Of a stretch of 64,000 nucleotides of DNA, positions 1-64,000 are shown in pieces. The notes below the pieces were generated by a model that saw only the letters and a list, made by a program, of their open reading frames with translations, had not been told where the DNA came from and made no database searches. Source of the DNA: an uncultured Vicinamibacterales bacterium (lineage in GTDB: Bacteria; Acidobacteriota; Vicinamibacteria; Vicinamibacterales; UBA8438); assembly GCA_958295905.1 (NCBI GenBank), contig OY282382.1, positions 4,384,910-4,448,909 of the forward strand, written 5' to 3'. The position numbers and the translations under genes were made by a program. Within the stretch, counting starts at the first letter, position 1. Each line of letters opens with the position of its first letter.

Positions 1-611
1 GTCACCTCGGCGAACTGAAACCCCTTCTCGCCCCACATCTCGCGGAGCAGCCCCTCGGTCCGCCGGATCACGCCGGGTCCGATTCGACTGTCCAGGCGCA
101 ACTCGAGGCCGACCGACTCCATCGCCTGGTCGATCTCCGCCCGGTCGTACTCCTCGGAGCCCTCGAAGTTGACGATCCGGACCCGTTCGCGCTCCTCCAT
201 CACGAAAATCGCGCGGCGGCCCTGCACCCCGTTGGGATACGGATCGTCGACGATCTCGATAGTGAGGTCGGTCAGAAAGCCGGTATCCCACAACCGTTCG
301 AAATCTCCGAGCAGCACCTGCTCGATCGTCTCGTCGTACGGCGTCCACCGTCCCTGCGAGGGCTGGCTGACGTAGGCGTCGATCTCCATGTAGTAGAGGT
401 ACGTCTCGCCTTCCACGCTGAGGACGTCGCCCTGGGTGGGGGCCACTATCTGGAGCGTCGTGAACAGCGTCGGCGAGTCGGGCGGCGGCAACGGCGCCGG
501 CTGGAACTGCCCGCCCGCCGCACGCGGTTCGCCCGCCGCCGACGCGGCGATCTGACTCAGGCCGATCGCCGCGAGGGCGATCGCAACCGCCGGAACTTTG
601 TAACGTCTCAT
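1..611 (-). CDS. bamA: BamA-like outer membrane assembly factor (partial)
   Basis: Omp85/BamA family protein, which folds and inserts beta-barrel proteins into the outer membrane. Only the first 203 codons are visible; later POTRA domains and the barrel lie beyond the window edge. Residues 1-27 form a signal peptide with a basic start and an Ala-rich core. Residues about 70-140 and 143 onward fit two POTRA modules, including WDTGFLTDLTIEIVDD and the strand ERVRIVNFEGSEEY. It lies 71 bases after clpC on the same strand with a hairpin between them, so it may be read separately. The call rests on the POTRA pattern; another Omp85 protein such as TamA is possible. Confidence 0.75.
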   Translation of the reverse strand, partial: MRRYKVPAVAIALAAIGLSQIAASAAGEPRAAGGQFQPAPLPPPDSPTLFTTLQIVAPTQGDVLSVEGETYLYYMEIDAYVSQPSQGRWTPYDETIEQVLLGDFERLWDTGFLTDLTIEIVDDPYPNGVQGRRAIFVMEERERVRIVNFEGSEEYDRAEIDQAMESVGLELRLDSRIGPGVIRRTEGLLREMWGEKGFQFAEV

Positions 612-637
612 GGTCTTTCCCGTCCGTCCTTCTCCGC

Positions 638-660
638 CATCCCCGCAGAAGCCGGGGATG
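638..660 (-). terminator. Hairpin between clpC and bamA
   Basis: CATCCCCG and CGGGGATG form an 8-bp perfect stem around a 7-base loop, 23 bases after the clpC stop. There is no clear T-run on the clpC side, so this is a weak terminator, attenuator or mRNA-stabilising hairpin rather than a textbook intrinsic terminator. Confidence 0.4.
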
Positions 661-682
661 ATGATCACCCCCCCCGAGCCCT

Positions 683-3127
683 TTAGACGCTCGCCGTCAG
701 CCGGCGGCCGGCATACGTCCGCGCCGCATCGCGGTAGCTCAGCTCGCCGCCGTCGAGATACACCTCGATCTCGCCGCCGCGCAGACGACCGCGGATCAGC
801 TCTTCCGACAGCGGATCCTCCACGTAGCGCTGAATCGCCCGCCGAAGCGGCCTCGCGCCGTAAGACCGATCCCTGCATGTCATCTCGATCACCCAATCGA
901 CCACTTCCGACGTCACGGCAATCTGCAGCTTGCGATCGACCAGATGCTTGTTGAGCTGGTCGACGAGCATCTGCGTGATCCGCCGCAGGTCGTCGTCGAC
1001 GAGGGCGTCGAAGACGATCACCTCGTCGATCCGGTTCAGGAACTCGGGGTTGAAGGTGCGCCGAACCTCGCCCAGCACCATGTCGCTGACGTTGCGTTGG
1101 ATCCGGCCCGCGTCCGCCGGCTGAAACCCCAGCGCAGCCTGCTTCTGGATGAAGCGGGCCCCGATGTTCGAGGTCATGATGATGATCGTGTTCTTGAAGC
1201 TGATCCGGTTGCCGAGGCCGTCGGTGAGATGCCCGTCCTCGAACACCTGCAGCAGGATGTTGAAGAGATCCGGATGGGCCTTCTCGATCTCGTCGAGCAG
1301 CACCACCGAGTAGGGATGGCGCTTGACCTTCTCGGTCAGTTGACCGCCTTCCTCGTGTCCCACGTACCCGGGCGGCGACCCGATGAGCTTCGAGACCGAG
1401 TGCTTCTCCATGTACTCCGACATGTCGAATCGGATGAGGGCGCCGTCGCTCCCGAACAGGAAGTTCGCCAGCGCCCGCGCCAGCTCGGTCTTCCCCACCC
1501 CGGTCGGGCCGAGGAACACGAAGCTGCCGACGGGACGGTTCGGCGACTTCAGGCCCGCGCGGGATCGGCGGATCGCCCGCGCCAGGGCCGAGGTGGCGTG
1601 CTCCTGGCTGATGACCCGCCGGTGCAGCTCGCTCTCCATCTGCAGGAGCCGGTCGCCCTCGTCCTTGTTGATCGATGTCAGCGGCACGCCGGTCCAGGTG
1701 GCCACGACACCGTCGATATCCTGCTTGCCGACCTCGATCGGGGTCGAGCCGACGCGCTCGTCGAAGCGCTCCCGCACGCACTGGAGGTTCTCGCGGGCGA
1801 CGACCTCCTGCTCCTTGAAGAACTGGGCTTTCTCGAAATCCTTCTGCGCCGCCGCATTCTCCATCTGCTCGACCGCGGCGCGGATGTCGCGGTTGATGTC
1901 CCCGAGCTCCTCGCTGAACTGCGCCTCGCGAAGCTTGGCGCGGGACCCCGCCTCGTCCAGCAGGTCTATCGCCTTGTCGGGCAGGAACCGCTCGGTGATG
2001 TAGCGGCTCGACTGATAGACCGCCGCTTCGAGGGCTTCCGGCGTATAGGTGACGTGGTGAAACGACTCGTACCGGTCCTTGACCCCGAGCAGCACCTCGA
2101 GGGCATCGGTCTCGGGGGTGGGTTCCACCTTGACGGCCTGGAACCGGCGTTCGAGCGACCGATCCTTCTCGATGTGCCGTCGATACTCGGCCGGGGTGGT
2201 GGCCCCGATACACCGGATCTCCCCGCGCGACAGGGCCGGCTTGAGGATGTTCGCGGCATCGAGCGACCCCTCCGCGGAGCCGGCCCCGACCAGCGTGTGC
2301 AGCTCGTCGATGAACAGGATGATGTTCGGATTCTCGACCAGCTCCTTCATGATCGCCTTGAGCCGTTCCTCGAACTGCCCCCGGTACTTGGTGCCGGCGA
2401 CGATGAGCGAGATGTCGAGGGCGAGAATCCGCTTGTCGGCCAGGAAGTGCGGCACTTCGCCGCCGACGATCCGCTGGGCGAGACCCTCGACGATCGCGGT
2501 CTTCCCGACCCCCGGCTCGCCGATCAGGACCGCGTTGTTCTTGTTGCGGCGGCACAGCACCTGCTGCACCCGCTCGAGCTCGAGCGCGCGCCCGATCAGC
2601 GGGTCGAGCTGGCTCTTCATCGCACTCTCGGTGAGGTCGCGGCTGAACTCCGCGAGCAGCGGCGTCTCCTTGACCCGCGTGAGGGTGGTCTTCTCGTTCA
2701 GGAGCTGGACGATGTCCTCGCGCACCGTGTTCAACCGCATGCCCTTCTCGACGAGAATCGACGCGGCGACGCAGCGCTCTTCCCGGAGGAGGCCGAGCAG
2801 CAGGTGCTCGGTCCCCACGTAGTTGTGCAACAGCCGATCCGCTTCCTCGGCCGCGAACTGCAGGACCCGCTTGGTCTCGGTGCTGAACGGAATCTCCACC
2901 GAGGTCGAGACCTTCTCCCGGAACACCGTCTGCCCCTCGATGTCCTTGCGGATGCCCTCGAGCGACAGATGCGAGCGCGCGAAGATGCGGCTCGTCAGCC
3001 CCTTGCCCTCCCGGATCAGCCCCAGCAGCAGGTGTTCCGTCTCGATCGAGATGCTACCGAGCTGACTCGCCTCGTAGCGAGCGAAAAACAGGACCCGGCG
3101 TGCCCGCTCGGTGTAGCGCTCGAACAT
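683..3127 (-). CDS. clpC: ATP-dependent protease ATPase subunit ClpC
   Basis: AAA+ unfoldase that feeds proteins to ClpP. In order: two Clp N-terminal repeats (residues about 1-145), the first ATPase module with Walker A GEPGVGKT at 203-210, a UVR-like coiled segment ([17 protein letters not shown] region), and a second ATPase module with GPTGVGKT and the DEIEKAHPD Walker B. Length 814 is normal for ClpC, and the mid-protein UVR segment separates it from ClpA. An ATG start at 3127 follows a candidate promoter. No ctsR or mcsAB neighbours are seen, so the Firmicutes control system is not present locally. Confidence 0.95.
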
Positions 3128-3211
3128 CGGTTGACCCCTGGTTCACCGTGGGCACTGGCGGCTCGACCCACCGCGGGACGCCGGCAAGACCGCACAAAGG
3201 GAGATTCGGTC

Positions 3212-3217
3212 ATTATA
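3212..3217 (-). promoter_or_regulatory. Candidate -10 box for clpC
   Basis: TATAAT on the minus strand, 85 bases before the clpC ATG, stands out in very G+C-rich DNA. No good -35 box lies 16-18 bases upstream (a TTGCGG is 20 bases away), so only the -10 element is claimed. A HrcA or HspR operator was looked for and not seen. Confidence 0.4.
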
Positions 3218-3331
3218 GGACAAGCCCCCGGATCGTCCCGCAAGCGGGGCGGGCGGGTTCCCGCAACGCCGCCGCGCAGGATGCATCGCCGGTCGAGCGC
3301 GGCGGGGACCACCGCCGGGGCCTGCCGGCGC

Positions 3332-4006
<675 letters not shown>

Positions 4007-4030
4007 GGGCGCGCAGCGCGGTTGATGAGG

Positions 4031-5281
4031 CTACTCGTACCGGAGCGCCTCGGCCGGATCGAGGCGTGACGCCTGACGGGAAGGATACAGGGTTGCGAGC
4101 AGACACACGGCGAACGAGCCCAGCACGACGACCAGCAGATTGCCCGGATCGACCCTGAACGGCAACCACGCCACGCCGTCGTACACGTCGTCCGGCAACC
4201 GTATCCACTGATAACGGTCGGCCAGATAGGACACCGCGACCCCGCACGCGGCCCCGACGGCGGTCCCGACGGCCCCGATGATCCCCCCCTGCAGCACGAA
4301 GATGATCCGGATGCTGGGCGACGAGGCCCCCATCGTCTTGAGAATCGCGATGTCCCGGCTCTTCTCCATGACCAGGAGCACCAGCGACGCCACGATGTTG
4401 AGGGCCGCCACCATCATGATGAGCCCGATGGTGATTCCGATCGCCATCTTCTCGAGCCACAGGGCCGAGAACAGCGCCGCGTTCGACTGCCCCCAGTCCT
4501 CCGCGAAGTACTCGGCCCCAAGGGTCTCGGTGACCGCGCGCGCCACCCGCGGGGCGTCCTCCAGGTCCTCGACCCGCAGCTCCATCAGATCGACGCGGTC
4601 CCGGTTGAACAGCCGGCCCGCCACGTCGAGGGTGACGAAGCCGTACGAGCTGTCGTACTCGCGCAGCCCCAAGTGGAAGATGCCGACCACCTCGAGACGC
4701 TGCGGCCGCGGTATCAGCCCCCACGGCGACAAACTCCCCCCCTCCGGCGTCAGCACCGAGATGGTGTCGCCGACCGACGCCCGCAGGGAGCGCGACAGGT
4801 CCTCGCCGATGACCACCCCGCCGAGGACGCCGGCGCGCGGATCGGGCGGCTCGGACAGCGCCGTGAAGCTGCCCCGCCGGATCGAGCCGACGACCTCCGT
4901 GACCCGCGCCTCGAGCACCGGATCGACCCCCTTGAGGGTGATGAACGCGTTGACGCCGGCGGCCGCCGCCATCCCGCGCCCGATCATCGCCGGAGCCGCC
5001 GCGACGACGCCGGGCACCTCGACGAGTTTCGCGGCCTCGGCCTCGTGATCGACGAACCCCCCGCCCAGGAGCTTTTGCACGTAGACATGGGCGGCCGACC
5101 CGACGATGCGGTCCCGCAGCTCCTCCTGCATGCCGGTCATCAGGGCGAGGGCGACGACCAGGGCCATGACCCCGACCGTCACCCCCAGGGCGGAGACGGC
5201 GGAGATCACCGAGATGAAGGCCTGCCCGCGCCGGGCCAGCAGGTAGCGGGTCGCGATATAGAGCTCGAAGGGCAGGGTCAT
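4031..5281 (-). CDS. lolC: Lipoprotein-releasing permease LolC/LolE
   Basis: Inner-membrane permease partner of LolD. The 416-residue protein has an N-terminal membrane helix (about residues 20-45), a large periplasmic MacB-type domain (about 50-270) and three C-terminal helices typical of FtsX/LolC permeases, ending YPSRQASRLDPAEALRYE. That last motif is conserved in LolC/E. Only one permease gene is present, so it probably acts as a homodimer (a LolF-type arrangement). It lies just after lysS and before lolD, all on the minus strand. Confidence 0.88.
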   Translation of the reverse strand: MTLPFELYIATRYLLARRGQAFISVISAVSALGVTVGVMALVVALALMTGMQEELRDRIVGSAAHVYVQKLLGGGFVDHEAEAAKLVEVPGVVAAAPAMIGRGMAAAAGVNAFITLKGVDPVLEARVTEVVGSIRRGSFTALSEPPDPRAGVLGGVVIGEDLSRSLRASVGDTISVLTPEGGSLSPWGLIPRPQRLEVVGIFHLGLREYDSSYGFVTLDVAGRLFNRDRVDLMELRVEDLEDAPRVARAVTETLGAEYFAEDWGQSNAALFSALWLEKMAIGITIGLIMMVAALNIVASLVLLVMEKSRDIAILKTMGASSPSIRIIFVLQGGIIGAVGTAVGAACGVAVSYLADRYQWIRLPDDVYDGVAWLPFRVDPGNLLVVVLGSFAVCLLATLYPSRQASRLDPAEALRYE

Positions 5282-5330
5282 GCCGTCTCGCCGAAACCGG
5301 TGCCGGCCCCGGTCCCGATCCCTTCCATTA

Positions 5331-5393
5331 TTTCCCGCGCATCAGGGGAAACAGGATCACGATTTCGCGCGCATCAGGGGAAACAGGATCACG
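5331..5393. repeat. Direct repeat of the lysS 3' end
   Basis: Two 31-bp copies at 5331-5361 and 5363-5393, offset 32 bp, differ at one base. The copy at 5363-5393 encodes the lysS tail VILFPLMRAK. The other copy begins at the stop codon and is out of frame. Without the duplication the gene would read VILFPLMRGK and stop at TAA, so the present stop codon was created by the duplication. Confidence 0.9.
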
Positions 5394-6946
5394 TCCCGGA
5401 TGGACGGGCTGTCGGTCAGGACCATCACCAGCCGGTCGATGCCGACACCCTCGCCGGCCGTCGGGGGCAGACCGTACTCCAGCGCGCGCACGTAGTCCTC
5501 GTCCATGCGATGCGCTTCGAGGTCGCCGCCCTGCCGATCGCGGAGCTGCGCCTCGAAACGCCGCCGCTGCTCGACCGGATCGTTGAGCTCGCTGAACCCG
5601 TTCGCGAGCTCCATGCCGGCTACGTACAGCTCGAAGCGTTCGACGGTGTCCGGATCGTCGTCACGCTGCTTCGACAGCGGCGACACCTCCGTCGGGAAGT
5701 CGTGCACGAACGTCGGTTGCAGGATCGCCGGCTCGCACAGCCGTTCGAAGATCTCCAGGCTGATCTTGCCGGGTCCGTGGCCGGGCACCGTCTCGACGCC
5801 GAGGCGCGCGGCGACCTGCGCGGCCGTCCCGCGGTTCCGGAGGTCCGACTCGGACACCGGGATCCCGAGCCGCTCGGCGGCCGCGTCACCCACCGCCTGC
5901 CGCAGCTTGACGCGCGGGTACGGCCCCCGGAACGACACGGTTCGGCCCCCGAAGACCACGGCAGCGTCATCGTCGGCGCCGGACCCACGGGGGTCGCCGC
6001 CGTCGGCGCCGACGGCGTCCCGGGTGAATGGCGCGACGTCCCGCGCCACCGTCTCCAGCAGACGCTCGGTCAGGGTCATCAGGTCGCGGTAGTCGCGGTA
6101 GGCCCAATAGAACTCGAGCATCGTGAACTCCGGGTTGTGCCGGGTCGATACGCCCTCGTTCCTGAAGTTCCGGTTGATCTCGTAGACCCGCTCCATCCCG
6201 CCCACGACCAGCCGCTTGAGATAAAGCTCCGGGGCGATCCGCAGGTACAGGTCCATGTCCTGCGCGTTGTGATGCGTCACGAACGGCCGGGCCAGGGCCC
6301 CGCCCGCGATCGGCTGCATCATCGGCGTCTCGACCTCGAGAAACCCGCGTTCCGGATCTTCCAGGAACCGGCGGATCGAGGCGATCACCCGGGCGCGCGC
6401 TTCGAACACCGCGCGAGACCCCGGATTGACGATCAGGTCCAGGTAGCGCCGCCGATATCGGGTCTCGACGTCGGTCAGACCGTGCCATTTCTCGGGCAGC
6501 GGCAGATGGCACTTGGCCAGGAACTCGAGCCGGTCGGCCCACACCGTCAGCTCGTCGGTCCGGGTGCGGAAGAGGCGTCCTTCGACCCCGACGTGGTCGC
6601 CGATGTCGAGCAACGCCGCGACCCCGAAATCCCCGTCGGACAGCGCATCCTTCCGCACGTAGACCTGTATGCGCTTCCGGCCGTCGGAGATCACCAGGAA
6701 CCGGGCCTTCCCGAAGCTCCGTACGATCAGGATCCGACCCGCCGTCGCGGTGCGGACCTGCGCGCTCTCGAGATCGGCGCCGCAGGTCGACCCGTGGGCG
6801 TCCACCAGCGCCGACACCGTATCCGCATCCCGGTCCGGGTCCGCGCCGCGAAAGGCGTGGGGGTAGACGGGCACGCCCAGGTCGGCGAGCGAGGCGAGGT
6901 TCGCGCGGCGCTGCGCGCGCTGATCGTTTTCTTGAGAATCGGCCAT
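5357..6946 (-). CDS. lysS: Lysyl-tRNA synthetase, class II
   Basis: Charges tRNA-Lys. The 529-residue protein starts at ATG 6946 (MADSQENDQRAQRRAN). It has an OB-fold anticodon domain near residues 60-160, class II motif 2 (FRNEGVSTRHNPEFTMLE) and motif 3 (GEGVGIDRLVMVLTDS). An extra stretch rich in Asp and Gly near residues 310-330 (GADGGDPRGSGADDD) is an insertion relative to typical LysS. It follows nusB closely and precedes lolC. The last codons were altered by a short 3'-end duplication. Confidence 0.95.
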   Translation of the reverse strand: MADSQENDQRAQRRANLASLADLGVPVYPHAFRGADPDRDADTVSALVDAHGSTCGADLESAQVRTATAGRILIVRSFGKARFLVISDGRKRIQVYVRKDALSDGDFGVAALLDIGDHVGVEGRLFRTRTDELTVWADRLEFLAKCHLPLPEKWHGLTDVETRYRRRYLDLIVNPGSRAVFEARARVIASIRRFLEDPERGFLEVETPMMQPIAGGALARPFVTHHNAQDMDLYLRIAPELYLKRLVVGGMERVYEINRNFRNEGVSTRHNPEFTMLEFYWAYRDYRDLMTLTERLLETVARDVAPFTRDAVGADGGDPRGSGADDDAAVVFGGRTVSFRGPYPRVKLRQAVGDAAAERLGIPVSESDLRNRGTAAQVAARLGVETVPGHGPGKISLEIFERLCEPAILQPTFVHDFPTEVSPLSKQRDDDPDTVERFELYVAGMELANGFSELNDPVEQRRRFEAQLRDRQGGDLEAHRMDEDYVRALEYGLPPTAGEGVGIDRLVMVLTDSPSIRDVILFPLMRAKS

Positions 6947-6975
6947 GGCCCGGAAATCTTCGCCGTACCCGCGGC

Positions 6976-7440
6976 TCAGGCCGTCGCAGGGTCGGCCCCC
7001 CCGCGGTCCCGGTCGAGCCGGATCCGCACCGCGTCCAGCACCCCGTTCACGAAGCGCGGCGACGGCTCGTCGCTGAACGTCCGAGCCAGTTCGATCGCCT
7101 CGTCTATCACGACGGCGGCGGGAGTCTCGGCGACGAGCAACTCGTACACCGCCAACCTGAGGACGAGCCGGTCGATGACCGCCATGCGGGAGAGGCGCCA
7201 GTTGTCGGAGGCCGATTCGATGAGCGGATCGATCTGCTCCATCGCCTCCAGCGTGCCCCGCAGCAGGCGGTCCGCGAACTGCCGGGGACCGTCCGGAGCC
7301 GGGCGTTCCCGCCAATAGCAACCGACCGCATGGTCGAACGGCGGTCCCCCGACTCCCCCGACCTCGCGCTGATACAACAGTTGGAGCGCCGCGACCCTGC
7401 CGCGATGACGCTCCGCCGGATCGAAGCCGGGCGCCCTCAC
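6976..7440 (-). CDS. nusB: Transcription antitermination factor NusB
   Basis: RNA-binding antitermination factor used in rRNA transcription. The 154-residue protein starts at GTG 7440, which overlaps the ribH stop (GTGA); the frame is open further upstream, but that part overlaps ribH. Family motifs are RVAALQLLYQREV near the start, RLSRMAVIDRLVLRLAVYEL and PAAVVIDEAIELARTFSDE, ending FVNGVLDAVRIR. The ribH-nusB pairing is common in bacteria, with nusB translated by coupling from ribH. Confidence 0.93.
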   Translation of the reverse strand: MRAPGFDPAERHRGRVAALQLLYQREVGGVGGPPFDHAVGCYWRERPAPDGPRQFADRLLRGTLEAMEQIDPLIESASDNWRLSRMAVIDRLVLRLAVYELLVAETPAAVVIDEAIELARTFSDEPSPRFVNGVLDAVRIRLDRDRGGADPATA

Positions 7441-7931
7441 GCCGGGGGCCCCGCGCCGGGCGCCCTCAACCGCCGAAAGAGACGCACCATCGCCAGCGCC
7501 GCATCCGCCGCCTCCCACCCCTTGTTCGATCGGCCGCCCCCCGCCCGCGCGAGCGCCTCTTCCGCCGAGTTGGTGGTCAGCACGCCGAACGTCATCGGCG
7601 TTCCGCTGTCCAGCGCAGCCTGGGTCAGGCCGTGGGCGACGGCCGCCGCGATGAACTCGAAGTGCGGGGTCTCGCCCCGAATCAGGCACCCGAGACCGAC
7701 CACCGCATCGACGTCGCCGACGGACGCGAGCCGGCGCGCCGCCTGCGGCACCTCGAACGCGCCGGGCACCGGGGCCACCACGATCGCCGCGCCGCCCACG
7801 CCGGCCGCCTGGAGCGCCGCAATCGCGCCGTCCCGAAGCCGGTTGGTGACGAAGTCGTTGTACTGCGACACGGCGAGACCGACCCGAACGCCGCCGATCC
7901 CGCCGCTCCCCGTCAAGGTCTGCTCACTCAC
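7437..7931 (-). CDS. ribH: 6,7-dimethyl-8-ribityllumazine synthase
   Basis: Penultimate step of riboflavin synthesis: joins the ribityl pyrimidine with 3,4-dihydroxy-2-butanone 4-phosphate. The 164-residue protein starts at GTG 7931, overlapping the hydratase stop. Motifs: VSQYNDFVTNRL, VPGAFEVPQAARRL, GCLIRGETPHFEFIAAAVAHGL with the active-site His, and FGVLTTNSAEEALARAGG ending with NKGWEAADAAL. No other rib genes are nearby. Confidence 0.95.
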   Translation of the reverse strand: MSEQTLTGSGGIGGVRVGLAVSQYNDFVTNRLRDGAIAALQAAGVGGAAIVVAPVPGAFEVPQAARRLASVGDVDAVVGLGCLIRGETPHFEFIAAAVAHGLTQAALDSGTPMTFGVLTTNSAEEALARAGGGRSNKGWEAADAALAMVRLFRRLRAPGAGPPA

Positions 7932-8710
7932 CGGCCCGTGAACCTCGCCTTGCGCTTCTCCAGAAAGGCCGTGGTACCTTCCCGCGCATCCTCGGTCGCC
8001 CACAGGAGCCCGAAGGCGGTCGCTTCGAGCGCGGTGGCATCGGCCATCGACATGTCGAGGCCGTGGTTGACCACGTCCAGTATGCGGCGCACCGCCTCCG
8101 GCGCCTGCGCGGCGAGGGTGGCCGCCAGCGCGAACGCTTCCGCCGACAGCGCCTCCGGCTCGACCACCCGATTCACCAGCCCGATTCGCCAGGCTTCTTC
8201 CGCCGTGACCGGCGCGCCGGTGAGCAGCATCTCGAAGGCGCGGCCCCGACCCACCAGACGCGGCAGACGTTGGGTGCCGCCGTACCCGGGGATGATGCCC
8301 AGGGTGATCTCGGGCAGCCCCAGCCTGGCGGTCCTCGCGGCGATCCGGCAGGTGCAGGCCATCGCGACCTCGCATCCGCCGCCGAGCGCGTATCCGTTCA
8401 CGGCGGCAATCACCGGCTTCCCGAGGCGCTCGATCTGCGTGCAGAGCCGGTGCCCGGCGTCGGTGAGGGCGCGCGCGGTTCGCGGGGTCAACTGCGCCAG
8501 CTCGCCGATGTCGGCCCCGGCGATGAACGCGCGATCCCCGGCGCCGGTCAGCACCACGGATCGGACCTCGTCGTCCTTCTGCAGGTCGATCAGGACGGCG
8601 GTCAGAGCTTCGACCGTCTGCGAGCTCAGGGCATTGAGCACCTTCGGCCGGTTGACGGTGACCGTGGTCACCGCCCCGGTCCGTTCTGTCAGGATCTGCT
8701 CGACGTTCAT
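7928..8710 (-). CDS. Enoyl-CoA hydratase/isomerase family protein
   Basis: Crotonase-fold protein, probably hydrating 2-enoyl-CoA in fatty-acid breakdown. The 260-residue protein starts at ATG 8710. It has the oxyanion-hole segments AGADIGEL and GYALGGGCEVAMAC. Both catalytic glutamates expected in hydratases are present (GGGCE and LPEITLGIIPGYGGTQRL). It ends FLEKRKARFTGR, a common crotonase tail. It sits between a VanZ-like gene and ribH with four-base overlaps on both sides. Exact substrate is not deducible. Confidence 0.92.
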   Translation of the reverse strand: MNVEQILTERTGAVTTVTVNRPKVLNALSSQTVEALTAVLIDLQKDDEVRSVVLTGAGDRAFIAGADIGELAQLTPRTARALTDAGHRLCTQIERLGKPVIAAVNGYALGGGCEVAMACTCRIAARTARLGLPEITLGIIPGYGGTQRLPRLVGRGRAFEMLLTGAPVTAEEAWRIGLVNRVVEPEALSAEAFALAATLAAQAPEAVRRILDVVNHGLDMSMADATALEATAFGLLWATEDAREGTTAFLEKRKARFTGR

Positions 8711-9153
8711 GAAGTCCCTTCTCGTTCCGGGTCGGCGGGCCCGCGGACCACACGCGACCGCCACACCAGCAGCGCGCCGCAGGCCACCGCGGCGCCGGTT
8801 GCATCGGCGGCCAGATCCGACCACTGGGCGGCGCGTCCGGGCACGAACCACTGATGCAGCTCGTCGGTCACGCCGTACAGGGCCGCGATGGCCGCCGCCA
8901 GCAGGGCGGTCCGGCCGGTGACCGCCTGCCAGCGCGCCTCGGCGAGCGCCCGCAGCACCAACGCCGCCAGCAGGCCGTAGCCCAGTCCGTGCCAGAGGCC
9001 GTCGTCGATCGCCCGGGCCGCCGACGGCACGTACGACACCGCGGACAGGGCGAAGATCAGCGCCATGACCGCCCACGCCGGCCCCCAGAACCGGAGACGC
9101 GACCGCACGCCGCCCTGCGGTCTGCGGGTCATCGGCATGGGCCGGCGGGTCAC
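8707..9153 (-). CDS. VanZ-like family membrane protein
   Basis: 148-residue integral membrane protein with about four helices and the family motif YGVTDELHQWFVPGR followed by SDLAADATGA. VanZ-like proteins are widespread; only the founding member is tied to teicoplanin resistance, and the role here is unknown. GTG 9153 overlaps the stop of the upstream 57-codon gene; ATG codons at 9138 or 9132 are possible starts. It is the last of four membrane genes in this run. Confidence 0.85.
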   Translation of the reverse strand: MTRRPMPMTRRPQGGVRSRLRFWGPAWAVMALIFALSAVSYVPSAARAIDDGLWHGLGYGLLAALVLRALAEARWQAVTGRTALLAAAIAALYGVTDELHQWFVPGRAAQWSDLAADATGAAVACGALLVWRSRVVRGPADPEREGTS

Positions 9154-9323
9154 AGGGGGAACGGAAACAGGAGCCAGCCCAGCACCAGCGCGGCGCCGAC
9201 GAAGCCGGCGAACAGTCGGCCGCCCAGCTTCACCTGTTCGGCCGGCCGATCATGCATCAGCACCGCGAAGATCAGCGACACGAACCCCGCGAACAGCATC
9301 ATCACCAGCAGATGGCTCGACAT
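9150..9323 (-). CDS. Small membrane protein, 57 residues
   Basis: ATG 9323 to TGA 9150. The product has two hydrophobic stretches (LLVMMLFAGFVSLIFAVLM and LFAGFVGAALVLGWLLFPF) around a short polar loop HDRPAEQVKLGGR, so a helical hairpin in the membrane. It starts 6 bases after the upstream gene and its stop overlaps the GTG of the VanZ-like gene, which argues strongly that it is translated. No family is recognised. Confidence 0.72.
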   Translation of the reverse strand: MSSHLLVMMLFAGFVSLIFAVLMHDRPAEQVKLGGRLFAGFVGAALVLGWLLFPFPL

Positions 9324-9329
9324 CTTCGT

Positions 9330-9731
9330 CTACCGCCGGCCCAGCGCCACGTCGTAGGCGTCGAGGGTCACCAGCATGTTCAACAGGCCGGACACGATGA
9401 TGAACGTGTTGCCGTACTCGAACGTATCGGCGACGACGCGGCCCTCGCCGAACCCGGCGGCCCGGGCGATCAGATACGGCAGGCCGTTGCCGATATCCGC
9501 GAACGCGGCCAGCAGCACCAGGGGCTGGCCGGAGTCGAACGGAAACAGCCGTCCTCCGAACCCCAACCCGATGGCGAACATCATCGGCACGGCGAGCAGG
9601 AAGACCAAGCCCTTCTGACGGCGCGCCAGCCAGAGATGCCCGCCGCCGGGCACGACCCAGCCGAGCGCCGCCGCGGTCAGCGCCTGATTCAGGTCCCGGC
9701 CCGCGCCGGCCGGGACGGCCGCCGCCGTCAT
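9330..9731 (-). CDS. DUF6677-like membrane protein
   Basis: 133-residue protein. ATG 9731 overlaps the stop of the upstream DUF2085 gene (ATGA). It opens with LNQALTAAALGWVVPGGGHLWLARRQKGLVFLL spread over residues about 14-46, a pattern seen in short membrane proteins of Acidobacteriota (DUF6677-like, recalled from memory), and has about four helices. A more distal ATG at 9767 would lie inside the upstream gene. Function unknown. Confidence 0.72.
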   Translation of the reverse strand: MTAAAVPAGAGRDLNQALTAAALGWVVPGGGHLWLARRQKGLVFLLAVPMMFAIGLGFGGRLFPFDSGQPLVLLAAFADIGNGLPYLIARAAGFGEGRVVADTFEYGNTFIIVSGLLNMLVTLDAYDVALGRR

Positions 9732-10261
9732 GCGAGATCGCCGCGAATCACGAGACTTGCGACCCATGTCACCGCTACTCCCAGGGGCACGCCCGCCGCT
9801 GCCCGCAGTTCTCCGATCGACGGTATCCAGCCCGCCATCTCGGCCACGAAGGAGATTCCCGTCGGCGCCGCCGCCGCCAGCACGGCCCACCGCAGCCAAG
9901 CGGGGGCCTGACCGGGCTCGGTCGAACCCGCGGTTCGACCCGGGCCGGAACCCGCCCCCTGGCGCCGGCGCACGCCGGCCGCCAGCACACCCGCCGCCAG
10001 CACACCCGCCCCCGCTCCCAGATACAACCCCGCGCACCGGGCGCACACCGGCATCTGCACGCCGGCGGGATGGAAGGACCGGTCCGGACGCTGGTGGCAG
10101 ACGAACCCCGCCATCAGATAAGTGCCCGCCGAGACGGCGGTCATCGTTCGCCCGCGGGTGCCGCGGGCCAGCGCCGCGGGCACCAGCAGGATGAGGAGCA
10201 GCCAAGCGAGCGTGACCGCCGTGAACGCCGCGCCGATCCACCGCCGCCTCCCCCGCGTCAT
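9728..10261 (-). CDS. DUF2085 family membrane protein
   Basis: 177-residue membrane protein. The Cys-rich motif GFVCHQRPDRSFHPAG followed by MPVCARCAGLYLGA is diagnostic of DUF2085 (conserved CHQ...CARC.G). Helices flank the motif, and the Cys/His set suggests a metal or redox site, which is not proven. Its ATG overlaps the stop of the PfkB kinase gene, so it belongs to the same transcript. Confidence 0.85.
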   Translation of the reverse strand: MTRGRRRWIGAAFTAVTLAWLLLILLVPAALARGTRGRTMTAVSAGTYLMAGFVCHQRPDRSFHPAGVQMPVCARCAGLYLGAGAGVLAAGVLAAGVRRRQGAGSGPGRTAGSTEPGQAPAWLRWAVLAAAAPTGISFVAEMAGWIPSIGELRAAAGVPLGVAVTWVASLVIRGDLA

Positions 10262-11169
10262 AGCGCCTCGAAGTGGGTCAACCGCTTGAACGCCGCGAAC
10301 CGTTGATTGAGGACCTTGGGTGACGCCCCCAGCAGCCCGTCGAGCCCGAAGTCCTCGACGGCCAGCGAGGCGAGGGCGCTTCCGGCGATGGTCGCCCGGG
10401 TGAAAACGGCATCGGTGATTTCACGGGCCGACGCCAGATACCCCATGAATCCGCCCGCGAACGTATCTCCGGCACCGGTCGGGTCGATTACCGTGTCCAG
10501 CGGCATGGCGGGCACCGCGAAGAACCCCTGGTCGCGCGTCATCAGGACCCCGTGCTCGCCGCGCTTGATCACCAGGAGCCGGGGACCCATCCGCTGGATG
10601 GCGCGCGCCGCCTTCACGAGGTTCGATTCGCCGGCGAGCTGGCGCGCCTCTTCGTCGTTGATCAGGAGGGCGTCGATCCGCCGCAGCACCGCCCGCAACT
10701 CCTCCGGCGTGCCGTCGATCCAGTAGTTCATCGTGTCGGCGGCCACGAACCTCGGACCGTCGACCTGGGTCAACACCTCGGCCTGCAAAGCCGGATGGAT
10801 GTTGGCCAGGAACACGAACGGGGTGGATCGGTACGGATCGGGCAGGACCGGACGGAATCGATCGAACACGTTCAGCCGCGTGTAGGTCGTCTCGCGGGTG
10901 CTGAGGTCGAAGCCGTATTCCCCCTTCCAGCGAAACGTCTCGCCGGGCACGCGCTGCAGGCCGGCGAGGTCGATGCGCCGGCCCGCGAACACCCGCATCT
11001 CTTCCTCGGTGAAATCGTCACCCACCACCGCGACGAGCCTCACATCGGTGAAGAAGGACGCGGCGACGCTGAAGTAGGTGGCGGCCCCCCCGACGACCCG
11101 GGACGCCTCCCCGAACGGCGTCTTGACGGAATCGAACGCCACCGAACCGACGGTCACTATCGGATGCAC
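10258..11169 (-). CDS. PfkB-family carbohydrate/nucleoside kinase
   Basis: 303-residue ribokinase-fold kinase. It starts with TVGSVAFDSVKTPFG and carries the anion-hole and catalytic-base signature DPTGAGDTFAGGFMGYLA near residue 230. The GGAATYFSVAASFF segment is the N-terminal PfkB signature. The substrate is not known. Being next to mtnP suggests adenosine or another salvage product, which is inference from context only. It heads the run of overlapping membrane genes. Confidence 0.88.
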   Translation of the reverse strand: MHPIVTVGSVAFDSVKTPFGEASRVVGGAATYFSVAASFFTDVRLVAVVGDDFTEEEMRVFAGRRIDLAGLQRVPGETFRWKGEYGFDLSTRETTYTRLNVFDRFRPVLPDPYRSTPFVFLANIHPALQAEVLTQVDGPRFVAADTMNYWIDGTPEELRAVLRRIDALLINDEEARQLAGESNLVKAARAIQRMGPRLLVIKRGEHGVLMTRDQGFFAVPAMPLDTVIDPTGAGDTFAGGFMGYLASAREITDAVFTRATIAGSALASLAVEDFGLDGLLGASPKVLNQRFAAFKRLTHFEAL

Positions 11170-11218
11170 GAGCGCAAAACCCCTCCCAGCCCGGAAATCG
11201 TCGCCTGCGGCTCCGTTC

Positions 11219-12100
11219 CTACGACTGCGGCAGATACCTGCCGATGATCGGCGCCAGATCCCGTCTGACGGCGGCCGGAATCGACTCCGACCGGGTAATG
11301 ATAGCCGAGCCGAGCGCCGTCGCGCACTCGCAGTCGCGGTCGATCGGCAGCCGCGCGACCGCGTCCCGCACCACCCGTTGCGCGGTGACGGCGTTCTGCT
11401 GCAGCGTGGCGATGACCATCTCGACCGTCACGTCGTCGTGGCCCTCGTGCCAGCAGTCGTAGTCGGTGACCAGCGCGAGCGTCGAATAGCAGATCTCCGC
11501 TTCGCGGGCCAGCTTCGCTTCCTGCAGGTTGGTCATGCCGATGACGTCCATCCCCCAGGCGCGATAGAGCCGGGATTCGGCGAGGGTCGAAAACTGCGGT
11601 CCTTCCATGCAGACGTAGGTCCCGCCGCGATGAACCGTGGCCCCGGACCCGGCCGCGGCCTCGACCACGATGTCCGCGAGCACGGAACAGAACGGATGCG
11701 CGAAACCGACGTGGGCGGCGATGCCGCCCCCGAAGAAGGTGCTGACGCGCCCGCGGGTCCGATCGAGAAACTGGTCCGGAACCACGAGATCGAGCGGCCG
11801 ATACCGTTCCTGCAGACTGCCCACGGCGCTGGCCGACAGTATCCGCTCCACCCCGAGGGTCTTGAACCCGAAGATGTTGGCCCGGAAGTTCAGCTCCGAC
11901 GGCATCAGCCGATGCCCCTGGCCGTGCCGGGCCAGGAACGCGACCCGCCGGCCGTTGAGGGCGCCGACGACGTACGGCGAAGACGGCTCGCCGAAGGGTG
12001 TCGACACCTCGACCGTCTCCCGGTCCGTCAGCTCCTCCATCTCATAGAGGCCGCTGCCGCCGATCACCCCGATTCGAGCCGCCGACGCTGGATTCTCCAC
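11219..12100 (-). CDS. mtnP: S-methyl-5'-thioadenosine phosphorylase
   Basis: Splits methylthioadenosine with phosphate into adenine and methylthioribose-1-phosphate (methionine salvage). 293 residues of the PNP/UDP phosphorylase fold: [10 protein letters not shown] at the start, [21 protein letters not shown], the substrate motif [17 protein letters not shown] and [29 protein letters not shown] matches MTAP rather than purine nucleoside phosphorylase. The PfkB gene follows 50 bases downstream. Confidence 0.93.
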
Positions 12101-12178
12101 GTATCTCCCTTTCAGGCCCGCCCGCCGCGGATCACTCCCCCGGCGCGGGCCCGACCCCCCGGTTCGCGGGCGCCGCCC

Positions 12179-12586
12179 TCATTCGCCGGGATCTTCCTTG
12201 AGCTCGATCAGCACGCCCTGCGCCGCGGAGGGATGAATGAAGGCCACGAGACTGCCGCCCGCGCCGGGCCGCGGGTGTTCGTCGACCAGCCTGACGCCGC
12301 GATCGCGCAGGCTGGCCAGGGTCGCCGCGAGATCGTCGACCCGCAGGGTGATGTGATGGATGCCGGGGCCCCGGCGTACGATCGATCGCGCGATCGCCGA
12401 GCCCTCGGAGGTCGCCTCCAAGAGCTCCAACGCAGTCTCTCCGAGCGGCAGGAACTGCGCGCGCACCTGCTGGGACGGCACCTCCTCGACCTCGCCCACT
12501 TCCAGCCCCAGCGCGTCCCGGTAGAAGGCCAGCGCGGTGTCCAGGTCACGAACCGCGATACCGATGTGATCGAGCGTCGCCTTCAT
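12179..12586 (-). CDS. mce: Methylmalonyl-CoA epimerase
   Basis: Interconverts (R)- and (S)-methylmalonyl-CoA. 135-residue VOC-fold protein: LDHIGIAVRDLDTALAFYRD at the start with the metal His, GPGIHHITLRVDDL with the second His, and the C-terminal ALIELKE-like end (GVLIELKEDPGE). Its ATG overlaps the stop of meaB, as expected for genes that serve the same B12-dependent mutase. The large mutase subunit is not in the window. Confidence 0.92.
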   Translation of the reverse strand: MKATLDHIGIAVRDLDTALAFYRDALGLEVGEVEEVPSQQVRAQFLPLGETALELLEATSEGSAIARSIVRRGPGIHHITLRVDDLAATLASLRDRGVRLVDEHPRPGAGGSLVAFIHPSAAQGVLIELKEDPGE

Positions 12587-13593
12587 CCGAGTCCCGGTCC
12601 CTTCGATCGCGGCGCCGGAGAGGCGGTGGGAGCGGCCCCGGAAACCGCCCGATCGAGTATCCGGTCGGCCGCCGTGTACGGGTCGATGACCGCGCCCGCC
12701 ACGTGCTCGACGAGCCGATCGAACGTTCCCGGATCGAGCGCCCGATGCTCGGCGTGATCGAGAAACCGATGCGAGACCAACTGCCGGATCCGGGTCCTCA
12801 CCCGCGCCCGGCGGCGCTGCTCCGCACCCTCTCCGCCCCGCGCCCGAAACCGATCCAGCGCCGCCACGACCTCCTCGACCCCGCGCCCCTCGGTGGCCCG
12901 GGTCCGCAGCACCGGCGGCCGCCAGTCGCCGGGACGATAGTCGTTCAGATGCAGCAAGGACTCGATCTCCGCCGCCGCCCGCTCCACCCCCGCCTGGTCG
13001 GCCTTGTTGACCACGAACAGGTCCGCGATCTCCATCACGCCCGCCTTCAGGGCCTGCACGCCGTCACCCCCGCCGGGCATCGTCACCACCAGGGTCACGT
13101 CGGCGGCGCGCGAGATCTCGACCTCCGCCTGCCCCACGCCGACCGTCTCGATGACGATGACCTCGAACCCCGCCGCATCGAGCACGAGGGCGGCATCGGA
13201 GGTGGCCCGCGCCAACCCCCCGAGCTGACCGCGGCTGGCCATGCTCCGCACGAACACCCCGTCGTCGCCCGCGTGCGTCTGCATCCGGACACGGTCACCC
13301 AGCACCGCGCCGCCGCTGAACGGGCTGCTGGGGTCGACGGCGAGCACGCCGACCGTCCGGCCCCGGGACCGCAGGGTCAGGGCGAGGCGGTCGACCAGGG
13401 TGCTCTTCCCGACCCCGGGGGCGCCGGTCACGCCGACCAGATAGCCGCGGCCGGTCCGGGCATGGACCGCTCTCACCATCGACGCGGCCGACGCGCCTTC
13501 CGATTCTACCCGGGAAATCGCGCGCGCGACGGCTCGACGGTCGCCATCGACCACCCGGGCCGCGAGCTCGCGCGTATCGTCATGCGTCGGCAT
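12583..13593 (-). CDS. meaB: Methylmalonyl-CoA mutase chaperone GTPase MeaB
   Basis: G3E-family GTPase that protects and reactivates methylmalonyl-CoA mutase by gating B12 cofactor loading. 336 residues: Walker [18 protein letters not shown] near 60, [39 protein letters not shown] and the NKAD guanine motif. It overlaps the upstream acyl-CoA dehydrogenase end by 14 bases and the epimerase by 4. Propionate and branched-chain breakdown feed this pathway. Confidence 0.95.
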
Positions 13594-14728
13594 CCAGATA
13601 CTGCCTGGCGATGATGAGACGCTGGATCTCGCTGGTGCCCTCGCCGATGGTGGTCAGCTTCACGTCGCGGAAGAACTTCTCGGCCGGGTAGTCCTTCACG
13701 AAGCCGTAGCCGCCATGAATCTGCACGCCTTCTTCGGCCACCCGCACCGCCGTCTCGCTGGCGAACAGCTTGGCCATGGCCGATTCGCGCGTGGTCACCC
13801 GGCCGCGATCCTTGAGCCAGGCGGCGCGGTAGGTGAGCCACCGCGCCGCCTCGATCCGGGTGGCCATGTCCGCCAGTTTGAACTGAATCGCCTGAAACGA
13901 CGCGATCGGGTGTCCGAACTGCTCCCGTTGGGTCGCATGGCGGCGCGCCGCCTCGCAGGCGCCCTGCGCCAGACCGACCGCCAGCGCGGCGATCCCGATG
14001 CGGCCGGCGTCGAGAACCCGCATGGCGTCGATGAACCCGCGACCCGTCTCGCCGAGCAGCTGGTCCGCCGGCACGAAACAATCGTCGAGCGCCAGACCCG
14101 CGGTATCGCTGGCGCGCATGCCGAGCTTGTTCTCCTTGCGTCCCGGCACCAGGCCGGGCGTGTCCCGCTCGATGATGAAGGCGGAAATGCCGCGCGCCCC
14201 CCGCGCCGCATCGGAAACCGCCATGACCACGAAAGTCCCGGCCAGACTGGCGTGCGTCGTGAAGGTCTTGGACCCGTTCAGGCGCCATCCCCCTTCGACC
14301 CGGCGCGCCGTCGTACGCAGGCTTCCCGCGTCGCTCCCGGCGTTGGACTCGGTGAGCGCCCAGGCGCCCAGATGCCGGCCGCGCGCGAGCGGGGCGAGAT
14401 GGCGCCCGCGCTGGGCCTCGGTCCCGAACAGGTGAATGTGCGCGGACGCCAACCCGTTGTGCGCGGCCACCGAGAGGGCGATGGCCGGGTCGACCCGCGC
14501 CAGCTCCTCGATGCAGATACAGTAGTCGACCGCCTCCAGGGCGGCGCCTCCGTAGCGCTCCGGAAACTGAATGCCCATCAGCCCCAGCCCGCCGAGCTTG
14601 GGCAACAGGGACAGGGGGAAGCTCTGCGCCTCGTCCCGGACCATGACGCCGGGGGCCAGCTCGGTTTCCGCGAACTCGCGAACTGATTGTCGAAGCAGGC
14701 GTTGCTCGCCGGTCGGCCGAAAGTCCAT
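13580..14728 (-). CDS. Acyl-CoA dehydrogenase
   Basis: FAD-dependent desaturase of acyl-CoA, 382 residues. Landmarks: [16 protein letters not shown], the FAD segment [36 protein letters not shown], and the C-terminal [20 protein letters not shown] that carries the catalytic Glu of short/medium-chain enzymes. It sits upstream of meaB and the epimerase, which suggests a short-chain or branched-chain substrate draining to propionyl-CoA; this is inference. The start region is divergent from the beta-barrel gene. Confidence 0.93.
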
Positions 14729-14780
14729 GGAAGCGCCCGGCTACTCTATCACACCGTTTCCGGGCCGGCGGAGGCGGCCT

Positions 14781-14891
14781 GGGAGTCCGCGCCTCAGGAA
14801 AAATCAGCCCCACATATAGTGGAGTTGAAGGGTCTACGACTACTATACAGAGTCTAATCGTGCCCGAATCGTTCCACGGCGCAGACTCTCG
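14781..14891. repeat. REP-like half elements in a divergent intergenic region
   Basis: GGGAGTCCGCGCC at 14781-14793 and TTCCACGGCGCAGACTC at 14872-14888 match the two arms of the palindromic repeat found at 16186-16220, but here they are about 80 bases apart. Between them lies the only A+T-rich stretch of this gap (about 14797-14863), which probably holds promoters for the two divergent genes. The exact -10/-35 boxes cannot be fixed. Confidence 0.45.
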
Positions 14892-14994
14892 GGGCGGCGG
14901 GGGGCGGCGGGGCCCCGATCGGGTCGTCCGGGGGTCGGCGGCTCATTCTGCTATCATTCCCTCCATCGAGATTCCGCCCGCTGCGTTCCGACCC

Positions 14995-15483
14995 ATGTCC
15001 CTGCGACCCATTCCCGTTTCCGTCTTGCTCCTGGCGGTGCTGCTGGCGTGCGCCGGCCGTGCGGACGCCGACCTGACCGCCTTCCTCGGCGCCAACACCA
15101 CGCCCACCAACCGTCCCGTCCGCGGGGTCGCGGTCGGCCTGTCGTTCGTGATCGTCGGCGTCGAGTTCGAGTATTCGGACACGAAGGCCGACGAGCTGGG
15201 CAACGCGCGTCGCAAGGCGGGCATGTTCAACGTACTGGCGCAGACGCCGAACTGGTTCAACAGTCTCCAGTTCTACGCGACCGTCGGTGGCGGGCTCTAC
15301 CGGGAGGAGGGCGCCGGACTGCTCGAGACCAGCGCCGCCACGAACAGCGGGGGCGGGGTCAAGGTGGGCCTCGTCGGGCCGTTCCGGGCGCGGTTCGACT
15401 ACCGCGTGTTCATGCTCCGCGGCGAGTCATCGCCGAACAAGACCCATCACCGGTTCTACACCGGCCTGAACATCGCCTTCTGA
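14995..15483 (+). CDS. Small outer-membrane beta-barrel protein
   Basis: 162-residue secreted protein. ATG 14995 is followed by a signal peptide (RPIPVSVLLLAVLLACAG, cut near ADA). The mature part has alternating strands such as RGVAVGLSFVIVGVEFEY, FYATVGGGLYREE and RARFDYRVFMLRG, and ends in GLNIAF with a terminal Phe, as in outer-membrane barrels. Size fits an 8-stranded OmpW/OmpA-like barrel. No specific role is evident. It is one of few plus-strand genes here and stands alone. Confidence 0.8.
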   Translation: MSLRPIPVSVLLLAVLLACAGRADADLTAFLGANTTPTNRPVRGVAVGLSFVIVGVEFEYSDTKADELGNARRKAGMFNVLAQTPNWFNSLQFYATVGGGLYREEGAGLLETSAATNSGGGVKVGLVGPFRARFDYRVFMLRGESSPNKTHHRFYTGLNIAF

Positions 15484-15486
15484 GGG

Positions 15487-15597
15487 GCCGCGGGCGCCGC
15501 CCGGATACGCCTGCGTCGAGAGACCCTCCCCCGAACTTTGATCCGGCGCGTCGGCGAAGGCCGCGGGCGCCGCCCGGATACGTCTGCGTCGAGAGGG
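15487..15597. repeat. Direct repeat after the beta-barrel gene
   Basis: GGCCGCGGGCGCCGCCCGG begins a near-identical segment of about 38 bp at 15487 and again about 15558, offset 71 bp, with one clear mismatch. The first copy starts four bases after the stop codon. The region 15484-16155 has no convincing gene; it holds this repeat, the 68-bp tandem array and unassigned G+C-rich DNA. Confidence 0.75.
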
Positions 15598-15680
15598 TCC
15601 ACCTCGGCGGATGTATCGTACCGAGTGGGCTATACCGGCGGCGGCGACGGCCGCACGTGCCGCGGGCGCGCGCCGACCGG

Positions 15681-15912
15681 CCGCGGCGCCGCCCCCCTTG
15701 CTACCCGCAGGCTCAACAGCGGCGATGCGAGGTCGATGACTGCGTCGGCCGGCCGAGGCGCCGCCCCCTTGCTACCCGCTCACCAGCGGCGATGCGAGGT
15801 CGATGACCGCGTCGGCCAGCCGAGGCGCCCCCTTGCGACCCGCAGGCTCACCAGCGGCGATGCGAGGTCGATGACTGCGTCGGGCCAGCCGCGGCGCCGC
15901 CCCCTTCGCGAC
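15681..15912. repeat. Tandem array of about 68-bp units, 3.5 copies
   Basis: Units start near 15681, 15751, 15818 and 15883 (last one cut after about 30 bp). Each runs CCGAGGCGCCGCCCCCTTG, then CTACCCGCAGGCTCACCAG, then CGGCGATGCGAGGTCGATGA and CTGCGTCGG. Copies differ by a few bases and by small length changes. There is no spacer diversity, so it is not a CRISPR. No stable reading frame spans it; chance open frames exist on both strands. Confidence 0.85.
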
Positions 15913-16155
15913 AGGTTCGGCGCCACGACTGGCGGTCTGAATCTTGGTGGGATCTGTCCGCCGCCGGCAACGCGTCGTTGCATGCCGCAAAGAGCCGGCG
16001 TTGCCTGTTCGCGGTCGACCGAGAACGGGACTGATCCGCGAACCGGCAGTGGGCGGCGGTGTTGTTCGGATCGGCTCGGCGGCGCGACGGCGCTTACAGC
16101 CGCCGGACCGGAACCCTCATGAACAATCGACATTGGCCCGGAGAGCGGCGCCTGC

Positions 16156-16220
16156 GGCTCCGCTCACCGCCCAACCACAACCCTCTAGGAGTCCGCGCCG
16201 TTCTACGGCGCAGACTCCTA
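16156..16220 (+). repeat. REP-like palindromic element
   Basis: A 21-bp box GGCTCCGCTCACCGCCCAAC(C) leads into a hairpin at 16186-16220: 16-base arms with one mismatch around the loop TCT. The same box plus hairpin occurs inverted at 31751-31811 and, weaker, at 18841-18904. The stop codon of the neighbouring minus-strand gene (TAG at 16218) is the first triplet of the palindrome. Confidence 0.85.
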
Positions 16221-16706
16221 GAACGACGCCACGACGCTGAGATCGTAGGTCACACTCCCGGCTAACGACCCGGTGTAGGCGCCGTACAGCTCGCGAACCT
16301 CGTCGCCGTTGGACGGCGGCCCCGGAGGGAAGTGCTGCGCCAGGACCGTAATCACCTGGTAGTCGCTGCCGGCCGCGACCGAGTTGATGTGCCCGAAGTA
16401 GATTACGGTTCCTCCGGGACCGGGGGTCGACGAACGATACAGCGTGAATCCGGCGCCGCCGCCGCTCCGGGCCGCGAGCGACTGCCCGTACCCCCTCACT
16501 GCCCGCTCGAAGGCGGCGGTCTGGCCTTGCTGCACCACCCACTGCCATACCCCGACATTGCCATTGAAATTGACGCTCGGGGGTTGGACCGCGGCTTCCG
16601 ACCGCGAAGCGAACGAACTCCCGAGCACCACACCGACGGCGAGCGCCGCCACGATGGCCGTGCCCGTCCAGACCCGGCCGCTCCGCTGACTCAACATCCT
16701 CCGCAT
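16218..16706 (-). CDS. Unrecognised envelope protein, paralogue of the next gene
   Basis: 162 residues. ATG 16706 follows a strong ribosome site GGAGGAG. An N-terminal hydrophobic segment (GTAIVAALAVGVVLGSSFA) is a signal or anchor. The rest is one domain of about 110 residues with the pattern WVVQQGQTAAFERAV, GFTLYRS, GGTVIYFGHINS, GSDYQVITVLAQHFP and ELYGAYTGSLAG. The same pattern is in the gene at 16826-17443, so they are tandem paralogues. No named family is recognised; the size and pattern resemble a ferredoxin-like fold, which is speculation. Its stop codon is supplied by a REP-like palindrome. Confidence 0.7.
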   Translation of the reverse strand: MRRMLSQRSGRVWTGTAIVAALAVGVVLGSSFASRSEAAVQPPSVNFNGNVGVWQWVVQQGQTAAFERAVRGYGQSLAARSGGGAGFTLYRSSTPGPGGTVIYFGHINSVAAGSDYQVITVLAQHFPPGPPSNGDEVRELYGAYTGSLAGSVTYDLSVVASF

Positions 16707-16825
16707 ATGCTCCTCCTCCAAGGTGTAGCCAGATACGACTTGCCAAAGGGAGCTACTCTACCGCAGCTACCCCGTTCGGCCAATACGAAAATCCGCCGGC
16801 GCCGACAGCAGGCCGCCGGTGCCGT

Positions 16826-17443
16826 TCACGGTCCCGCGACCGGGGTCAGGTTCAGCAGGATCTGCCCATCCGCAAACGCCCCCACGTAGGTTTCGTACAA
16901 CGCCTGCACCTCGGTGGGGAAGGCTTCGTTCAGGATGCCCGGTATCCAGTAGTCGGCCCCCGGAACCGCCGGGTCGAACCACGAGATGTACAGGAGGACG
17001 CCCCCGGCGAGGGGCTCCTCGACCCGGTAGGTGCTCCAGCCGGCCGCCTGCCGGCGCCGCTCCCCGCTCTCGCTCATCGCCAACGCCTCGGCCACGCGCG
17101 TCATCGTCTCCTCGAAGGCGCTCTCCCCCTCCGGCATGACGAAGTTGAGCATGGCGCCGGTTTCGGCGGTGAACCCGCGGGGCCGGTCCTGGACCAGCGG
17201 CGGCGCCGGCCCGGCGGCGTCGGTCGCCGGATCCGCCTCCGGCGATTCTTCCGCGGCGGGCGACGGCTCCTCCGGCGGCTGGGAGACCGGAGGCGGATCC
17301 TGCCGCCGCTCCTCGGACGGCTCCTGGATCGCCGCGGCGCCGGAAAAGCTCCCGCCTCCCCCGCAGAGGAACCCCAGCCAGAACGCCGCGGCAACCGCGG
17401 CCGCGCCACCCGCCTGTCGCCGCCGCGAGTCCGTTATCCGCAT
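16826..17443 (-). CDS. Unrecognised anchored envelope protein
   Basis: 205 residues. An N-terminal hydrophobic segment (AAAVAAAFWLGFLCGGGG) contains one Cys, so it is an anchor or possibly a lipoprotein signal. A Pro/Glu/Ala-rich linker covers about residues 40-90. The C-terminal domain has MLNFVMPEGESAFEETMTRV, AGWSTYRVEEP, GGVLLYISWFDPAVPGADYW, EAFPTEVQALYETYVGA and LLNLTPVAG. The domain aligns along its length with the preceding gene. The linker suggests the domain is held away from the membrane. Function unknown. Confidence 0.72.
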   Translation of the reverse strand: MRITDSRRRQAGGAAAVAAAFWLGFLCGGGGSFSGAAAIQEPSEERRQDPPPVSQPPEEPSPAAEESPEADPATDAAGPAPPLVQDRPRGFTAETGAMLNFVMPEGESAFEETMTRVAEALAMSESGERRRQAAGWSTYRVEEPLAGGVLLYISWFDPAVPGADYWIPGILNEAFPTEVQALYETYVGAFADGQILLNLTPVAGP

Positions 17444-17504
17444 TCCGCCATCCTCACAGTCCCCCGAGCCCCGCCCGGCACCGGTATCGAGAACACGAAC
17501 CGCC

Positions 17505-17660
17505 GGGAGTCTGCGCGACCTTGCGGTCGCGTTGGAAGTTTCGCTGACGCGAAACTTCTACGGCGCAAGCGCCTGGCGCAACCCTGCGGGCGCGTTGGAA
17601 GTTCGCTGACGCGAAACTTCTACGGCGCAAGCGCCTGGCGCGACCCTGCGGGCAGACTCC
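17505..17660. repeat. Composite REP-like element with internal tandem copy
   Basis: GGGAGTCTGC at 17505-17514 and GCAGACTCC at 17652-17660 are inverted and bracket two tandem units (17528-17590 and 17591-17652, 63 and 62 bp). Each unit contains a hairpin; in the first it is perfect, GAAGTTTCGC and GCGAAACTTC around TGAC. Each unit then has CTTCTACGGCGCAAGC, which shares the TTCTACGGCGCA core of the palindromes at 16.2 and 31.8 kb. The element ends a few bases after the hemW stop codon. Confidence 0.85.
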
Positions 17661-17664
17661 TAGT

Positions 17665-18966
17665 CTAGACGAAGACCTGCATCACTTCGCTCGCCAGCAG
17701 CCGCCCCTTCCGGGTCAGGCGCAGGCGTTCCGAATCGTCCTCCAGCAGGCCGGCTTCGACACAACGGGTCAGCTCGCCGCCCCACCGCTCCCAGACGTTC
17801 ACGCCGTATCGTCGCTCGACCGCCGGAACATCGACCCCTTCGGTGAGCCGCAGCCCGAGGAACAGGGTATCGGTGGCGCGTTCGTCGACGGAGAGAACCT
17901 GCTCGTGGGCCACGGGACTTACGCCATCGGCGACCCGCGCCATATAAGACTCCGTTTCGCTCACGTTGCGCCAGCGCCGGCCGTCCCGCGTGGAATGCGC
18001 ACCGCACCCGAAGCCGACCCAAGCGCCGTCGGACCAGTATTTGAGATTGTGGCGGCACCGGCGACCCGGCTTGGCCACGTTCGAGATCTCATAATGGGCA
18101 TACCCTGCGGTCTCGAGACGATCGAGCGCCGCCAGGTACATTTCGGCCGCGACGTCGTCCGGGGCCTGCGCCCAGCCGCCCCGGGCCATGTCCTCCCGCA
18201 AGGGAGCGTTGGGATAGAGCTCGAGCAGGTAGAGCGAGGCATGCTCGGGGTCGAGTCCGATCAGGACGTCGAGGGTCTCGGCCCAGTGCTCGACGGTCTG
18301 CTCCGGCAGCCAGGTCATCAGATCGATGCTGATGTCGTCGAACCCGGCGGACCGGGCCGACTCGAAGGCTTCGATCGCGCGCGCCGCGGTATGCGCGCGG
18401 CCGAGTCGGCGCAGTTCGGCGTCGCGGAACGACTGCACGCCGAGGCTGAGACGGGTCACTCCGGCGGACCGGTAGCCCTCGAGCCGCTCCCGCGATGCGG
18501 TCTCGGGATTCGCTTCGAGCGTGACTTCGGCCCCCGGATCGAGCGTGAAGCTCGATCCGCAGCGGGCGATGAGGGCGCGCACGTCACCGGGATCGAGCAC
18601 CGAAGGCGTACCGCCGCCGAAGAACACGGAATCCACGGGCCCGCCGGCCCGCGCCGACTCGATCTCCCGCGCCAACGCGATCAGATACCGGCGTTTCGTA
18701 TCGGTTCGGAACAGCCCCCGGTTGAAGTTGCAGTAGTTGCAGATCGCCTCGCAGAACGGAATGTGAAGGTAGATTCCGAGCGGACCGCCGGACGCGGCGG
18801 CACTCTCCGAGATGATGGCCGATGCGAGGGGCTCGGCGCCGGAAGTCCGCCCCGCCGAAACGGCGCGGACTCCCGGCGGGACGGGTTGGGCGGCAAGCGG
18901 AGCCATGGGCGACGATGGTCCGGCCGGGGAGGATGCGGACGGCGCCGCGGGGCCTGCGAACCTCAC
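17665..18966 (-). CDS. hemW: HemW-like radical SAM haem chaperone
   Basis: HemW/HemN-family radical SAM protein, now thought to bind and hand over haem rather than oxidise coproporphyrinogen. 433 residues. The cluster motif CEAICNYCNFN (C-x3-C-x2-C) is near residue 72, followed by FFGGGTPSVLD, VTLEANPE and RLSLGVQSF, and a HemN C-terminal domain. GTG 18966 overlaps the stop of the dnaC-like gene; ATG 18906 is the only other usual start before the motif. The first 40 or so residues are encoded partly by a REP-like repeat. Confidence 0.88.
   Translation of the reverse strand: MRFAGPAAPSASSPAGPSSPMAPLAAQPVPPGVRAVSAGRTSGAEPLASAIISESAAASGGPLGIYLHIPFCEAICNYCNFNRGLFRTDTKRRYLIALAREIESARAGGPVDSVFFGGGTPSVLDPGDVRALIARCGSSFTLDPGAEVTLEANPETASRERLEGYRSAGVTRLSLGVQSFRDAELRRLGRAHTAARAIEAFESARSAGFDDISIDLMTWLPEQTVEHWAETLDVLIGLDPEHASLYLLELYPNAPLREDMARGGWAQAPDDVAAEMYLAALDRLETAGYAHYEISNVAKPGRRCRHNLKYWSDGAWVGFGCGAHSTRDGRRWRNVSETESYMARVADGVSPVAHEQVLSVDERATDTLFLGLRLTEGVDVPAVERRYGVNVWERWGGELTRCVEAGLLEDDSERLRLTRKGRLLASEVMQVFV
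18841..18904 (-). repeat. REP-like element inside the 5' part of hemW
   Basis: On the minus strand, GGCTCCGCTTGCCGCCCAACC (first base at 18904) matches the leader box of the elements at 16156 and 31811. It is followed by GGGAGTCCGCGCCGTTTCGG, the first palindrome arm and loop, then a diverged second arm. It lies between both possible hemW starts and the radical SAM motif with no in-frame stop, so it appears to be translated. Confidence 0.7.
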
Positions 18967-19799
18967 CCGCCCGCACGCCCCCCCGACCAGCCCAGCTCGG
19001 CCTTGCCCGTCTTCAAGCGCGCCCGCGCGCGCGACGACGTTCGAGCCGGCAGCTTGCGCCGGGGTTTCGCCTTCCAGAGGCGCGTGAGATCCTCGCTGCT
19101 CGGCGCCAGCCCGTTGAACTCACGATAGTCGGGACCATCGTACTCCAGGAACTCGCACATCTCACGGAGCCGCGAGTGCATGCGGAAGCCGACGCGCACG
19201 AGGAGCGAGTCGAGCGCCTCGGGGTCCGGAACGTCCTCGTAGTTCGACGTGAAGATCGTGGGGCGGCGATCGTTGTACCGGGTGTTGACGATGAAGTTCA
19301 TCGTCTCGTCCACCCAGTCGGTCAACCGCTCCGCGCCCAGGTCGTCGAGCACGAGCAGCTCGGCCTCAATCACCGGACGGAGCACGTCGCCCTCCGACGT
19401 GCGGGTCACCGGGTCGTAGGTGCTGCGAATCGTGTTGAGCAGGCTCCGCGTGTCGTAGTACAGGCCGCGGGCGCGTTTTTCCGACACCACCCGCCGGAGC
19501 GTGGCCACCGCGATATGGGTCTTGCCGATGCCGGGTGGACCGATCAGCAGCAGCCCCTTGTCCACGACCGGGAACGCCTCGATGAACCGCCCGGCCCGAT
19601 CGATCGCCCGCAGGAGCTGGGGGTTCTCGTAGCTGACGAACGTCGTCAGATCGCAGGCGCGGTAGCGCGGGGGAATCCGCGCCGCCGCCAACAGGGTCCG
19701 GGCCGCCTCGGTGCGCCAGCACTCGCACCGTTCGACGCGGGAGACGGCATCGCCGGCGACGACGCGCCAGCGCGTGCCGTCACAGTGTGGACAGGACAT
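18963..19799 (-). CDS. DnaC/IstB-like AAA+ ATPase
   Basis: 278-residue ATPase resembling helicase loaders (DnaC/DnaI). An N-terminal zinc site CPHC...CEC (residues 3-6 and about 26-28) is followed by RYRACDLTTF, Walker A GPPGIGKTHIAVATL, Walker B LLVLDDLGAE and sensor region FTSNYED. The tail is basic. ATG 19799 (MSCPHCDG) is chosen because the zinc motif usually opens the protein; GTG 19871 is possible. No transposase is beside it, which favours a replication role over IstB. It lies between hspR and hemW in the heat-shock run. Confidence 0.82.
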   Translation of the reverse strand: MSCPHCDGTRWRVVAGDAVSRVERCECWRTEAARTLLAAARIPPRYRACDLTTFVSYENPQLLRAIDRAGRFIEAFPVVDKGLLLIGPPGIGKTHIAVATLRRVVSEKRARGLYYDTRSLLNTIRSTYDPVTRTSEGDVLRPVIEAELLVLDDLGAERLTDWVDETMNFIVNTRYNDRRPTIFTSNYEDVPDPEALDSLLVRVGFRMHSRLREMCEFLEYDGPDYREFNGLAPSSEDLTRLWKAKPRRKLPARTSSRARARLKTGKAELGWSGGRAGG

Positions 19800-19857
19800 T
19801 GGAGCGTTCACATCCCCGCCGGCGGTGTCGGCCGGCGGCCTCGCCGAGCAGCGCCGA

Positions 19858-20292
19858 TCAGACGGCGTCACCGCGCCCCTGATCGCCGCCGCCGGCCCGG
19901 GTCCGCCCCTCGACGCGGACCAGATCGGTCGGCGTCGATCTTACCAGCGCCGTGCCCAATCGTTGCTCCCAATCTCCGAGCCCGCGGGCGAGCTCCTGTT
20001 TCACATAGGCCATGAACTCGTTGACCTCGGCCTGCATGCGGTCCATCTTGCGCCGCATGTTGAGGATGATCTCGACCCCCGCCAAGTTCACCCCCAGCTC
20101 CCTCGTCAGCGTCAGGATCGTCTCCAACTGCTCGAGGTCGGCATCGGAATACTGTCGGGTGTTGCCGTCGGTCCTCGACGGTTTCAGCAACCCTTCGCGT
20201 TCGTAGAGACGCAGCGTCTGCGGATGAATGTCGAATCGCCGCGCCACCGCGCTGATCATGTAGCAGCCCTGCCCGGATCCCCTGTCTGGCAT
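19858..20292 (-). CDS. hspR: MerR-family heat-shock repressor HspR
   Basis: 144-residue MerR-type regulator, third gene of dnaK-dnaJ-hspR. Its helix-turn-helix reads YMISAVARRFDIHPQTLRLYEREGL, split here at residues about 11-35, followed by RTDGNTRQYSDADL and a coiled coil (EQLETILTLTRELGV, ILNMRRKMDRMQ). In Streptomyces HspR represses its own dnaK operon with DnaK as co-repressor; the same loop is inferred here from gene order. Confidence 0.9.
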   Translation of the reverse strand: MPDRGSGQGCYMISAVARRFDIHPQTLRLYEREGLLKPSRTDGNTRQYSDADLEQLETILTLTRELGVNLAGVEIILNMRRKMDRMQAEVNEFMAYVKQELARGLGDWEQRLGTALVRSTPTDLVRVEGRTRAGGGDQGRGDAV

Positions 20293-20324
20293 CCCCCCCC
20301 CTTACCGCCGCTCATCGCGCGCCG

Positions 20325-21410
20325 TCACCACAGCCCGGCGCGCACGTCTTCGGTGCTGTTCTCGGCGAGCTGGCGCATCAGCTCCTTCGATCGCTCGTCG
20401 AGCACCCGGGGGAGCACGATTCTGACTTCGACGATCAAGTCTCCCGGTGCGCCGGTGCGCGGCGAGGGGGCCCCGCGGTCCCTCAGGCGGAACCGCTGAC
20501 CCGACTGGGTCCCCGGGGGAATCCTGACCCGGGCCGGGGCGCCGACGGCCGGCACCTCCATCCGCGCCCCCAGCGCCGCTTCGTGGACGGCGACGGGCAG
20601 CACCAGATGCAGGTCGTCGCCCTCGCGCCGGAACAGCGGATGCGGATCGACGGACACCGTCACGTAGAGATCGCCGGTGGGCCCGCCCCGCGACCCCGCG
20701 TTCCCCGCCCCCGGCACCCGCAGCCGGGTCCCGCCGGTGACCCCCGCCGGCACCGGCACCGCAATCGCCTCGATTCGCGACAGGACCCCCTCCGCTCGGC
20801 AGACCCCGCAGGGACGGTGGCGCCGGCGACCGGTTCCCCCGCACTCCGCGCAACGGCGGGAGAAGACCATATGCCCCCGCATCCAGCGGGAGTGGCCGGC
20901 CCCGGCGCAGCTCGCGCAACGGCTCTCGGCAACCCGGCGGGCCCCGACGCCCCCGCAGGCGTCGCAGGCGGCGACCCGCGTCACCGTCACTTCGTGCACC
21001 CCCCCCCGCATCGCCTGCTCGAACGTGATCTGCAGGGCCGCGTGCAGATCGACGGCGGGACCATCCTCGGGACGGCGTCGGCCGCCGGACTCGGCGATGA
21101 CTTCGGCGAACAGATCTCCGAAGCTCGAAGCCGCGTCGCCGCGCGGGGCGCCGGAGAAGTCGAAGCCTTCGAACTCGATCCCGCCCTCCGGCGCCCGCGA
21201 CGCCGGCAGACCATGCGCGTCGTAGTCCTGCCGCCGCTCCGGGTCCACGAGGATCTCGTAGGCCTCGGTCACCCGCCGGAAGACGGCCTCGGTCTCGCGG
21301 TCGCCGGGGTTGATGTTGGGATGGTACTTCCGGGCGAGCCGGCGATAGGCGCGCTTCAGTTCGGTCGCCGAGGCGCTCCGGTCGACCCCGAGAATGACGT
21401 ACAGGTCCAT
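20325..21410 (-). CDS. dnaJ: DnaJ co-chaperone with HPN J-domain
   Basis: Hsp40 partner of DnaK, 361 residues. J-domain at 1-65; the loop normally reading HPD is KYHPNINPGD, with an AAC codon for Asn. Then a Gly/Phe-poor linker, four zinc-finger repeats (CDACGGVG, CASCAGAG, CAECGGTG, CGVCRAEG) and the C-terminal substrate domains (GDLYVTVSVDPHPLFRREGDD region). Domain order is that of true DnaJ. It begins 26 bases after the dnaK stop. The Asp-to-Asn change at the key motif is unusual. Confidence 0.92.
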   Translation of the reverse strand: MDLYVILGVDRSASATELKRAYRRLARKYHPNINPGDRETEAVFRRVTEAYEILVDPERRQDYDAHGLPASRAPEGGIEFEGFDFSGAPRGDAASSFGDLFAEVIAESGGRRRPEDGPAVDLHAALQITFEQAMRGGVHEVTVTRVAACDACGGVGARRVAESRCASCAGAGHSRWMRGHMVFSRRCAECGGTGRRRHRPCGVCRAEGVLSRIEAIAVPVPAGVTGGTRLRVPGAGNAGSRGGPTGDLYVTVSVDPHPLFRREGDDLHLVLPVAVHEAALGARMEVPAVGAPARVRIPPGTQSGQRFRLRDRGAPSPRTGAPGDLIVEVRIVLPRVLDERSKELMRQLAENSTEDVRAGLW

Positions 21411-21436
21411 CCGTCCGTCTCACATCACGTCCGGGC

Positions 21437-23362
<1,926 letters not shown>

Positions 23363-23433
23363 GACACCCTGTCCTGAAAGAGTTTACGAACGAGCACCCG
23401 TGAAGACGGGGAAACAATGCTAACAGTGCGCAA

Positions 23434-23462
23434 ATTATATAATCTTAGCTGCTCAGTGTAAA
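23434..23462 (-). promoter_or_regulatory. Sigma-70 type promoter of dnaK
   Basis: On the minus strand TTTACA (23462-23457) and TATAAT (23439-23434) are separated by exactly 17 bases, 72 bases before the dnaK ATG. This is the clearest promoter in the window and lies in an A+T-rich pocket. It overlaps a direct repeat described separately. The strength suggests high basal transcription held back by a repressor. Confidence 0.8.
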
Positions 23463-23469
23463 CTCAGTG
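23452..23469. promoter_or_regulatory. Candidate HspR operator at the dnaK promoter
   Basis: CTCAGTG occurs twice, at 23452-23458 and 23463-23469, 11 bases apart, about one helical turn, across the -35 box. The known HspR site is an inverted repeat, CTTGAGT-N7-ACTCAAG; half-site resemblance (CTGAGT) is present but the arrangement here is direct, so this is only a candidate. Confidence 0.35.
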
Positions 23470-23535
23470 CACAGCACGACACGAGGCGCCGGTTCCCCCG
23501 GAGCGGCGCCCGTCACCCCATCCGGCGGTTGGCCG

Positions 23536-24664
23536 TCAGCCCCGCGTCGACCGCTCCCCGCCCGCCTTCTGCATCAGATACGCCTTGATGAACGGGTCGA
23601 AGTCCCCATCGAGCACCCGGTCGACGGCGCCCGTCTCCAACCTCGTGCGGAGGTCCTTGACCATCTGGTAGGGATGGAGCACGTAGCTGCGAATCTGGCT
23701 GCCGAACCCGATCGCCTTCTTCTCGCCCCCGATCTCCTCCAGCTTGTCCTGCTGCTCCTTCTGCTTGAGGTCGTACAACCGGGCCCTGAGCACCGTCATG
23801 GCCGCGTCGCGGTTGCGGTGCTGTGACCGCTCGTTCTGGCAGGAGACGACGATACCGGAGGGAAGATGGGTGATGCGGACGGCCGAGTCGGTCACGTTGA
23901 CGTGCTGTCCCCCGGCCCCGCTGGACCGATAGGTGTCGATGCGGAGGTCCTTCTCGTCGATCTCCACGTCCACGTCCTCGGGCAGCTCGGGCCACACGAA
24001 CACCGAAGCGAACGACGTATGCCGGCGGGACGCCTGATCGAACGGTGACATCCGGACCAGCCGGTGCACCCCGGCCTCCGCCAGCATCAGGCCATAGGCG
24101 TAGTCGCCCGCGATCGTGAGGGTGGCCGCCTTGATTCCCGCCTCGTCACCCGGCTGCCACTCGATCACCTCGACCTTGAAGTCCCGCCGCTCGGCCCATC
24201 GCAGGTAGGCGCGCACCAGCATTTCCGCCCAGTCCTGCGACTCGGTGCCGCCCGCCCCGGGATGGATGGCGACGATGGCGTTCTTGTCGTCGTGCTCGCC
24301 GCCGAGCATCTTCTTGATCTCGCCGGTCTCGATCTCGGCCGCGAGCGCGTCGAGCGCCGCCAGCAGATCCTCTTCCACCGGCTCGCCCTGCCCGATCCAG
24401 TCCACGAGGACGCCGAGGTCCTCCGCCTTCCGCCGCAGGGACTCGGCGAGGTCGCGATCGTCCTGCAGCCGCCGCCGGCGGCGCAGCACCTCCTGCGCCC
24501 GGTCGGGATCGCTCCAGAAATCGGCCCCGGCGGCCCGGGTCTCGAGTACACGCAGCTCCTGATCGGTCTCGGGGGTGTCAAAGATAGCCGCACAGGGCGA
24601 GCGACCGCTCCACGAGGTTCTGGTAGCGCTTGAGTTGTTCGTCGATATCGATGGTCACGTTCAT
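23536..24664 (-). CDS. prfB: Peptide chain release factor 2, with programmed +1 frameshift
   Basis: Class I release factor for UGA and UAA codons. Read as 28 codons from ATG 24664 (MNVTIDIDEQLKRYQNLV) to CTT TGA C at 24583-24577, then +1 into GAC (first base 24579), giving 375 residues in all. The peptide motif region has HPGAGGTESQDWAEML and the universal GGQ in YRSSGAGGQHVNVTDSAV. The RF2 anticodon tripeptide SPF is seen in MSPFDQASRRH. ATG 24664 overlaps the plsY stop. Confidence 0.95.
24577..24583 (-). promoter_or_regulatory. RF2 autoregulatory frameshift site
   Basis: TAT CTT TGA C: the slippery CTT followed by an in-frame TGA and C matches the conserved prfB site, where low RF2 lets the ribosome slip +1. 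The usual internal AGGGGG-like booster a few bases upstream is absent or weak here (TGCGGC), so slippage may be less efficient than in E. coli. Confidence 0.9.
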
Positions 24665-25344
24665 CCTCCTGTCGTCGTCTCGTCCGCCCGCGCCGCCGCG
24701 CCGACGCGCCCATCCCCGGCCGCGCCGATCCGGGGCTCGCAGCCCCGCCGCAGCCGCGAGAGATTGGAGCGGTGGGTGAACGCCATGAAGCCGGCCAGCG
24801 CCGTCGCCAGCCAGAGGTCCGACGGCGCCACGGCGTACCCGAACCGGTACCGGAAGACCAGCAGAGCCACCGGCATCGCCAGCGCGGCCGCGACCGCCGC
24901 CGCCGACACGTAGCGGCACAGCGTGACGAACGTCACGAACACCGCGAGCCCGACCGCCACCGCGACGGGGTGGGTCGCGAGAAAGGCCCCGGCCGCGGTG
25001 GCGACCCCCTTCCCCCCGCGAAATCCGGCAAAAAGTGGATAGCAGTGCCCGAAGGTCGCGGCCGCGCCGGCCGCCAACCCGACCGTCGCGGGCGACGGAC
25101 CCGCGTCACCGGCCAGCAGCCACGGAGCCAGCAGGGCCGGAATGCACCCCTTGGCGACGTCCAGCACCAGCACCGCAAGAGCCGGCTTCCAGCCGAACGC
25201 CCGCAGCATGTTCGTCGCGCCGGCGTTGCCGCTGCCGAGCCTCCGGATGTCGCGGCCGTAGAGCCCCCGGCTGATCGGCACCGAACTCGGGCACGACCCC
25301 AGCAGATAGCCGACCGACGCCGCGAGAATCAGTGTGGCGACCAG
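24661..25344 (-). CDS. plsY: Glycerol-3-phosphate acyltransferase PlsY
   Basis: Membrane enzyme that acylates glycerol-3-phosphate from acyl-phosphate, the first step of phospholipid synthesis. Motifs: GYLLGSCPSSVPISRGLYG in the first helix, LGSGNAGATNMLRAFG, FGHCYPLFAGFRGGKGVATA, and a final FMAFTHRSNLSRL. The only usual start in frame is GTG 25281, which would remove the first helix and its Gly-Ser motif. Coding similarity runs upstream to about 25344, where CTG or nearby ATC/ATT would have to serve. The far end given here is therefore uncertain. The stop overlaps the prfB ATG. Confidence 0.85.
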   Translation of the reverse strand: MVATLILAASVGYLLGSCPSSVPISRGLYGRDIRRLGSGNAGATNMLRAFGWKPALAVLVLDVAKGCIPALLAPWLLAGDAGPSPATVGLAAGAAATFGHCYPLFAGFRGGKGVATAAGAFLATHPVAVAVGLAVFVTFVTLCRYVSAAAVAAALAMPVALLVFRYRFGYAVAPSDLWLATALAGFMAFTHRSNLSRLRRGCEPRIGAAGDGRVGAAARADETTTGG

Positions 25345-25408
25345 GATACCCGCCTCCGCGGACTGCTCGTCGGACCGCCCCGCCCCGTCGTCGGCCGACG
25401 CGCGGCGA

Positions 25409-26005
25409 TCAGGGCTGGGTGATCCAGGGCTCGAACCGTTCCTCCGTCCGGAGACGATGGCTCACCAGCTCGGCCTCGGCGCGATCGGTGTAGGGTCCGA
25501 CGCGGACGCGATGCAGGCCCCCCGGAATCCGGGGCATCGGCGCGATCACGACGGGATATCCCTTCGCCTCCAGCGCCGCCTTCACGTCCTGCGCGGCCTC
25601 GACGCCGCGCACGCTCATCACCTGCACGACGAACGCGCCCCCGCGATCGCCGGCGGGCCCATCCCGCGGGTCCGGCTCCACGCCGCCCACCGCCCGCCGC
25701 CGGCCGGCGAAGTCCAGGGTCTCCGGCACCGGCCCGCGGCCGCGCAGCCGATCGAAGTAACTCAAGCCGTCGAGCCGCAATCCCGACGGCTCGGGCGGCG
25801 GCGCCGGAGCCCCGGACCGGGCCGCCCCGCCAACCGCCGGAAGCGGCGCGGTCGAGCCGGCGCCTCCCGCCCCCCGGACCGCCACCCCCCGCCCGACCTG
25901 CACGCCGCACAAGAAGACCACGACCGCGGCCAGGACCGCGATCATCGTCAGGAACACCAACTGTTTCGGACTGACCGTGACGTCAGGCCGATCGGTCTGC
26001 TGCAT
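25409..26005 (-). CDS. SPOR-domain membrane protein
   Basis: 198 residues. One membrane helix at about 15-37 ([20 protein letters not shown]), a Pro/Ala-rich linker, then a SPOR domain from about 125 ([21 protein letters not shown] ... [20 protein letters not shown]). SPOR domains bind denuded peptidoglycan glycans at division sites, so an envelope or division role is likely. Its start overlaps the slipin 3' end by 23 bases. Confidence 0.85.
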
Positions 26006-26783
26006 CGTCGCTGTCCGCCTTTTCGGCCGGCGAGCTCTGCTGCAGCAGGTTCAGGAACTCGACGGGAACCGGGAACAGAATCGTGGAGTTCTTCTCGGCG
26101 GCGATCTCCGTCAGGGTCTGCAGATAGCGCAGGGTCACCGCGAGCGGCTGGGTGGCGATGACCCCGGCGGCCTGGGACAGGCGCTCGGACGCTTCGAACT
26201 CACCGGCAGCGTGGATGATCTTCGCCCGCTTCTCGCGCTCCGCCTCCGCCTGCTTGGCCATGGCCCGCTGCATGTTGTCGGGCAGATCGACGTGCTTCAC
26301 CTCGACCGCCGACACCTTGATCCCCCAGGGATCGGTCTGCTGGTCGAGCAGATGCTGCAGGTCGCGGTTCAGCCGTTCCCGTTCCGACAGGAGGTCGTCG
26401 AGGTCGACCTGTCCGAGGACGCTGCGCAGCGTGGTCTGCGCGAGCTGCGACGTCGCGTAGTTGAAGCTCTCGACCTCGACGATGGCCTTCTGCGGGTCCA
26501 TCACCCGGAAGTAGATGACCGCGTTCACCTTCACCGACACGTTGTCGCGGGTGATGATGTCCTGGGGCGGCACGTCCATGACGATGGTCCGGAGCCCCAC
26601 GCGGACGATCCGGTCGATCGGGGCGAAGACCAGGATGATCCCCGGCCCCTTGGGCCGGGGGAGCAGCTTCCCGAGCCGGAATATCACCCCGCGTTCGTAC
26701 TCGTTCAGAATCTTGATGGAGCTCATCAGATAGAACGCCACCATCAGGCCCACGATCAGCAAGGGGTTGTTGAGCAAGGTCAC
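25983..26783 (-). CDS. Slipin (SPFH/band 7 protein)
   Basis: 266-residue stomatin-like protein. N-terminal membrane segment ([13 protein letters not shown]), then the band 7 domain ([60 protein letters not shown]) and a coiled stretch rich in [15 protein letters not shown]. Slipin next to nfeD is a conserved pair; the NfeD protease clips slipin in archaeal examples, so they probably act together at the membrane. Confidence 0.93.
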
Positions 26784-26794
26784 TGCAGTCTCTC

Positions 26795-28180
26795 CTAGAC
26801 CCGTTCCGCGGGTCGCTCGGGCACCACCGTCAGGGTCATGCCGTCGATGGCGACGACCCGCACGCGCGCACCGCGCGGGATGGGCTCGCCGGCCGTCGCC
26901 GACCAGATCTCGCCGTGCGTGGCCACGCGGCCGCTTTCCCCGGGCGCGATCGATTCGATCACCTCACCCCGTTTGTCGAGCATGCCGCCGACGCCGGTCA
27001 CCGGCGGACGGAGCTGCGCGCGGACCGCGAGGCGCCCCAGCAGGCTGACGAGCACCGCCAGCGCCCCCACCACCGTGAGCACGAACGGCCACCCCGGCTG
27101 CATCTCCGGCAGGGGCGAGTCGATCAGCATCACCGCCCCGAACACCATGCTCACGAGCCCGCCGGCGGCCAGGGCGCCGAAGGTCGGGGTCACCATCTCC
27201 AGAATCAGCAGCACGAGCCCGAACAGCAGCAGGAGCAGCCCGACGTAGTTGACCGGGAGAATCTGGAACGCGAAGAACGCCAGCAGCAGGCACAGCCCGC
27301 CGACGACCCCCGGGAGGATCGCACCCGGGCTCCACAGCTCGATCGTCAACCCGAGCGAGCCGAGACTGAACAGCAGGACCGCAATCTGCGGATGCGCAAT
27401 CGTACTCAGCAGACGCTGCCGCCACGTCATCTCTATCCGTTCCACCCGCGCCCCGGCGGTGCGCAGAACCTCCCCGCGCCCGTCCCACCGGGTGACCGCC
27501 CGACCGTCGAGGGCCTCGATCAGCGCATCGAGATCGTTGACGACGAGATCGATCAGCGGCGGCTCCGCCCCGAGGGCCTCCTCCTCGGTGAACGATCGGC
27601 TGTCGACCACCGCCTCCTCCGCCAGCTCGACGTTCCGGCCGCGCTGCGCCGCCAGCGACCGGGCATAGGCGGCGACGTCGGATGCGGCCTTCTCGGACGC
27701 CGCGTCGTCCATCGGCTGCCCGGTGCCCGCCACCGGATGCGCCGCGCCAATGTGGGTCCCGGGAGCCATCGCCGCGACGTCGGCCGCGATCGTGATCAGG
27801 AATCCCGCCGACGCCGCCCGCGCCCCGCTCGGTCCCACGAACACGACCACCGGCACGCGGGATTCGATGATCGCGGTGTTGATGTCGCGGGTGGAATCCA
27901 CCAGCCCGCCCGGCGTGCGCAGCACGAGGACCACGACGTCGGCCCGCGCGGCGCCGGCCGCGTCGAGGGTCTGGGTGATGAACTCGGCCGAAGCGGGGTG
28001 AATGAGCGCCTCGACCTCCGCCACCTGCACCAGCGGCGCATCAAGGGGGTCACCCGCCCCGCGCGCCGGCGTCCCGGCGCGGTCGCCCGGCTGGCCCGCG
28101 GGGACCGGGCCGTCGATGGCGGCCAGGATCGCCCCGATCGCGATCAGGCGAATCGGCAAACGAAAGCGCGGCGCGATCAT
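26795..28180 (-). CDS. NfeD family membrane serine protease
   Basis: 461 residues. Signal or anchor at the N terminus, then a ClpP-like protease domain (about 50-240) with the expected Ser in [11 protein letters not shown] and a Lys in [11 protein letters not shown], then four membrane helices and a C-terminal NfeD OB domain ([18 protein letters not shown] ... [13 protein letters not shown]). The full-length form with protease domain is the partner of slipin, whose gene follows 11 bases later. The catalytic residues are assigned by position, not by alignment. Confidence 0.9.
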
Positions 28181-28342
28181 GCGTCGATTCCTCGGGAGCT
28201 GCGCGATCGAGAACGGATACCGACCCGCGCGCCCCGTCTCCCATGGTAACGCTTAGCCGCCCGCGGAAAAAGGCCCGACTGCATGGACGCCCCATGCTAG
28301 GATGCTTACAGGGCGTCGCCGGCGGGGGCGGCACCGGGAGAC

Positions 28343-28750
28343 TTGGAGACGACGCATGATCGGCCTGTCCGCAAACGCCGCGCCTCCCCGTCGGTCGAGC
28401 TGGGCGCCGCCGTCTCGTTCGCGCTTGCCGCCGTCGTGGTCCTGCCCGGCATCATCGCGGGGTTCCTGCGGCGGGAGGTCAAGAACAACGACACGGCGCA
28501 CGCGGCGCTCCGCGCGGACGTCAAGGCGCTCCGCGCGGACATCAAGAAGCTCCTGACCGGCGATGCGCCCCGGGTGGCCTCCCCTCAACAACAGAACCCA
28601 CGATCTCATGCCGGGGCGTCAGTCCGAGGGCGGCGGACGGTGACCGGCATGGAGGCCTCATGGACCGCTTCCTGCCGATCTGCGCCGTCGCCGACGAAGC
28701 CGCCGGGGCGACGACCGGCCGGTGGGACCCGCATCGGTCCGGCCGCCTGA
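28343..28750 (+). CDS. Possible small protein with membrane helix and coiled coil
   Basis: TTG 28343 would open a 135-codon frame. Residues about 20-40 (GAAVSFALAAVVVLPGIIAGF) form a convincing membrane helix and 50-70 (AHAALRADVKALRADIKKLL) a heptad-like helix. The second half looks like non-coding sequence (RSHAGASVRGRRTVTG onward), so the true gene may be shorter or damaged. No family recognised. It precedes mobA on the same strand. Confidence 0.35.
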   Translation: METTHDRPVRKRRASPSVELGAAVSFALAAVVVLPGIIAGFLRREVKNNDTAHAALRADVKALRADIKKLLTGDAPRVASPQQQNPRSHAGASVRGRRTVTGMEASWTASCRSAPSPTKPPGRRPAGGTRIGPAA

Positions 28751-28767
28751 CAGGCCGCGAGCCGTGA
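28660..28767 (+). CDS. Possible 35-residue leader ORF before mobA
   Basis: ATG 28660 has a very good ribosome site, GGAGG five bases upstream. It encodes MDRFLPICAVADEAAGATTG and 15 more residues, and its TGA overlaps the mobA GTG (GTGA). It overlaps another possible frame, so only one of the two is likely real. It could be a leader for translational coupling. Confidence 0.35.
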   Translation: MDRFLPICAVADEAAGATTGRWDPHRSGRLTGREP

Positions 28768-29399
28768 CCGTGCACGCCGCGGTGATCATCGCGGGGGGCC
28801 GGGGGCGGCGCCTGGGCGGACTCGACAAGAGCCAGCTCGTCATCGGCGGCCGGCGCATCCTCGACCGACAGCTCGCGGTGCTCGGCCAGGTCGCCCCGCG
28901 CATCCTGCTGGTCACCGACGATCATCACCGCTTCCGCGCGTCCGGGCTTCAGGTCTGCGACGACCTCCTGCCGGGGGCGGGTCCGCTGGGGGGCCTGCAC
29001 ACCGCGTTGACCCGGGCGCCGGGCCGGCGTACCCTCGTCGTCGCCGGCGATCTGCCGTTCCTGTCGGGCGCGTTCCTCCGCCACCTCGCGGCCCGGGCCC
29101 CGCACGCGGACGCGGTGGTCCCGCGGAACGCGGCCGGCCTGCAGCCGCTGTGCGCGGTCTACGATCGGGGCTGCGCCGAGGCGATCCGGGCCCGGATCGA
29201 AGGGGGACGTCACCGACTGATGGATCTCGCGGGCTTGTTGCGCGTGACCGAGGTGGAACCCGACGAGGTCGCCGCCTTCGACCCCGACGGCATGCTGCTC
29301 TTCAACGTGAACACGCCGGCCGACCGCGCCCGCGCCGCCGCGTGCGGGGCCGGGCGCGCCGGTCCGGGAGCGCGGGCGCCGCTGGCCGGCCCCGCATGA
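28764..29399 (+). CDS. mobA: Molybdenum cofactor guanylyltransferase MobA
   Basis: Transfers GMP to molybdopterin to make the guanine dinucleotide cofactor. 211 residues from GTG 28764 (28770 is also possible). Motifs: AAVIIAGGRGRRLGGLDKSQL (nucleotide loop with Lys), LLPGAGPLGGLHTAL, VVAGDLPFLSGAFL and the end LFNVNTPADRA. The final 20 residues are Gly/Ala/Pro-rich. No molybdoenzyme or other mo- gene is in the window. Confidence 0.87.
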   Translation: MTVHAAVIIAGGRGRRLGGLDKSQLVIGGRRILDRQLAVLGQVAPRILLVTDDHHRFRASGLQVCDDLLPGAGPLGGLHTALTRAPGRRTLVVAGDLPFLSGAFLRHLAARAPHADAVVPRNAAGLQPLCAVYDRGCAEAIRARIEGGRHRLMDLAGLLRVTEVEPDEVAAFDPDGMLLFNVNTPADRARAAACGAGRAGPGARAPLAGPA

Positions 29400-29547
29400 G
29401 CCGATGGAACGCCGTGCTTGGGCCGGCGCCGGCCAACGTTCCGGGCGACGCGCCCCCGGCCCGCGTCACCGGACCCGCCGCCCCGCTTCGAGACGGTCCG
29501 CGGCGCCGGCCGCCTGAACCGACCGTCGCATCCGACTGAATCCGAGC

Positions 29548-31557
29548 ATGATACTGCCACTGCACACGGACCTGCGCCGCGCCATCGCATCGGCCCTGGG
29601 CACACTCTACGGCCTCGCGCCGGACGCGATGCCCCCGATCGTGATCGAGTACCCGCCGAACCGGCGGATGGGCGACCTCGCCGTCACCGTCGCCTTCGAC
29701 CTCGCCCGCACCCTCCGGAAAGCGCCCCGCCTGATCGCGGCGGAGATCGCCGCGGCGGCGACCGGCCCCGCCGGCCTCGGGCGTCTCGAGGCGACCGGGA
29801 CCGGTTATCTCAACCTGTTCCTCGATCGCCCCCGCTTCGCCCGTGCCCGCATCGGCGGGGACCCGCCGGCCGCCGCTGCCGGGGACGCGGCGAAGACCAT
29901 CGTCGAGCACACCGCCATCAACCCGAACAAGGCGGCCCACATCGGGCATCTGCGCAACGCCGCCCTCGGCGACACGCTGTGCCGGCTGCTGCGCTTCCGG
30001 GGGGCCGACGTTGAGGTGCAGAACTACATCGACGACACCGGCGTGCAGGTGGCCGACGTGGTGGTCGGGCTGCGGGAGCTCGAGAAGAAGGACGTCGACG
30101 ACGTGCGCCGGCTCGCGGAGGAACCCCGGTTCGACGACTACTGCTGGAACCTCTATGCGCGGGTGACGCGGTGGTACGAGGAGGACGACGCGCGGCTGTC
30201 GCACCGCCGGGACGCCCTGCACGACCTCGAGCGCGACGCGGACTCCACCGCGGCAATGGCCCGCGTGGTGACCGACAGCATCGTGCGCTGCCACCTGCGG
30301 ACGATGGCGCGGCTCGGGATCGAGTACGACCTGCTGAGCTGGGAGGGCGACATCCTGAGGCTGGCGTTCTGGGACCGCGCCTTCGAGATTCTCAAGGCCT
30401 CGGGCGCCGTCCGCCTCCAGGCCGACGGCCGGCTCGCCGGCTGCTGGGTGATGCCGATCGACGAGCCCGGCGAGGCCGAGGCGCCGTCGGACGCCGACGG
30501 CGGCGACCCCGACGCGGACGCCCGCCTCAAGGTCATCGTGCGGTCGAACGGCACCGTGACCTACGTCGGCAAGGACATCGCCTATCAGCTCTGGAAGTTC
30601 GGCCTGCTGGGACGAGACTTCCACTACCGGCGGTTCGACGCCCAGCCCTCGGGCCGCCCCCTCTGGACCACGTCGAGCGCCGCCGCCCCGGACGGCGGCG
30701 GCCCCACCGCCCCGTTCGGCCGCGCCGCCGCCGTCTACAACATCATCGACACCCGCCAGAGCTATCTGCAGCGGCTGCTGGTTCAGGCGCTCGTGGCGCT
30801 GGACCATCCGGCGGAGGCGGAGCGCTCCGTCCATTTCTCGTACGAGATGGTGGCGCTGTCCCGCAACACCGCCGCGGCTCTCGGCCACGCCGCCTCGGCC
30901 GACGACGGCAAGCCGTTCGTCGAGGTGTCCGGCCGCAAGGGGCTCGGGGTGAAGGCGGACGACCTGCTCGACCAAGTGACGGAACGGGCGCAGCAGGAGG
31001 TCGCGGCCCGACACCCCGACCTCCCCGCCGTCGAGCAGCGGCGCACCGCCGAGATCATCGCGGCCGCGGCCGTCCGCTACTTCATGATCAAGTTCTCGCG
31101 CGGCAAGGTCATCGCCTTCGACATCGACGAGGCCCTCAGCTTCGAGGGGGAGACCGGGCCGTACCTCCAGTACGCCACCGTCCGCGCCCGCAAGATCCTG
31201 CAGAAGTTGCGGGACCGGCACGGCCTCGAGACCGCGGACATCCTCGAGGGCTTGGCGGCCGCGCCGGACGCCCCTCTCGCGGGTCCCGCCGGCGACGAGC
31301 TCTGGGGCCTCGTCCTCGAGGCGGCGCGGCTGGACGAGATAGCCGATCAGGCGGTGCGGACGCTCGAGCTGTCGGTGCTCGCCAAGTACGCGTTCGCGCT
31401 CGCCCAGCGCTTCAACGGCTTCTACCACAGCAGCCCGGTGGTGGCGGAGCCCGACGAGGCGGTCCGGCGCTGGCGCGCAGCCGGGGTCGCCTGGTTCGAG
31501 GCGCAGATGACGAGGGCCCTCGCGCTGATGGGATGCGAAGCGCCGGACCGCATGTAG
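29548..31557 (+). CDS. argS: Arginyl-tRNA synthetase
   Basis: Class I synthetase, 669 residues. N-terminal Add1 domain (1-100), then NPNKAAHIGHLRNAALGD with the HIGH motif, catalytic domain, and DALR anticodon domain at the end (TLELSVLAKYAFALAQRFNGFYH). The KMSKS loop is replaced by SGRKGLGVKADDLLD, a variation usual for ArgRS. An acidic low-complexity insertion (residues about 310-325, APSDADGGDPDADA) and another near 380 are extra. The last ten codons are duplicated downstream. Confidence 0.95.
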   Translation: MILPLHTDLRRAIASALGTLYGLAPDAMPPIVIEYPPNRRMGDLAVTVAFDLARTLRKAPRLIAAEIAAAATGPAGLGRLEATGTGYLNLFLDRPRFARARIGGDPPAAAAGDAAKTIVEHTAINPNKAAHIGHLRNAALGDTLCRLLRFRGADVEVQNYIDDTGVQVADVVVGLRELEKKDVDDVRRLAEEPRFDDYCWNLYARVTRWYEEDDARLSHRRDALHDLERDADSTAAMARVVTDSIVRCHLRTMARLGIEYDLLSWEGDILRLAFWDRAFEILKASGAVRLQADGRLAGCWVMPIDEPGEAEAPSDADGGDPDADARLKVIVRSNGTVTYVGKDIAYQLWKFGLLGRDFHYRRFDAQPSGRPLWTTSSAAAPDGGGPTAPFGRAAAVYNIIDTRQSYLQRLLVQALVALDHPAEAERSVHFSYEMVALSRNTAAALGHAASADDGKPFVEVSGRKGLGVKADDLLDQVTERAQQEVAARHPDLPAVEQRRTAEIIAAAAVRYFMIKFSRGKVIAFDIDEALSFEGETGPYLQYATVRARKILQKLRDRHGLETADILEGLAAAPDAPLAGPAGDELWGLVLEAARLDEIADQAVRTLELSVLAKYAFALAQRFNGFYHSSPVVAEPDEAVRRWRAAGVAWFEAQMTRALALMGCEAPDRM

Positions 31558-31617
31558 GCCCTCGACGGCGTCATCGTGCGCGGACTGATGGGATGCGAGG
31601 TGCCGGACCGCCTGTAG
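31525..31617. repeat. Direct repeat of the argS 3' end
   Basis: The last 33 bases of argS (31525-31557, encoding LMGCEAPDRM and TAG) recur at 31585-31617 with three changes, encoding LMGCEVPDRL and TAG. The offset is 60 bases, so both copies are in the same frame; 27 unrelated bases lie between them. Confidence 0.9.
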
Positions 31618-31750
31618 TCAAGGTCCGCGCCGCTACCCGCCGGGCAGATTGGAAACGGAGCAAAGTGGTCCGATTCCGTCCCGCGCTTGGCCCGGCGGGA
31701 TTCCGTCGAGTGTCCGGCGGACCAAGGTCAGCTCGCGAGAATCAAGGCCG

Positions 31751-31811
31751 GGAGTCTGCGCCGTAGAACGACGCGGACTCCTGGAGGGTTGGTTGGGCGG
31801 TGAGCGGAGCC
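31751..31811 (-). repeat. REP-like palindromic element after argS
   Basis: Inverted relative to the element at 16156-16220. Hairpin arms GGAGTCTGCGCCGT and ACGACGCGGACTCC (two mismatches) around AGA at 31751-31781, then GGTTGGGCGGTGAGCGGAGC(C) to 31811. It ends 11 bases before the stop codon of the minus-strand DUF488 gene, between two convergent genes, and could act as a two-way terminator. Confidence 0.85.
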
Positions 31812-31821
31812 GGGCTGGCCC

Positions 31822-32262
31822 TCACCGTCCAAGATGCGTAACGTGTAGGCCGCCCCAGCGCCGGTCCAGGTACTCGACCACGAGGCGGCGATGGCAAAGG
31901 TCGGGCGCATCCTCGCTGCACAGCAGGCAGCCGTCCGCGACCGTCTCCCTCGCGACCGTCTGATCGACGCGACGTTCCCGCATGAGATCGAGGAACCGGG
32001 TTTCGTAGGCGCTCCAGTCGCCGCGGTGCTTCTTGTAGTCGTCCAGCATCTCCTTCGTGGGCGCCAGCGCCGGTACGTGCACGTAGTCCATGCCGCAGAT
32101 TTCGGCGAGAAAAAAGCTCAGGTCGTCGCGCTTGGCGAAGCCGGCGAGCTGCGACACGTTGTTGAGCCGAACATCCACGATGCGGCGCGCACCGGACGTC
32201 CGCAGGAGTTCGAAGAACCGACGGGCGGACTTCTTCGTGAAACCGATGGTGAAGACCCTCAT
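31822..32262 (-). CDS. DUF488 family protein (short form)
   Basis: 146 residues. DUF488 hallmarks: MRVFTIGFTKKSARRFFELL at the start, VDVRLNNVSQLAGFAKRDDL, and the Cys/His end LLCSEDAPDLCHRRLVVEYL. Biochemical role unknown; conserved Cys and His suggest a metal or nucleophilic site. ATG 32262 overlaps the stop of the upstream DUF488 gene, so two diverged family members are co-translated. Confidence 0.88.
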   Translation of the reverse strand: MRVFTIGFTKKSARRFFELLRTSGARRIVDVRLNNVSQLAGFAKRDDLSFFLAEICGMDYVHVPALAPTKEMLDDYKKHRGDWSAYETRFLDLMRERRVDQTVARETVADGCLLCSEDAPDLCHRRLVVEYLDRRWGGLHVTHLGR

Positions 32263-32918
32263 GGATGCAACTCGCCGCTGCGCCGGCCGGGTGGCGTCGA
32301 GTCGTTGGCCTGTGTCTTGTTCCGGTGCGCAAATCGATGGGCCTGCCGGGCGACGGCCTCCGTGATCCGCTCAGCGGGGGATCGGGGGAACAGGCGTTGA
32401 TCCTCGTTCGAGTCCTGTAGGCCATGCAGGGCCAAAAGCCGCTCCATGGCGTCCGAATGGCGCTCCAGTCCTCCGTGTGAACAGACGTGCGCGACCGAAA
32501 CGCTTCGTGCCTCGAGGGCCGGCGCCACAAGCAGGCAGCGGTGGCACTCCAGCGGTTCTCTCTCCGCGCACATCAGCGCAATGCGGTGGCCGGCCGCACC
32601 CCGCTCTACGCGGTCCAGTCCTTTCTCGAACGCGCGGGTCCGGCCCAATCGCTCGTAGCTGATGCGGCCGTCGTCGTAGACGGCTGGATCCTCCGAGCGA
32701 CCGCCCAACTCCCGCCCGAGGAAGACGTACGCGATACCGCGCGCGTCGAGGCTGCCCACCAGCGTCTCTCGGTTGAACTGCGGATTGAAGCGGCTGTAGG
32801 GCGCCGCGCGGACATCCGCCACCGCGGTCACCCCATGGCGCCGCAACAGATCGAGGAATCCTTCTACGGGGTGCGTGGAGTGACCTATCGTCAGCACCAT
32901 GGTACCGGCTGCAGGCAT
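32259..32918 (-). CDS. DUF488 family protein (long form)
   Basis: 219 residues. VLTIGHSTHPVEGFLDLLRRHGV, VADVRAAPYSRFNPQFNRETL, YVFLGRELGGR and LMCAEREPLECHRCLLVAPAL are classic DUF488 motifs. The C-terminal 60 residues are a polar extension (DQRLFPRSPAERITEAVARQ). It is followed with a four-base overlap by a second, shorter DUF488 gene, and preceded by a broken gene. Confidence 0.88.
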   Translation of the reverse strand: MPAAGTMVLTIGHSTHPVEGFLDLLRRHGVTAVADVRAAPYSRFNPQFNRETLVGSLDARGIAYVFLGRELGGRSEDPAVYDDGRISYERLGRTRAFEKGLDRVERGAAGHRIALMCAEREPLECHRCLLVAPALEARSVSVAHVCSHGGLERHSDAMERLLALHGLQDSNEDQRLFPRSPAERITEAVARQAHRFAHRNKTQANDSTPPGRRSGELHP

Positions 32919-32927
32919 GATCTGTCG

Positions 32928-33190
32928 TCAGGTCGCAGGAATGATGGCGGCGATCAGCTTGTAGCACGCGTCCTGGTACGGTTCGCCCAGGCTGATCGTG
33001 AGGTAACACTCCTCGATGTCGAAACCGCCCCTGTACTCGCCGCTTGCTGTTGCCGAAGGCTGCACCGGGCGTGCACGCCATGAGCCGAAGCCGTTCGACG
33101 TTGAGCAGCCGCAACGAAGCGGTGCGCGCCGGTCGCCGCCCCACCCGCACTTGAGCGATTCGAGGCCGGCGAACCACCGCCGCTGGTACC
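32928..33190 (-). pseudogene. 3' remnant of a probable dual-OB-domain gene
   Basis: The minus-strand end reads ECYLTISLGEPYQDACYKLI AAIIPAT before TGA 32928, which resembles the C terminus of dual-OB proteins often found beside DUF488 genes. Just upstream, in a different frame, LLNVERLRLMACTPGAAFGN and SKRRVQGRF look like the middle of the same protein. So the gene has lost its 5' part and carries a frameshift. Family assignment is from memory of the motif and is uncertain; the break is clear. Confidence 0.5.
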
Positions 33191-33280
33191 CGTCGAGGAG
33201 GCTGGCGCGGCCGGCGCCGGCCGCCCGGCGACCTTGAGCGCCCTCGTGCGCGAGGGCGGCCCCCAGCCGGGGCAACGGCG

Positions 33281-34609
33281 TCACCGCGCTTCTCTCGACC
33301 CCCGGTCGAGGGCGACCACCGTCTCGATGTGCGGCGTGTTCGGAAACAGGTCGAACGCCCGGACCTCGCCGATACGGTAGCCGGACGATCGCAGCGCGCG
33401 CAGGTCCCGCGCCTGGGTGGCGACGTCGCAGGAGACGTGGACGATGCGCCGGGGCCGGCGGCGCGCGAGCCGGGTGACGACCTCGCGCGAGAGGCCGGTC
33501 CGCGGGGGGTCCACGATGACCGTGGCGCCGGACAGCTTCCCGGCGCGTTTGAGCCAAGTCTCGACCGGCGCCCGGACGATACGCAGGTCGGGCGCCAGCG
33601 GCGCCGCATTGGCGGCGAGGTCGCCGGCGCTGACCGGATCGCGCTCGACCGCGGTCACCCGGCCGCCTCCGCGCGCCGCTATCGCGACCGCGAACAGCCC
33701 GACCCCCGCATACAGGTCCACGACCTCGCCGACGCCGGCCAGCTCGGCCACCGCCGCGGCCAGCGCCGGCACGAGATGGCGATTCGCCTGGAAGAAAGCG
33801 GTGGCGTGCCGGCGCAGAAAGAGGGTCGCGGCCCGGGGCGACGGCAGGAACTTCGCCAGGGGGTCGGTGACGAACGGCGACCCCAGGACCCGCGGCGGCC
33901 CCGGAAGCGTCCGCGACGCCACCGACAGGCCGGATACCCCCGCCGCCGCGGCCAGCGCCTCCCACCGCACGCCGGTTTCCGCGACGCCGCCCTGCACGGC
34001 CAGATGCAGTGCGGCGTGATCGCCGGGAAGGTCCTCGGCCAGCTCGACGGTGCGGACGCCGCCCGCCAGCAGGGCGGGAGCCTGGGCGTTCAACGCGGCG
34101 ACGACCCGCTCGGCGCCCGGGGACAGCACGCCGGTGCCGGCGACGGCACAGACATGATGCGAGCCCTCCTCGAGAAACCCGACCCGGTCGTTCCCGGCGT
34201 GCAAGCGGGCGCGCATGCGGTAGCCGGTTTCCGGCGAGCCGGCGACCGCCGGGGGCGCGTCGAGATCGATGCGCCCGATCCGGCGAAAGGCGTCCCGCAC
34301 CATCTCCGCCTTCAGGACGAGCTGCCGCGGGTACGCGACATGGGCCAGCGTCCGGCCCCCGCAGGACGCCGGGGCGGCCGTCGAGCGCCGATCCGGCGAC
34401 GGATGCGCGACCTCGACGGTGCGGGCGAAAACAACGTCACGGCGGGTCCGTTCGACGACGGCCCGCACCCGCTCGCCGGGAATGGCCCCGGCCACCAGGA
34501 CCACCCGTCCCGCCCACCGCGCGATCATCCGGCCGCCGACCGCCGGCCGCTCGACGGTCAGGTCGATTTGGTCAGCCCCGCGGGAACCGGTCAAATCCAA
34601 AGGATCCAT
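33281..34609 (-). CDS. RlmD/TrmA-like uracil-5-methyltransferase
   Basis: SAM-dependent RNA m5U methylase, 442 residues. N-terminal TRAM-like domain (about 12-70), central domain, then SAM motif VVDLYAGVGLFAVAIA, IVDPPRTGLSREV, catalytic Cys in HVSCDVATQARDL and the end FDLFPNTPHIETV. The Fe-S segment that normally reads CGGC is SCGGRTLAHVAYPRQL here, and other cluster Cys are missing, so the cluster is probably lost. Target (23S rRNA or tRNA) cannot be told. Confidence 0.88.
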   Translation of the reverse strand: MDPLDLTGSRGADQIDLTVERPAVGGRMIARWAGRVVLVAGAIPGERVRAVVERTRRDVVFARTVEVAHPSPDRRSTAAPASCGGRTLAHVAYPRQLVLKAEMVRDAFRRIGRIDLDAPPAVAGSPETGYRMRARLHAGNDRVGFLEEGSHHVCAVAGTGVLSPGAERVVAALNAQAPALLAGGVRTVELAEDLPGDHAALHLAVQGGVAETGVRWEALAAAAGVSGLSVASRTLPGPPRVLGSPFVTDPLAKFLPSPRAATLFLRRHATAFFQANRHLVPALAAAVAELAGVGEVVDLYAGVGLFAVAIAARGGGRVTAVERDPVSAGDLAANAAPLAPDLRIVRAPVETWLKRAGKLSGATVIVDPPRTGLSREVVTRLARRRPRRIVHVSCDVATQARDLRALRSSGYRIGEVRAFDLFPNTPHIETVVALDRGSREAR

Positions 34610-34678
34610 TCGCGCCTCGCGCTGCCTGCCGTCCCCGGCGCCACGGGGGGGCCGGTGGTGAGAAATCGCTCTCTCCCC

Positions 34679-35404
34679 CTATTCCTCGAACCGAACCGCC
34701 GGCAGGCGGAGACGGACGCGCAGCAGCCGGTCCACGCTGGCTTCCACGGCGCGGGTGTAGGCATCGGGGTCGAGGCGCGACCTGAACGAGGCCAGCTCGG
34801 CCCGGGCGTCGGTCTCGACCTCGTCGAGGGCCGGGCCCGCCGCCCCGCGCACCGACGCCAGCAGCACCCGGTCGATCTCCGCGAGCCGGTCGATCAGAGT
34901 CCGCCGCGCCGCGCCGCGGGCACCGCGCGCGGCCGGCCGCAGGGCATCGAGATCGGCGGCGAGCCGGGTCAGGGCGGCGCGCAGATCCGCGGCCATCTCG
35001 TCGCGCGCGAGCCGGTTGGAGACCCGCTCCAGGACCCGGTCGACGTGCCGGGGCAGGCTGGGGCGGCGTGGCCCGGACCGGCCGGCGCGATCGGCGGCGT
35101 CCGCGGCGTCCACCGCGCCGCCGGGGGCCGGCGCGACCCCGACCGCCCGGCGCCATTCGCCGAAGGCATCCAGCACGTCGGCCTCGCAGAACTCGATGCG
35201 GAGGGGCCGCCGCCGGGGGCCGGACGCCCGGTACCGGGCCAGCCGGCGGTCGATGCCGGTCGTCACCACCTGCAACGGCACCCCCGCCTCGGCCCAGCCG
35301 CGCACCCGCTCGAAGGCCGGCCCCACGATGCGGATGAGATGACCGTGGTTGCAGCGGCAGAGGTACGACTCGATCTCGCGGCAGTAGGCGCCGGGATCCA
35401 TCAT
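34679..35404 (-). CDS. Unrecognised protein next to coaX
   Basis: 241 residues, no signal or membrane segment. N-terminal part (1-85) has YCREIESYLCRCNHGHLIRI, VGPAFERVRGWAEAGVPLQV and RPLRIEFCEADVLDAFGEWR; four Cys/His in the first 20 residues suggest a metal site. A linker rich in Ala/Gly/Pro follows, then a long helical segment (115-235) ending VDRLLRVRLRLPAVRFEE. The start ATG overlaps the coaX end by four bases. GIDRRLARYRASGPRRRPL and the basic surface would fit nucleic-acid binding; this is speculation. Confidence 0.72.
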   Translation of the reverse strand: MMDPGAYCREIESYLCRCNHGHLIRIVGPAFERVRGWAEAGVPLQVVTTGIDRRLARYRASGPRRRPLRIEFCEADVLDAFGEWRRAVGVAPAPGGAVDAADAADRAGRSGPRRPSLPRHVDRVLERVSNRLARDEMAADLRAALTRLAADLDALRPAARGARGAARRTLIDRLAEIDRVLLASVRGAAGPALDEVETDARAELASFRSRLDPDAYTRAVEASVDRLLRVRLRLPAVRFEE

Positions 35405-36189
35405 CGGACCGGGCCCCGGTTGCGCTGCCAGGCGAGACGCAGGCCGTGCAACGTCAGGTCCGGGCTGACGTGGTCGATGGCCCCGGTCTCGGCCGCGATG
35501 GTCGCCGCCAGCCCGCCGGTGGCGACGCTCACCGCGGGCCGGCCGTCTCCCAGCTCGACGCGCAGCCGCGCCACCAGCCCGTCCACCATCGCGACGTAGC
35601 CGAAGTACAGCCCGGACCGCATCGACCCCACCGTGCTCGTCCCGATGACCTGCTCCGGCCGGCGGACGTCAACCCGCGGGAGGCGCGCGGCCCGCTGGAA
35701 CAACGCGTCCGCCGAAATCTCGACCCCCGGACAGATGACGCCGCCTAAGTAGTCACCCGCCGCGGAAATGACGTCGAACGTGGTGGCGGTCCCGAAGTCC
35801 ACGACGATGATCGACCGGCCGGCTCCGCCGTATTCGTCGAGCGCCGCGAGACCGTTCACCAGACGGTCCGCGCCCACGTCCTCCGGGGGCTGATAGCGGA
35901 CCGGCAGACCGGCGTTGGAGGCGTCGACGACCAGGGTCTCCACCCCGAACGCGTCCTGCGCCATCCTGGTGATCGTCGCCGTCAGCGGGGAAACGACCGA
36001 CGAGAGAACCACCCCCGACACCAGCGCCCTATCAAGACCGGACTCGGCGAAGAGCCGGCTCACGAGCACCCGCAACTCGTCGGCGGTCCGGCCGCGCAGG
36101 GTCGCCACCCGCCAGCTCTCGCCGAGCCGCGTCCCGTCGAAAATGCCGAAGACGATGTTCGAATTGCCGACGTCGACCGCAAGCAGCAT
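35401..36189 (-). CDS. coaX: Type III pantothenate kinase
   Basis: First step of coenzyme A synthesis, ATP-dependent but of the ASKHA fold. 262 residues: LLAVDVGNSNIVFGIFDG, RYQPPEDVGADRLVNGLAA, IIVVDFGTATTFDVISAAGD, GGVICPGVEISADALF and ATGGLAATIA. It begins 15 bases after birA and overlaps the next gene. The birA-coaX pairing is common in bacteria. Confidence 0.95.
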   Translation of the reverse strand: MLLAVDVGNSNIVFGIFDGTRLGESWRVATLRGRTADELRVLVSRLFAESGLDRALVSGVVLSSVVSPLTATITRMAQDAFGVETLVVDASNAGLPVRYQPPEDVGADRLVNGLAALDEYGGAGRSIIVVDFGTATTFDVISAAGDYLGGVICPGVEISADALFQRAARLPRVDVRRPEQVIGTSTVGSMRSGLYFGYVAMVDGLVARLRVELGDGRPAVSVATGGLAATIAAETGAIDHVSPDLTLHGLRLAWQRNRGPVR

Positions 36190-36204
36190 CGGTCCCCCGT
36201 CCCG

Positions 36205-37017
36205 TCATCCGACGTGATGCACCTCGCCGCCGCACAGCCGTTCGCGACGCGTCCCCACCCGCACGATCAACGCGCCCTGCTCATCCACCCCCTCGGTGAC
36301 CCCGCGGCGGCGGACCGGCCCCACCGACCATTCCACGGTGGAGCCCCGGCTCGACGGCGCGAGCGCCCCCCACCGCGCGAGCAGGGCCGCGACCCGGCCG
36401 TCCTCGACCTCGCCGCACCGGATCGCGAGGGCCGCCAGCACCTCCACCAGCAGCGCGGCGGGGTCGACCGGCCGGCCCGTCAGGCCCTCGACCGAACCGG
36501 CCCGGGACGCGAGCTCGGCCGGCCACGCGCCGTCGCGCACGTTGATGCCGATGCCCACGATGACGCGCTCTACCCGGTCGCCCGCCGTCGACGCCTCGGC
36601 CAGAATCCCCGCCACCTTGCGGCGGCGGCCGGCGGCCTCGACGACCACGTCATTCGGCCACTCCAGCGTCGCGTCGAGCCCGGCCGCCCGTTCCAGGGCC
36701 TCGGCCACCGCCACCCCCGCCGCCAGCGTCAGCACCGGGGGCGGGGCGAGGCGCAACAGCACCGAGACGTACAGACCGGCGCCGGGGGGAGAGAACCAGT
36801 GGTTCCCGTGACGTCCCCGCCCCGCGGTCTGCTCGTCCGCCACCACCACCGTCCCGTGCGGCGCGCCGCCCCCGGCGAGCAGGGCGGCGACGTCGTTCGT
36901 CGAACGAACCCGAGGATGGTGATGCACCCGCCCCGCGAAAGGCCCGAGTCGGGACGCCGCTCCGCGCAGGCGCGCCTGGAAGGAAACGGTGGATGAGCGG
37001 CTCACGGGGCGGCCCAC
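36205..37017 (-). CDS. birA: Biotin-[acetyl-CoA-carboxylase] ligase
   Basis: Attaches biotin to the carboxyl carrier protein. 270 residues with no N-terminal DNA-binding domain, so an enzyme only, not a repressor. Motifs: RVRSTNDVAALLAGG, VADEQTAGRGRHGNHWFSPP (biotinyl-AMP loop), LEWPNDVVVEAAGRRRKVAG and VGIGINVRDGAW. Starts at GTG 37017 or GTG 37005. Lies between valS and coaX. Confidence 0.93.
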   Translation of the reverse strand: MGRPVSRSSTVSFQARLRGAASRLGPFAGRVHHHPRVRSTNDVAALLAGGGAPHGTVVVADEQTAGRGRHGNHWFSPPGAGLYVSVLLRLAPPPVLTLAAGVAVAEALERAAGLDATLEWPNDVVVEAAGRRRKVAGILAEASTAGDRVERVIVGIGINVRDGAWPAELASRAGSVEGLTGRPVDPAALLVEVLAALAIRCGEVEDGRVAALLARWGALAPSSRGSTVEWSVGPVRRRGVTEGVDEQGALIVRVGTRRERLCGGEVHHVG

Positions 37018-37072
37018 CGACCTGCGGCGGCCGCGGCGGCCGGGGGCGCCGGGGGGACGAGCACCGCAACCA

Positions 37073-39778
37073 TCAGGAAGACAGCTCCGCCAATACTTCG
37101 TCGAGCTGCCGCCGGCGCTGCCGCGCCGCCGCGTGCCGGGCCTCGGTCTCGGCCACCACCTCCGGATCGGCGCGCTCCCGGAACTTCGGATTCCCGAGCT
37201 TGCCTTCCAGGGATCCGAGCTGCTTCGAGATCTTGTCGATCTCCCGGCGCAGCCGGACGGTCTCCGCCGCCCGGTCGATGACGCCGGCCAGCGGCAGATA
37301 CAGCCGCATGCGGCGGACGATGCGACGCACCGTATCGGGGTCGGACGGCGCCGACTCGACGAACTCGAACGTCTCCAGACCCGCCAACCGCCGCAGATAG
37401 CCGCCGTGCCCGTCGAGGACCACCCGCTCGGCGGGGTCCGCGTGCTCGATCTGCAGCCTCAGCCGGCGCGACGGCGGCACGCCCAACTCGGCCCGGACCG
37501 TGCGCACCGCGGTGATGACCTCCTGAAGAAGCGTCAGCACCGACACCGCCTCCACGTCGGACCATTCCGGCACCGGCTCGGGATAGGGGGCGCGGGTGAT
37601 GGTGCGCGCCTGCCCGTCCGGCGTTCGCCCGTCGTCGGCCGCCTCGGCGGCGGCCGGCAGGGTCTGCCAGAGCTCCTCGGTGACGAACGGCATGAAGGGA
37701 TGCAGAAGACGCAGCACCCGGTTGTGCACGGCCAGCAGGACCGCCAGCGCCCGATCCCGATCTTCCGCCTCGTCCTGCAGATGCGGCTTCACCAATTCTA
37801 TGTACCAGTCGGCGTACTCGTGCCAGATGAAGTGATACAACCGGTCGGCGGCGACGTCGAACCGGAACCCCTCCAGGGCGCGGGTCACCTCGGCCGCGAG
37901 CTCGCTCACGCGATGCAGCACCCACCGGTGGATGGTCCCGAGCTCGCGCGGCGGGGGAACCGGCGGGCGCTCGGCCAGCGACGCCGGCAGGTTCATGAGC
38001 ACGAACCTCGAGACGTTCCAGATCTTGTTCACGAACTGCCGGTACCCGCGCAGGCGCCCCTCGGAGAGCGAGATGTCCATGCCGGGGGAAGCGAGCGCGG
38101 CCAGGGTGAACCGGAAGGCGTCGGCGCCTATCTCCTCCATCACCTGCAGGGGATTGACGACGTTGCCTTTCGACTTGCTCATCTTCCGCCCGTGCGCGTC
38201 CCGCACGAGCGACGTGATGTAGATGACCCTGAACGGCACGTCGCCGGCGAACTTCAGGCCCAGCATCATCATCCGCGCGATCCAGAAGAAGATGATGTCG
38301 AGCCCGGTGATCATGACGCTGGTGGGATAGTAGCGCGCGAGATCGGCGGTGCGGTCGGGCCACCCCATGGTGCTGAACGGCCAGAGTCCGGAGCTGAACC
38401 AGGTGTCCAGCACGTCGGTGTCCCGGCGAAGCGGTCCGCCGCAGCCGCAGGCCTCCGGCGCTTCCTCCTCGACGAGCACCGACCCGCACCGATCACAGTA
38501 CCAGGCGGGCACCCGATGTCCCCACCAGAGCTGGCGCGAGATGCACCAGTCGTGGATGTTGGTCATCCACTCGAAGTAGGTGCGGGCCCAGTTGTCGGGC
38601 ACGAAGCGGGTGCGGCCGTCCTCCACCGCGGCAATCGCGGGCTCGGCCAGCGGCTTGATCCGGACGAACCACTGGGTCGACACCAACGGCTCGACGACCG
38701 TCTGGCAGCGGCTGCAGCGCCCCACCGCATGCCGGTGGTCGTCGACCCGTTCGAGGAGGCCCTCCGCCTCGAGCCGCTCGACGATCGCCTCCCGCGCCGC
38801 GAACCGGTCCTGACCGGCGAACGGCCCCGCCTCGCCGGTCATCCGGCCGTCCTCGCCGATCACCACCACCTGGGGCAGATCGTGCCGCCGGCCCATCTCG
38901 AAGTCGTTGGGATCGTGGGCCGGGGTCACCTTGACCGCGCCGGTCCCGAACCCCGCGTCGACGAACGCGTCGGCGATCACGGGCAGCTCGCGGCCGATGA
39001 TCGGCAGGCGCAGGCTCCGGCCGATCAGGCCGCGGTACCGCTCGTCGTCCGGATGCACCGCCACCGCGGTGTCCCCCACCATCGTCTCCGGCCGGGTGGT
39101 GGCCACCGTCACCGCGCCGCCGTCGGCGGCGCCGGCGCCATTCCCGGCGGCGGCCGGGTAGCGCACGTGATAGAGCCGGCCCGCCTGCTCCTCGTGCGCC
39201 ACCTCGAGATCGGACAGCGCGGTCCGGCACCGGGTGCACCAGTTCACGATGTACTTGCCGCGATAGATCAGCCCCTCGCGATAGAGGGTCACGAAGACCC
39301 GCCGGACCGCCCGCGACAGGTCGTCGTCGAGGGTGAAGCGCTCGCGGCTCCAGTCGACCGACGACCCGAGGGTGCGCATCTGGTTCGTGATGGTGCCGTG
39401 GCTCTTCCTGCTCCACGCCCACACCCGCTCTTCGAACGCCCGGCGGCCGATCCCGTGCCGGTCGGTCCCCTCGTCGGCCAGGTGCTTCTCGACGACGTTC
39501 TGGGTCGCGATACCGGCATGGTCGGTGCCCGGCAGCCACAGCACGTCGTGGCCGGTCATCCGCTTCCAGCGGCAGACGATGTCCGGCAGGGTCTGGTTGA
39601 GGGCGTGACCGATGTGGAGCACGCCGGTGACGTTGGGGGGCGGCAGCACCATGCTGAAAGGCGGGCGGGATGACGCCGGATCGGCCCGAAAGGCGCCGCT
39701 GGACTCCCAGAACGCGTACCACTTCGGGTCGACGCCGGCATGGTCGAACCCCTTGCTCAATTCACGCATGTCATTCAT
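37073..39778 (-). CDS. valS: Valyl-tRNA synthetase
   Basis: Class I synthetase, 901 residues. HIGH motif in [20 protein letters not shown], editing domain ([20 protein letters not shown]), zinc-like [18 protein letters not shown] insertion, KMSKS loop [14 protein letters not shown] and the C-terminal coiled coil ([19 protein letters not shown]). ATG 39778; an in-frame ATG three codons later is possible. birA follows 55 bases downstream. Confidence 0.96.
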
Positions 39779-39898
39779 GGTATCAAGCCGCCGGCAGGGC
39801 GCCGGGGGGCGCGCCGGCGGCGGTCGGGGGGCGGCAGGTCGACATGCCCGGGCGGAAGTCGATGCCGGATACGCGTCGGTGGATGCGGCGGGCCGCGC

Positions 39899-41005
39899 TC
39901 AAACCGGCTTGATGCGGCCGATCTGGTCGCGCACCAGGCGCTCCGCCACCCTGGCGACCACTTCGGACACCAGCTCGCCGGTCACGTCGTCCGACAGGCG
40001 CTGGACGACCCGCTCGGCCACCCGCTCGATCAGGTCGTCCTCGCTGACCGGGGCGGCCTGGCGAGGCCAAGGATAGGCCGCACGCGCCCGATCGAGGTCG
40101 CCCTGCTCAGCCGCGAGGAGCGAGGCGAAGGCGTCGGCCAGCGAGGGCGGCGGCGGCGCCTCCACCGCGGCCACGGCCGGGACCGGCGGGGCCGAATCTC
40201 CGGCTTCCGCCGCCGGGGCCGGCGATTCCGCCGGTGCGGACGCCGCCGGGGCCGGGACCGGCGGGGCCGAATCTCCGGCTTCCGCCGCCGGGGCCGGCGA
40301 TTCCGCCGGTGCGGACGCCGCCGGGGCCGGGACCGGCGGGGCCGAATCTCCGGCTTCCGCCGCCGGGGCCGGCGATTCCGCCGGTGCGGGCGCCGCCGGG
40401 GCCGGGTCGGGTCCGGTTGCCCGATCGTCGCCGTCGCCGCCGGCCGCGCCGAGGGTCCCGTCCGCGACGGCCGGCGCTTCCGCCTCCCGCGGCCGCTCCG
40501 GTTCCGCGGGGGGGGGCGGAGACGCCGGCGCCGCGGCGCTCCGCCCGGTGTCTTCGCCAGCCCGGCCGGGGGCATCGCCGCGCGGCGCCGGCGCCGGCGG
40601 GCCCGCCGATGCCGGCGTCCCGGTCTCCGGAACCGCCGGCGCGCCGAGGAGCTCGCGGACCCGGGTGATCACCGCCTGCGGTTCGAACGGTTTCACCAGT
40701 ACCGCGTCACAGCCGACCTCGCGGGCCCGATCGCCGTCGACCGGATCGAAGGCCCCCGTCAGCAGCACCACCGGAATGTGGGACAGGGCGCTGTCGGCCT
40801 TGACGAAGGCCGAAACGGCGTAACCGTCCTTCTCCGGCATGTTGGTGTCGGCCAGCACGATGTCCGGCGGGTCGGCGGCAATGCGCTCAATCGCCTCGCG
40901 CCCGTTACCGACCGCCGCCACCCGGACGTCCTCCTCAGCGAAGGTCATCTCAATGACGCGTTGAATCGTGGCGCTGTCGTCGGCAAGCAGAAGCGTATGT
41001 GGCAT
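39899..41005 (-). CDS. Response-regulator receiver protein with Ala/Pro repeats
   Basis: 368 residues. Receiver domain 1-120: LLLADDSATIQRVIEMTF with the acidic pair, phospho-Asp in DIVLADTNMPEKDGY, LLTGAFDPVD and the Lys in AVLVKPFEPQAV. Then an Ala/Pro/Glu-rich region with three 25-residue tandem repeats (APAESPAPAAEAGDSAPPVP core). A C-terminal helical domain (SEDDLIERVAERVVQRLSDD ... LVRDQIGRIKPV) may mediate oligomerisation. No kinase is adjacent. The layout resembles gliding/polarity regulators in some Gram-negatives, but the role is unknown. Confidence 0.85.
   Translation of the reverse strand: MPHTLLLADDSATIQRVIEMTFAEEDVRVAAVGNGREAIERIAADPPDIVLADTNMPEKDGYAVSAFVKADSALSHIPVVLLTGAFDPVDGDRAREVGCDAVLVKPFEPQAVITRVRELLGAPAVPETGTPASAGPPAPAPRGDAPGRAGEDTGRSAAAPASPPPPAEPERPREAEAPAVADGTLGAAGGDGDDRATGPDPAPAAPAPAESPAPAAEAGDSAPPVPAPAASAPAESPAPAAEAGDSAPPVPAPAASAPAESPAPAAEAGDSAPPVPAVAAVEAPPPPSLADAFASLLAAEQGDLDRARAAYPWPRQAAPVSEDDLIERVAERVVQRLSDDVTGELVSEVVARVAERLVRDQIGRIKPV
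40180..40404. repeat. Three in-frame 75-bp tandem repeats
   Basis: Three nearly identical 75-bp units encode the 25-residue linker repeats of the receiver protein. The units share long identical DNA stretches such as GGCCGAATCTCCGGCTTCCG, with only single-base changes, so they arose recently or are kept uniform by recombination. Copy number probably varies between strains. Confidence 0.9.
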
Positions 41006-41097
41006 CGGCGGTTCCGGACCTCGACAGGAACGTGGGGAAACGGATTCGGCGCGTCACAGACCGGCGGCCACCTCGACGGCACCGATCGCACCGCCGG

Positions 41098-41499
41098 TCA
41101 TGCCGGCGCGGCCCGGTGGCGCCCGCGAATGAAACTGACGATGTCCCGCATGGGGGTTCCGGGCTGAAACACGCCTTCGATACCGATGTCCCGCAGCCCC
41201 GGCAGATCCGCATCGGGAATGATGCCCCCCACGACCACGAGGACGTCGTCGAGGCCCTTCTCGCGCAGCAGCTCCATCACCCGGGGACACACATGGTTGT
41301 GGGCGCCCGACAGAATGGACAAGCCGATGACGCCGGCATCCTCCTGCAAGGCCGCCTCGACGATCTGTTCGGGCGTCTGGCGCAATCCGGTGTAGATCAC
41401 CTCCATCCCCTCGTCCCGAAGCGCCCGGGCAATCACCTTCGCACCACGGTCGTGACCGTCGAGCCCCGGTTTGGCGATGACGACGCGAATCCGCTCCAT
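41098..41499 (-). CDS. Methylmalonyl-CoA mutase B12-binding subunit
   Basis: 133-residue cobalamin-binding protein. The DxHxxG motif appears as [19 protein letters not shown], with [20 protein letters not shown] and [20 protein letters not shown] completing the B12 fold. It corresponds to the separate small subunit of two-part mutases. The catalytic large subunit is not present, but meaB and the epimerase are at 12-13.6 kb. It lies 16 bases after the VWFA-related gene. Confidence 0.92.
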
Positions 41500-41515
41500 C
41501 TCGTTCCCAGGAGCC

Positions 41516-43630
41516 CTACGGCTGCACGCGGAACGCCACCAACGCCGACGCGGACTCGCCGCCCGCCTCCGCCGACAACTCGATCAGATAGTCTCCCCGG
41601 GGAAACGGCGAGAGCTGCAGGAGGACCTGATGCGGACCGGCGGCCTCCGGCGCGTCCACCGGCAACTCCATCATCACGGTGCCCTCGCGGCTCAGCAACT
41701 GCGCGCGAACCCGCGGGGCGACGCCGCCCGGCGCATAGGCCTCGACCCGGACCAGGAGCTGATCGTTACGGCGGAAGAAGCGCGACGCCGTCGGCAGGGC
41801 GTCGGCGTCGGCGAGCAACCGGCGCAGCTCGACCGCGTTCCGCGCCCTCAACACCTGCGGGGTGCTCAGGGCGACGTCGGGACCGGTGAAATCGGGCGCC
41901 ACCAACTCGTCGATGGCCCGGTCGAGCACATCTCCGTACTCGTCCTCGATCGCGATGTTCAACTCGAGTGCGCCGGGGTCGACCTCGAAGCTGGCGCGCG
42001 GCGCCCGGCCCGCCCCCCCTCCCGGCACCTCTCCCCGGAAGTAGGCGCTGCTGTCGCTCATCGCCATCAGCATCACCTGCGATGCCGATTCCTGGCGGCG
42101 GCTGCGTTCGCCGCCGATCGGCTCCCACACGAAGGTCAACTGCGTCCTGCCGTTGTCGCCGCGACGGGCGCCGACCCAGGTCCGCACGTAACGCCCCCGC
42201 ATCGGCTCGGCCAGGCTCGCGAGCGCGGTGTCGACGGCCCGCGGCGGCGCCGGCCGGGGCGGAGCCAACACCCGCGCCGCGTTGGCCGCCGTCAGCGCAT
42301 AGTAGCCCCTGCGGGCGCGGACCCGAACGTCGTCCCGCAGGACCTCCACGTCGATCTCGTGGAACTCGCCGTCGGTCGGCGACGACGACGACGTGTAGCC
42401 GAGCAGGTAGTACGCGCTCTGGTCGGCCACGATCCGGGTCAGATCCGGCAGCATGTTGTTGCGGTTGACGATGGCCCGGCCGTCGGTCTCGTCCGCCAGC
42501 AGACGCAGGGTGTCCTGCAGCTCGCGCAAGAGGCGGTAGTCGGTGCGCATGTCGATCGTGACGTTGCTGGAGTCGAACTCGCCGGTGGCCAGCCCCCGGG
42601 GATCCAACATGTAGAAGCTGGTGTTGTTCTTGTTGGCGAGGTCGGCGGTGTACAGCAGCTCCGTGCGCATGTACGACGACTCGAAGAACTGCTGGGTCTC
42701 TTCGAAATGCGACTCCCCCGCCAGCGGGTCGTACCGCTGGGGATTGAACAAGCCCCCGCCGAGCGCATTCATGTCGCGCAACTGGGGCGGCACGTAGTTG
42801 GTATAGCCCTCGCTCAGCACGATGACCGACTTGCGTCCCTCGCGCAGTCCGCCGAGATAGATGACCAACCCCTTCAGGGCGGACAGGCTGACGTCGTTGC
42901 GGATCATCTCGACCGTGGCGGTCGGGAAGTTCACGTACTGATGCTCGTACATGTTGCGCGGCTCGTAGTTGTACTTGACGCCTTCGAAGCCATTCAGAGC
43001 GCGGACGATCTGCGCATGGTTCCGGGTCAGCCGCACGTCCATGATCGGCGTCAGGGGGTACATCACCCCAACGAGATCGGTCGGCCGGAGCTGCGTCTCG
43101 ATGAACTCGACGAGCGTCGATCGCAACCGAATGGCGTTGGAGTCCCGCACGTGGTAATCGTCGAGGAAGAACACGAAGATCCGCGAGTCCGGCCGCGCCG
43201 CTTCGCGCTCCTGATCGAACTCGTTGCGAATGCTGGAGGGGGGCGGCAGCGTCGGGTCCGGCTCCCCCGTGACCTCGACCAGCCGGAACGACTCGATCGT
43301 CTGCTCGACGTCGTCCTCGAAGACCCGGAAGTCGTCCTGCGTCAGATCGAGAATCGGGTTGCCGTCGTCGTCGGTGACGATGGCATCGACCCGCACGAAG
43401 TTGATTCCGGACCGGAACACGGGGGTCTGCGGCCGAGCGTCGGCGTCTTCGGGCGCCGCGGTCGCAGAGCCGTCCGTCTGGCCGGTCCGGGGCGCCCGGG
43501 GCTCCTGGGCCGGAACGCCGGCACCCGGCAGGAGCATCCACGCGGCCAGCACCGGGGCCGCCCACCGGGACCGACCGGCCGCCCGCCGGATTCGGGCGCC
43601 GCCCCGTACGCGCCATCGACTGCTCGACAT
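41516..43630 (-). CDS. Secreted VWFA-related protein (acidobacterial type)
   Basis: 704 residues from ATG 43630, which has AAGGAAGG eight bases upstream. Signal peptide ([19 protein letters not shown]). Motifs of the VWFA-related domain expanded in Acidobacteriota (TIGR03436 type): [68 protein letters not shown] and [10 protein letters not shown]. The metal-site DxSxS is replaced by DDYHV. The C-terminal half is beta-rich and may be a surface or adhesion module. Function unknown. Confidence 0.88.
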
Positions 43631-43770
43631 GGTCGCCCTTCCTTGGCAATTAGAAACGCCGACATCCAATGATACCACTCGGATCGGCACCGCCGGCTCC
43701 CGTCACGGGCCGCCCGAACCCCGTCGATCCGGTCACGCTCGCATATGATCAGAGCGCCTGCGGTCAGCCG

Positions 43771-43785
43771 CGGGGCTTCGCCCCG
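43771..43785 (+). repeat. Perfect short hairpin ahead of the second acyl-CoA dehydrogenase
   Basis: CGGGGC TTC GCCCCG, a 6-bp stem with a 3-base loop, about 40 bases before ATG 43826. A weak -10-like TATGAT lies at 43744-43749. The hairpin would be in the mRNA leader and might affect stability. Nothing else is seen in 43631-43825. Confidence 0.4.
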
Positions 43786-43825
43786 GGCTTCCGCGCCTCG
43801 AAACGACTGGAATCGCGCCTTCGCC

Positions 43826-44971
43826 ATGCGCCTCGAGCTGACGACCGAACAGGAAGCGTTCCGCGCGTCCGCGCAGCAGTTCGCGGAAGCGGAAGTGCGG
43901 CCGCGCGCCGCCGAGATCGACGCCACCGACCGCTTTCCCTCCGACCTCGTCCGCCGGGCCGGCGAGCAGGGGCTGATGGGCGTCACCATCCCCGTCGCGG
44001 CGGGCGGCGCCGGCCGCGGCTACGTCAGCTACGCCGCGGCGATCGAGGCGATCGCCGCGGCCAGCGCCACCCTGGCCGCCATCCTGTCGGTCAACAACTC
44101 CCTCGTCGCCGAGGTGATCGCCCGGTTCGGCACGGCGCGCCAGCGCGAGGCCTGGCTCCGGTCGCTGGCGACCGGCGCCGCCATCGGCGCCTTCGCCCTC
44201 TCGGAACCCGACGCCGGCACCGATGCCGCCAACCAGCGCACCCGGGCCGTCTCCGACGGCGCGGGCTACCGCCTGACCGGACGCAAGGTCTGGGTGGCCA
44301 ACGGGACCGCCGCCGACGTGTTCATCGTGTTCGCGGCCACCGAGCCGGACATCGGCGGCCGCGGCGTCTCGGCGTTCCTGGTGCCCGCCGACGCCCCGGG
44401 CCTCCACGCGTCGGCCACGCCCGATACGCTCGGGGTACGCGGTCTCGGATGCCGGGATCTCGACCTCGATGCGGTGCGTGTTCCCGCGGAGGCGCTGATC
44501 GGCGCCGCCGGCGGCGGATTCCGCATCGCCATGTGGGCGCTCGACGGCGGCCGCGTGGCCATCGCCGCCCAGGCCGTCGGCGTCGGGCAGGCCGCCTTCG
44601 ACGAGGCGCTGGCGCACGCCCGGCGCCGCCGGACCTTCGGGCGCCCCATCGGCCGGTATCAGGCGGTGCAGTGGATGCTGGCGGACATGGCCACGGAGCT
44701 GGAGGCCGCCCGCATGCTGGTGTATCGGGGCGCGGCGGCCAAGGAGACGCAGGAGCGCAGCGCCTCGGAAGCGGCCATGGCCAAGCTCTACGCCTCGGAG
44801 GCGGCGCACCGGGCCGCCGACAAGGCGATGCAGATCCTGGCCTCGGCCGGCTACCGCCGGGGCTCGACCGTCGAGCGGCTGTTTCGGGACGTCCGGGCGA
44901 CCGAGATCTACCAGGGCACCTCGGAAGTGCAGCGCATGGTCATCGCCGCCCACCTCCTCGCAGGGCGCTGA
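43826..44971 (+). CDS. Acyl-CoA dehydrogenase-like protein, Gln at the YEGT site
   Basis: 381 residues from ATG 43826 (MRLELTTEQEAFRASAQQFA). FAD segment FALSEPDAGTDAANQRT, substrate segment LDGGRVAIAAQAVGVGQAAF and C-terminal TEIYQGTSEVQRMVIAAHLL. The Glu that acts as base in short/medium-chain enzymes (YEGT) is Gln, and the alternative helix-G Glu of isovaleryl-CoA dehydrogenase is not seen either (DGGR). It may use another residue or a different reaction. Stands alone on the plus strand. Confidence 0.88.
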   Translation: MRLELTTEQEAFRASAQQFAEAEVRPRAAEIDATDRFPSDLVRRAGEQGLMGVTIPVAAGGAGRGYVSYAAAIEAIAAASATLAAILSVNNSLVAEVIARFGTARQREAWLRSLATGAAIGAFALSEPDAGTDAANQRTRAVSDGAGYRLTGRKVWVANGTAADVFIVFAATEPDIGGRGVSAFLVPADAPGLHASATPDTLGVRGLGCRDLDLDAVRVPAEALIGAAGGGFRIAMWALDGGRVAIAAQAVGVGQAAFDEALAHARRRRTFGRPIGRYQAVQWMLADMATELEAARMLVYRGAAAKETQERSASEAAMAKLYASEAAHRAADKAMQILASAGYRRGSTVERLFRDVRATEIYQGTSEVQRMVIAAHLLAGR

Positions 44972-44990
44972 CCGCGCGACCCGGCCGCGT

Positions 44991-45135
44991 CGGCAGTTCC
45001 CCGGCGCGAAACGTCTGCGCGGTGGCCGCACGACCTGCGGTTTCGCCGGCAGTCCCCGGCGTGGACTTCTGCGCGGTGGCCGCACGACCTGCGGCCGCGC
45101 CGGCAATTCCCGCGTGAACTTCTGCGGCGCAAGCC
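44991..45135. repeat. Tandem repeat, 2.7 copies of about 55 bp
   Basis: Units begin CGGCAGTTCC (44991), CGGCAGTCCC (45047) and CGGCAATTCC (45101). Each continues to a CTTCTGCGC-type segment and GGTGGCCGCACGACCTGCGG. The last ends CTTCTGCGGCGCAAGC, one base from the CTTCTACGGCGCAAGC of the element at 17.5 kb, which ties this array to the REP-like family. It lies between convergent genes; nothing else is visible in 44972-45232. Confidence 0.8.
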
Positions 45136-45232
45136 TCCATAATTCCCGCTCGTCACGCCTGTCCGGCGGGGGTGTGGGCCGGCCGCCCGCCCGCTTCCGG
45201 CTCGGCGCCGCGCGCGGGTCCGCGGCGGGCCG

Positions 45233-45748
45233 CTACGCGCCGGCGGCGAGACGTTCGAAGATCGGGATCAGGCGCTCCAGAGTCTGCGGGGGGGTCTCGG
45301 GCACCACCCGGGTCGTGCCGACGACGGTCATGAAGTTGGTGTCGCCCTCCCAGCGGGGCACCACGTGCAGATGGAGATGGCCCGGGATCCCTGCTCCGGC
45401 CGGCCGGCCCAGGTTGATTCCCAGGTTCATGCCCTGGGGCCGATACGCCTCGGTCAGGGCGATCTCGGCCCGCTGCGCCATCGTCATCAGATCGCCGAGC
45501 TCGGCCGCCGACGCCTCGGCCAGCAATCCGATGTGCCGATTCGGCACCACCATGACGTGGCCGTTGTTGTAGGGGTACAGATTCAGGATCACGAAGCACG
45601 TGCGGGCGCGCGCCAGGATCAGCGAGGAACCCTGCGGCGGGTGCCCGCCGGCGCCGGCCAGCGCCGCGCAGAAAACGCAATCGCCTCCGGAGACGCCGGC
45701 GCTGCCGCTCACGTAGTCGAGCCTCCAGGGAGACCAGAGTCGTTCCAT
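45233..45748 (-). CDS. HIT family hydrolase
   Basis: 171-residue histidine-triad protein. ATG 45748 (MERLWSPWRLDYVSG). Zinc pair CVFC near residue 25, FVILNLYPYNNGHVMVVPNRH and the triad GHLHLHVVPRW (HxHxH). The WSPWR opening is typical of Ap4A hydrolase/phosphorylase-like HIT proteins of this size, so dinucleotide turnover is likely. Last gene of the long uvrC-to-HIT run. Confidence 0.92.
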   Translation of the reverse strand: MERLWSPWRLDYVSGSAGVSGGDCVFCAALAGAGGHPPQGSSLILARARTCFVILNLYPYNNGHVMVVPNRHIGLLAEASAAELGDLMTMAQRAEIALTEAYRPQGMNLGINLGRPAGAGIPGHLHLHVVPRWEGDTNFMTVVGTTRVVPETPPQTLERLIPIFERLAAGA

Positions 45749-45819
45749 GGGAGGACCCGCGGGACTCGGTCGGGGGGCGCCCGCACCCGACGCCCGGCAA
45801 GAATTTCGCGCGGGGGGAA

Positions 45820-46176
45820 TCAGTAGCCGGGACTGCCGCCCGGCTCCGGCATCGCCGCCGTCACGGGCTCGGACAGCGTCGGTTCCCGCGGAACCTCCGG
45901 CTCCCGGTTGATCAACTCCTTGAGCTCCTTGCCCGGCTTGAAGTACGGGACCCGCTTGGGCGGTACGTCCACCCTGCCCCCGGTCTTCGGATTCCGGCCT
46001 CTCCGCGGCTCGCGCTGCCGGAGGCGAAAGCTGCCGAACCCCCGCAGCTCTATCTTCTCGCCCCGGTGCAGCGCGGTGATGATGCTGCGGAACACCGTAT
46101 CGACGATGACCTCGGAGTGCTTCTTGGTCAGATCGGCGGCTCGAGACACTTCCTCGACGAGTGCCGCCTTGGTCAC
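45820..46176 (-). CDS. HU/IHF-family DNA-binding protein
   Basis: 118 residues from GTG 46176 (VTKAALVEEV, the usual MTK opening); GTG 46191 or TTG 46194 would add five or six residues. Core: KKHSEVIVDTVFRSIITAL, GEKIELRGFGSFRLRQREPR, the DNA-contacting arm RRGRNPKTGGRVDVPPKRVP and YFKPGKELKELIN. A 25-residue Pro/Glu tail (EVPREPTLSEP onward) is extra. Position right after rpsA is the classic ihfB location. Confidence 0.9.
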   Translation of the reverse strand: MTKAALVEEVSRAADLTKKHSEVIVDTVFRSIITALHRGEKIELRGFGSFRLRQREPRRGRNPKTGGRVDVPPKRVPYFKPGKELKELINREPEVPREPTLSEPVTAAMPEPGGSPGY

Positions 46177-46239
46177 GCTCCCGCCTGCCACCAAGACCTC
46201 CCTCGCTCCATGAGAGCCGAGCCGGACGTGCCGGGAGCC

Positions 46240-48003
46240 CTAGGTCTGATGCTTGAAATGGTCGCCCAGAGTCACCTCCGGCGATCCGGACGCCGCACCG
46301 TAGGCCTCCCAGTCCGCCTCGTAGTCGTCCGACTTCAGGGCCCGGATGCTGAGACCGATCTTCCGCTCCGAGGGGCTCAGCTTGATTATCTTCATGCTGG
46401 TGACCTCGTCGACCTTCAGCTCGACCTTGTCGCGGCCCGTGTCGTCGTCGAACTCCGACACGTGGATGAGCCCCTCGATTCCCTCGGCCAGCTCCACGAA
46501 GGCGCCGAAGTTGGTGATGCGGACCACCTTGCCCTCGACCACCGATCCGACCTTGTGGTTCTCGAAGAACTCGTCCCATATATCGGTCGCGAGCTGCTTC
46601 AGCCCCAGGGACAGGCGCTGATTGTCCGGATCAACGTTGAGGACCATCGCCTCGACCTCGTCGCCCTTCTTCACGACCTCCGACGGATGCTTGAGGCGCT
46701 TGCTCCAGGACATGTCCGAGATGTGGATGAGCCCGTCGATGCCTTCCTCGACCTCGACGAACGCGCCGAACTCGGTCAGGTTGCGGACCCGCCCCGTCAA
46801 CCGGGCCCCGATCGGGTACTTGTCGGCGAGCTGATGCCACGGGTTCGACTCGATCTGCTTCAATCCGAGCGAGATGCGGCGCGCCTGGGGATCGACGCCG
46901 AGCACCATCGACTCGACCGCGTCGCCCACCGTGAGCAGCTTCGACGGGTGCTTGACCCGCTTGCTCCACGACATCTCCGATACGTGGATCAGGCCCTCGA
47001 CGCCCGGCTCCAGCTCGATGAACGCCCCGTAGTCGGTCAGGCTGACCACCTTGCCGCTCAGCCGCATGCCGACCTGGTAGCGCTCATCCACCGCCGTCCA
47101 CGGGTCGGCGTGAAGCTGCTTGTAGCCCAGCGACACCCGTTCGCTCGCGCGATCGAACTTGAGCACCACCACGTCGACTTCATCGTTCACCTTGAAGATC
47201 TCCGACGGATGGGCGGCGCGGCCCCACGACATGTCCGTCACGTGCAGCAGCCCGTCGAGCCCCCCGAGATCGATGAACGCGCCGTAGTCGGTGATGTTCT
47301 TGACGACCCCCCGGAACACCTTGCCCTCTTCGAGCGTCGCCAGGGTGTGCTTCTTCTTCTCGGCGTTCTCCTCTTCGAGCAGCGCCTTGCGGGACAGCAC
47401 GATGTTGCCGCGCTTCTTGTTGACCTTGATGACGCGCATGCGCAGCTCCTGACCGCGCAGCGCATCGAGATTGCGCACCGGACGCACGTCCACCTGCGAG
47501 CCCGGCAGGAACGCCCGCACCCCGATGTCGACCGCCAACCCGCCCTTGATCCGCTCGATGACGCGGCCGATGACGACCTTCTGGTCGTCGTACGCCTTCT
47601 CGACCTCGTCCCAGATCTTCATCTTCTCGGCCTTCTCGCGCGAGAGCACGATGTGGCCGTCACGGTCCTCGGTACGCTCGAGCAGGACATCGACGGCGTC
47701 ACCCTGCCGCACGATGCACTCGCCGTTCTCGTCGAGGAACTCCTGGATGGCGATCATCCCTTCAGACTTGTAGCCGACGTCGACCACCACCTCCGACGAG
47801 GACACCTTCAGCACGGTGCCGGTAATCACCTCGCCTTCGGCGATGTTGCGGAAACTGCCCTCGTAAAGCTGGAGCAACCGCTCGTACTCTTCGCGGCTGG
47901 ACTGATCATCATCGTCGTCGTACTGATCGGTCATGACCGTCATGGGCGCGGGTCGCGCGATCTTCTCCGGGCGGTCCACCTCGACGTCTTCTGCCTTCGT
48001 CAT
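46240..48003 (-). CDS. rpsA: 30S ribosomal protein S1
   Basis: 587 residues with six S1 RNA-binding repeats; repeats 3-5 carry the clear GLIHVSEMSW / GLIHISDMSWSKR signatures spaced by about 85 residues. An acidic N terminus (DQYDDDDDQSSREEYERLL) precedes repeat 1. S1 recruits mRNA to the 30S subunit. ATG 48003 follows GGAGAT eight to ten bases upstream. It has its own promoter within the end of cmk. The cmk-rpsA-ihfB order is widely conserved. Confidence 0.96.
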   Translation of the reverse strand: MTKAEDVEVDRPEKIARPAPMTVMTDQYDDDDDQSSREEYERLLQLYEGSFRNIAEGEVITGTVLKVSSSEVVVDVGYKSEGMIAIQEFLDENGECIVRQGDAVDVLLERTEDRDGHIVLSREKAEKMKIWDEVEKAYDDQKVVIGRVIERIKGGLAVDIGVRAFLPGSQVDVRPVRNLDALRGQELRMRVIKVNKKRGNIVLSRKALLEEENAEKKKHTLATLEEGKVFRGVVKNITDYGAFIDLGGLDGLLHVTDMSWGRAAHPSEIFKVNDEVDVVVLKFDRASERVSLGYKQLHADPWTAVDERYQVGMRLSGKVVSLTDYGAFIELEPGVEGLIHVSEMSWSKRVKHPSKLLTVGDAVESMVLGVDPQARRISLGLKQIESNPWHQLADKYPIGARLTGRVRNLTEFGAFVEVEEGIDGLIHISDMSWSKRLKHPSEVVKKGDEVEAMVLNVDPDNQRLSLGLKQLATDIWDEFFENHKVGSVVEGKVVRITNFGAFVELAEGIEGLIHVSEFDDDTGRDKVELKVDEVTSMKIIKLSPSERKIGLSIRALKSDDYEADWEAYGAASGSPEVTLGDHFKHQT

Positions 48004-48123
48004 GGAATTGCGAATCTCCTGTCAGTGCCCATTAACCGTCCCGCCGCGGGGTAGCCGTCGACACGCGGCAACCGGGGCGGGCGCCCGCCGTTGCCGAAAG
48101 CATCGATCGGCGATAAGCGGCAG

Positions 48124-48152
48124 ACTATATGCCAGTTATCGAGACGCGTCAA
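48124..48152 (-). promoter_or_regulatory. Sigma-70 type promoter of rpsA
   Basis: Minus strand TTGACG (48152-48147) and TATAGT (48129-48124) with a 17-base spacer, 121 bases before the rpsA ATG. The -35 box overlaps the cmk stop codon (TGA at 48151-48149), so rpsA can be transcribed independently of the upstream run. The leader of over 100 bases leaves room for S1 autoregulation, as known in E. coli. Confidence 0.8.
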
Positions 48153-48919
48153 ATGCGATCGACGCCGAAATCAGCCGAACCGCCCCGCTTCCCCGCGCCC
48201 GCCAGCCGGTCGCGCACGATGGTCAGCACGCGCTCGATGACCACCTCGAGCCGCAGACCGGTCGTGTCGACGCGCACCGCATCGCCGGCCATCACGAGCG
48301 GCGAACTGTTGCGGGTGCGGTCGGAACGGTCCCTCGCTTCGAGCGCGCTCGCCACGTCCGACAGGGTCGACGCGGCGCGGCCCAGGCCGTGCGCCGGATC
48401 CGCGGCGCGGCGGGCCGCCCGCTCCTCCGGGTCCGCGTCCAGGTAGATCTTCACGTCGGCGTCCGGAAACACCGTCGTGCCGATGTCCCGGCCCTCCATC
48501 ACCAACCCCTCCGCCGATGAACAGGCCCGCTGCCGGCAGACCAGCGCCGCGCGCACCGACGGCATCCGCGCCACGCCGGCGGCCGCCGCGTCGATCTCGG
48601 CGGTGCGGATCTCTTGCGTCACGTCGTGGCCGGCGACCGTCACGTGCCCCCCGCGCTGCGTCACCTCGACCTGTTCCGCCAACTGCCGCACGGCCACTTC
48701 GTCATCGAGCGCGAGTCCCCGGTGCGACGCCAGCCAGGCGACCGCCCGATACATCGCGCCGGTGTCCACGTAGCGGCATCCCAGCGCCTCGGCGATCGCG
48801 CGGGAGACACTTCCCTTCCCCGCCCCCGACGGCCCGTCTATCGCGATCACCGGGGTGACTCGAGCCGCGGCTCCGGTCGGATTCATCAACGAACTCGGCA
48901 CGGCCCGGGGAAGGCTCAC
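48149..48919 (-). CDS. cmk: Cytidylate kinase
   Basis: Phosphorylates CMP and dCMP. 256 residues from GTG 48919, which overlaps the rlu stop; ATG 48886 would give the more usual length. P-loop IDGPSGAGKGSVSRAIAEAL, CRYVDTGAMYRAVAWLA, VMEGRDIGTTVFPDADVKIY and EERAARRAADPAHG with the Arg cluster; ends PLVMAGDAVRVDTTGLRLEE-like. Conserved neighbour of rpsA. Confidence 0.94.
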   Translation of the reverse strand: MSLPRAVPSSLMNPTGAAARVTPVIAIDGPSGAGKGSVSRAIAEALGCRYVDTGAMYRAVAWLASHRGLALDDEVAVRQLAEQVEVTQRGGHVTVAGHDVTQEIRTAEIDAAAAGVARMPSVRAALVCRQRACSSAEGLVMEGRDIGTTVFPDADVKIYLDADPEERAARRAADPAHGLGRAASTLSDVASALEARDRSDRTRNSSPLVMAGDAVRVDTTGLRLEVVIERVLTIVRDRLAGAGKRGGSADFGVDRI

Positions 48920-49692
48920 GTTCGGCCCTCGGAAGCGGCGGTGACCGCCCGCCGCAACGCCGCCACCTCGCGCGCCGTCAAGTCACGGAACCGGCCCGGC
49001 CGGAGCCCCCGATCGCGGATCGGCCCGATCGCCACGCGCCGCAGCCGCACCACCGGGTGTCCGACCGACTCGCACATGTGCCGTATCTGACGCTTCCGCC
49101 CCTCGGTGACGCCGATCCGGATCAACGACTGATCTCCCGCCCGACCGCGTCCCGCGGACACCAGGCTGGCGGTGGCCGGCATCGTCCTGCGGCCATCGAC
49201 CACCACGCCCCCGGCCAACCGCTTCAACGCCGAGGCGTCCGGCACCCCCCGGACCCGCGCCTCGTACACCCGTTCGACGCGGTGCCGCGGATGCGTGAGC
49301 CGGGCCGCGAACTCGCCGTCGTTGGTCAGCAACAGAAGCCCCTCGCTGTCGTAGTCCAACCGGCCGACCGGATAGACCGATTCGCGGACCCCCGACAGCA
49401 GATGCATCACCGTACGGCGCCGCTCCGGATCGTCCCGGGTGGTCACCACGCCGCGCGGCTTGTTCAGCAGCAGATACCGCCGCCGCCCCCCGTCCCCGAC
49501 GCGGCGCCCGTCGACCCGGATGTCGTCGGCGCCGGGATCCGCCTTCGCGCCGGGGGTGGACACCACCACGCCGTTGACGGTGACCCGGCCCTCGCGCATC
49601 AGCGACTCCGCGGCCCGGCGCGACGCGATGCCGGCCGCGGCAATCACCTTCTGCAGCCGCACGCCATCCGGTGCAACGAGGGGGTTCACCAC
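48916..49692 (-). CDS. RsuA/RluB-family pseudouridine synthase
   Basis: 258 residues. S4 RNA-binding domain first (RLQKVIAAAGIASRRAAESL), then catalytic YPVGRLDYDSEGLLLLTNDG with the Asp, and ITEGRKRQIRHMCESVGHPV-type C-terminal motif (VTEGRKRQIRHMCE). Starts GTG 49692; GTG 49701, overlapping the scpB TAG, and GTG 49689 are alternatives. RluB (23S) is favoured by the gene order scpB-rlu-cmk. Confidence 0.92.
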   Translation of the reverse strand: MVNPLVAPDGVRLQKVIAAAGIASRRAAESLMREGRVTVNGVVVSTPGAKADPGADDIRVDGRRVGDGGRRRYLLLNKPRGVVTTRDDPERRRTVMHLLSGVRESVYPVGRLDYDSEGLLLLTNDGEFAARLTHPRHRVERVYEARVRGVPDASALKRLAGGVVVDGRRTMPATASLVSAGRGRAGDQSLIRIGVTEGRKRQIRHMCESVGHPVVRLRRVAIGPIRDRGLRPGRFRDLTAREVAALRRAVTAASEGRT

Positions 49693-49700
49693 GGACTCCA

Positions 49701-50339
49701 CTAATGCACCTGCCCGGACGGCGTGGACCCGGGATCTCCGGACGTCTCCGGCGCCGGGCCGTCCAACGGCAGCGATTGGACCGATTCGCCCGCGGCCAGC
49801 GCCGACGGCACCTCCATGCCGAGCGCCTCGGCCATCTCCTCCACCTTCGGCAGGTCGTTCAGATCGCTCAGTCCGAACTGGTTCAGGAACTCCCGCGTCG
49901 TCGCGTAGAGAAAAGGCCGGCCCACGACCTGCTTGCGGCCGATCACCTTCACCAGTTGCCGGTCGAGCAGGGTCCCGACCACCCCGGAGGCGTTGACGCC
50001 CCGAATCTCCGCAATTTCCGCGCTGGTAATCGGCTGCTTGTAGGCGATGACGGCCAGCGTCTCGAGCGCCTGCACCGACAGGCGCTGCTTCGCGTGCTGG
50101 TGGAACAGCCGCCGCACCCACTCGTGCAGCTCGGGCCGGGTGCAGATTTGGTAGCCGCCGGCCACCTGCACCATCTGTAGGCCGCCCCGCTGCTCGTACT
50201 CGGCCTGCAGCGCCTCCAGCGCCCGCTCGATGTCTTCCTTCGGCGGTCCGTCGAGCAGCTCCGACAGCGCCTCCGGCGTCAGCGGGCCCGGCGACGCGAA
50301 GATGAGCGCTTCCAGTATCGGTTTGAGATCGTCCGGCAT
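49701..50339 (-). CDS. scpB: Segregation and condensation protein ScpB
   Basis: 212-residue subunit of the SMC-ScpAB condensin. Two winged-helix domains: LKPILEALIFASPGPLTPEA and RLSVQALETLAVIAYKQPIT, with SAEIAEIRGVNASGVVGTLL and GRPFLYATTREFLNQFGL. A 30-residue polar tail follows. ATG 50339 lies 29 bases after scpA. Confidence 0.95.
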   Translation of the reverse strand: MPDDLKPILEALIFASPGPLTPEALSELLDGPPKEDIERALEALQAEYEQRGGLQMVQVAGGYQICTRPELHEWVRRLFHQHAKQRLSVQALETLAVIAYKQPITSAEIAEIRGVNASGVVGTLLDRQLVKVIGRKQVVGRPFLYATTREFLNQFGLSDLNDLPKVEEMAEALGMEVPSALAAGESVQSLPLDGPAPETSGDPGSTPSGQVH

Positions 50340-50368
50340 GCTGGGTTGTCCCGGCCCGAAGGCCGCCG

Positions 50369-51229
50369 TCACCCGATCCTGTCCTCCGGGTCCGCGGTCG
50401 ATTCTATCGGCTTCGGCGCATCCTCGGGGGGCTCGCGGCGATACACTCGGATAGGACTGCACGACCCGGATTGAAACACCCGTATCAGCTTCAGCCGAAT
50501 CATCTCGAGCACCGCGAGAAAAGTCGTGATGAGGTCGACGCGACCGGCGTCCTCGGCGAAGAGATCCTCGAATCCGCACGCCCCCCCGATGTGGACGAGC
50601 TGCTCCGTCAACTGCCGGGTGCGGGTCTCGATAGACACCTCCGCCGCCGGCAGGGGCACCCCCGGCGGAACCCGGGCGCGCGTGAGAACCGACTGGAACG
50701 CCTGCAGCAGCCCGAACAGGTCGACCTCGAGCTCCCGCTCGAACGGCTCGCCCGCGAGATCCACCAGCCGCTCGTCGGCGAGCCCCCACTGCGCGCTCCG
50801 CACCGTCTGCCGTTCGTGCAGCAGCTCCGCCGCCGCCTTGAACTTCTGGTGCTCGATGAGACGCCGGACGAGCGCCTCGCGCGGATCCTCCTCTTCCTCC
50901 GGATCTCCCGTCCCCGTTTCCGGCCGGGGAACCAGGGTCCGCGCCTTGATCTGGATCAGCGTGGCCGCCATCAGCAGGAACTCGCCGGCGGTGTCGAGGT
51001 TGAGCTCCTTCATCAGCTCGATGTACTCGAGATACTGTTGGGTGATCAGCGCGATGGGGATGTCGTAGATGTCGATCTGGTTCGTCCGGATGAGGTGCAG
51101 CAAGAGGTCCAGCGGCCCCTCGAAGTTGTCGAGCCGGACCGGGTAGTCATCGAGAACCGACTCGAACTCGCCGGTCCGGCCGGCGCCGCCCGGTCCCCGC
51201 CCGGTGTGCGCCGCATCTCGGCTCGTCAT
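50369..51229 (-). CDS. scpA: Segregation and condensation protein ScpA
   Basis: 286-residue kleisin that bridges SMC heads. N-terminal YPVRLDNFEGPLDLLLHLIR and NQIDIYDIPIALITQQYLEY are the family signature; the C-terminal winged helix includes RVDLITTFLAVLEMIRLKLI. ATG 51229 overlaps the trpS stop. The first 25 residues are a polar extension. Confidence 0.95.
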   Translation of the reverse strand: MTSRDAAHTGRGPGGAGRTGEFESVLDDYPVRLDNFEGPLDLLLHLIRTNQIDIYDIPIALITQQYLEYIELMKELNLDTAGEFLLMAATLIQIKARTLVPRPETGTGDPEEEEDPREALVRRLIEHQKFKAAAELLHERQTVRSAQWGLADERLVDLAGEPFERELEVDLFGLLQAFQSVLTRARVPPGVPLPAAEVSIETRTRQLTEQLVHIGGACGFEDLFAEDAGRVDLITTFLAVLEMIRLKLIRVFQSGSCSPIRVYRREPPEDAPKPIESTADPEDRIG

Positions 51230-52218
51230 TTGTATGTCAGCCCGACCGCCCCGCGAACCTGTTCCATCGTCTCCCGGGCGATGCGGCGCGCCCGGAGAGA
51301 CCCGTCCATCAGGATCTCACGGACCCGCCCCGGCCGGGCGAGAACCTCGGCCCGGCGCTCGCGCAGCGGATCGAGGGCCGCGTTGAGGGCGCGGGCCAGC
51401 TTCTGCTTGACCTCGACGTCGCCCACCGCGCCGGCGCGGTAGCGGCTCTTCAAATCGTCGACCTCGGCGGTATCGGGATTGAAGGCGTCGTGGTACGTGA
51501 ACACCGGATTGCCCTCGACGGTGCCGGGGATGTCGGCGCGGATCCGTTTCGGGTCCGTGTACATCCGCATCACCTTCTTCTTCACGGTCGCGGCGTCGTC
51601 CGACAGGCTGATGGCGTTGTCGTAGCTCTTGCTCATCTTCCGGTTGTCGAGTCCCGGCAGCCGCGGAAAACGGGTCAGCAACGGCTGCGGCTCGGGGAAC
51701 AGATCGCCGAAGAACCCGTGAAACCGCCGCACCACCTCGCGATCGAGCTCGAGATGCGGCACCTGATCGTCCCCCACCGGCACGTAGTTCGCCTTGTAGA
51801 TGATCACGTCGGCGCCCTGCAGGAGCGGATAGCCGAGGAACCCGAGCGTCGACAGATCCTTCTCGGCGAGTTGCTCGATCTGCTCCTTGTAGGTCGGCAC
51901 CCGCTCGAGCCACGGAATCGGCACCACCATTTGCAGGAGCAGGTAGAGCTCGGCATGCTCGGGCACCTGCGACTGGATGAACAACGTGCTCCGATCGGGG
52001 TCGACCCCGGCGGCAATCCAGTCCGCCGCGTTGTCGCAGGCGTACCCGGCGAGCCCGCCCGTATCGGAGTACTCGCTGGTCAGCGCATGCCAGTCCGCAA
52101 CGAAGTACATGCAATCGTAGTCGTCCTGCAACCGGGTCCACTGCTGCAGCGCGCCGACCAGATGGCCGAGGTGCAGCTTGCCGGTTGGACGCATGCCGGA
52201 CACGACGCGTGGCTTCAC
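51226..52218 (-). CDS. trpS: Tryptophanyl-tRNA synthetase
   Basis: 330-residue class I synthetase. GTG 52218 overlaps the site-2 protease stop. Motifs: RPTGKLHLGHLVGALQQW (HIGH variant HLGH), YFVADWHALTSEYSD, GADVIIYKANYVPVGDDQVP and KMSKSYDNAISLSDD. Length and motifs are standard. Confidence 0.96.
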   Translation of the reverse strand: MKPRVVSGMRPTGKLHLGHLVGALQQWTRLQDDYDCMYFVADWHALTSEYSDTGGLAGYACDNAADWIAAGVDPDRSTLFIQSQVPEHAELYLLLQMVVPIPWLERVPTYKEQIEQLAEKDLSTLGFLGYPLLQGADVIIYKANYVPVGDDQVPHLELDREVVRRFHGFFGDLFPEPQPLLTRFPRLPGLDNRKMSKSYDNAISLSDDAATVKKKVMRMYTDPKRIRADIPGTVEGNPVFTYHDAFNPDTAEVDDLKSRYRAGAVGDVEVKQKLARALNAALDPLRERRAEVLARPGRVREILMDGSLRARRIARETMEQVRGAVGLTYK

Positions 52219-52850
52219 GGTAGCAACCACCCCATCAGCAACGACATCGGCGGCCCGATCAACCGGTACAGCCAACCCGTCGCCATCAACACCAGGAGAA
52301 TCAGGAACCCGTACGGCCTGACGAGTCGGTCGTAGGGCTCGGCCAGCGCCGCCGGCAGCAGCCCCGCCAGCACGTTCCCGCCGTCGAGCGGCGGCACCGG
52401 AATCATGTTGAACACCGCCAGCAGCAGGTTCAGTTGGAGCATCGCGAACGCAAACGTCGCGAGCGTGCCGGCGGGCCCGTCGGCGGCCTCCAGCCCCCCC
52501 GGCACGGCCCCCAGCAGCCACGACGCCCCGATCGCGAGCAGGATGTTGCTGGCCGGTCCGGCCGCGGCAATCACCAGGAAGTCGCGCCGGGGCTGGGCCA
52601 GGTTGGCCGGATTGACGGGCACCGGCTTGGCCCAGCCGAACACGAATCCGCCGGCCAGGATCCCCAGCAGGGGCAGGATCACCGTGCCGACGGGGTCGAC
52701 GTGCACGGCCGGGTTCAAGGACATCCGGCCGAGCCGCCGAGCCGTGGGATCGCCGTACCAGTCGGCCGTCACGGCGTGGGCCGCCTCGTGGATCGTCAGG
52801 GACAGGAGCAGGACCGGGAGGATGACGAGGAGCTGACCGATATCGGGCAA
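52215..52850 (-). CDS. Site-2 protease family (M50) metalloprotease
   Basis: 211-residue membrane zinc protease with about five helices. Zinc motif SLTIHEAAHAVTADWYGDP (HExxH) in the first helix and NMIPVPPLDGGNVLAGLLP with the Asp ligand. TTG 52850 is the first start after an in-frame stop. This short form without PDZ domain is common beside trpS-scpAB; substrates unknown. Confidence 0.9.
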   Translation of the reverse strand: MPDIGQLLVILPVLLLSLTIHEAAHAVTADWYGDPTARRLGRMSLNPAVHVDPVGTVILPLLGILAGGFVFGWAKPVPVNPANLAQPRRDFLVIAAAGPASNILLAIGASWLLGAVPGGLEAADGPAGTLATFAFAMLQLNLLLAVFNMIPVPPLDGGNVLAGLLPAALAEPYDRLVRPYGFLILLVLMATGWLYRLIGPPMSLLMGWLLP

Positions 52851-52879
52851 GACTCATCAGCATAAAATGACCGGCGGGG

Positions 52880-54796
52880 TCACTGCAAGTCCGGAGCCCG
52901 GGGCTCGGCCGCGAAGTGAGCCAGCACCGCATCGGCGACCTTGGCTCCGACCACCGGGACGAGTTCCTCGCGGGTCGCGCGGCGGACGTTGGCCACGCTC
53001 CCGAACCGGGTCAGCAGCACCCGCCGCCGGCGCGGCCCGACCCCCGGGATGCCGTCGAGGACCGACTGCAGGTCGCGGCGGGACCGCGCGGTCCGGTGGT
53101 AGGTGACCGCGAATCGGTGGGCCTCGTCGCGCAACCGCTGCAGCAGGCGCAACGCCGGACTCGCGGCGTCGAGGGCGATGGGATCCGCCGCATCCCGGGT
53201 GAAGATGAGCTCCTCCTGCTTCGCCAGCCCGACCGCCACCAGGTTCGACAGGCCGAGCGACGCGAACGCCTCGTAGGCGGACGACAACTGCCCGCGGCCG
53301 CCGTCGATCACCACCAGATCGGGCAGCGGCCCACCGTCGTCGAGCAGCCGGCGGTACCGGCGGCCGACCACCTCGCGCATCGCCGCGAAGTCGTCCAGCA
53401 GGCGGGCGTCGGCGCCGGGCGCGGGGCCCTTGCCGCGCCGGCGCGGGCGCGGGGGCGCCCCGGGCGGCGCGGTGCGCTCCCCGCCCCAGTGGGTCCCCCG
53501 CACCCGGTACTTCCGGTACTCCTTGCGAGCCGCCCGTCCATCCTCGCAGACCACCATCGATCCGACCGTCTCCGCCCCCTGCAGGGTGGAGATGTCGAAG
53601 CACTCGATGCGCCTCGGCACCACCGGCAGCCCCAGCACCGTCCGCAGCTCGTCGAGGGCGGCGGCGCCGGCGCGGGCCTCGTCGCTGTAGCGCGACCGGT
53701 AGGCGAGGGCCGCGTTGCGGGTGGCGAGATCCAGCAGCCCGCGCTTCTCCCCCCGTTTCGGGACGGTGATCCGCACCCGCCGCCCCGCCCGCCCGCCCAG
53801 CCAGCTCTCCAGCGCCTCCGGCTCCTCGATCTCGACCGGCAGATGCACCTCGGGGGGGGCGGCCCGCGCCTCGTAGAACTGCTGCACCGCCGCCTGCACG
53901 GTCTCCCGTTCCGCCGGCCCCGCCCCCGCCGGCAGGTCGGCGGCCAGCTCGACCCGTTCGATGACCCGCCCGCCCCGCATCTGGAACACCTGGATGATCG
54001 CGCCGGACGGCCCGATCTTGACGCCGAAGGCGTCGCGGTCGCCCAGGCGCACCGACGACATCTTCTGCTGGCGGTCCCGCAGCGTCTCTATCGTCCCGAT
54101 CGCGTCGCGGGTCTGGGCCGCCTCCTCGTACCGCAGATCGTCGGAGGCCTCCAGCATCCGCCGTTTCAGATCGGCGATCAGCTCGTCGTTCCGCCCCTCC
54201 AGGAACAGCTTCGTGTGCTCGACCGCCTCCGCGTACTGCTCGGGGCTGCACAGGGTGGCGACGCACGGCGCGATGCACCGCTTGATGTCGTACTCCAGGC
54301 AGGCCCGCCCCCGGCGGCCGTTGATGACCTCGTTGCACGAACGGATGCCGAACAGCTTGTGCGTCAGCGACATCGTCTTGCGGGCCAGGGTCGCGGGCAG
54401 GAACGGCCCCGCGTAGGTGTGTCCGTCGCGGGCCACCCGGCGCGCCACGAGCACCCGCGGGAACGCCTCGCCGGTCGTGAGCTGCAGGTACGGGTAGTTC
54501 TTGTCGTCGCGGAGCAGGATGTTGAACCGCGGCGACCGTTGCTTGATGAGATGGGCTTCGAGGGCCAGGGCCTCGACCAGCGAGTCGGTGACGATGACCT
54601 CCAGCCGGGCCACCTCGTCGAGCAGCGCGTCGGTCTTGGGGCTCGATCCGTAGGCCCCCAGGTAGCTGCGCACGCGGGCCCGCAGCGAACGCGCCCGGCC
54701 CACGTAGAGCGTCCCGCCGGCGTCGTCGAGATACAGGTAGACGCCGGGCTGCTCGGGCAGGGCCGCGATCCGCTTCTTGAGATCACGAATGGCCAT
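52880..54796 (-). CDS. uvrC: Excinuclease ABC subunit C
   Basis: Makes both incisions in nucleotide excision repair. 638 residues: GIY-YIG nuclease (PGVYLYLDDAGGTLYVGRAR), Cys-rich EYDIKRCIAPCVATLCSPEQ, UVR domain (LKRRMLEASDDLRYEEAAQT), RNase H-like nuclease (FDISTLQGAETVGSMVV, LPDLVVIDGGRGQLSSAYEA) and helix-hairpin-helix (LDGIPGVGPRRRRVLL). An RGTHWGGERTAPPGAPPRPR basic insertion near residue 430 is extra. Confidence 0.95.
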   Translation of the reverse strand: MAIRDLKKRIAALPEQPGVYLYLDDAGGTLYVGRARSLRARVRSYLGAYGSSPKTDALLDEVARLEVIVTDSLVEALALEAHLIKQRSPRFNILLRDDKNYPYLQLTTGEAFPRVLVARRVARDGHTYAGPFLPATLARKTMSLTHKLFGIRSCNEVINGRRGRACLEYDIKRCIAPCVATLCSPEQYAEAVEHTKLFLEGRNDELIADLKRRMLEASDDLRYEEAAQTRDAIGTIETLRDRQQKMSSVRLGDRDAFGVKIGPSGAIIQVFQMRGGRVIERVELAADLPAGAGPAERETVQAAVQQFYEARAAPPEVHLPVEIEEPEALESWLGGRAGRRVRITVPKRGEKRGLLDLATRNAALAYRSRYSDEARAGAAALDELRTVLGLPVVPRRIECFDISTLQGAETVGSMVVCEDGRAARKEYRKYRVRGTHWGGERTAPPGAPPRPRRRGKGPAPGADARLLDDFAAMREVVGRRYRRLLDDGGPLPDLVVIDGGRGQLSSAYEAFASLGLSNLVAVGLAKQEELIFTRDAADPIALDAASPALRLLQRLRDEAHRFAVTYHRTARSRRDLQSVLDGIPGVGPRRRRVLLTRFGSVANVRRATREELVPVVGAKVADAVLAHFAAEPRAPDLQ

Positions 54797-54884
54797 GGAT
54801 TACACTGCGGGGTTCGTGCTGTCGGAGGGGCGCCGCACCGGGGGCGGGCGCGCCGACGGTATCACAGCGTTCGCATCTCCCACC

Positions 54885-55484
54885 ATGACGTTCACGGGCG
54901 CCGTCGGCGCCGCCTGCATGTTCCCGCTCCGCGCCATCATTCGGGCGTGCGTCGCGTTACGGATTCATCCCAACGCGCTCACCCTGATCGGTGTGGTGAT
55001 CAACTTCATCGCGGCCTGGTTCTTCGCGCAGGGGTCCTTCATCACCGCCGGCTTCATCATGCTGGTCGCCAACATCTTCGACTTCATCGACGGCAAGGTG
55101 GCCGAGGCGACGAACCTGGCGTCACGGTTCGGCGGGTTCTGGGACTCGGTCATGGACCGGTTCTCCGATCTGTCGCTGTTCATCGGCGTCATCTATCTGT
55201 ACGCGCAGCTCGGGCGCACCGACTACGTCATGATCGCCGCTTTCGCGATGATGTTCTCGGTGATGACGAGCTATACGCGGGCCCGGGCCGAGTCCATGAT
55301 CGACAAGTGCAAGGTCGGGTTCATGGAGCGTCCCGAACGGATCGTGCTCGTGATGATCGGGGCGTTCACGAACCGGATGGGCGCCGTGCTCTGGGTCATC
55401 CTGGTGTTGTCGATCGTCACCGTGCTCGACCGGATCTACTTCACCTGGCGGGCCCTCGAGACCCAGGAAGCGGGGGCACGGTAA
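54885..55484 (+). CDS. CDP-alcohol phosphatidyltransferase family protein
   Basis: 199-residue membrane enzyme that swaps CMP for an alcohol in phospholipid synthesis. ATG 54885 (MTFTGAVGAACMFPLRA). The motif D-x2-DG-x2-AR-x8-G-x3-D-x3-D appears as DFIDGKVAEATNLASRFG then GFWDSVMD; the Arg is replaced by Glu, all Asp are kept. Five or six helices. Substrate (glycerol-phosphate, inositol-phosphate or other) not determinable. Its 3' end is duplicated downstream. Confidence 0.88.
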   Translation: MTFTGAVGAACMFPLRAIIRACVALRIHPNALTLIGVVINFIAAWFFAQGSFITAGFIMLVANIFDFIDGKVAEATNLASRFGGFWDSVMDRFSDLSLFIGVIYLYAQLGRTDYVMIAAFAMMFSVMTSYTRARAESMIDKCKVGFMERPERIVLVMIGAFTNRMGAVLWVILVLSIVTVLDRIYFTWRALETQEAGAR

Positions 55485-55555
55485 CGATGCGCCTGCGCGC
55501 GCCGCTCGGCGTCCTCGACCTCGAGACCCAGGAAGCGGGGGCACGGTAACGATGC
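55455..55555. repeat. Direct repeat of the phosphatidyltransferase 3' end
   Basis: A 36-bp segment at 55455-55490 (encoding LETQEAGAR, the stop TAA, then CGATGC) recurs without change at 55520-55555, offset 65. Between the copies lie 29 bases. The second copy closes a 20-codon frame (ATG 55487, MRLRAPLGVLDLETQEAGAR) and its CGATGC provides the ATG of the next gene at 55552. Confidence 0.92.
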
Positions 55556-55749
55556 AGCGCCTCCTGACGTTGCCGGCGCGGGCCGTCTGGCACGCCCTGT
55601 TCTGGACGTTCGACCGGGCCACGTGGCAGTACGACCTGATGGTGCTCGCCATACTCGCGTTCGTCTGGCTCACCCCGCCGGAGTGGATCGGCGATCCGAC
55701 GGCCACCGGCCCCGGACTCATCGGCATCCTCCGCGATCTGTTCCGGTAG
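55552..55749 (+). CDS. Small membrane protein, 65 residues
   Basis: MQRLLTLPARAVWHALFWTF, then a membrane helix YDLMVLAILAFVWLTPPEW and a short tail ending GLIGILRDLFR. Start ATG 55552 sits in the second copy of the upstream repeat. No family recognised. Co-transcribed with the phosphatidyltransferase by position; may be an accessory to it, which is inference. Confidence 0.65.
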   Translation: MQRLLTLPARAVWHALFWTFDRATWQYDLMVLAILAFVWLTPPEWIGDPTATGPGLIGILRDLFR

Positions 55750-55858
55750 CCTCACACCACTTCCCGCCCGCCGGAACCGAGATCGAGCCGCGGCGGCCAT
55801 CATGCGCGGGGCCGCCGACGCCTCACACCACTTCCCGCTCGTCGGAACCGAGATCGAG
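55750..55858. repeat. Direct repeat of the 3' end of the next gene
   Basis: 38-bp copies at 55750-55787 and 55821-55858, offset 71, with two mismatches. The right copy encodes the last codons and TGA of the minus-strand membrane gene; the left copy is downstream and untranslated. The first base of the left copy adjoins the stop of the convergent 65-residue gene. Confidence 0.9.
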
Positions 55859-56407
55859 TCCCTTTCCCGCGAAGTGGATGTCGTGGGCGGCGATCTTGTC
55901 GCGCAACAGACGCCGCACCTCGCCGTAGTGCTCCCGCGGCACGTCGAGATGCCGCACGAGGTTGCGCACGCGGTCGATGAGCACCAGCCTCAGATCGGAG
56001 CCTCCCTGCCACGACAGGCCGCCGATCCGCCGGTACGGCACGAGCCCCTTGTCGGACCAGACGCCCGCATCGTAGAACCCGTGCCCAATGCGCAGGCTGA
56101 GGGGAAAGGCGTAGGCGTAGTAGATGAACATCATCCCCTCGCCGAACGCGTCGGCCAGCGGACGATCCCGGACGACGACCTTCGTGAACACGAGAGCGCC
56201 GAACAGGACCCCGAACCCCAGCGACACCCCGTAGGCGGACGGGCGCCCGCCCGGCCACGTCAGCACCGCCGTCGGCCGGAGACGGCGGAACCGCAGAAAC
56301 CGCCCCAGCAACCGGAGATTGGCCACCAGGAAGCCCGCCCCGAGGAGCCACAGCGCGGCCGGCACGACCGACTGGGCGAAACTGGAGAACAGCTCCCCGA
56401 CAGCCAC
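55823..56407 (-). CDS. Membrane protein of unknown function
   Basis: 194 residues. Three membrane segments (SVVPAALWLLGAGFLVANL; YGVSLGFGVLFGALVFTKVV; a shorter one at GMMFIYYAYAFPLSL) followed by a cytosolic domain with GHGFYDAGVWSDKGLVPYRR, IGGLSWQGGSDLRLVLIDRV and VPREHYGEVRRLLRDKI. The second part resembles PH-like domains that end small bacterial membrane proteins, but no family is assigned. It follows efp by 25 bases. Confidence 0.7.
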   Translation of the reverse strand: MAVGELFSSFAQSVVPAALWLLGAGFLVANLRLLGRFLRFRRLRPTAVLTWPGGRPSAYGVSLGFGVLFGALVFTKVVVRDRPLADAFGEGMMFIYYAYAFPLSLRIGHGFYDAGVWSDKGLVPYRRIGGLSWQGGSDLRLVLIDRVRNLVRHLDVPREHYGEVRRLLRDKIAAHDIHFAGKGLDLGSDEREVV

Positions 56408-56432
56408 AGATCCGTCCCACGCCCGCGGGCGA

Positions 56433-57005
56433 TCAGGCCCGCGATTGATACTCGCCGGTCTCGGTGTTCACCCGGATGCGATCGCCGTTGCTGATGAACG
56501 GCGGCACCTGCACGACGAGCCCGGTCTCCAGGGTCGCCGGCTTGAGCTGCGCGTTGGCGGTGGCCCCCTTGATCGCCGGCGCAGTCTCCTGCACGGCGAG
56601 CTCGACGGACATCGGCAGATCCACCCCGACCGCCTCCCCCTCGAACAGCGAGACCCGTATCGTCGCCTCCGGCAGCAGGTAGTTGACCGAGTCGCCGAGG
56701 GTCTCGGCCCTCATCTCGAGATGCTCGTAGGTCTCGAGGTCCATGAAGTGGAATGCGTCGCCGTCGCGGTACGTGAACTGCATCTCGCGATCGTCGAGGG
56801 CGGCCCGCTCGACGAACTCGGCGGACCGGAACTTGTGGTCGAGCAGGGTGCCCGCCCGGACGTTCCGCATCCGCGATTGGACGAACGCCTTCCCCTTCCC
56901 GGGGGTCAGGTGCGTGACGTCCATCACGCGATAGAGATCGTCGTTGAGCTTGACCAGCATGCCCTTGCGCAGGCGGGTAGATTGGATCGATTCCATGACG
57001 GCCAT
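56433..57005 (-). CDS. efp: Elongation factor P
   Basis: Relieves ribosome stalling at poly-Pro stretches. 190 residues: MAVMESIQSTRLRKGMLVKL, tip loop THLTPGKGKAFVQSRMRNV with Lys at the modification site, KFRSAEFVERAALDDREMQF and the C-terminal GDRIRVNTETGEYQSRA. Lys rather than Arg at the tip points to the EpmA/YmfI-type or unmodified branch, not EarP. Many Pro-rich linkers in the window's proteins would need it. Confidence 0.95.
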   Translation of the reverse strand: MAVMESIQSTRLRKGMLVKLNDDLYRVMDVTHLTPGKGKAFVQSRMRNVRAGTLLDHKFRSAEFVERAALDDREMQFTYRDGDAFHFMDLETYEHLEMRAETLGDSVNYLLPEATIRVSLFEGEAVGVDLPMSVELAVQETAPAIKGATANAQLKPATLETGLVVQVPPFISNGDRIRVNTETGEYQSRA

Positions 57006-57121
57006 GCAGCGCGCAGACTAGGCACCGGTCCGCGCGGATGTTCGGTGAACCCACGAACACAAAAGCTGGATCGTACCACACCGCCAGCGGCGTCCGGGCG
57101 GCCCGAGGCGGGCCGAGTCTC

Positions 57122-57250
57122 TTCCAATGACCGATGAGGCTGAACGGGGGGGATTGTTCCGCCGACCGATGAGCCTGAGCGGCGCAGGCCGGGCCGTCAA
57201 CGTCCCGCTCTGCGGGGGGAGGGTTCCAACGATAGATGAGTCTGAGCGGG
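57122..57250. repeat. Three imperfect 27-bp repeats between uvrA and efp
   Basis: Copies at 57122-57148, 57157-57183 and 57224-57250 share TTCC...GAYVGATGAGNCTGARCGG, spaced 35 and 67 bases apart. They lie in a 323-base gap (57006-57328) with no gene, upstream of efp. They could be regulator sites for efp or a decayed tandem array. Nothing else is seen in the gap. Confidence 0.6.
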
Positions 57251-57328
57251 GACCGGGGCCGCGGATCGGCCCGCTGCGTTCGAGCCGCTCCGGGCGCCAC
57301 GCGGGGTCCACCACGGCCGGCGGGCCCC

Positions 57329-60262
57329 TCACCCGCCCGCGGCCTGCCCGCCGGCCAGAATCGGGCGCAGATAGCGGCCGGTATGCGACCCCCCGGCCAT
57401 GGCGATCTGCTCGGGGGTGCCGACCGCGACGATCCGGCCGCCTTGCCCGCCGCCTTCCGGTCCCAGATCGATCACCCAATCCGCCGACTTGATGACGTCG
57501 AGGTTGTGCTCGATGACGAGGATGCTGTTCCCCGCCTGCAGCAACTTGCGAAACGCGGCCAGCAGCTTGGCGACGTCGTCGAAATGCAGTCCTGTCGTCG
57601 GCTCGTCGAGGATGTACAGCGTGCGGTCGGCCTTGCGCGCGGCCAGATGCGAGGCGATCTTGATGCGTTGCGCCTCGCCCCCCGAGAGGGTCGTGGCGGG
57701 CTGCCCCAGCCGCAGATAGCCCAGCCCGATCTCGTCGAGCAGATGCAGCCGGCGGATGATCTTGGGCGCCCCGACGAAGAACGACAGGGCCTCGCGCACC
57801 GTCATGCCGAGAACCCCGTCGACGCCGACACCGCGGTACCGCACATCGAGCACCTGCGGCTTGAACCGGCGCCCGCCGCACTCGTCGCACGGCACGAACA
57901 CGTCGGCCAGGAACTGCATCTCGACCCGCACGACGCCTTCCCCCTCGCATCCGTCGCACCGTCCCCCGGGCACGTTGAAGGAGAAGTGGCCGGGGGTCAG
58001 TCCGGCCGCGCGGGCGTCCCGGGTGTGCGAGAACAGCTCGCGTATCGGGTCGAACGCCTTCAGATAGGTGACCGGGTTCGACCGCGGCGTCCGCCCGATC
58101 GGGGTCTGGTCGACGAGGGTGACATCGGTCACCATCTCCGCGCCCTCGAGACGGTCATGGCGTCCGACCCGCTTGTCCCACGCCCCCTTCCGCCGCTTGA
58201 TGGCCGCGTACAGAACGTCGTGGACCAGCGTCGACTTCCCCGACCCGCTGACGCCGGTGACGCAGGTCAGCGTGTTCAGGGGAATCTCGACATCGATCCC
58301 CCGCAGGTTGTGCTCGCGGGCGCCGGTGACCCGGATCGCCGGCGGCGGGTGCTTGCGGCGGCTCTCGGGGAGCGGAATCGTCAGATCGCCCCGCATGTAC
58401 TTGGCGGTCAGCGACTGCGGCTCCTCCAGCAGGGCGTCGAACGACCCGGCATGGATGACCCGCCCCCCCTGCTCTCCCGCCCCCAGCCCCAGATCGACCA
58501 CGACGTCGGCGGTCCGGATGGTGTCGGCGTCGTGCTCCACCACCAGCACCGTGTTGCCCTGGTCGCGCAACTGCCGCAGGATGGCGATGAGCCGCTCGTT
58601 GTCCCGCGGATGCAGGCCGATCGAAGGCTCGTCGAGCACGTAGAGCGTCCCGACGAGGGCCGAGCCCAGGGCCGTCGCCAGATTGATCCGCTGCGCCTCG
58701 CCGCCGGACAACGTCGAAGACGGGCGGTCGAGGGTCAGATACTCGAGGCCCACGTCGCGCAGGAACGACAGCCGCCGCCGGATTTCCCGCACCAGCCGAT
58801 CCGCGACCGTCCGCTCGCCCTCGGTCAGGGCGAGGCCGTCGAAGAACCCGGCCGCCTCGCCCACCGTGAAGGCGGAGACCTCGTCGATGGCGCGTCCCGC
58901 GACCTGGACCCCGCGGGCCTCCGGCCGCAGCCGGGTCCCGCCGCACCCGGGGCAGGTCACGTAGCCGCGATACCGGCTCAGGAACACCCGGACGCGCATC
59001 TTGTGCTTCTTGCGTTCGAGCCCCCCGAAGAACCCCCGGATCCCCGGATAGCCGGCGCCGTCGCCCTCGACCACGAACTCCCGCTCCGCGTCGGTCAGGT
59101 CGCACCAGGACGTGTCCAGCCGAACCGCGCCGCCTTCGGCCGCGCGCATCAGCCGGGTCAACTGCGGGCGGTACTCCGGTTTGCTCCACGGCTCGACCGC
59201 CTGCTGCCGGATCGACTTCGTCCGATCCGGCACCACCAGATTCAGGTCGAGCTCGATCACGTTCCCGAAGCCGTGGCAGGTGGGACACGCCCCGAACGGA
59301 TTGTTGAACGAGAAGAGGCGCGGCTCGGGAGGCTCGTAGCCGATCCCGCAGGTCCGGCACTCGAACCGCTCGCTGAACCGGTGCTCCACCGCATCCGCCG
59401 GCCGCCCGTCGGCCCCGACCTCGAGCGCGAACGCCGAGCCCCCGCCCTCCAGATACGCCGTCTCGATCGAGTCGGTCATCCGCCCCAGCAGATCCGGCCC
59501 GACCCGCAGCCGATCGACCACGATGCGCAACGACCGCCGGCCCGCGAACTGCGCCGGGTCGACCTCGTCGAGTCGGACGACCCGGCCGCCCTCCCCATCC
59601 GGGTCCTCGCCGTCGGACACGATGATCCGACCGAATCCGCGCTTGCGCAGGCCCGCGATCGCCGCCGACACCGGGTCGCCCCCGGCGGCGGGCGGCGCGT
59701 TCGCGGCCGGGGACCCGGCCTCGGCCCCGTCCGAGAACGCGCCGCCGGCGGGCAGGCCCGTATCGGCCTCGTTTACCCGGTAGTCGAACCCCAGCAGCAG
59801 CCGGGTCCCCGCCGGCAGGGCCGCGAGCTGCCGCGCCGCCACCTCCACCGGTTCGCGGACGACCCCGCGCCCGCACCGCCGGCAGATCGTCCGCCCGACC
59901 CGGGCGAAGAACAGACGCAGATAGTCGTGAATCTCGGTCGTGGTGCCCACCGTCGACCGCGGGTTGCGCACGCTGTTCTTCTGCCGTATCGCGATCGCCG
60001 GGCAGATGCCGTCGATGCGGTCGACGTCCGGCTTCTCCATCCGCTCGAGGAACTGCCGGGCATAGGCAGACAGCGACTCGACGTACCGGCGCTGCCCCTC
60101 GGCGTAGATGGTGTCGAAGGCGAGCGACGACTTGCCCGACCCGCTGACCCCGGTGACGATGATCAGCCGGCCCGCGGGCAGCGTCAGGTCGATGTTCTTG
60201 AGGTTGTGCGTACGGGCGCCCCGGATGACGAGATGCCCGTTCGCGGCTGCCGCTTCTGGCAT
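57329..60262 (-). CDS. uvrA: Excinuclease ABC subunit A
   Basis: Damage-recognition ATPase of excision repair. 977 residues from ATG 60262 (MPEAAAANGHLVIRGARTHN). Walker A GVSGSGKSSLAFDTIY and GVSGSGKSTLVHDVLY; signature LSGGEAQRINLAT and LSGGEAQRIKIAS; zinc modules CRRCGRGV, CRTCGIGYEPPEPRLF and CDGCEGEGVVRVEMQF. An Ala/Gly-rich insertion (GGAFSDGAEAGSPAANAPP near 200) makes it slightly longer than usual. Not linked to uvrB here. Confidence 0.96.
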   Translation of the reverse strand: MPEAAAANGHLVIRGARTHNLKNIDLTLPAGRLIIVTGVSGSGKSSLAFDTIYAEGQRRYVESLSAYARQFLERMEKPDVDRIDGICPAIAIRQKNSVRNPRSTVGTTTEIHDYLRLFFARVGRTICRRCGRGVVREPVEVAARQLAALPAGTRLLLGFDYRVNEADTGLPAGGAFSDGAEAGSPAANAPPAAGGDPVSAAIAGLRKRGFGRIIVSDGEDPDGEGGRVVRLDEVDPAQFAGRRSLRIVVDRLRVGPDLLGRMTDSIETAYLEGGGSAFALEVGADGRPADAVEHRFSERFECRTCGIGYEPPEPRLFSFNNPFGACPTCHGFGNVIELDLNLVVPDRTKSIRQQAVEPWSKPEYRPQLTRLMRAAEGGAVRLDTSWCDLTDAEREFVVEGDGAGYPGIRGFFGGLERKKHKMRVRVFLSRYRGYVTCPGCGGTRLRPEARGVQVAGRAIDEVSAFTVGEAAGFFDGLALTEGERTVADRLVREIRRRLSFLRDVGLEYLTLDRPSSTLSGGEAQRINLATALGSALVGTLYVLDEPSIGLHPRDNERLIAILRQLRDQGNTVLVVEHDADTIRTADVVVDLGLGAGEQGGRVIHAGSFDALLEEPQSLTAKYMRGDLTIPLPESRRKHPPPAIRVTGAREHNLRGIDVEIPLNTLTCVTGVSGSGKSTLVHDVLYAAIKRRKGAWDKRVGRHDRLEGAEMVTDVTLVDQTPIGRTPRSNPVTYLKAFDPIRELFSHTRDARAAGLTPGHFSFNVPGGRCDGCEGEGVVRVEMQFLADVFVPCDECGGRRFKPQVLDVRYRGVGVDGVLGMTVREALSFFVGAPKIIRRLHLLDEIGLGYLRLGQPATTLSGGEAQRIKIASHLAARKADRTLYILDEPTTGLHFDDVAKLLAAFRKLLQAGNSILVIEHNLDVIKSADWVIDLGPEGGGQGGRIVAVGTPEQIAMAGGSHTGRYLRPILAGGQAAGG

Positions 60263-60389
60263 GCGAGATCCGCCGCCCGCTCGTGGACGTGCCGCGACGA
60301 CGCGGCCACCGGATCGCCCCCCGCACCGTCCGGGGCGGTACCCGAACTCGCCAGTGTACCGCCTGCCTCGTCCGTCCGTCCAACCCGCG

Positions 60390-60587
60390 GGGCGCCACGG
60401 CAGGAGCATCCCACGCTGACTTCGCGTGACGGCTCGCCCCCGAGTCGAGGGGGCCACCGTCTTGCCGACCGGCCGGCGCCGCGTGAGACCCACGACTCCG
60501 CCCGTCCGGAGCCCCAGGACCCGCCACGATTCCGCCTGCGCACGGCGGTGACGGAGCGTGGGATGGTCCTGGGCGCCACGGCAGGAG
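60390..60587. repeat. Repeats in the gap before uvrA
   Basis: GGGCGCCACGGCAGGAG occurs at 60390-60406 and 60571-60587. Right after the first copy is CATCCCACGCT; its reverse complement AGCGTGGGATG sits just before the second copy (60555-60565). So one motif is direct and the other inverted, about 180 bases apart. No gene is seen in 60263-60821 other than this and a promoter. Confidence 0.7.
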
Positions 60588-60707
60588 TAACCGACGAACA
60601 ACGCAGTGAAGCGGGATGCATCGCCGCTCGAATGCAGCAGGGACTTCGCCTCGGGCGGATACGCATCGGCGCCGACGGCGGAAAGCAGCGTCCACTTCCG
60701 CTCCGGC

Positions 60708-60736
60708 TTGGCTGCATCGGCCGTCCCATGTACATT
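60708..60736 (+). promoter_or_regulatory. Candidate promoter of the cytochrome gene
   Basis: TTGGCT (60708-60713) and TACATT (60731-60736) with a 17-base spacer, 86 bases before ATG 60822. A moderate match in G+C-rich DNA, on the correct strand. Confidence 0.45.
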
Positions 60737-60821
60737 GAAACGTTCGCCGGACGCGGCGACGCCGCGCCCCTGCGTCGGCCGGGGATGCAGGCGGACGAAC
60801 GACCCGAATGAGGAGAACGGG

Positions 60822-61241
60822 ATGACTGACCGAAGAACGCGAAGATACTCTGGAATCGTAGGCACGGTAGCCGTACTCGCCCTGCTCGTGCCGCCGGCCG
60901 CCCCCGCCGCGGCGCAGACGGACCTCGGCAGCCTCATGCGGCAGAAGCTCGAGCGCGCCCAGCAGCTCTTCGAGGCGGTCGTGCTCGCCCGACTGCCGGC
61001 AGTGGAGCGGCATGCGGGCGAACTGCTGCGGATCAGCGAGGCCTCCGCGTGGATGCCTATGCCGTCCACGGAGTATCTCCACCATGCCGGCCAGTTCCAG
61101 GAAGCCGCCCGCAACCTCGCCGGGGCCGCCGCCGAGGGCGACGTGGACGAGGTCTCCACCGCCTACATGTCGCTGGTCTCGAGCTGCATGCAGTGCCACC
61201 GGGAGGTTCGGGGATCGCGGCTGGCGAGCCGCTCGCCGTGA
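60822..61241 (+). CDS. Secreted c-type cytochrome, class II-like
   Basis: 139 residues. ATG 60822 has AGGAGA six bases upstream. Signal peptide (GIVGTVAVLALLVPPAAPAA). The mature part is helical (LMRQKLERAQQLFEAVVLAR, LPAVERHAGELLRISEASAW, GQFQEAARNLAGAAAEGDVD) with a single haem motif CMQCH at 122-126 near the end, as in cytochromes c' and related four-helix bundles. Electron carrier or ligand-binding role; partner unknown. Confidence 0.87.
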   Translation: MTDRRTRRYSGIVGTVAVLALLVPPAAPAAAQTDLGSLMRQKLERAQQLFEAVVLARLPAVERHAGELLRISEASAWMPMPSTEYLHHAGQFQEAARNLAGAAAEGDVDEVSTAYMSLVSSCMQCHREVRGSRLASRSP

Positions 61242-61515
61242 GCCGGCGGCGTCGTGACATCCTCGGCGCCCGCCGGCCCGGGGGAGGCGGTGCGGCGCTA
61301 CGGGCGGTGACCGGGGGGGGGCGGGCGATCGCGGACCGTGCGCGGCGTGCACCGCGCCCCGAAACGGACTACAATCAAGTGTCGGTGAGGACGCGGGCAT
61401 GCCCGCGTCCTTCGCCGCCGGGCTCTTAGGCCGGAGGGTCAGACCTCGTTCGACACGTGGAGACGGCCGGTCACGCCTCCTGATGTCCACGCAAGTCAGC
61501 GTTTCCCGCGCACAT

Positions 61516-61591
61516 GCCGGCGTAGCTCAGTTGGTAGAGCAGCTGATTCGTAATCAGCAGGTCAGCGGTTCGAGTCCGCTCGCCGGCTCCA
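61516..61591 (+). tRNA. tRNA-Thr (anticodon CGU)
   Basis: Full cloverleaf: acceptor GCCGGCG/CGCCGGC, D-arm GCTCAGTTGGTAGAGC, anticodon arm GCTGA-TTCGTAA-TCAGC with anticodon CGT, T-arm AGCGG-TTCGAGT-CCGCT, discriminator T and encoded CCA. Reads ACG codons, which are frequent in this G+C-rich genome. A T-run (TTTTTCCCCC) follows the CCA and may end transcription. Decayed transposases lie downstream. Confidence 0.96.
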
Positions 61592-61929
61592 CGTTTTTCC
61601 CCCTTAGTTTTCAGCAACTTGCGGCCACACGTCAGATCGACTGATCATCGCGCTAAGCTCGTGTAGGGTGCATTCCCTGGCCCTTTGGGGCATTCTGGAA
61701 TCGCCCACCTCTCGGTTTGCACGAATCCGGGCCGACTTGACCCGACCGAGGTTGTAGTACGCACCGCGGGCGTGGCAGCCGCTCGGCCCCATGACCGCTT
61801 GGATCAGCGCTCCGAATGGCCGGCGAGATTGTCAACGACCGCGCCGGGCTTGGTCCCAATCACCTGCCCGCGTCGACCGCCGGGCGGTCGTCCCCGATCC
61901 AGACGGTGCGCCCGGGGCTCTCCGCGGGC

Positions 61930-62345
61930 TCGCCGACCGTGAAGGTCGTCGACCGCACCTGCCTCTACCAGACACCGGCGAGATCATCGACCGCCGCGGC
62001 CCCCCCGGGGGCAACCGTCCCCGCGCCGCTACACCCATGCCGACATCGGGTGGCTCGCCGAACTCGACGCGATCCACGGCACGCTCTCCGGCACGCTCTC
62101 CGGCCCGACCACCCGCAAGTTCTGCGCCCGCGCCTTCCACCGCTTCGGTGACCCGCGCTTCGAACGCTTGGCCGCCATCTCCAACGGCCACTGTACAACC
62201 TGCGGCACTCCATCACCTGCCAGCCAGCGCCGCCGCGGGGCGGTCCCGGCCCCCACGCGCTCCGTGCAGATCGCGATCTGGGAACGCCGCCGGCCGCAGC
62301 CGTTCGGGCAACCCGGCCACGTGCGGGTCGATACGGTCCATCAAT
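61930..62345 (+). mobile_element. Decayed integrase-type (IS481-like) transposase fragment
   Basis: Translated pieces in shifting frames match DDE transposases: GEIIDRRGPPGGNR and RYTHADIGWLAELDAIHGTL, then RKFCARAFHRFGDPRFERLA and AISNGH; a one-base loss near 62192 shifts LYNLRHSITCQ to the next frame; then SVQIAIWERRRPQPFGQPGH and VRVDTVHQ. It stops abruptly after VHQ, where a second transposase remnant begins on the other strand. Not functional. Confidence 0.7.
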
Positions 62346-62675
62346 GGATCCCGTCCACCCGCCTGTAGACGCAGCCGCACGCCGACAAGTCCCGGACCCG
62401 GAACGCCCCAGTACTTCTCTTCCCCGGCCGCCGTCAGCCGCGAGATGTTCGTCGGACTCAGGCCCCGCCGCATCCTTCCCCAGCAGCACCGGAAGCGCCC
62501 CGCGGAAATCTGCCCGTCGACAACCCCCGCAGATACAGCAACGGCAGCTCCTCCGCCACCTGCGGCGAACGACGCCTGGTGAACCGCCGGCGTTCGCCAT
62601 CGTCGTCAACCCGCCCGTCCGTTCACCCGCGGGGCCCGGACCTGCATCGTCCCCGCTCCGCAGGTCACCGTGCGG
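62345..62675 (-). mobile_element. Decayed IS256-type transposase fragment
   Basis: Minus-strand pieces in several frames: CGAGTMQVRAPRVNGR, RRSPQVAEELPLLYLRGLST, DFRGALPVLLGKDAAG, LSPTNISRLTAA and a shifted FRVRDLSACGCVYRRVDGIH. These match the central part of IS256-family (mutator) transposases, which read LPLLYLRGLSTGDF and similar. At least three frameshifts. It abuts the plus-strand remnant at about 62345. Confidence 0.68.
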
Positions 62676-62812
62676 GCCTGCGCATCTCCTCCCCGGCCCC
62701 ATCCAGGCAGGGTGTTTCGGTGTTCACGTGGAAGGGATACGCCGCCTGTGCCTCACGCCCCCGATCCACAACTTTTGGTTGTACTTCGGCACCGCGCCGG
62801 ATGCCGATGTTG

Positions 62813-62866
62813 AGGCATAAGCTGTTTAGTTGTAATATGTTATCAAGTTATGTGATCGAGCGTGTA
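62813..62866. other. A+T-rich patch
   Basis: About 55 bases with stretches such as GTTTAGTTGTAATATGTTAT stand out against the G+C-rich background. It may be the end of an old mobile element or a promoter region. Between here and 63051 no gene can be supported. Confidence 0.4.
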
Positions 62867-63051
62867 AGCCTCGGGCGGGTGGCCGAGCTGCATGCCGCGC
62901 CTTCCGGAACGCGGTCTATGCTCAACGCGTCGTTGATTCCGCCGGCCGGCGAGCTGCGTGAGGCGGAGCAGATCCTTGAGGCTCCGAGAGGGCTCGTCTC
63001 GGACCCGGTCAGCGGGCGGGAATTGCGCGGGAGCAGGGGTTGCCGGGCCCG

Positions 63052-63729
63052 TTACCCGGGCGACGACTCGGAGCCGGTCGCGCCGGCCAGGACCTCTCCG
63101 AGGCGCAGCGGCTGATAGCCGGTGCGTTCGACAGTGAGATTTCGGTGTTGCCGGGTCGGGCTTCCGCCACCGTGCAGGTGGCCGTGGAGGTTCACGGTGT
63201 TCGGCGGCACCCGCCGCAGGGGGGAGTGGGTGAGGACGAGCAGCGGGTCCGTGTCGCAGACCGCCGCCGCGTACTGGTGGTCGAAGCCGCCGGCCGCCAG
63301 CTCCGCGCGCAGGAAGATGTCGTGGTTCCCGAGGATCAGCAGCCGTTCGCCCGGGCAGCCGGCGACGTCCAAGCGCAGTCGGCTGTCGTCGTGCCAGGCG
63401 TCGAAGTGGGCGACATCGCCGAGGCAGATGATCGTGTCGCCGGGGCGGACGCGTCGCCGCCACTCGGCCAGCAGCGCGCGGTTCATGTGTCTGACGTTTC
63501 GGAACGGCCGGTCCCAGGCCTCGATCATCGCCGGGTCGCCGAGATGAAGGTCCGACCAGACCCATGTCCGTTCGGGATCCGGGCGCAGAATCGGGATGGA
63601 TGCCGTGCGCAGCAGGTGGAGCACCAAGTGTTCGCCGGCGGCGCCCTGCGCGCCGTTCGCGCTCGGCGGCGAGGTCAGGCCTGCCACCCACCGGTCACGG
63701 GCGTCCTCGGCGGTCCTGACGGAATCCAT
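63052..63729 (-). CDS. Calcineurin-like metallophosphoesterase
   Basis: 225 residues from ATG 63729; GTG 63741 would add four. Metal and catalytic motifs in order: WVWSDLHLGDP (DxH), IICLGDVAHFD (GD), LLILGNHDIF (GNHD), VLTHSPLRRVP (TH) and NLHGHLHGG (GHxH). A short N-terminal domain precedes them. Similar to small phage and bacterial phosphoesterases; substrate unknown. It lies beyond the transposase remnants, so may belong to an acquired segment. Confidence 0.88.
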   Translation of the reverse strand: MDSVRTAEDARDRWVAGLTSPPSANGAQGAAGEHLVLHLLRTASIPILRPDPERTWVWSDLHLGDPAMIEAWDRPFRNVRHMNRALLAEWRRRVRPGDTIICLGDVAHFDAWHDDSRLRLDVAGCPGERLLILGNHDIFLRAELAAGGFDHQYAAAVCDTDPLLVLTHSPLRRVPPNTVNLHGHLHGGGSPTRQHRNLTVERTGYQPLRLGEVLAGATGSESSPG

Positions 63730-63741
63730 CACCGTACTCAC

Positions 63742-64000
63742 CTGGAAACACCGTTCCCGACATCGATTCTCGTCGGCGGGCGGCGGCTCGTCCCCGGCGG
63801 GGAACTCGAGTTCGCGGGGTCTTGAGCCGGGTGTCGCGCAGGGTGGTGTTCCCCTTGCCGCACACGCAGCGTGTCCGATTGTACTACCGGGATCGATCTT
63901 TCCGGCCCCGTTTCGGCGCGGCCGTAGAGGCTTCCGGCGGCCCGAGACCGGGGGCGGTCGAGCCCGGCCGCACGAGGAACGAAGACCATGTCGCCCGACG
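63742..64000. other. Right-end segment without a supported gene
   Basis: The minus strand has an open frame of 83 codons (63738-63989), but it overlaps the phosphoesterase start, is low in recognisable structure and matches no family known to me. A possible zinc-ribbon-like VCGKGNTTLRDTRL occurs in another frame. Nothing is called here. Confidence 0.3.

Follow-up and report, generated by a model that had tools for sequence, protein, structure and literature searches.

A probable horizontally acquired, partly deleted copy of the candidate defence system PDC-M45 in an uncultured Vicinamibacterales bacterium

We analysed a stretch of 64,000 nucleotides (the window) and find that one locus in it is very probably a horizontally acquired, partly deleted copy of PDC-M45, a candidate defence system catalogued in PADLOC-DB 2.0. 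The catalogued trio comprises PDC-M45A (DuOB), PDC-M45B (DUF488-A) and PDC-M45C (DUF488-B), and the intact trio of related genomes matched it too. The locus and its flanks contain the following features:

29548-31557, plus strand: flanking open reading frame, which from its sequence we take to be argS; 82-84% identical over the part present in the same-genus genome G001, and 61-66% in genus g2
31775-31808, plus strand: copy of a G-rich 34-bp dispersed repeat, between argS and DUF488-B
31822-32262, minus strand: DUF488-B (PDC-M45C), open, 146 aa; PF04343 1.8e-22, PF22751 1.2e-10, PDC-M45C 4.8e-73
32259-32918, minus strand: DUF488-A (PDC-M45B), open, 219 aa; PF04343 6.3e-25, PDC-M45B 2.2e-78
32928-33123, minus strand: what is left of DuOB (PDC-M45A), a collinear pair of pieces whose reading frames differ; identified by tblastn and DNA alignment with intact relatives and by PADLOC, with Pfam below its cut-off
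33281-34609, minus strand: flanking open reading frame of 23S rRNA methyltransferase type, presumably rumA-like, co-directional with the cassette; orthologues at 81% and 77% in two same-genus genomes

The initial annotation described two diverged DUF488 genes with a four-base overlap, and this description holds: both minus-strand frames exceed the curated PF04343 (DUF488) cut-off of 22.2 bits (88.6 bits for DUF488-A, 80.6 for DUF488-B), they overlap by 4 nt, and their mutual identity is 29%. PF22751 (DUF488-N3a) places DUF488-B above its curated 27-bit cut-off (42.1 bits) and DUF488-A below it (13.7 bits). Both proteins carry a C-x-E-x2-P-x2-C-H-R motif, CAEREPLECHR from residue 117 of DUF488-A and CSEDAPDLCHR from residue 115 of DUF488-B, which is retained in all sequences used (37/37 A and 32/32 B). 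A genome-wide search revealed no DUF488 match beyond this pair, a search of a phage collection with the window DUF488-B gave no match, and NCBIfam held no useful match for either protein or for the DuOB remnant. An Rfam scan of 31400-33400 found nothing, and a scan of 31500-33600 for promoter- and terminator-like sites came up empty, a result compatible with expression as well as with its lack.

Upstream of DUF488-A, and before the methyltransferase-type gene, lie two pieces corresponding to the later half of DuOB, at 67-74% identity to intact relatives (28/38 and 26/39 identities with the intact DuOB of G012, 28/40 and 29/40 with that of G023); beyond these pieces the alignment continues weakly to about 33215. 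When aligned as DNA with its intact counterparts, the gene lacks ~105 codons at its start and has an internal gap of 83 alignment columns, a deletion of ~83 nt that is not a multiple of 3 and so shifts the frame, as expected of the frameshifted and truncated upstream gene reported earlier. The dual-OB identity proposed for this gene also stands, both from the alignments with intact relatives and from the PDC-M45A model, which matches the two pieces with consecutive parts of its 230 positions (126-173, 3.1e-6; 193-224, 2.4e-8). Pfam DuOB (PF22557) taken alone scores 22.2 bits (1.6e-4) on the remnant, below its curated cut-off of 27 bits, and 221-228 bits on the intact g2 and g6 relatives. Whole-genome searching found no second DuOB match in this genome, and none in 14 control genomes either.

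The window genes thus resemble PDC-M45 in the strong matches of PDC-M45B and PDC-M45C, in their order and in the match of the remnant to PDC-M45A, but differ in that PDC-M45A is broken and no defence gene lies alongside. Because PDC-M45A is present only in frameshifted, truncated form, with no other copy in the genome, we file the locus as a PDC-M45 remnant rather than a complete member. The trio had been catalogued before, and the window copy adds a broken example; the initial annotation, which called the cassette's function unknown, is only half right on this point, since PADLOC already lists the trio as candidate defence. The “defence” label reflects catalogue status and neighbouring genes, and PDC-M45 remains a candidate system. 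The abbreviation PDC is expanded as phage-defence candidate or as putative defence candidate, and the term appears with “guilt-by-embedding” discovery in PMC12988326, where most PDCs are described as being without experimental proof. PDC-M45 goes unmentioned in the accessible portions of PMC12988326 and PMC13356809, and in those of PMC12704722, PMC9674854 and PMC11687729 any reference to DUF488, or to a name like it, is incidental. Our literature search found no experiment on PDC-M45 and no paper on a DuOB-DUF488 cassette.

Association of DuOB with DUF488 is regular across genomes. Searching with a DuOB alignment retrieved 36 loci in named genomes across many phyla; as retrieval used DuOB alone, DUF488 neighbours were not built into the counts. 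At least 1.5 kb of downstream sequence was required, which kept 33 of the 36 (L085, L086 and L088, where the contig ends 0-229 bp from DuOB, were dropped). DUF488-A directly follows DuOB in 30/33 loci (exceptions L064, L068 and L090), and both DUF488 genes follow in 26/33, DUF488-B being missing also in L062, L071, L072 and L089. The chance background for such adjacency is low, as only 32/60 related genomes have any DUF488 match. Plasmids agree: among 14 DuOB plasmid records, seven were examined for gene order, and in all seven a DUF488 gene adjoins DuOB, three with the A-B pair and four with a B-type DUF488 ahead of a DUF4326 gene. These results confirm the statement in the initial annotation that DUF488 and dual-OB genes co-occur in cassettes. 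The enterobacterial and Acinetobacter plasmid cassettes of the DuOB-DUF488-DUF4326 type share with PDC-M45 an initial DuOB followed by a PDC-M45C-type DUF488, but DUF4326 takes the place of DUF488-A.

DuOB is patchily distributed, occurring in 7/60 related genomes and in 6/297 genomes of a phylum-wide draw, the genome studied here being counted in both. The DuOB proteins of L060-L083 are ~60-70% identical across Acidobacteriota, Latescibacterota, Gemmatimonadota, Proteobacteria, Spirochaetota and Chloroflexota, many from uncultured MAGs; this cross-phylum similarity suggests wide exchange of the cassette, perhaps within a shared habitat. A gene of SLFN_AlbA_2/HATPase_c_4 type, its domains named on the G012 copy, stands directly upstream in 18/36 loci (partial in one, L090). 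We did not count it as a core part, since it was not annotated beside DuOB on the plasmids examined and its family has 8-23 matches per genome in the seven genomes searched. L064 and L068, both from Latescibacterota, have DuOB with this upstream gene and no DUF488 in the available sequence.

A survey of neighbours found intact cassettes beside BREX genes and, on plasmids, in the vicinity of CBASS or of type III CRISPR genes. In the same family, G012 has pglZ, brxD and brxHI beside its intact cassette, and G023 has a brxC/pglY gene on the same stretch as its own; such BREX type 2-like loci are nevertheless absent from the window, and the three PglZ matches in its genome all lie far from the cassette. 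An Agrobacterium plasmid cassette has a CBASS cyclase and a HORMA gene nearby, an Allochromatium plasmid cassette lies among cas1, csx16, csm6 and cmr5 (type III CRISPR), and the L072 cassette is preceded by a type I methyltransferase gene. The window cassette itself has housekeeping flanks and no adjoining defence gene.

The intact DuOB protein of L060, modelled from a 26-row alignment (pLDDT 90), has two mostly beta halves. In Foldseek the top-ranking match was CST in complex with telomeric single-stranded DNA (E 8.2e-4), and a second structure comparison likened the first half to telomere-end, RPA and SSB OB folds and the second half to BrxL, with an RPA70 match spanning both halves (Z 5.8, 166 residues) and no match as high as Z 8. 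DuOB is predicted to consist of two OB folds resembling single-stranded-DNA-binding proteins, in keeping with the “perhaps nucleic-acid related” role suggested earlier. For the window DUF488-B (28 rows, pLDDT 91), Foldseek returned no match at E 0.001; the second comparison returned CobF (Z 8.3), diphthine synthase (7.0), SsoPTP (6.7) and PRL-1 (6.4), nearly all structure matches falling at Z < 8, a range that the tool labels as possibly a common arrangement. No convincing hit among solved structures came from sequence searches with the profiles of DuOB (best E 0.59), DUF488-A (0.016) or DUF488-B (0.56). In the DUF488-B model C115 closes a strand and H124-R125 open the next helix. Cysteine phosphatases have the same loop placement, with the cysteine at the strand end and the next helix after it.

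The rhodanese-phosphatase superfamily offers a parallel: DUF488 has a conserved cysteine loop in conflict-type cassettes and fold matches to PTP and diphthine-synthase-type proteins, but its assignment to the superfamily here rests on middling structure scores and predicted models. This superfamily and conflict systems are reportedly treated, DUF488 included, by Burroughs and Aravind in 2023. The related DUF4326 clade is placed in the rhodanese-phosphatase superfamily, and its proposed targets are the phosphates linked to ribose in ADP-ribose products (PMC9503650). Judging from folds, motifs and neighbourhoods, DuOB in an intact system would grip single-stranded nucleic acid and recruit the two DUF488 enzymes, whose C-x-E-x2-P-x2-C-H-R loop, placed like that of cysteine phosphatases, would be the active element; the nucleic acid acted on would be invading or damaged, and the putative substrates its phosphate or ribose ends, or adducts that it carries. 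With DuOB gone, the window system is most likely no longer functional as a three-part defence, and read-through of the upstream gene may still supply its two DUF488 enzymes, unless these are themselves in the course of being lost.

DUF488 genes of these types also occur without DuOB. In G229 a PDC-M45B/C pair follows a DarG-like macro-domain gene in the place of DuOB. The window DUF488-B matches 136 of 72,556 plasmid records, of which 11 were opened for their neighbours. In seven of these 11 the DUF488-B-type gene has no DuOB next to it and is surrounded by genes related to excision repair and formaldehyde (uvrB, uvrA, frmR, fghA, and hydroxymethylglutathione or formaldehyde dehydrogenase); two more have DuOB-DUF488-DUF4326 cassettes and two have other neighbours. 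The loci are:

L141:7160-9196: DarG-like macro-domain gene of G229, in DuOB's place before the DUF488-A/-B pair (macro-domain match 5.5e-52)
L144:5001-7784, L145:5001-7734, L148:3101-15072, L150:7001-10261, L153, L154 and L155: solo PDC-M45C-type loci on plasmids

Hosts of the solo genes are Aeromonas, Comamonas, Kosakonia, Klebsiella and Acinetobacter, and the six genes tested score 1.7e-64 to 1e-70 against PDC-M45C. The uvrA-DUF488-frmR stretch is at least 80% covered in 76 plasmid records, many of them near-identical and so not 76 independent cases. In a tree the Acinetobacter pittii copy groups with the DUF4326-type cassettes, apart from an Aeromonas-Comamonas-Kosakonia group, and a single clade of four solo copies is rejected (AU p ~1e-59, a difference inflated by the exclusion of a nested Shinella row from the forced clade). 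Because the tree rejects one clade for these copies, B-type genes appear to have entered uvrA/formaldehyde clusters at least twice, or one to have replaced another. Literature searches found no paper tying DUF488 to formaldehyde beyond incidental mention, and only unrelated material on frmR/uvrA plasmid formaldehyde clusters.

The initial annotation saw a decaying cassette in which the DUF488 genes stay intact. That the cassette is broken is clear, but selective keeping of DUF488 is not borne out. Compared with the g2 copies, dN/dS is 0.22-0.26 for DUF488-A and 0.11-0.17 for DUF488-B, and that of the 65 surviving DuOB codons is 0.20-0.37 (bootstrap limits 0.09-0.81). In a long-dead gene dN/dS would approach 1; as the surviving DuOB codons stay below this value, the loss of DuOB looks recent, and after a recent loss the DUF488 frames should be open whether or not they are being kept. 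At other loci losses run in both directions, for which reason we rejected a general retention of DUF488 after DuOB loss: G001, L092 and L093 combine a broken DuOB with two open DUF488 genes, and DUF488 is lost or broken with DuOB open in L062, L071, L072 and L089 (no DUF488-B), in L064 and L068 (neither gene) and in G106 (L049), which has a stop codon within DUF488-B.

These data bear on whether the two DUF488 genes function as a unit by themselves, independent of DuOB and kept for a job of their own such as the repair of damaged nucleic acid, a reading that we consider possible although rather unlikely. It would fit the open frames of both genes with all alignment-invariant residues, their low dN/dS, the G229 pair that sits with a DarG-like macro-domain gene, and the plasmid B-type genes that stand alone beside uvrA/uvrB and formaldehyde genes. 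The DuOB pieces have a similar dN/dS within wide limits, however, open frames may mean only that the loss was recent, and the loci just named have lost or broken DUF488 next to an open DuOB.

The window site also differs from its counterparts in the genus. G001 has 235 bp between argS and the methyltransferase gene and no cassette there; the G002 contig begins at the end of argS, and the ~690 bp that it has at this place likewise lack one. Both genomes have their own copies at another place, and these are also damaged: in G001 DuOB is split by a frameshift (possibly an error in this 550-contig assembly), and in G002 an upstream gene is fused into DuOB, DUF488-A is absent and DUF488-B is reduced to its final 45 residues. 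In a tree of the joined DUF488-A and -B sequences the window copy falls among those of three g2 genomes and a single g6 genome; an AU test rejects a sister grouping of window and G001 (p = 0.00092; 37 rows, quick method). The 37-row tree retained the DUF488-A row of L082, with two stop codons near the end read as gaps, and one row with a partial last codon. Third-position GC is 0.78 and 0.84 in the two DUF488 genes versus 0.95 in argS, with the same contrast for the g2 copies. The empty G001 gap, the rejection of the G001 grouping despite the closer argS, and the GC contrast lead us to conclude that the cassette was in all probability acquired horizontally, and that the start of DuOB and anything upstream were then deleted. 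Alternatively, the cassette could be ancestral to the genus at this site and have been lost from G001 and G002, making transfer unnecessary; losses are indeed frequent in the genus, G002 keeping part of DuOB and a DUF488-B end at its other site, but we find this improbable, as each of these genomes has its own copy at another site and the tree analysis rejected a sister relationship between the window copy and that of G001. It is less probable by far that the cassette is really intact and the DuOB damage an assembly error, since, common as long-read frameshift errors are and despite the frameshift in the 550-contig G001 assembly, ~105 codons at the start of the gene and an internal stretch of ~83 nt are missing altogether, the next gene starts only 66-158 bp past the remnant, and the genome is in 3 contigs.

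Two repeats were observed beside the cassette. The G-rich 34-bp repeat has, with at most 3 mismatches, 63 copies in this genome and 2 in G012, while two genomes of the same genus hold 11 and 17, and its reversed pattern has 0 copies; several copies are in tandem, ~83 bp apart. The last 33 bases of argS (31525-31557) are repeated 60 bp on, at 31585-31617, with 91% identity, a duplication that is not visible after argS in G001. We rejected it as an integration scar, as it does not flank the cassette.

Returning to the probably acquired and partly deleted PDC-M45 copy, we note that the window locus alone is one decayed copy of a catalogued candidate system, illustrating a cassette that moves between genera and breaks, and its value is mainly as a lead. 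DUF488 contexts without DuOB may matter more than the locus itself, and two of them hint at a role, one being the company of excision-repair and formaldehyde genes and the other that of a gene resembling an antitoxin of DNA ADP-ribosylation. As a speculative and so far unlikely proposal, PDC-M45C-type DUF488 could act generally on DNA ends that are damaged or carry adducts, and be borrowed by DuOB cassettes directed at foreign DNA, by a DarG-like macro-domain cassette and, as a lone gene, by formaldehyde-tolerance clusters (uvrA/uvrB, frmR), in which case the orphan pair in the window may still be a repair unit; if this were true, formaldehyde-type DNA damage would offer a handle for finding DUF488 chemistry. 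Should these contexts be borne out, they would open the way to a direct biochemical assay for DUF488, a family present in many bacteria and archaea.

Follow-up and report, generated by a model that had tools for sequence, protein, structure and literature searches.

What gave two neighbouring genes a second copy of their own 3' ends? The question is raised by a 64,000-nt stretch (the window) of the 6.3-Mb genome of a member of the Vicinamibacteria (Acidobacteriota), in which a CDP-alcohol phosphatidyltransferase gene and a membrane protein gene, on either side of a 65-aa membrane-type ORF, each end in a sequence that recurs a short distance away. The duplicated gene ends were very probably left by the integration of CRISPR spacers at off-target (non-canonical) sites. 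Positions given below are those of the window unless they are marked as genome positions.

Duplicated gene ends in the window

The two duplications are real and were measured as 37-bp copies with a 28-bp spacer at the phosphatidyltransferase gene and 39-bp copies with a 32-bp spacer at the membrane protein gene (Table 1). The phosphatidyltransferase copies match at 37/37 positions with a period of 65 bp, and the first of them contains the last bases of the gene and its TAA, followed by the ATG that was formerly the start of the next gene. The spacer of this unit is shorter than the usual range of array spacers (34–43 bp). In the membrane-gene unit the copies match at 37/39 positions (two mismatches), and the period of 71 bp is within the genome-wide class described in the next section. 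The convergent genes at 55749 were originally 2 bp apart, so that any 36-bp target there must include gene ends. A third unit, which begins 2 bp past a stop codon, has the textbook geometry of the class with a period of 73 bp.

Table 1. Positions in the window of the genes, target copies and spacers discussed in the text
Feature	Position	Strand	Remarks
CDP-alcohol phosphatidyltransferase gene (PF01066)	54885..55484	+	Family search agrees
65-aa membrane-type ORF	55552..55749	+	Conserved in relatives
Membrane protein gene	55823..56407	-	
Phosphatidyltransferase unit, target copy 1 (37 bp)	55454..55490		Identical to 55519-55555
Phosphatidyltransferase unit, inserted spacer (28 bp)	55491..55518		
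Phosphatidyltransferase unit, target copy 2	55519..55555		Provides upstream region and ATG of the 65-aa gene at 55552
Membrane-gene unit, target copy 1 (39 bp)	55749..55787		Starts within the stop codon of the 65-aa gene
Membrane-gene unit, inserted spacer (32 bp)	55788..55819		
Membrane-gene unit, target copy 2	55820..55858		Intact 3' end of the minus-strand gene 55823-56407
Third unit	15486..15595		Target 15486-15522 (37 bp), spacer 15523-15558 (36 bp), copy 15559-15595
Probable argS 3'-end unit	31525..31617		Copies 31525-31557 and 31585-31617, spacer 27 bp
lysS 3' end	5330..5393		Copies 5330-5361 and 5362-5393, adjacent, without spacer

The sequence-only reading had seen the same thing at argS and lysS, two gene identities that are supported by NCBIfam. 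For argS the claim stands, less firmly: the 33-bp copies match at 30/33 positions (three mismatches), and the unit, with a period of 60 bp, is below the size of the class. The lysS repeat was rejected as a member because its copies (31/32 match) form a 32-bp tandem duplication with no spacer, which is an ordinary tandem duplication. The membrane-gene unit (spacer 32 bp, period 71 bp) and the third unit (36 and 73 bp) are members of the class. The phosphatidyltransferase unit (28 and 65 bp) probably belongs to it as well, and the balance tips slightly towards including the argS unit (27 and 60 bp); in these two the repeat length fits, and the short spacers call for a prespacer that was short to begin with or for a deletion afterwards. 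Further local repeats of different geometry, at 40166-40411, 15693-15883, 17540-17653 and 45011-45112, comprise a 75-bp coding tandem repeat, a three-copy 67-bp repeat and palindromic 62-bp and 54-bp intergenic repeats.

Repeat-spacer-repeat units across the genome

Genes were called with a simple codon model in a 1.61-Mb sample of the genome, arrays excluded, and all direct repeats at a distance of 12–400 bp were listed. The spaced repeats form one sharp peak at a period of 71–76 bp with a repeat-length mode of 36–37 bp. As had been suspected from the window, such repeats far exceed chance: among repeats of 28–45 bp in the 1.61 Mb, 68 have a period of 69–79 bp, as compared with 2 at 45–58 bp and 9 at 80–130 bp. 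After one locally amplified cluster and extreme lengths were dropped, 63 units were kept, which have locus-specific repeats, targets of 31–41 bp and a period of 73.3 ± 1.7 bp (n = 63); extrapolation to the whole genome gives an estimate of about 250 units. The target copies are 100% identical in 23 units and as little as 84% identical in others, so that the process has been long-running and may still be running. Assembly error as the source of the second copies was rejected, since the spacers are distinct, empty copies occur elsewhere and similar units are found in independent MAGs.

The units are unevenly distributed, with 75/Mb in the 2.0–2.28 Mb block of the genome and about 20/Mb at 1.0–1.4 and 4.16–4.6 Mb; for the high density at genome 2000001-2280000, the replication terminus and a larger amount of intergenic DNA are candidate causes. 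They are enriched near CRISPR loci (9 observed as compared with 3.3 expected, p 0.006). Four consecutive ectopic units lie at genome 5237062-5237768, no more than 1 kb from the distal end of one of the CRISPR arrays (C1, below). At genome 19814 (L032) there is a nested unit with identical outer 36-bp repeats 147 bp (two periods) apart and a diverged inner pair, which suggests two successive integrations.

A position always at the 3' end of a gene, which the sequence-only reading had proposed, is not a property of the class, because several units (15486/15559 is one) either lie clear of any stop codon or just touch one, and against a placement null no 3'-end bias is left. The 63 units comprise 35 that are intergenic, 9 over a stop, 6 over a start and 13 inside called genes, and random placement would give about 15% intergenic, 5% over a stop, 5% over a start and 73% inside genes. 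Genes are avoided, and stops are not preferred over starts, the two kinds of gene end being covered about equally. An insertion inside a gene would usually break it, and insertions between genes would survive. Where the target spans a gene boundary, its duplication keeps one whole copy on the side of the gene and so preserves that boundary. Purifying selection would explain the position bias, with the 3'-end pattern as a by-product.

The inserts bear on two other explanations. Insertion and target duplication exactly as seen would also be given by a very small integrative or transposable element that targets the 3' ends of genes and makes a 36-bp target-site duplication or att repeat, and an att-type element that rebuilds the gene end had been suggested for the window. 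The part of this suggestion that survives is an integration in which the target becomes duplicated and a tiny insert remains; the aim at gene 3' ends does not, with only 9 stops against 6 starts covered among the 63 units. Comparison of the spacers showed the 63 inserts to be mutually unrelated, with none of the shared sequence or terminal repeats of a transposon or MITE, and therefore reveals no defined element. We know of no transposase that makes 36-bp target duplications around inserts of about 36 bp, and we consider such an element very unlikely.

Short tandem duplication by slippage or template switching, followed by divergence of the middle, is a process for which the genome offers precedents in its plain tandem duplications (lysS and many overlapping repeats). 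However, divergence does not give units that are half identical and half unrelated, and 23 units have 100% identical repeats around a wholly unrelated spacer. The SD of the period is only 1.7 bp, empty sites show clean insertion, and the spacers are not copies of their neighbourhood. Among the 22 youngest spacers, 20 have no full second copy anywhere in the whole genome. This origin is highly improbable.

For spacers acquired by off-target integration, lack of mutual relationship and absence, for the most part, from the rest of the genome are as expected for captured DNA. Self matches were found for 2 of the 22 youngest spacers (34/35 at genome 4306849 and 36/36 at 1308338), as compared with 0 of 388 array spacers matching the sampled genome (Fisher p 0.02), a contrast that would fit the removal of self spacers by selection from functional arrays and their toleration at silent sites. 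No viral source of the spacers was found in a phage collection or in exact scans of IMG/VR; an untraced viral source is usual for spacers of uncultured bacteria. The targets have a weak preference for G at the edge (first base, 23/46, p 0.04), a motif search across them found no stronger motif, and their hairpin content is not above that of an intergenic control (4.35 as compared with 4.19). The absence of any spacer traced to a virus, the weak G preference at the edge and the variation in target length from 31 to 41 bp count against off-target integration. So do the phosphatidyltransferase and argS spacers, both of them below the range of the arrays, and the uneven relation of units to cas1 among relatives (below).

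Empty sites, CRISPR arrays and the proposed reaction

The 1.61 Mb sampled contains about 80 copies of a dispersed intergenic repeat family of about 150 bp (consensus ...CACGCGGCGCCGGCCGGTCGGCAAGACGGTGGCGACCCCTCGAATCGGGGGCGAGCCGTCACGCGCAGTCAGCGTGGGATGCTCCTG). At least 6 of the 63 units were found in this family, and those at genome 36197 and 4006680 sit within it. The 76–77 other copies have a single target with no spacer and no second repeat and are thus empty sites. The empty copies that were aligned with the event show a single clean gap, which spans the spacer and one repeat, and no loss of target. Because the empty copies have one target, a single target has been turned into target-spacer-target. 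The empty sites were taken from this family because the intergenic DNA of G001 and G002, two relatives of the same genus, is too diverged for most units. One 36-bp target in the family has been used three times independently, at genome 312766, 1150990 and 2111858, and the spacers at these sites are unrelated; another target has been used twice. A target site labelled site A has the sequence GGCGAGCCGTCACGCGCAGTCAGCGTGGGATGCTCC. The same target with a different insert is the behaviour of a spacer integrase and is unlike that of a mobile element or slippage.

Close relatives were compared at the two loci that raised the question, and the second copies seen here are absent from both loci in G001 and G002. 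At the membrane-gene locus, only the copy at 55820-55858 has a counterpart in these genomes. An older duplication, of period 72, at the 3' end of the phosphatidyltransferase gene is shared by G001 and G002, whose examined loci contain three more units of the class. The phosphatidyltransferase and the 65-aa ORF are fused in frame in several genera (L006-L008, L010-L013) and are separate here, with the insertion between them (54885-55749). No cas1 was found in the 97%-complete assembly of G002, though units are present. In relatives without a detected cas1, mostly of other genera so that the comparison is confounded by phylogeny, there were 0 units in 869 kb as compared with 31 expected at the density of this genome. 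The cas1-bearing G018 and G010 have one unit each in the sampled sequence, and the cas1-bearing G025, which has an I-G-like array with a 36-bp repeat, has no unit outside the array in 200 kb. The presence of cas1 may be needed for units, a relation confounded by phylogeny, and is not sufficient for them (none in G025, one in G018).

The genome has three cas1 genes, each adjoining a large CRISPR array. Array C1 (88 repeats of 36 bp) is accompanied by a cas4g/cas1g fusion, cas2, csb1 and csb2 and is of type I-G; C2 (199 repeats of 37 bp) has csb1, csb2 and a Cas1c/Cas1g-like cas1 alongside, together with cas4-like and cas2-like ORFs identified by eye; and C3 (106 repeats of 28 bp) is I-D-like (csc2). 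C2 is very long (genome 3982379-3997008), and the three arrays hold about 390 spacers. Their periods are 73.8 ± 1.9 bp (C1), 73.7 ± 1.7 bp (C2) and 65.5 ± 2.0 bp (C3). In KS comparisons, the period of the units is not separated from that of C1 (p 0.18) or C2 (p 0.48), and C3 is rejected (p 3e-45). Adaptation genes of matching geometry are therefore present in the genome that carries the units.

The equality of geometry with C1 and C2 would also be found if the units were fragments of real CRISPR arrays that had decayed or moved. The similarity of the unit repeats to the CRISPR repeats, however, does not exceed that of random genomic sequence, which argues against array fragments or decayed arrays; no repeat sequence is common to the units, and their repeats match host gene ends and dispersed repeats. 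We regard an array origin as extremely improbable. A contribution of the I-D-like system, with its 28-bp repeat and period of 65.5 bp, to the short-period units, including that of the phosphatidyltransferase (65 bp), is unlikely. There is a small excess at 59–68 bp, near the period of C3 (8 units, repeats of 28–45 bp), but most of these units have 32–39-bp repeats and short spacers and not 28-bp repeats with 37-bp spacers.

In off-target integration, the reaction would be catalysed by Cas1-Cas2, most likely by the integrase from either C1 or C2, whose cas loci both carry type I-G effector genes and separate sets of cas4, cas1 and cas2. The integrase, carrying a captured DNA fragment of about 36 nt, would attack both strands of an ordinary chromosomal site, about 36 bp apart, and not the leader-end CRISPR repeat. 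Gap filling would then make two target copies from one, flanking the new spacer.

Known systems and significance

In the E. coli work of Nivala and colleagues, off-target integration reportedly followed overexpression of Cas1-Cas2, at sites resembling the CRISPR locus, and a few putative natural instances are said to have been noted. Off-target integration and neo-CRISPR loci are credited to that work (Nivala, Shipman and Church 2018, Nat Microbiol 3:310) in the citing passages of PMC11788318 and PMC9456107. The units resemble that system in having one captured fragment outside an array, flanked by two target copies of CRISPR-repeat size, and differ from it in that about 250 natural events are estimated in one uncultured bacterium, with targets unlike the CRISPR repeat and the geometry of arrays that have I-G effector genes, and that sites in a dispersed family were used more than once. 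They share Cas1-type integrase chemistry, if the proposed reaction is correct, and target duplication with casposons and other Cas1-family transposition. Casposon target duplications are about 14–15 bp long and surround a large element, unlike the 36-bp duplications around an insert of about 36 bp seen here.

Canonical Cas4/1-Cas2 acquisition of type I-G (PMC10504553) has the same repeat and spacer lengths, and cas4g/cas1g, cas2 and arrays are in the same genome; here, however, the target is ordinary chromosome, there is usually one spacer per site and there is no leader. The same paper mentions smears in type I-G Cas4/1 reactions in vitro that suggest nonspecific integration. The two-repeat 'False-CRISPR' elements (PMC5294841), which were either put down to tandem or simple repeats or given no explanation, have a similar look of a tiny CRISPR whose repeats are unrelated and which lacks cas genes nearby, but for the units described here an origin by insertion is shown by the empty sites. 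The prevailing view has off-target integration as a rare event against which safeguards exist, with disintegration discussed as one form of protection (PMC8390005). No report of off-target integration at such a natural scale was found in the literature. What is new here is the scale, the natural occurrence in an uncultured acidobacterium, the targets unlike the CRISPR repeat and the repeated use of targets.

The genome is a ready-made record of target choice by the integrase, prespacer size and tolerance, and a test case for the origin of new CRISPR loci. Target and spacer geometry equal to that of a genome's own arrays provides a simple search signature for other genomes, and events of this kind may account for some of the single-spacer CRISPR predictions classed as 'questionable'. 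The units are also a little-noticed source of intergenic DNA and duplicated gene ends. We suggest, tentatively and as a less probable extension, that in this lineage one Cas1-Cas2 complex has lost its dependence on the leader and integrates DNA throughout the genome, steadily supplying new intergenic DNA and proto-CRISPR loci, and that this is possibly tolerated or even useful. The two arrays of matching geometry hold about 285 spacers, and on this reading an estimated 250 or so went astray.
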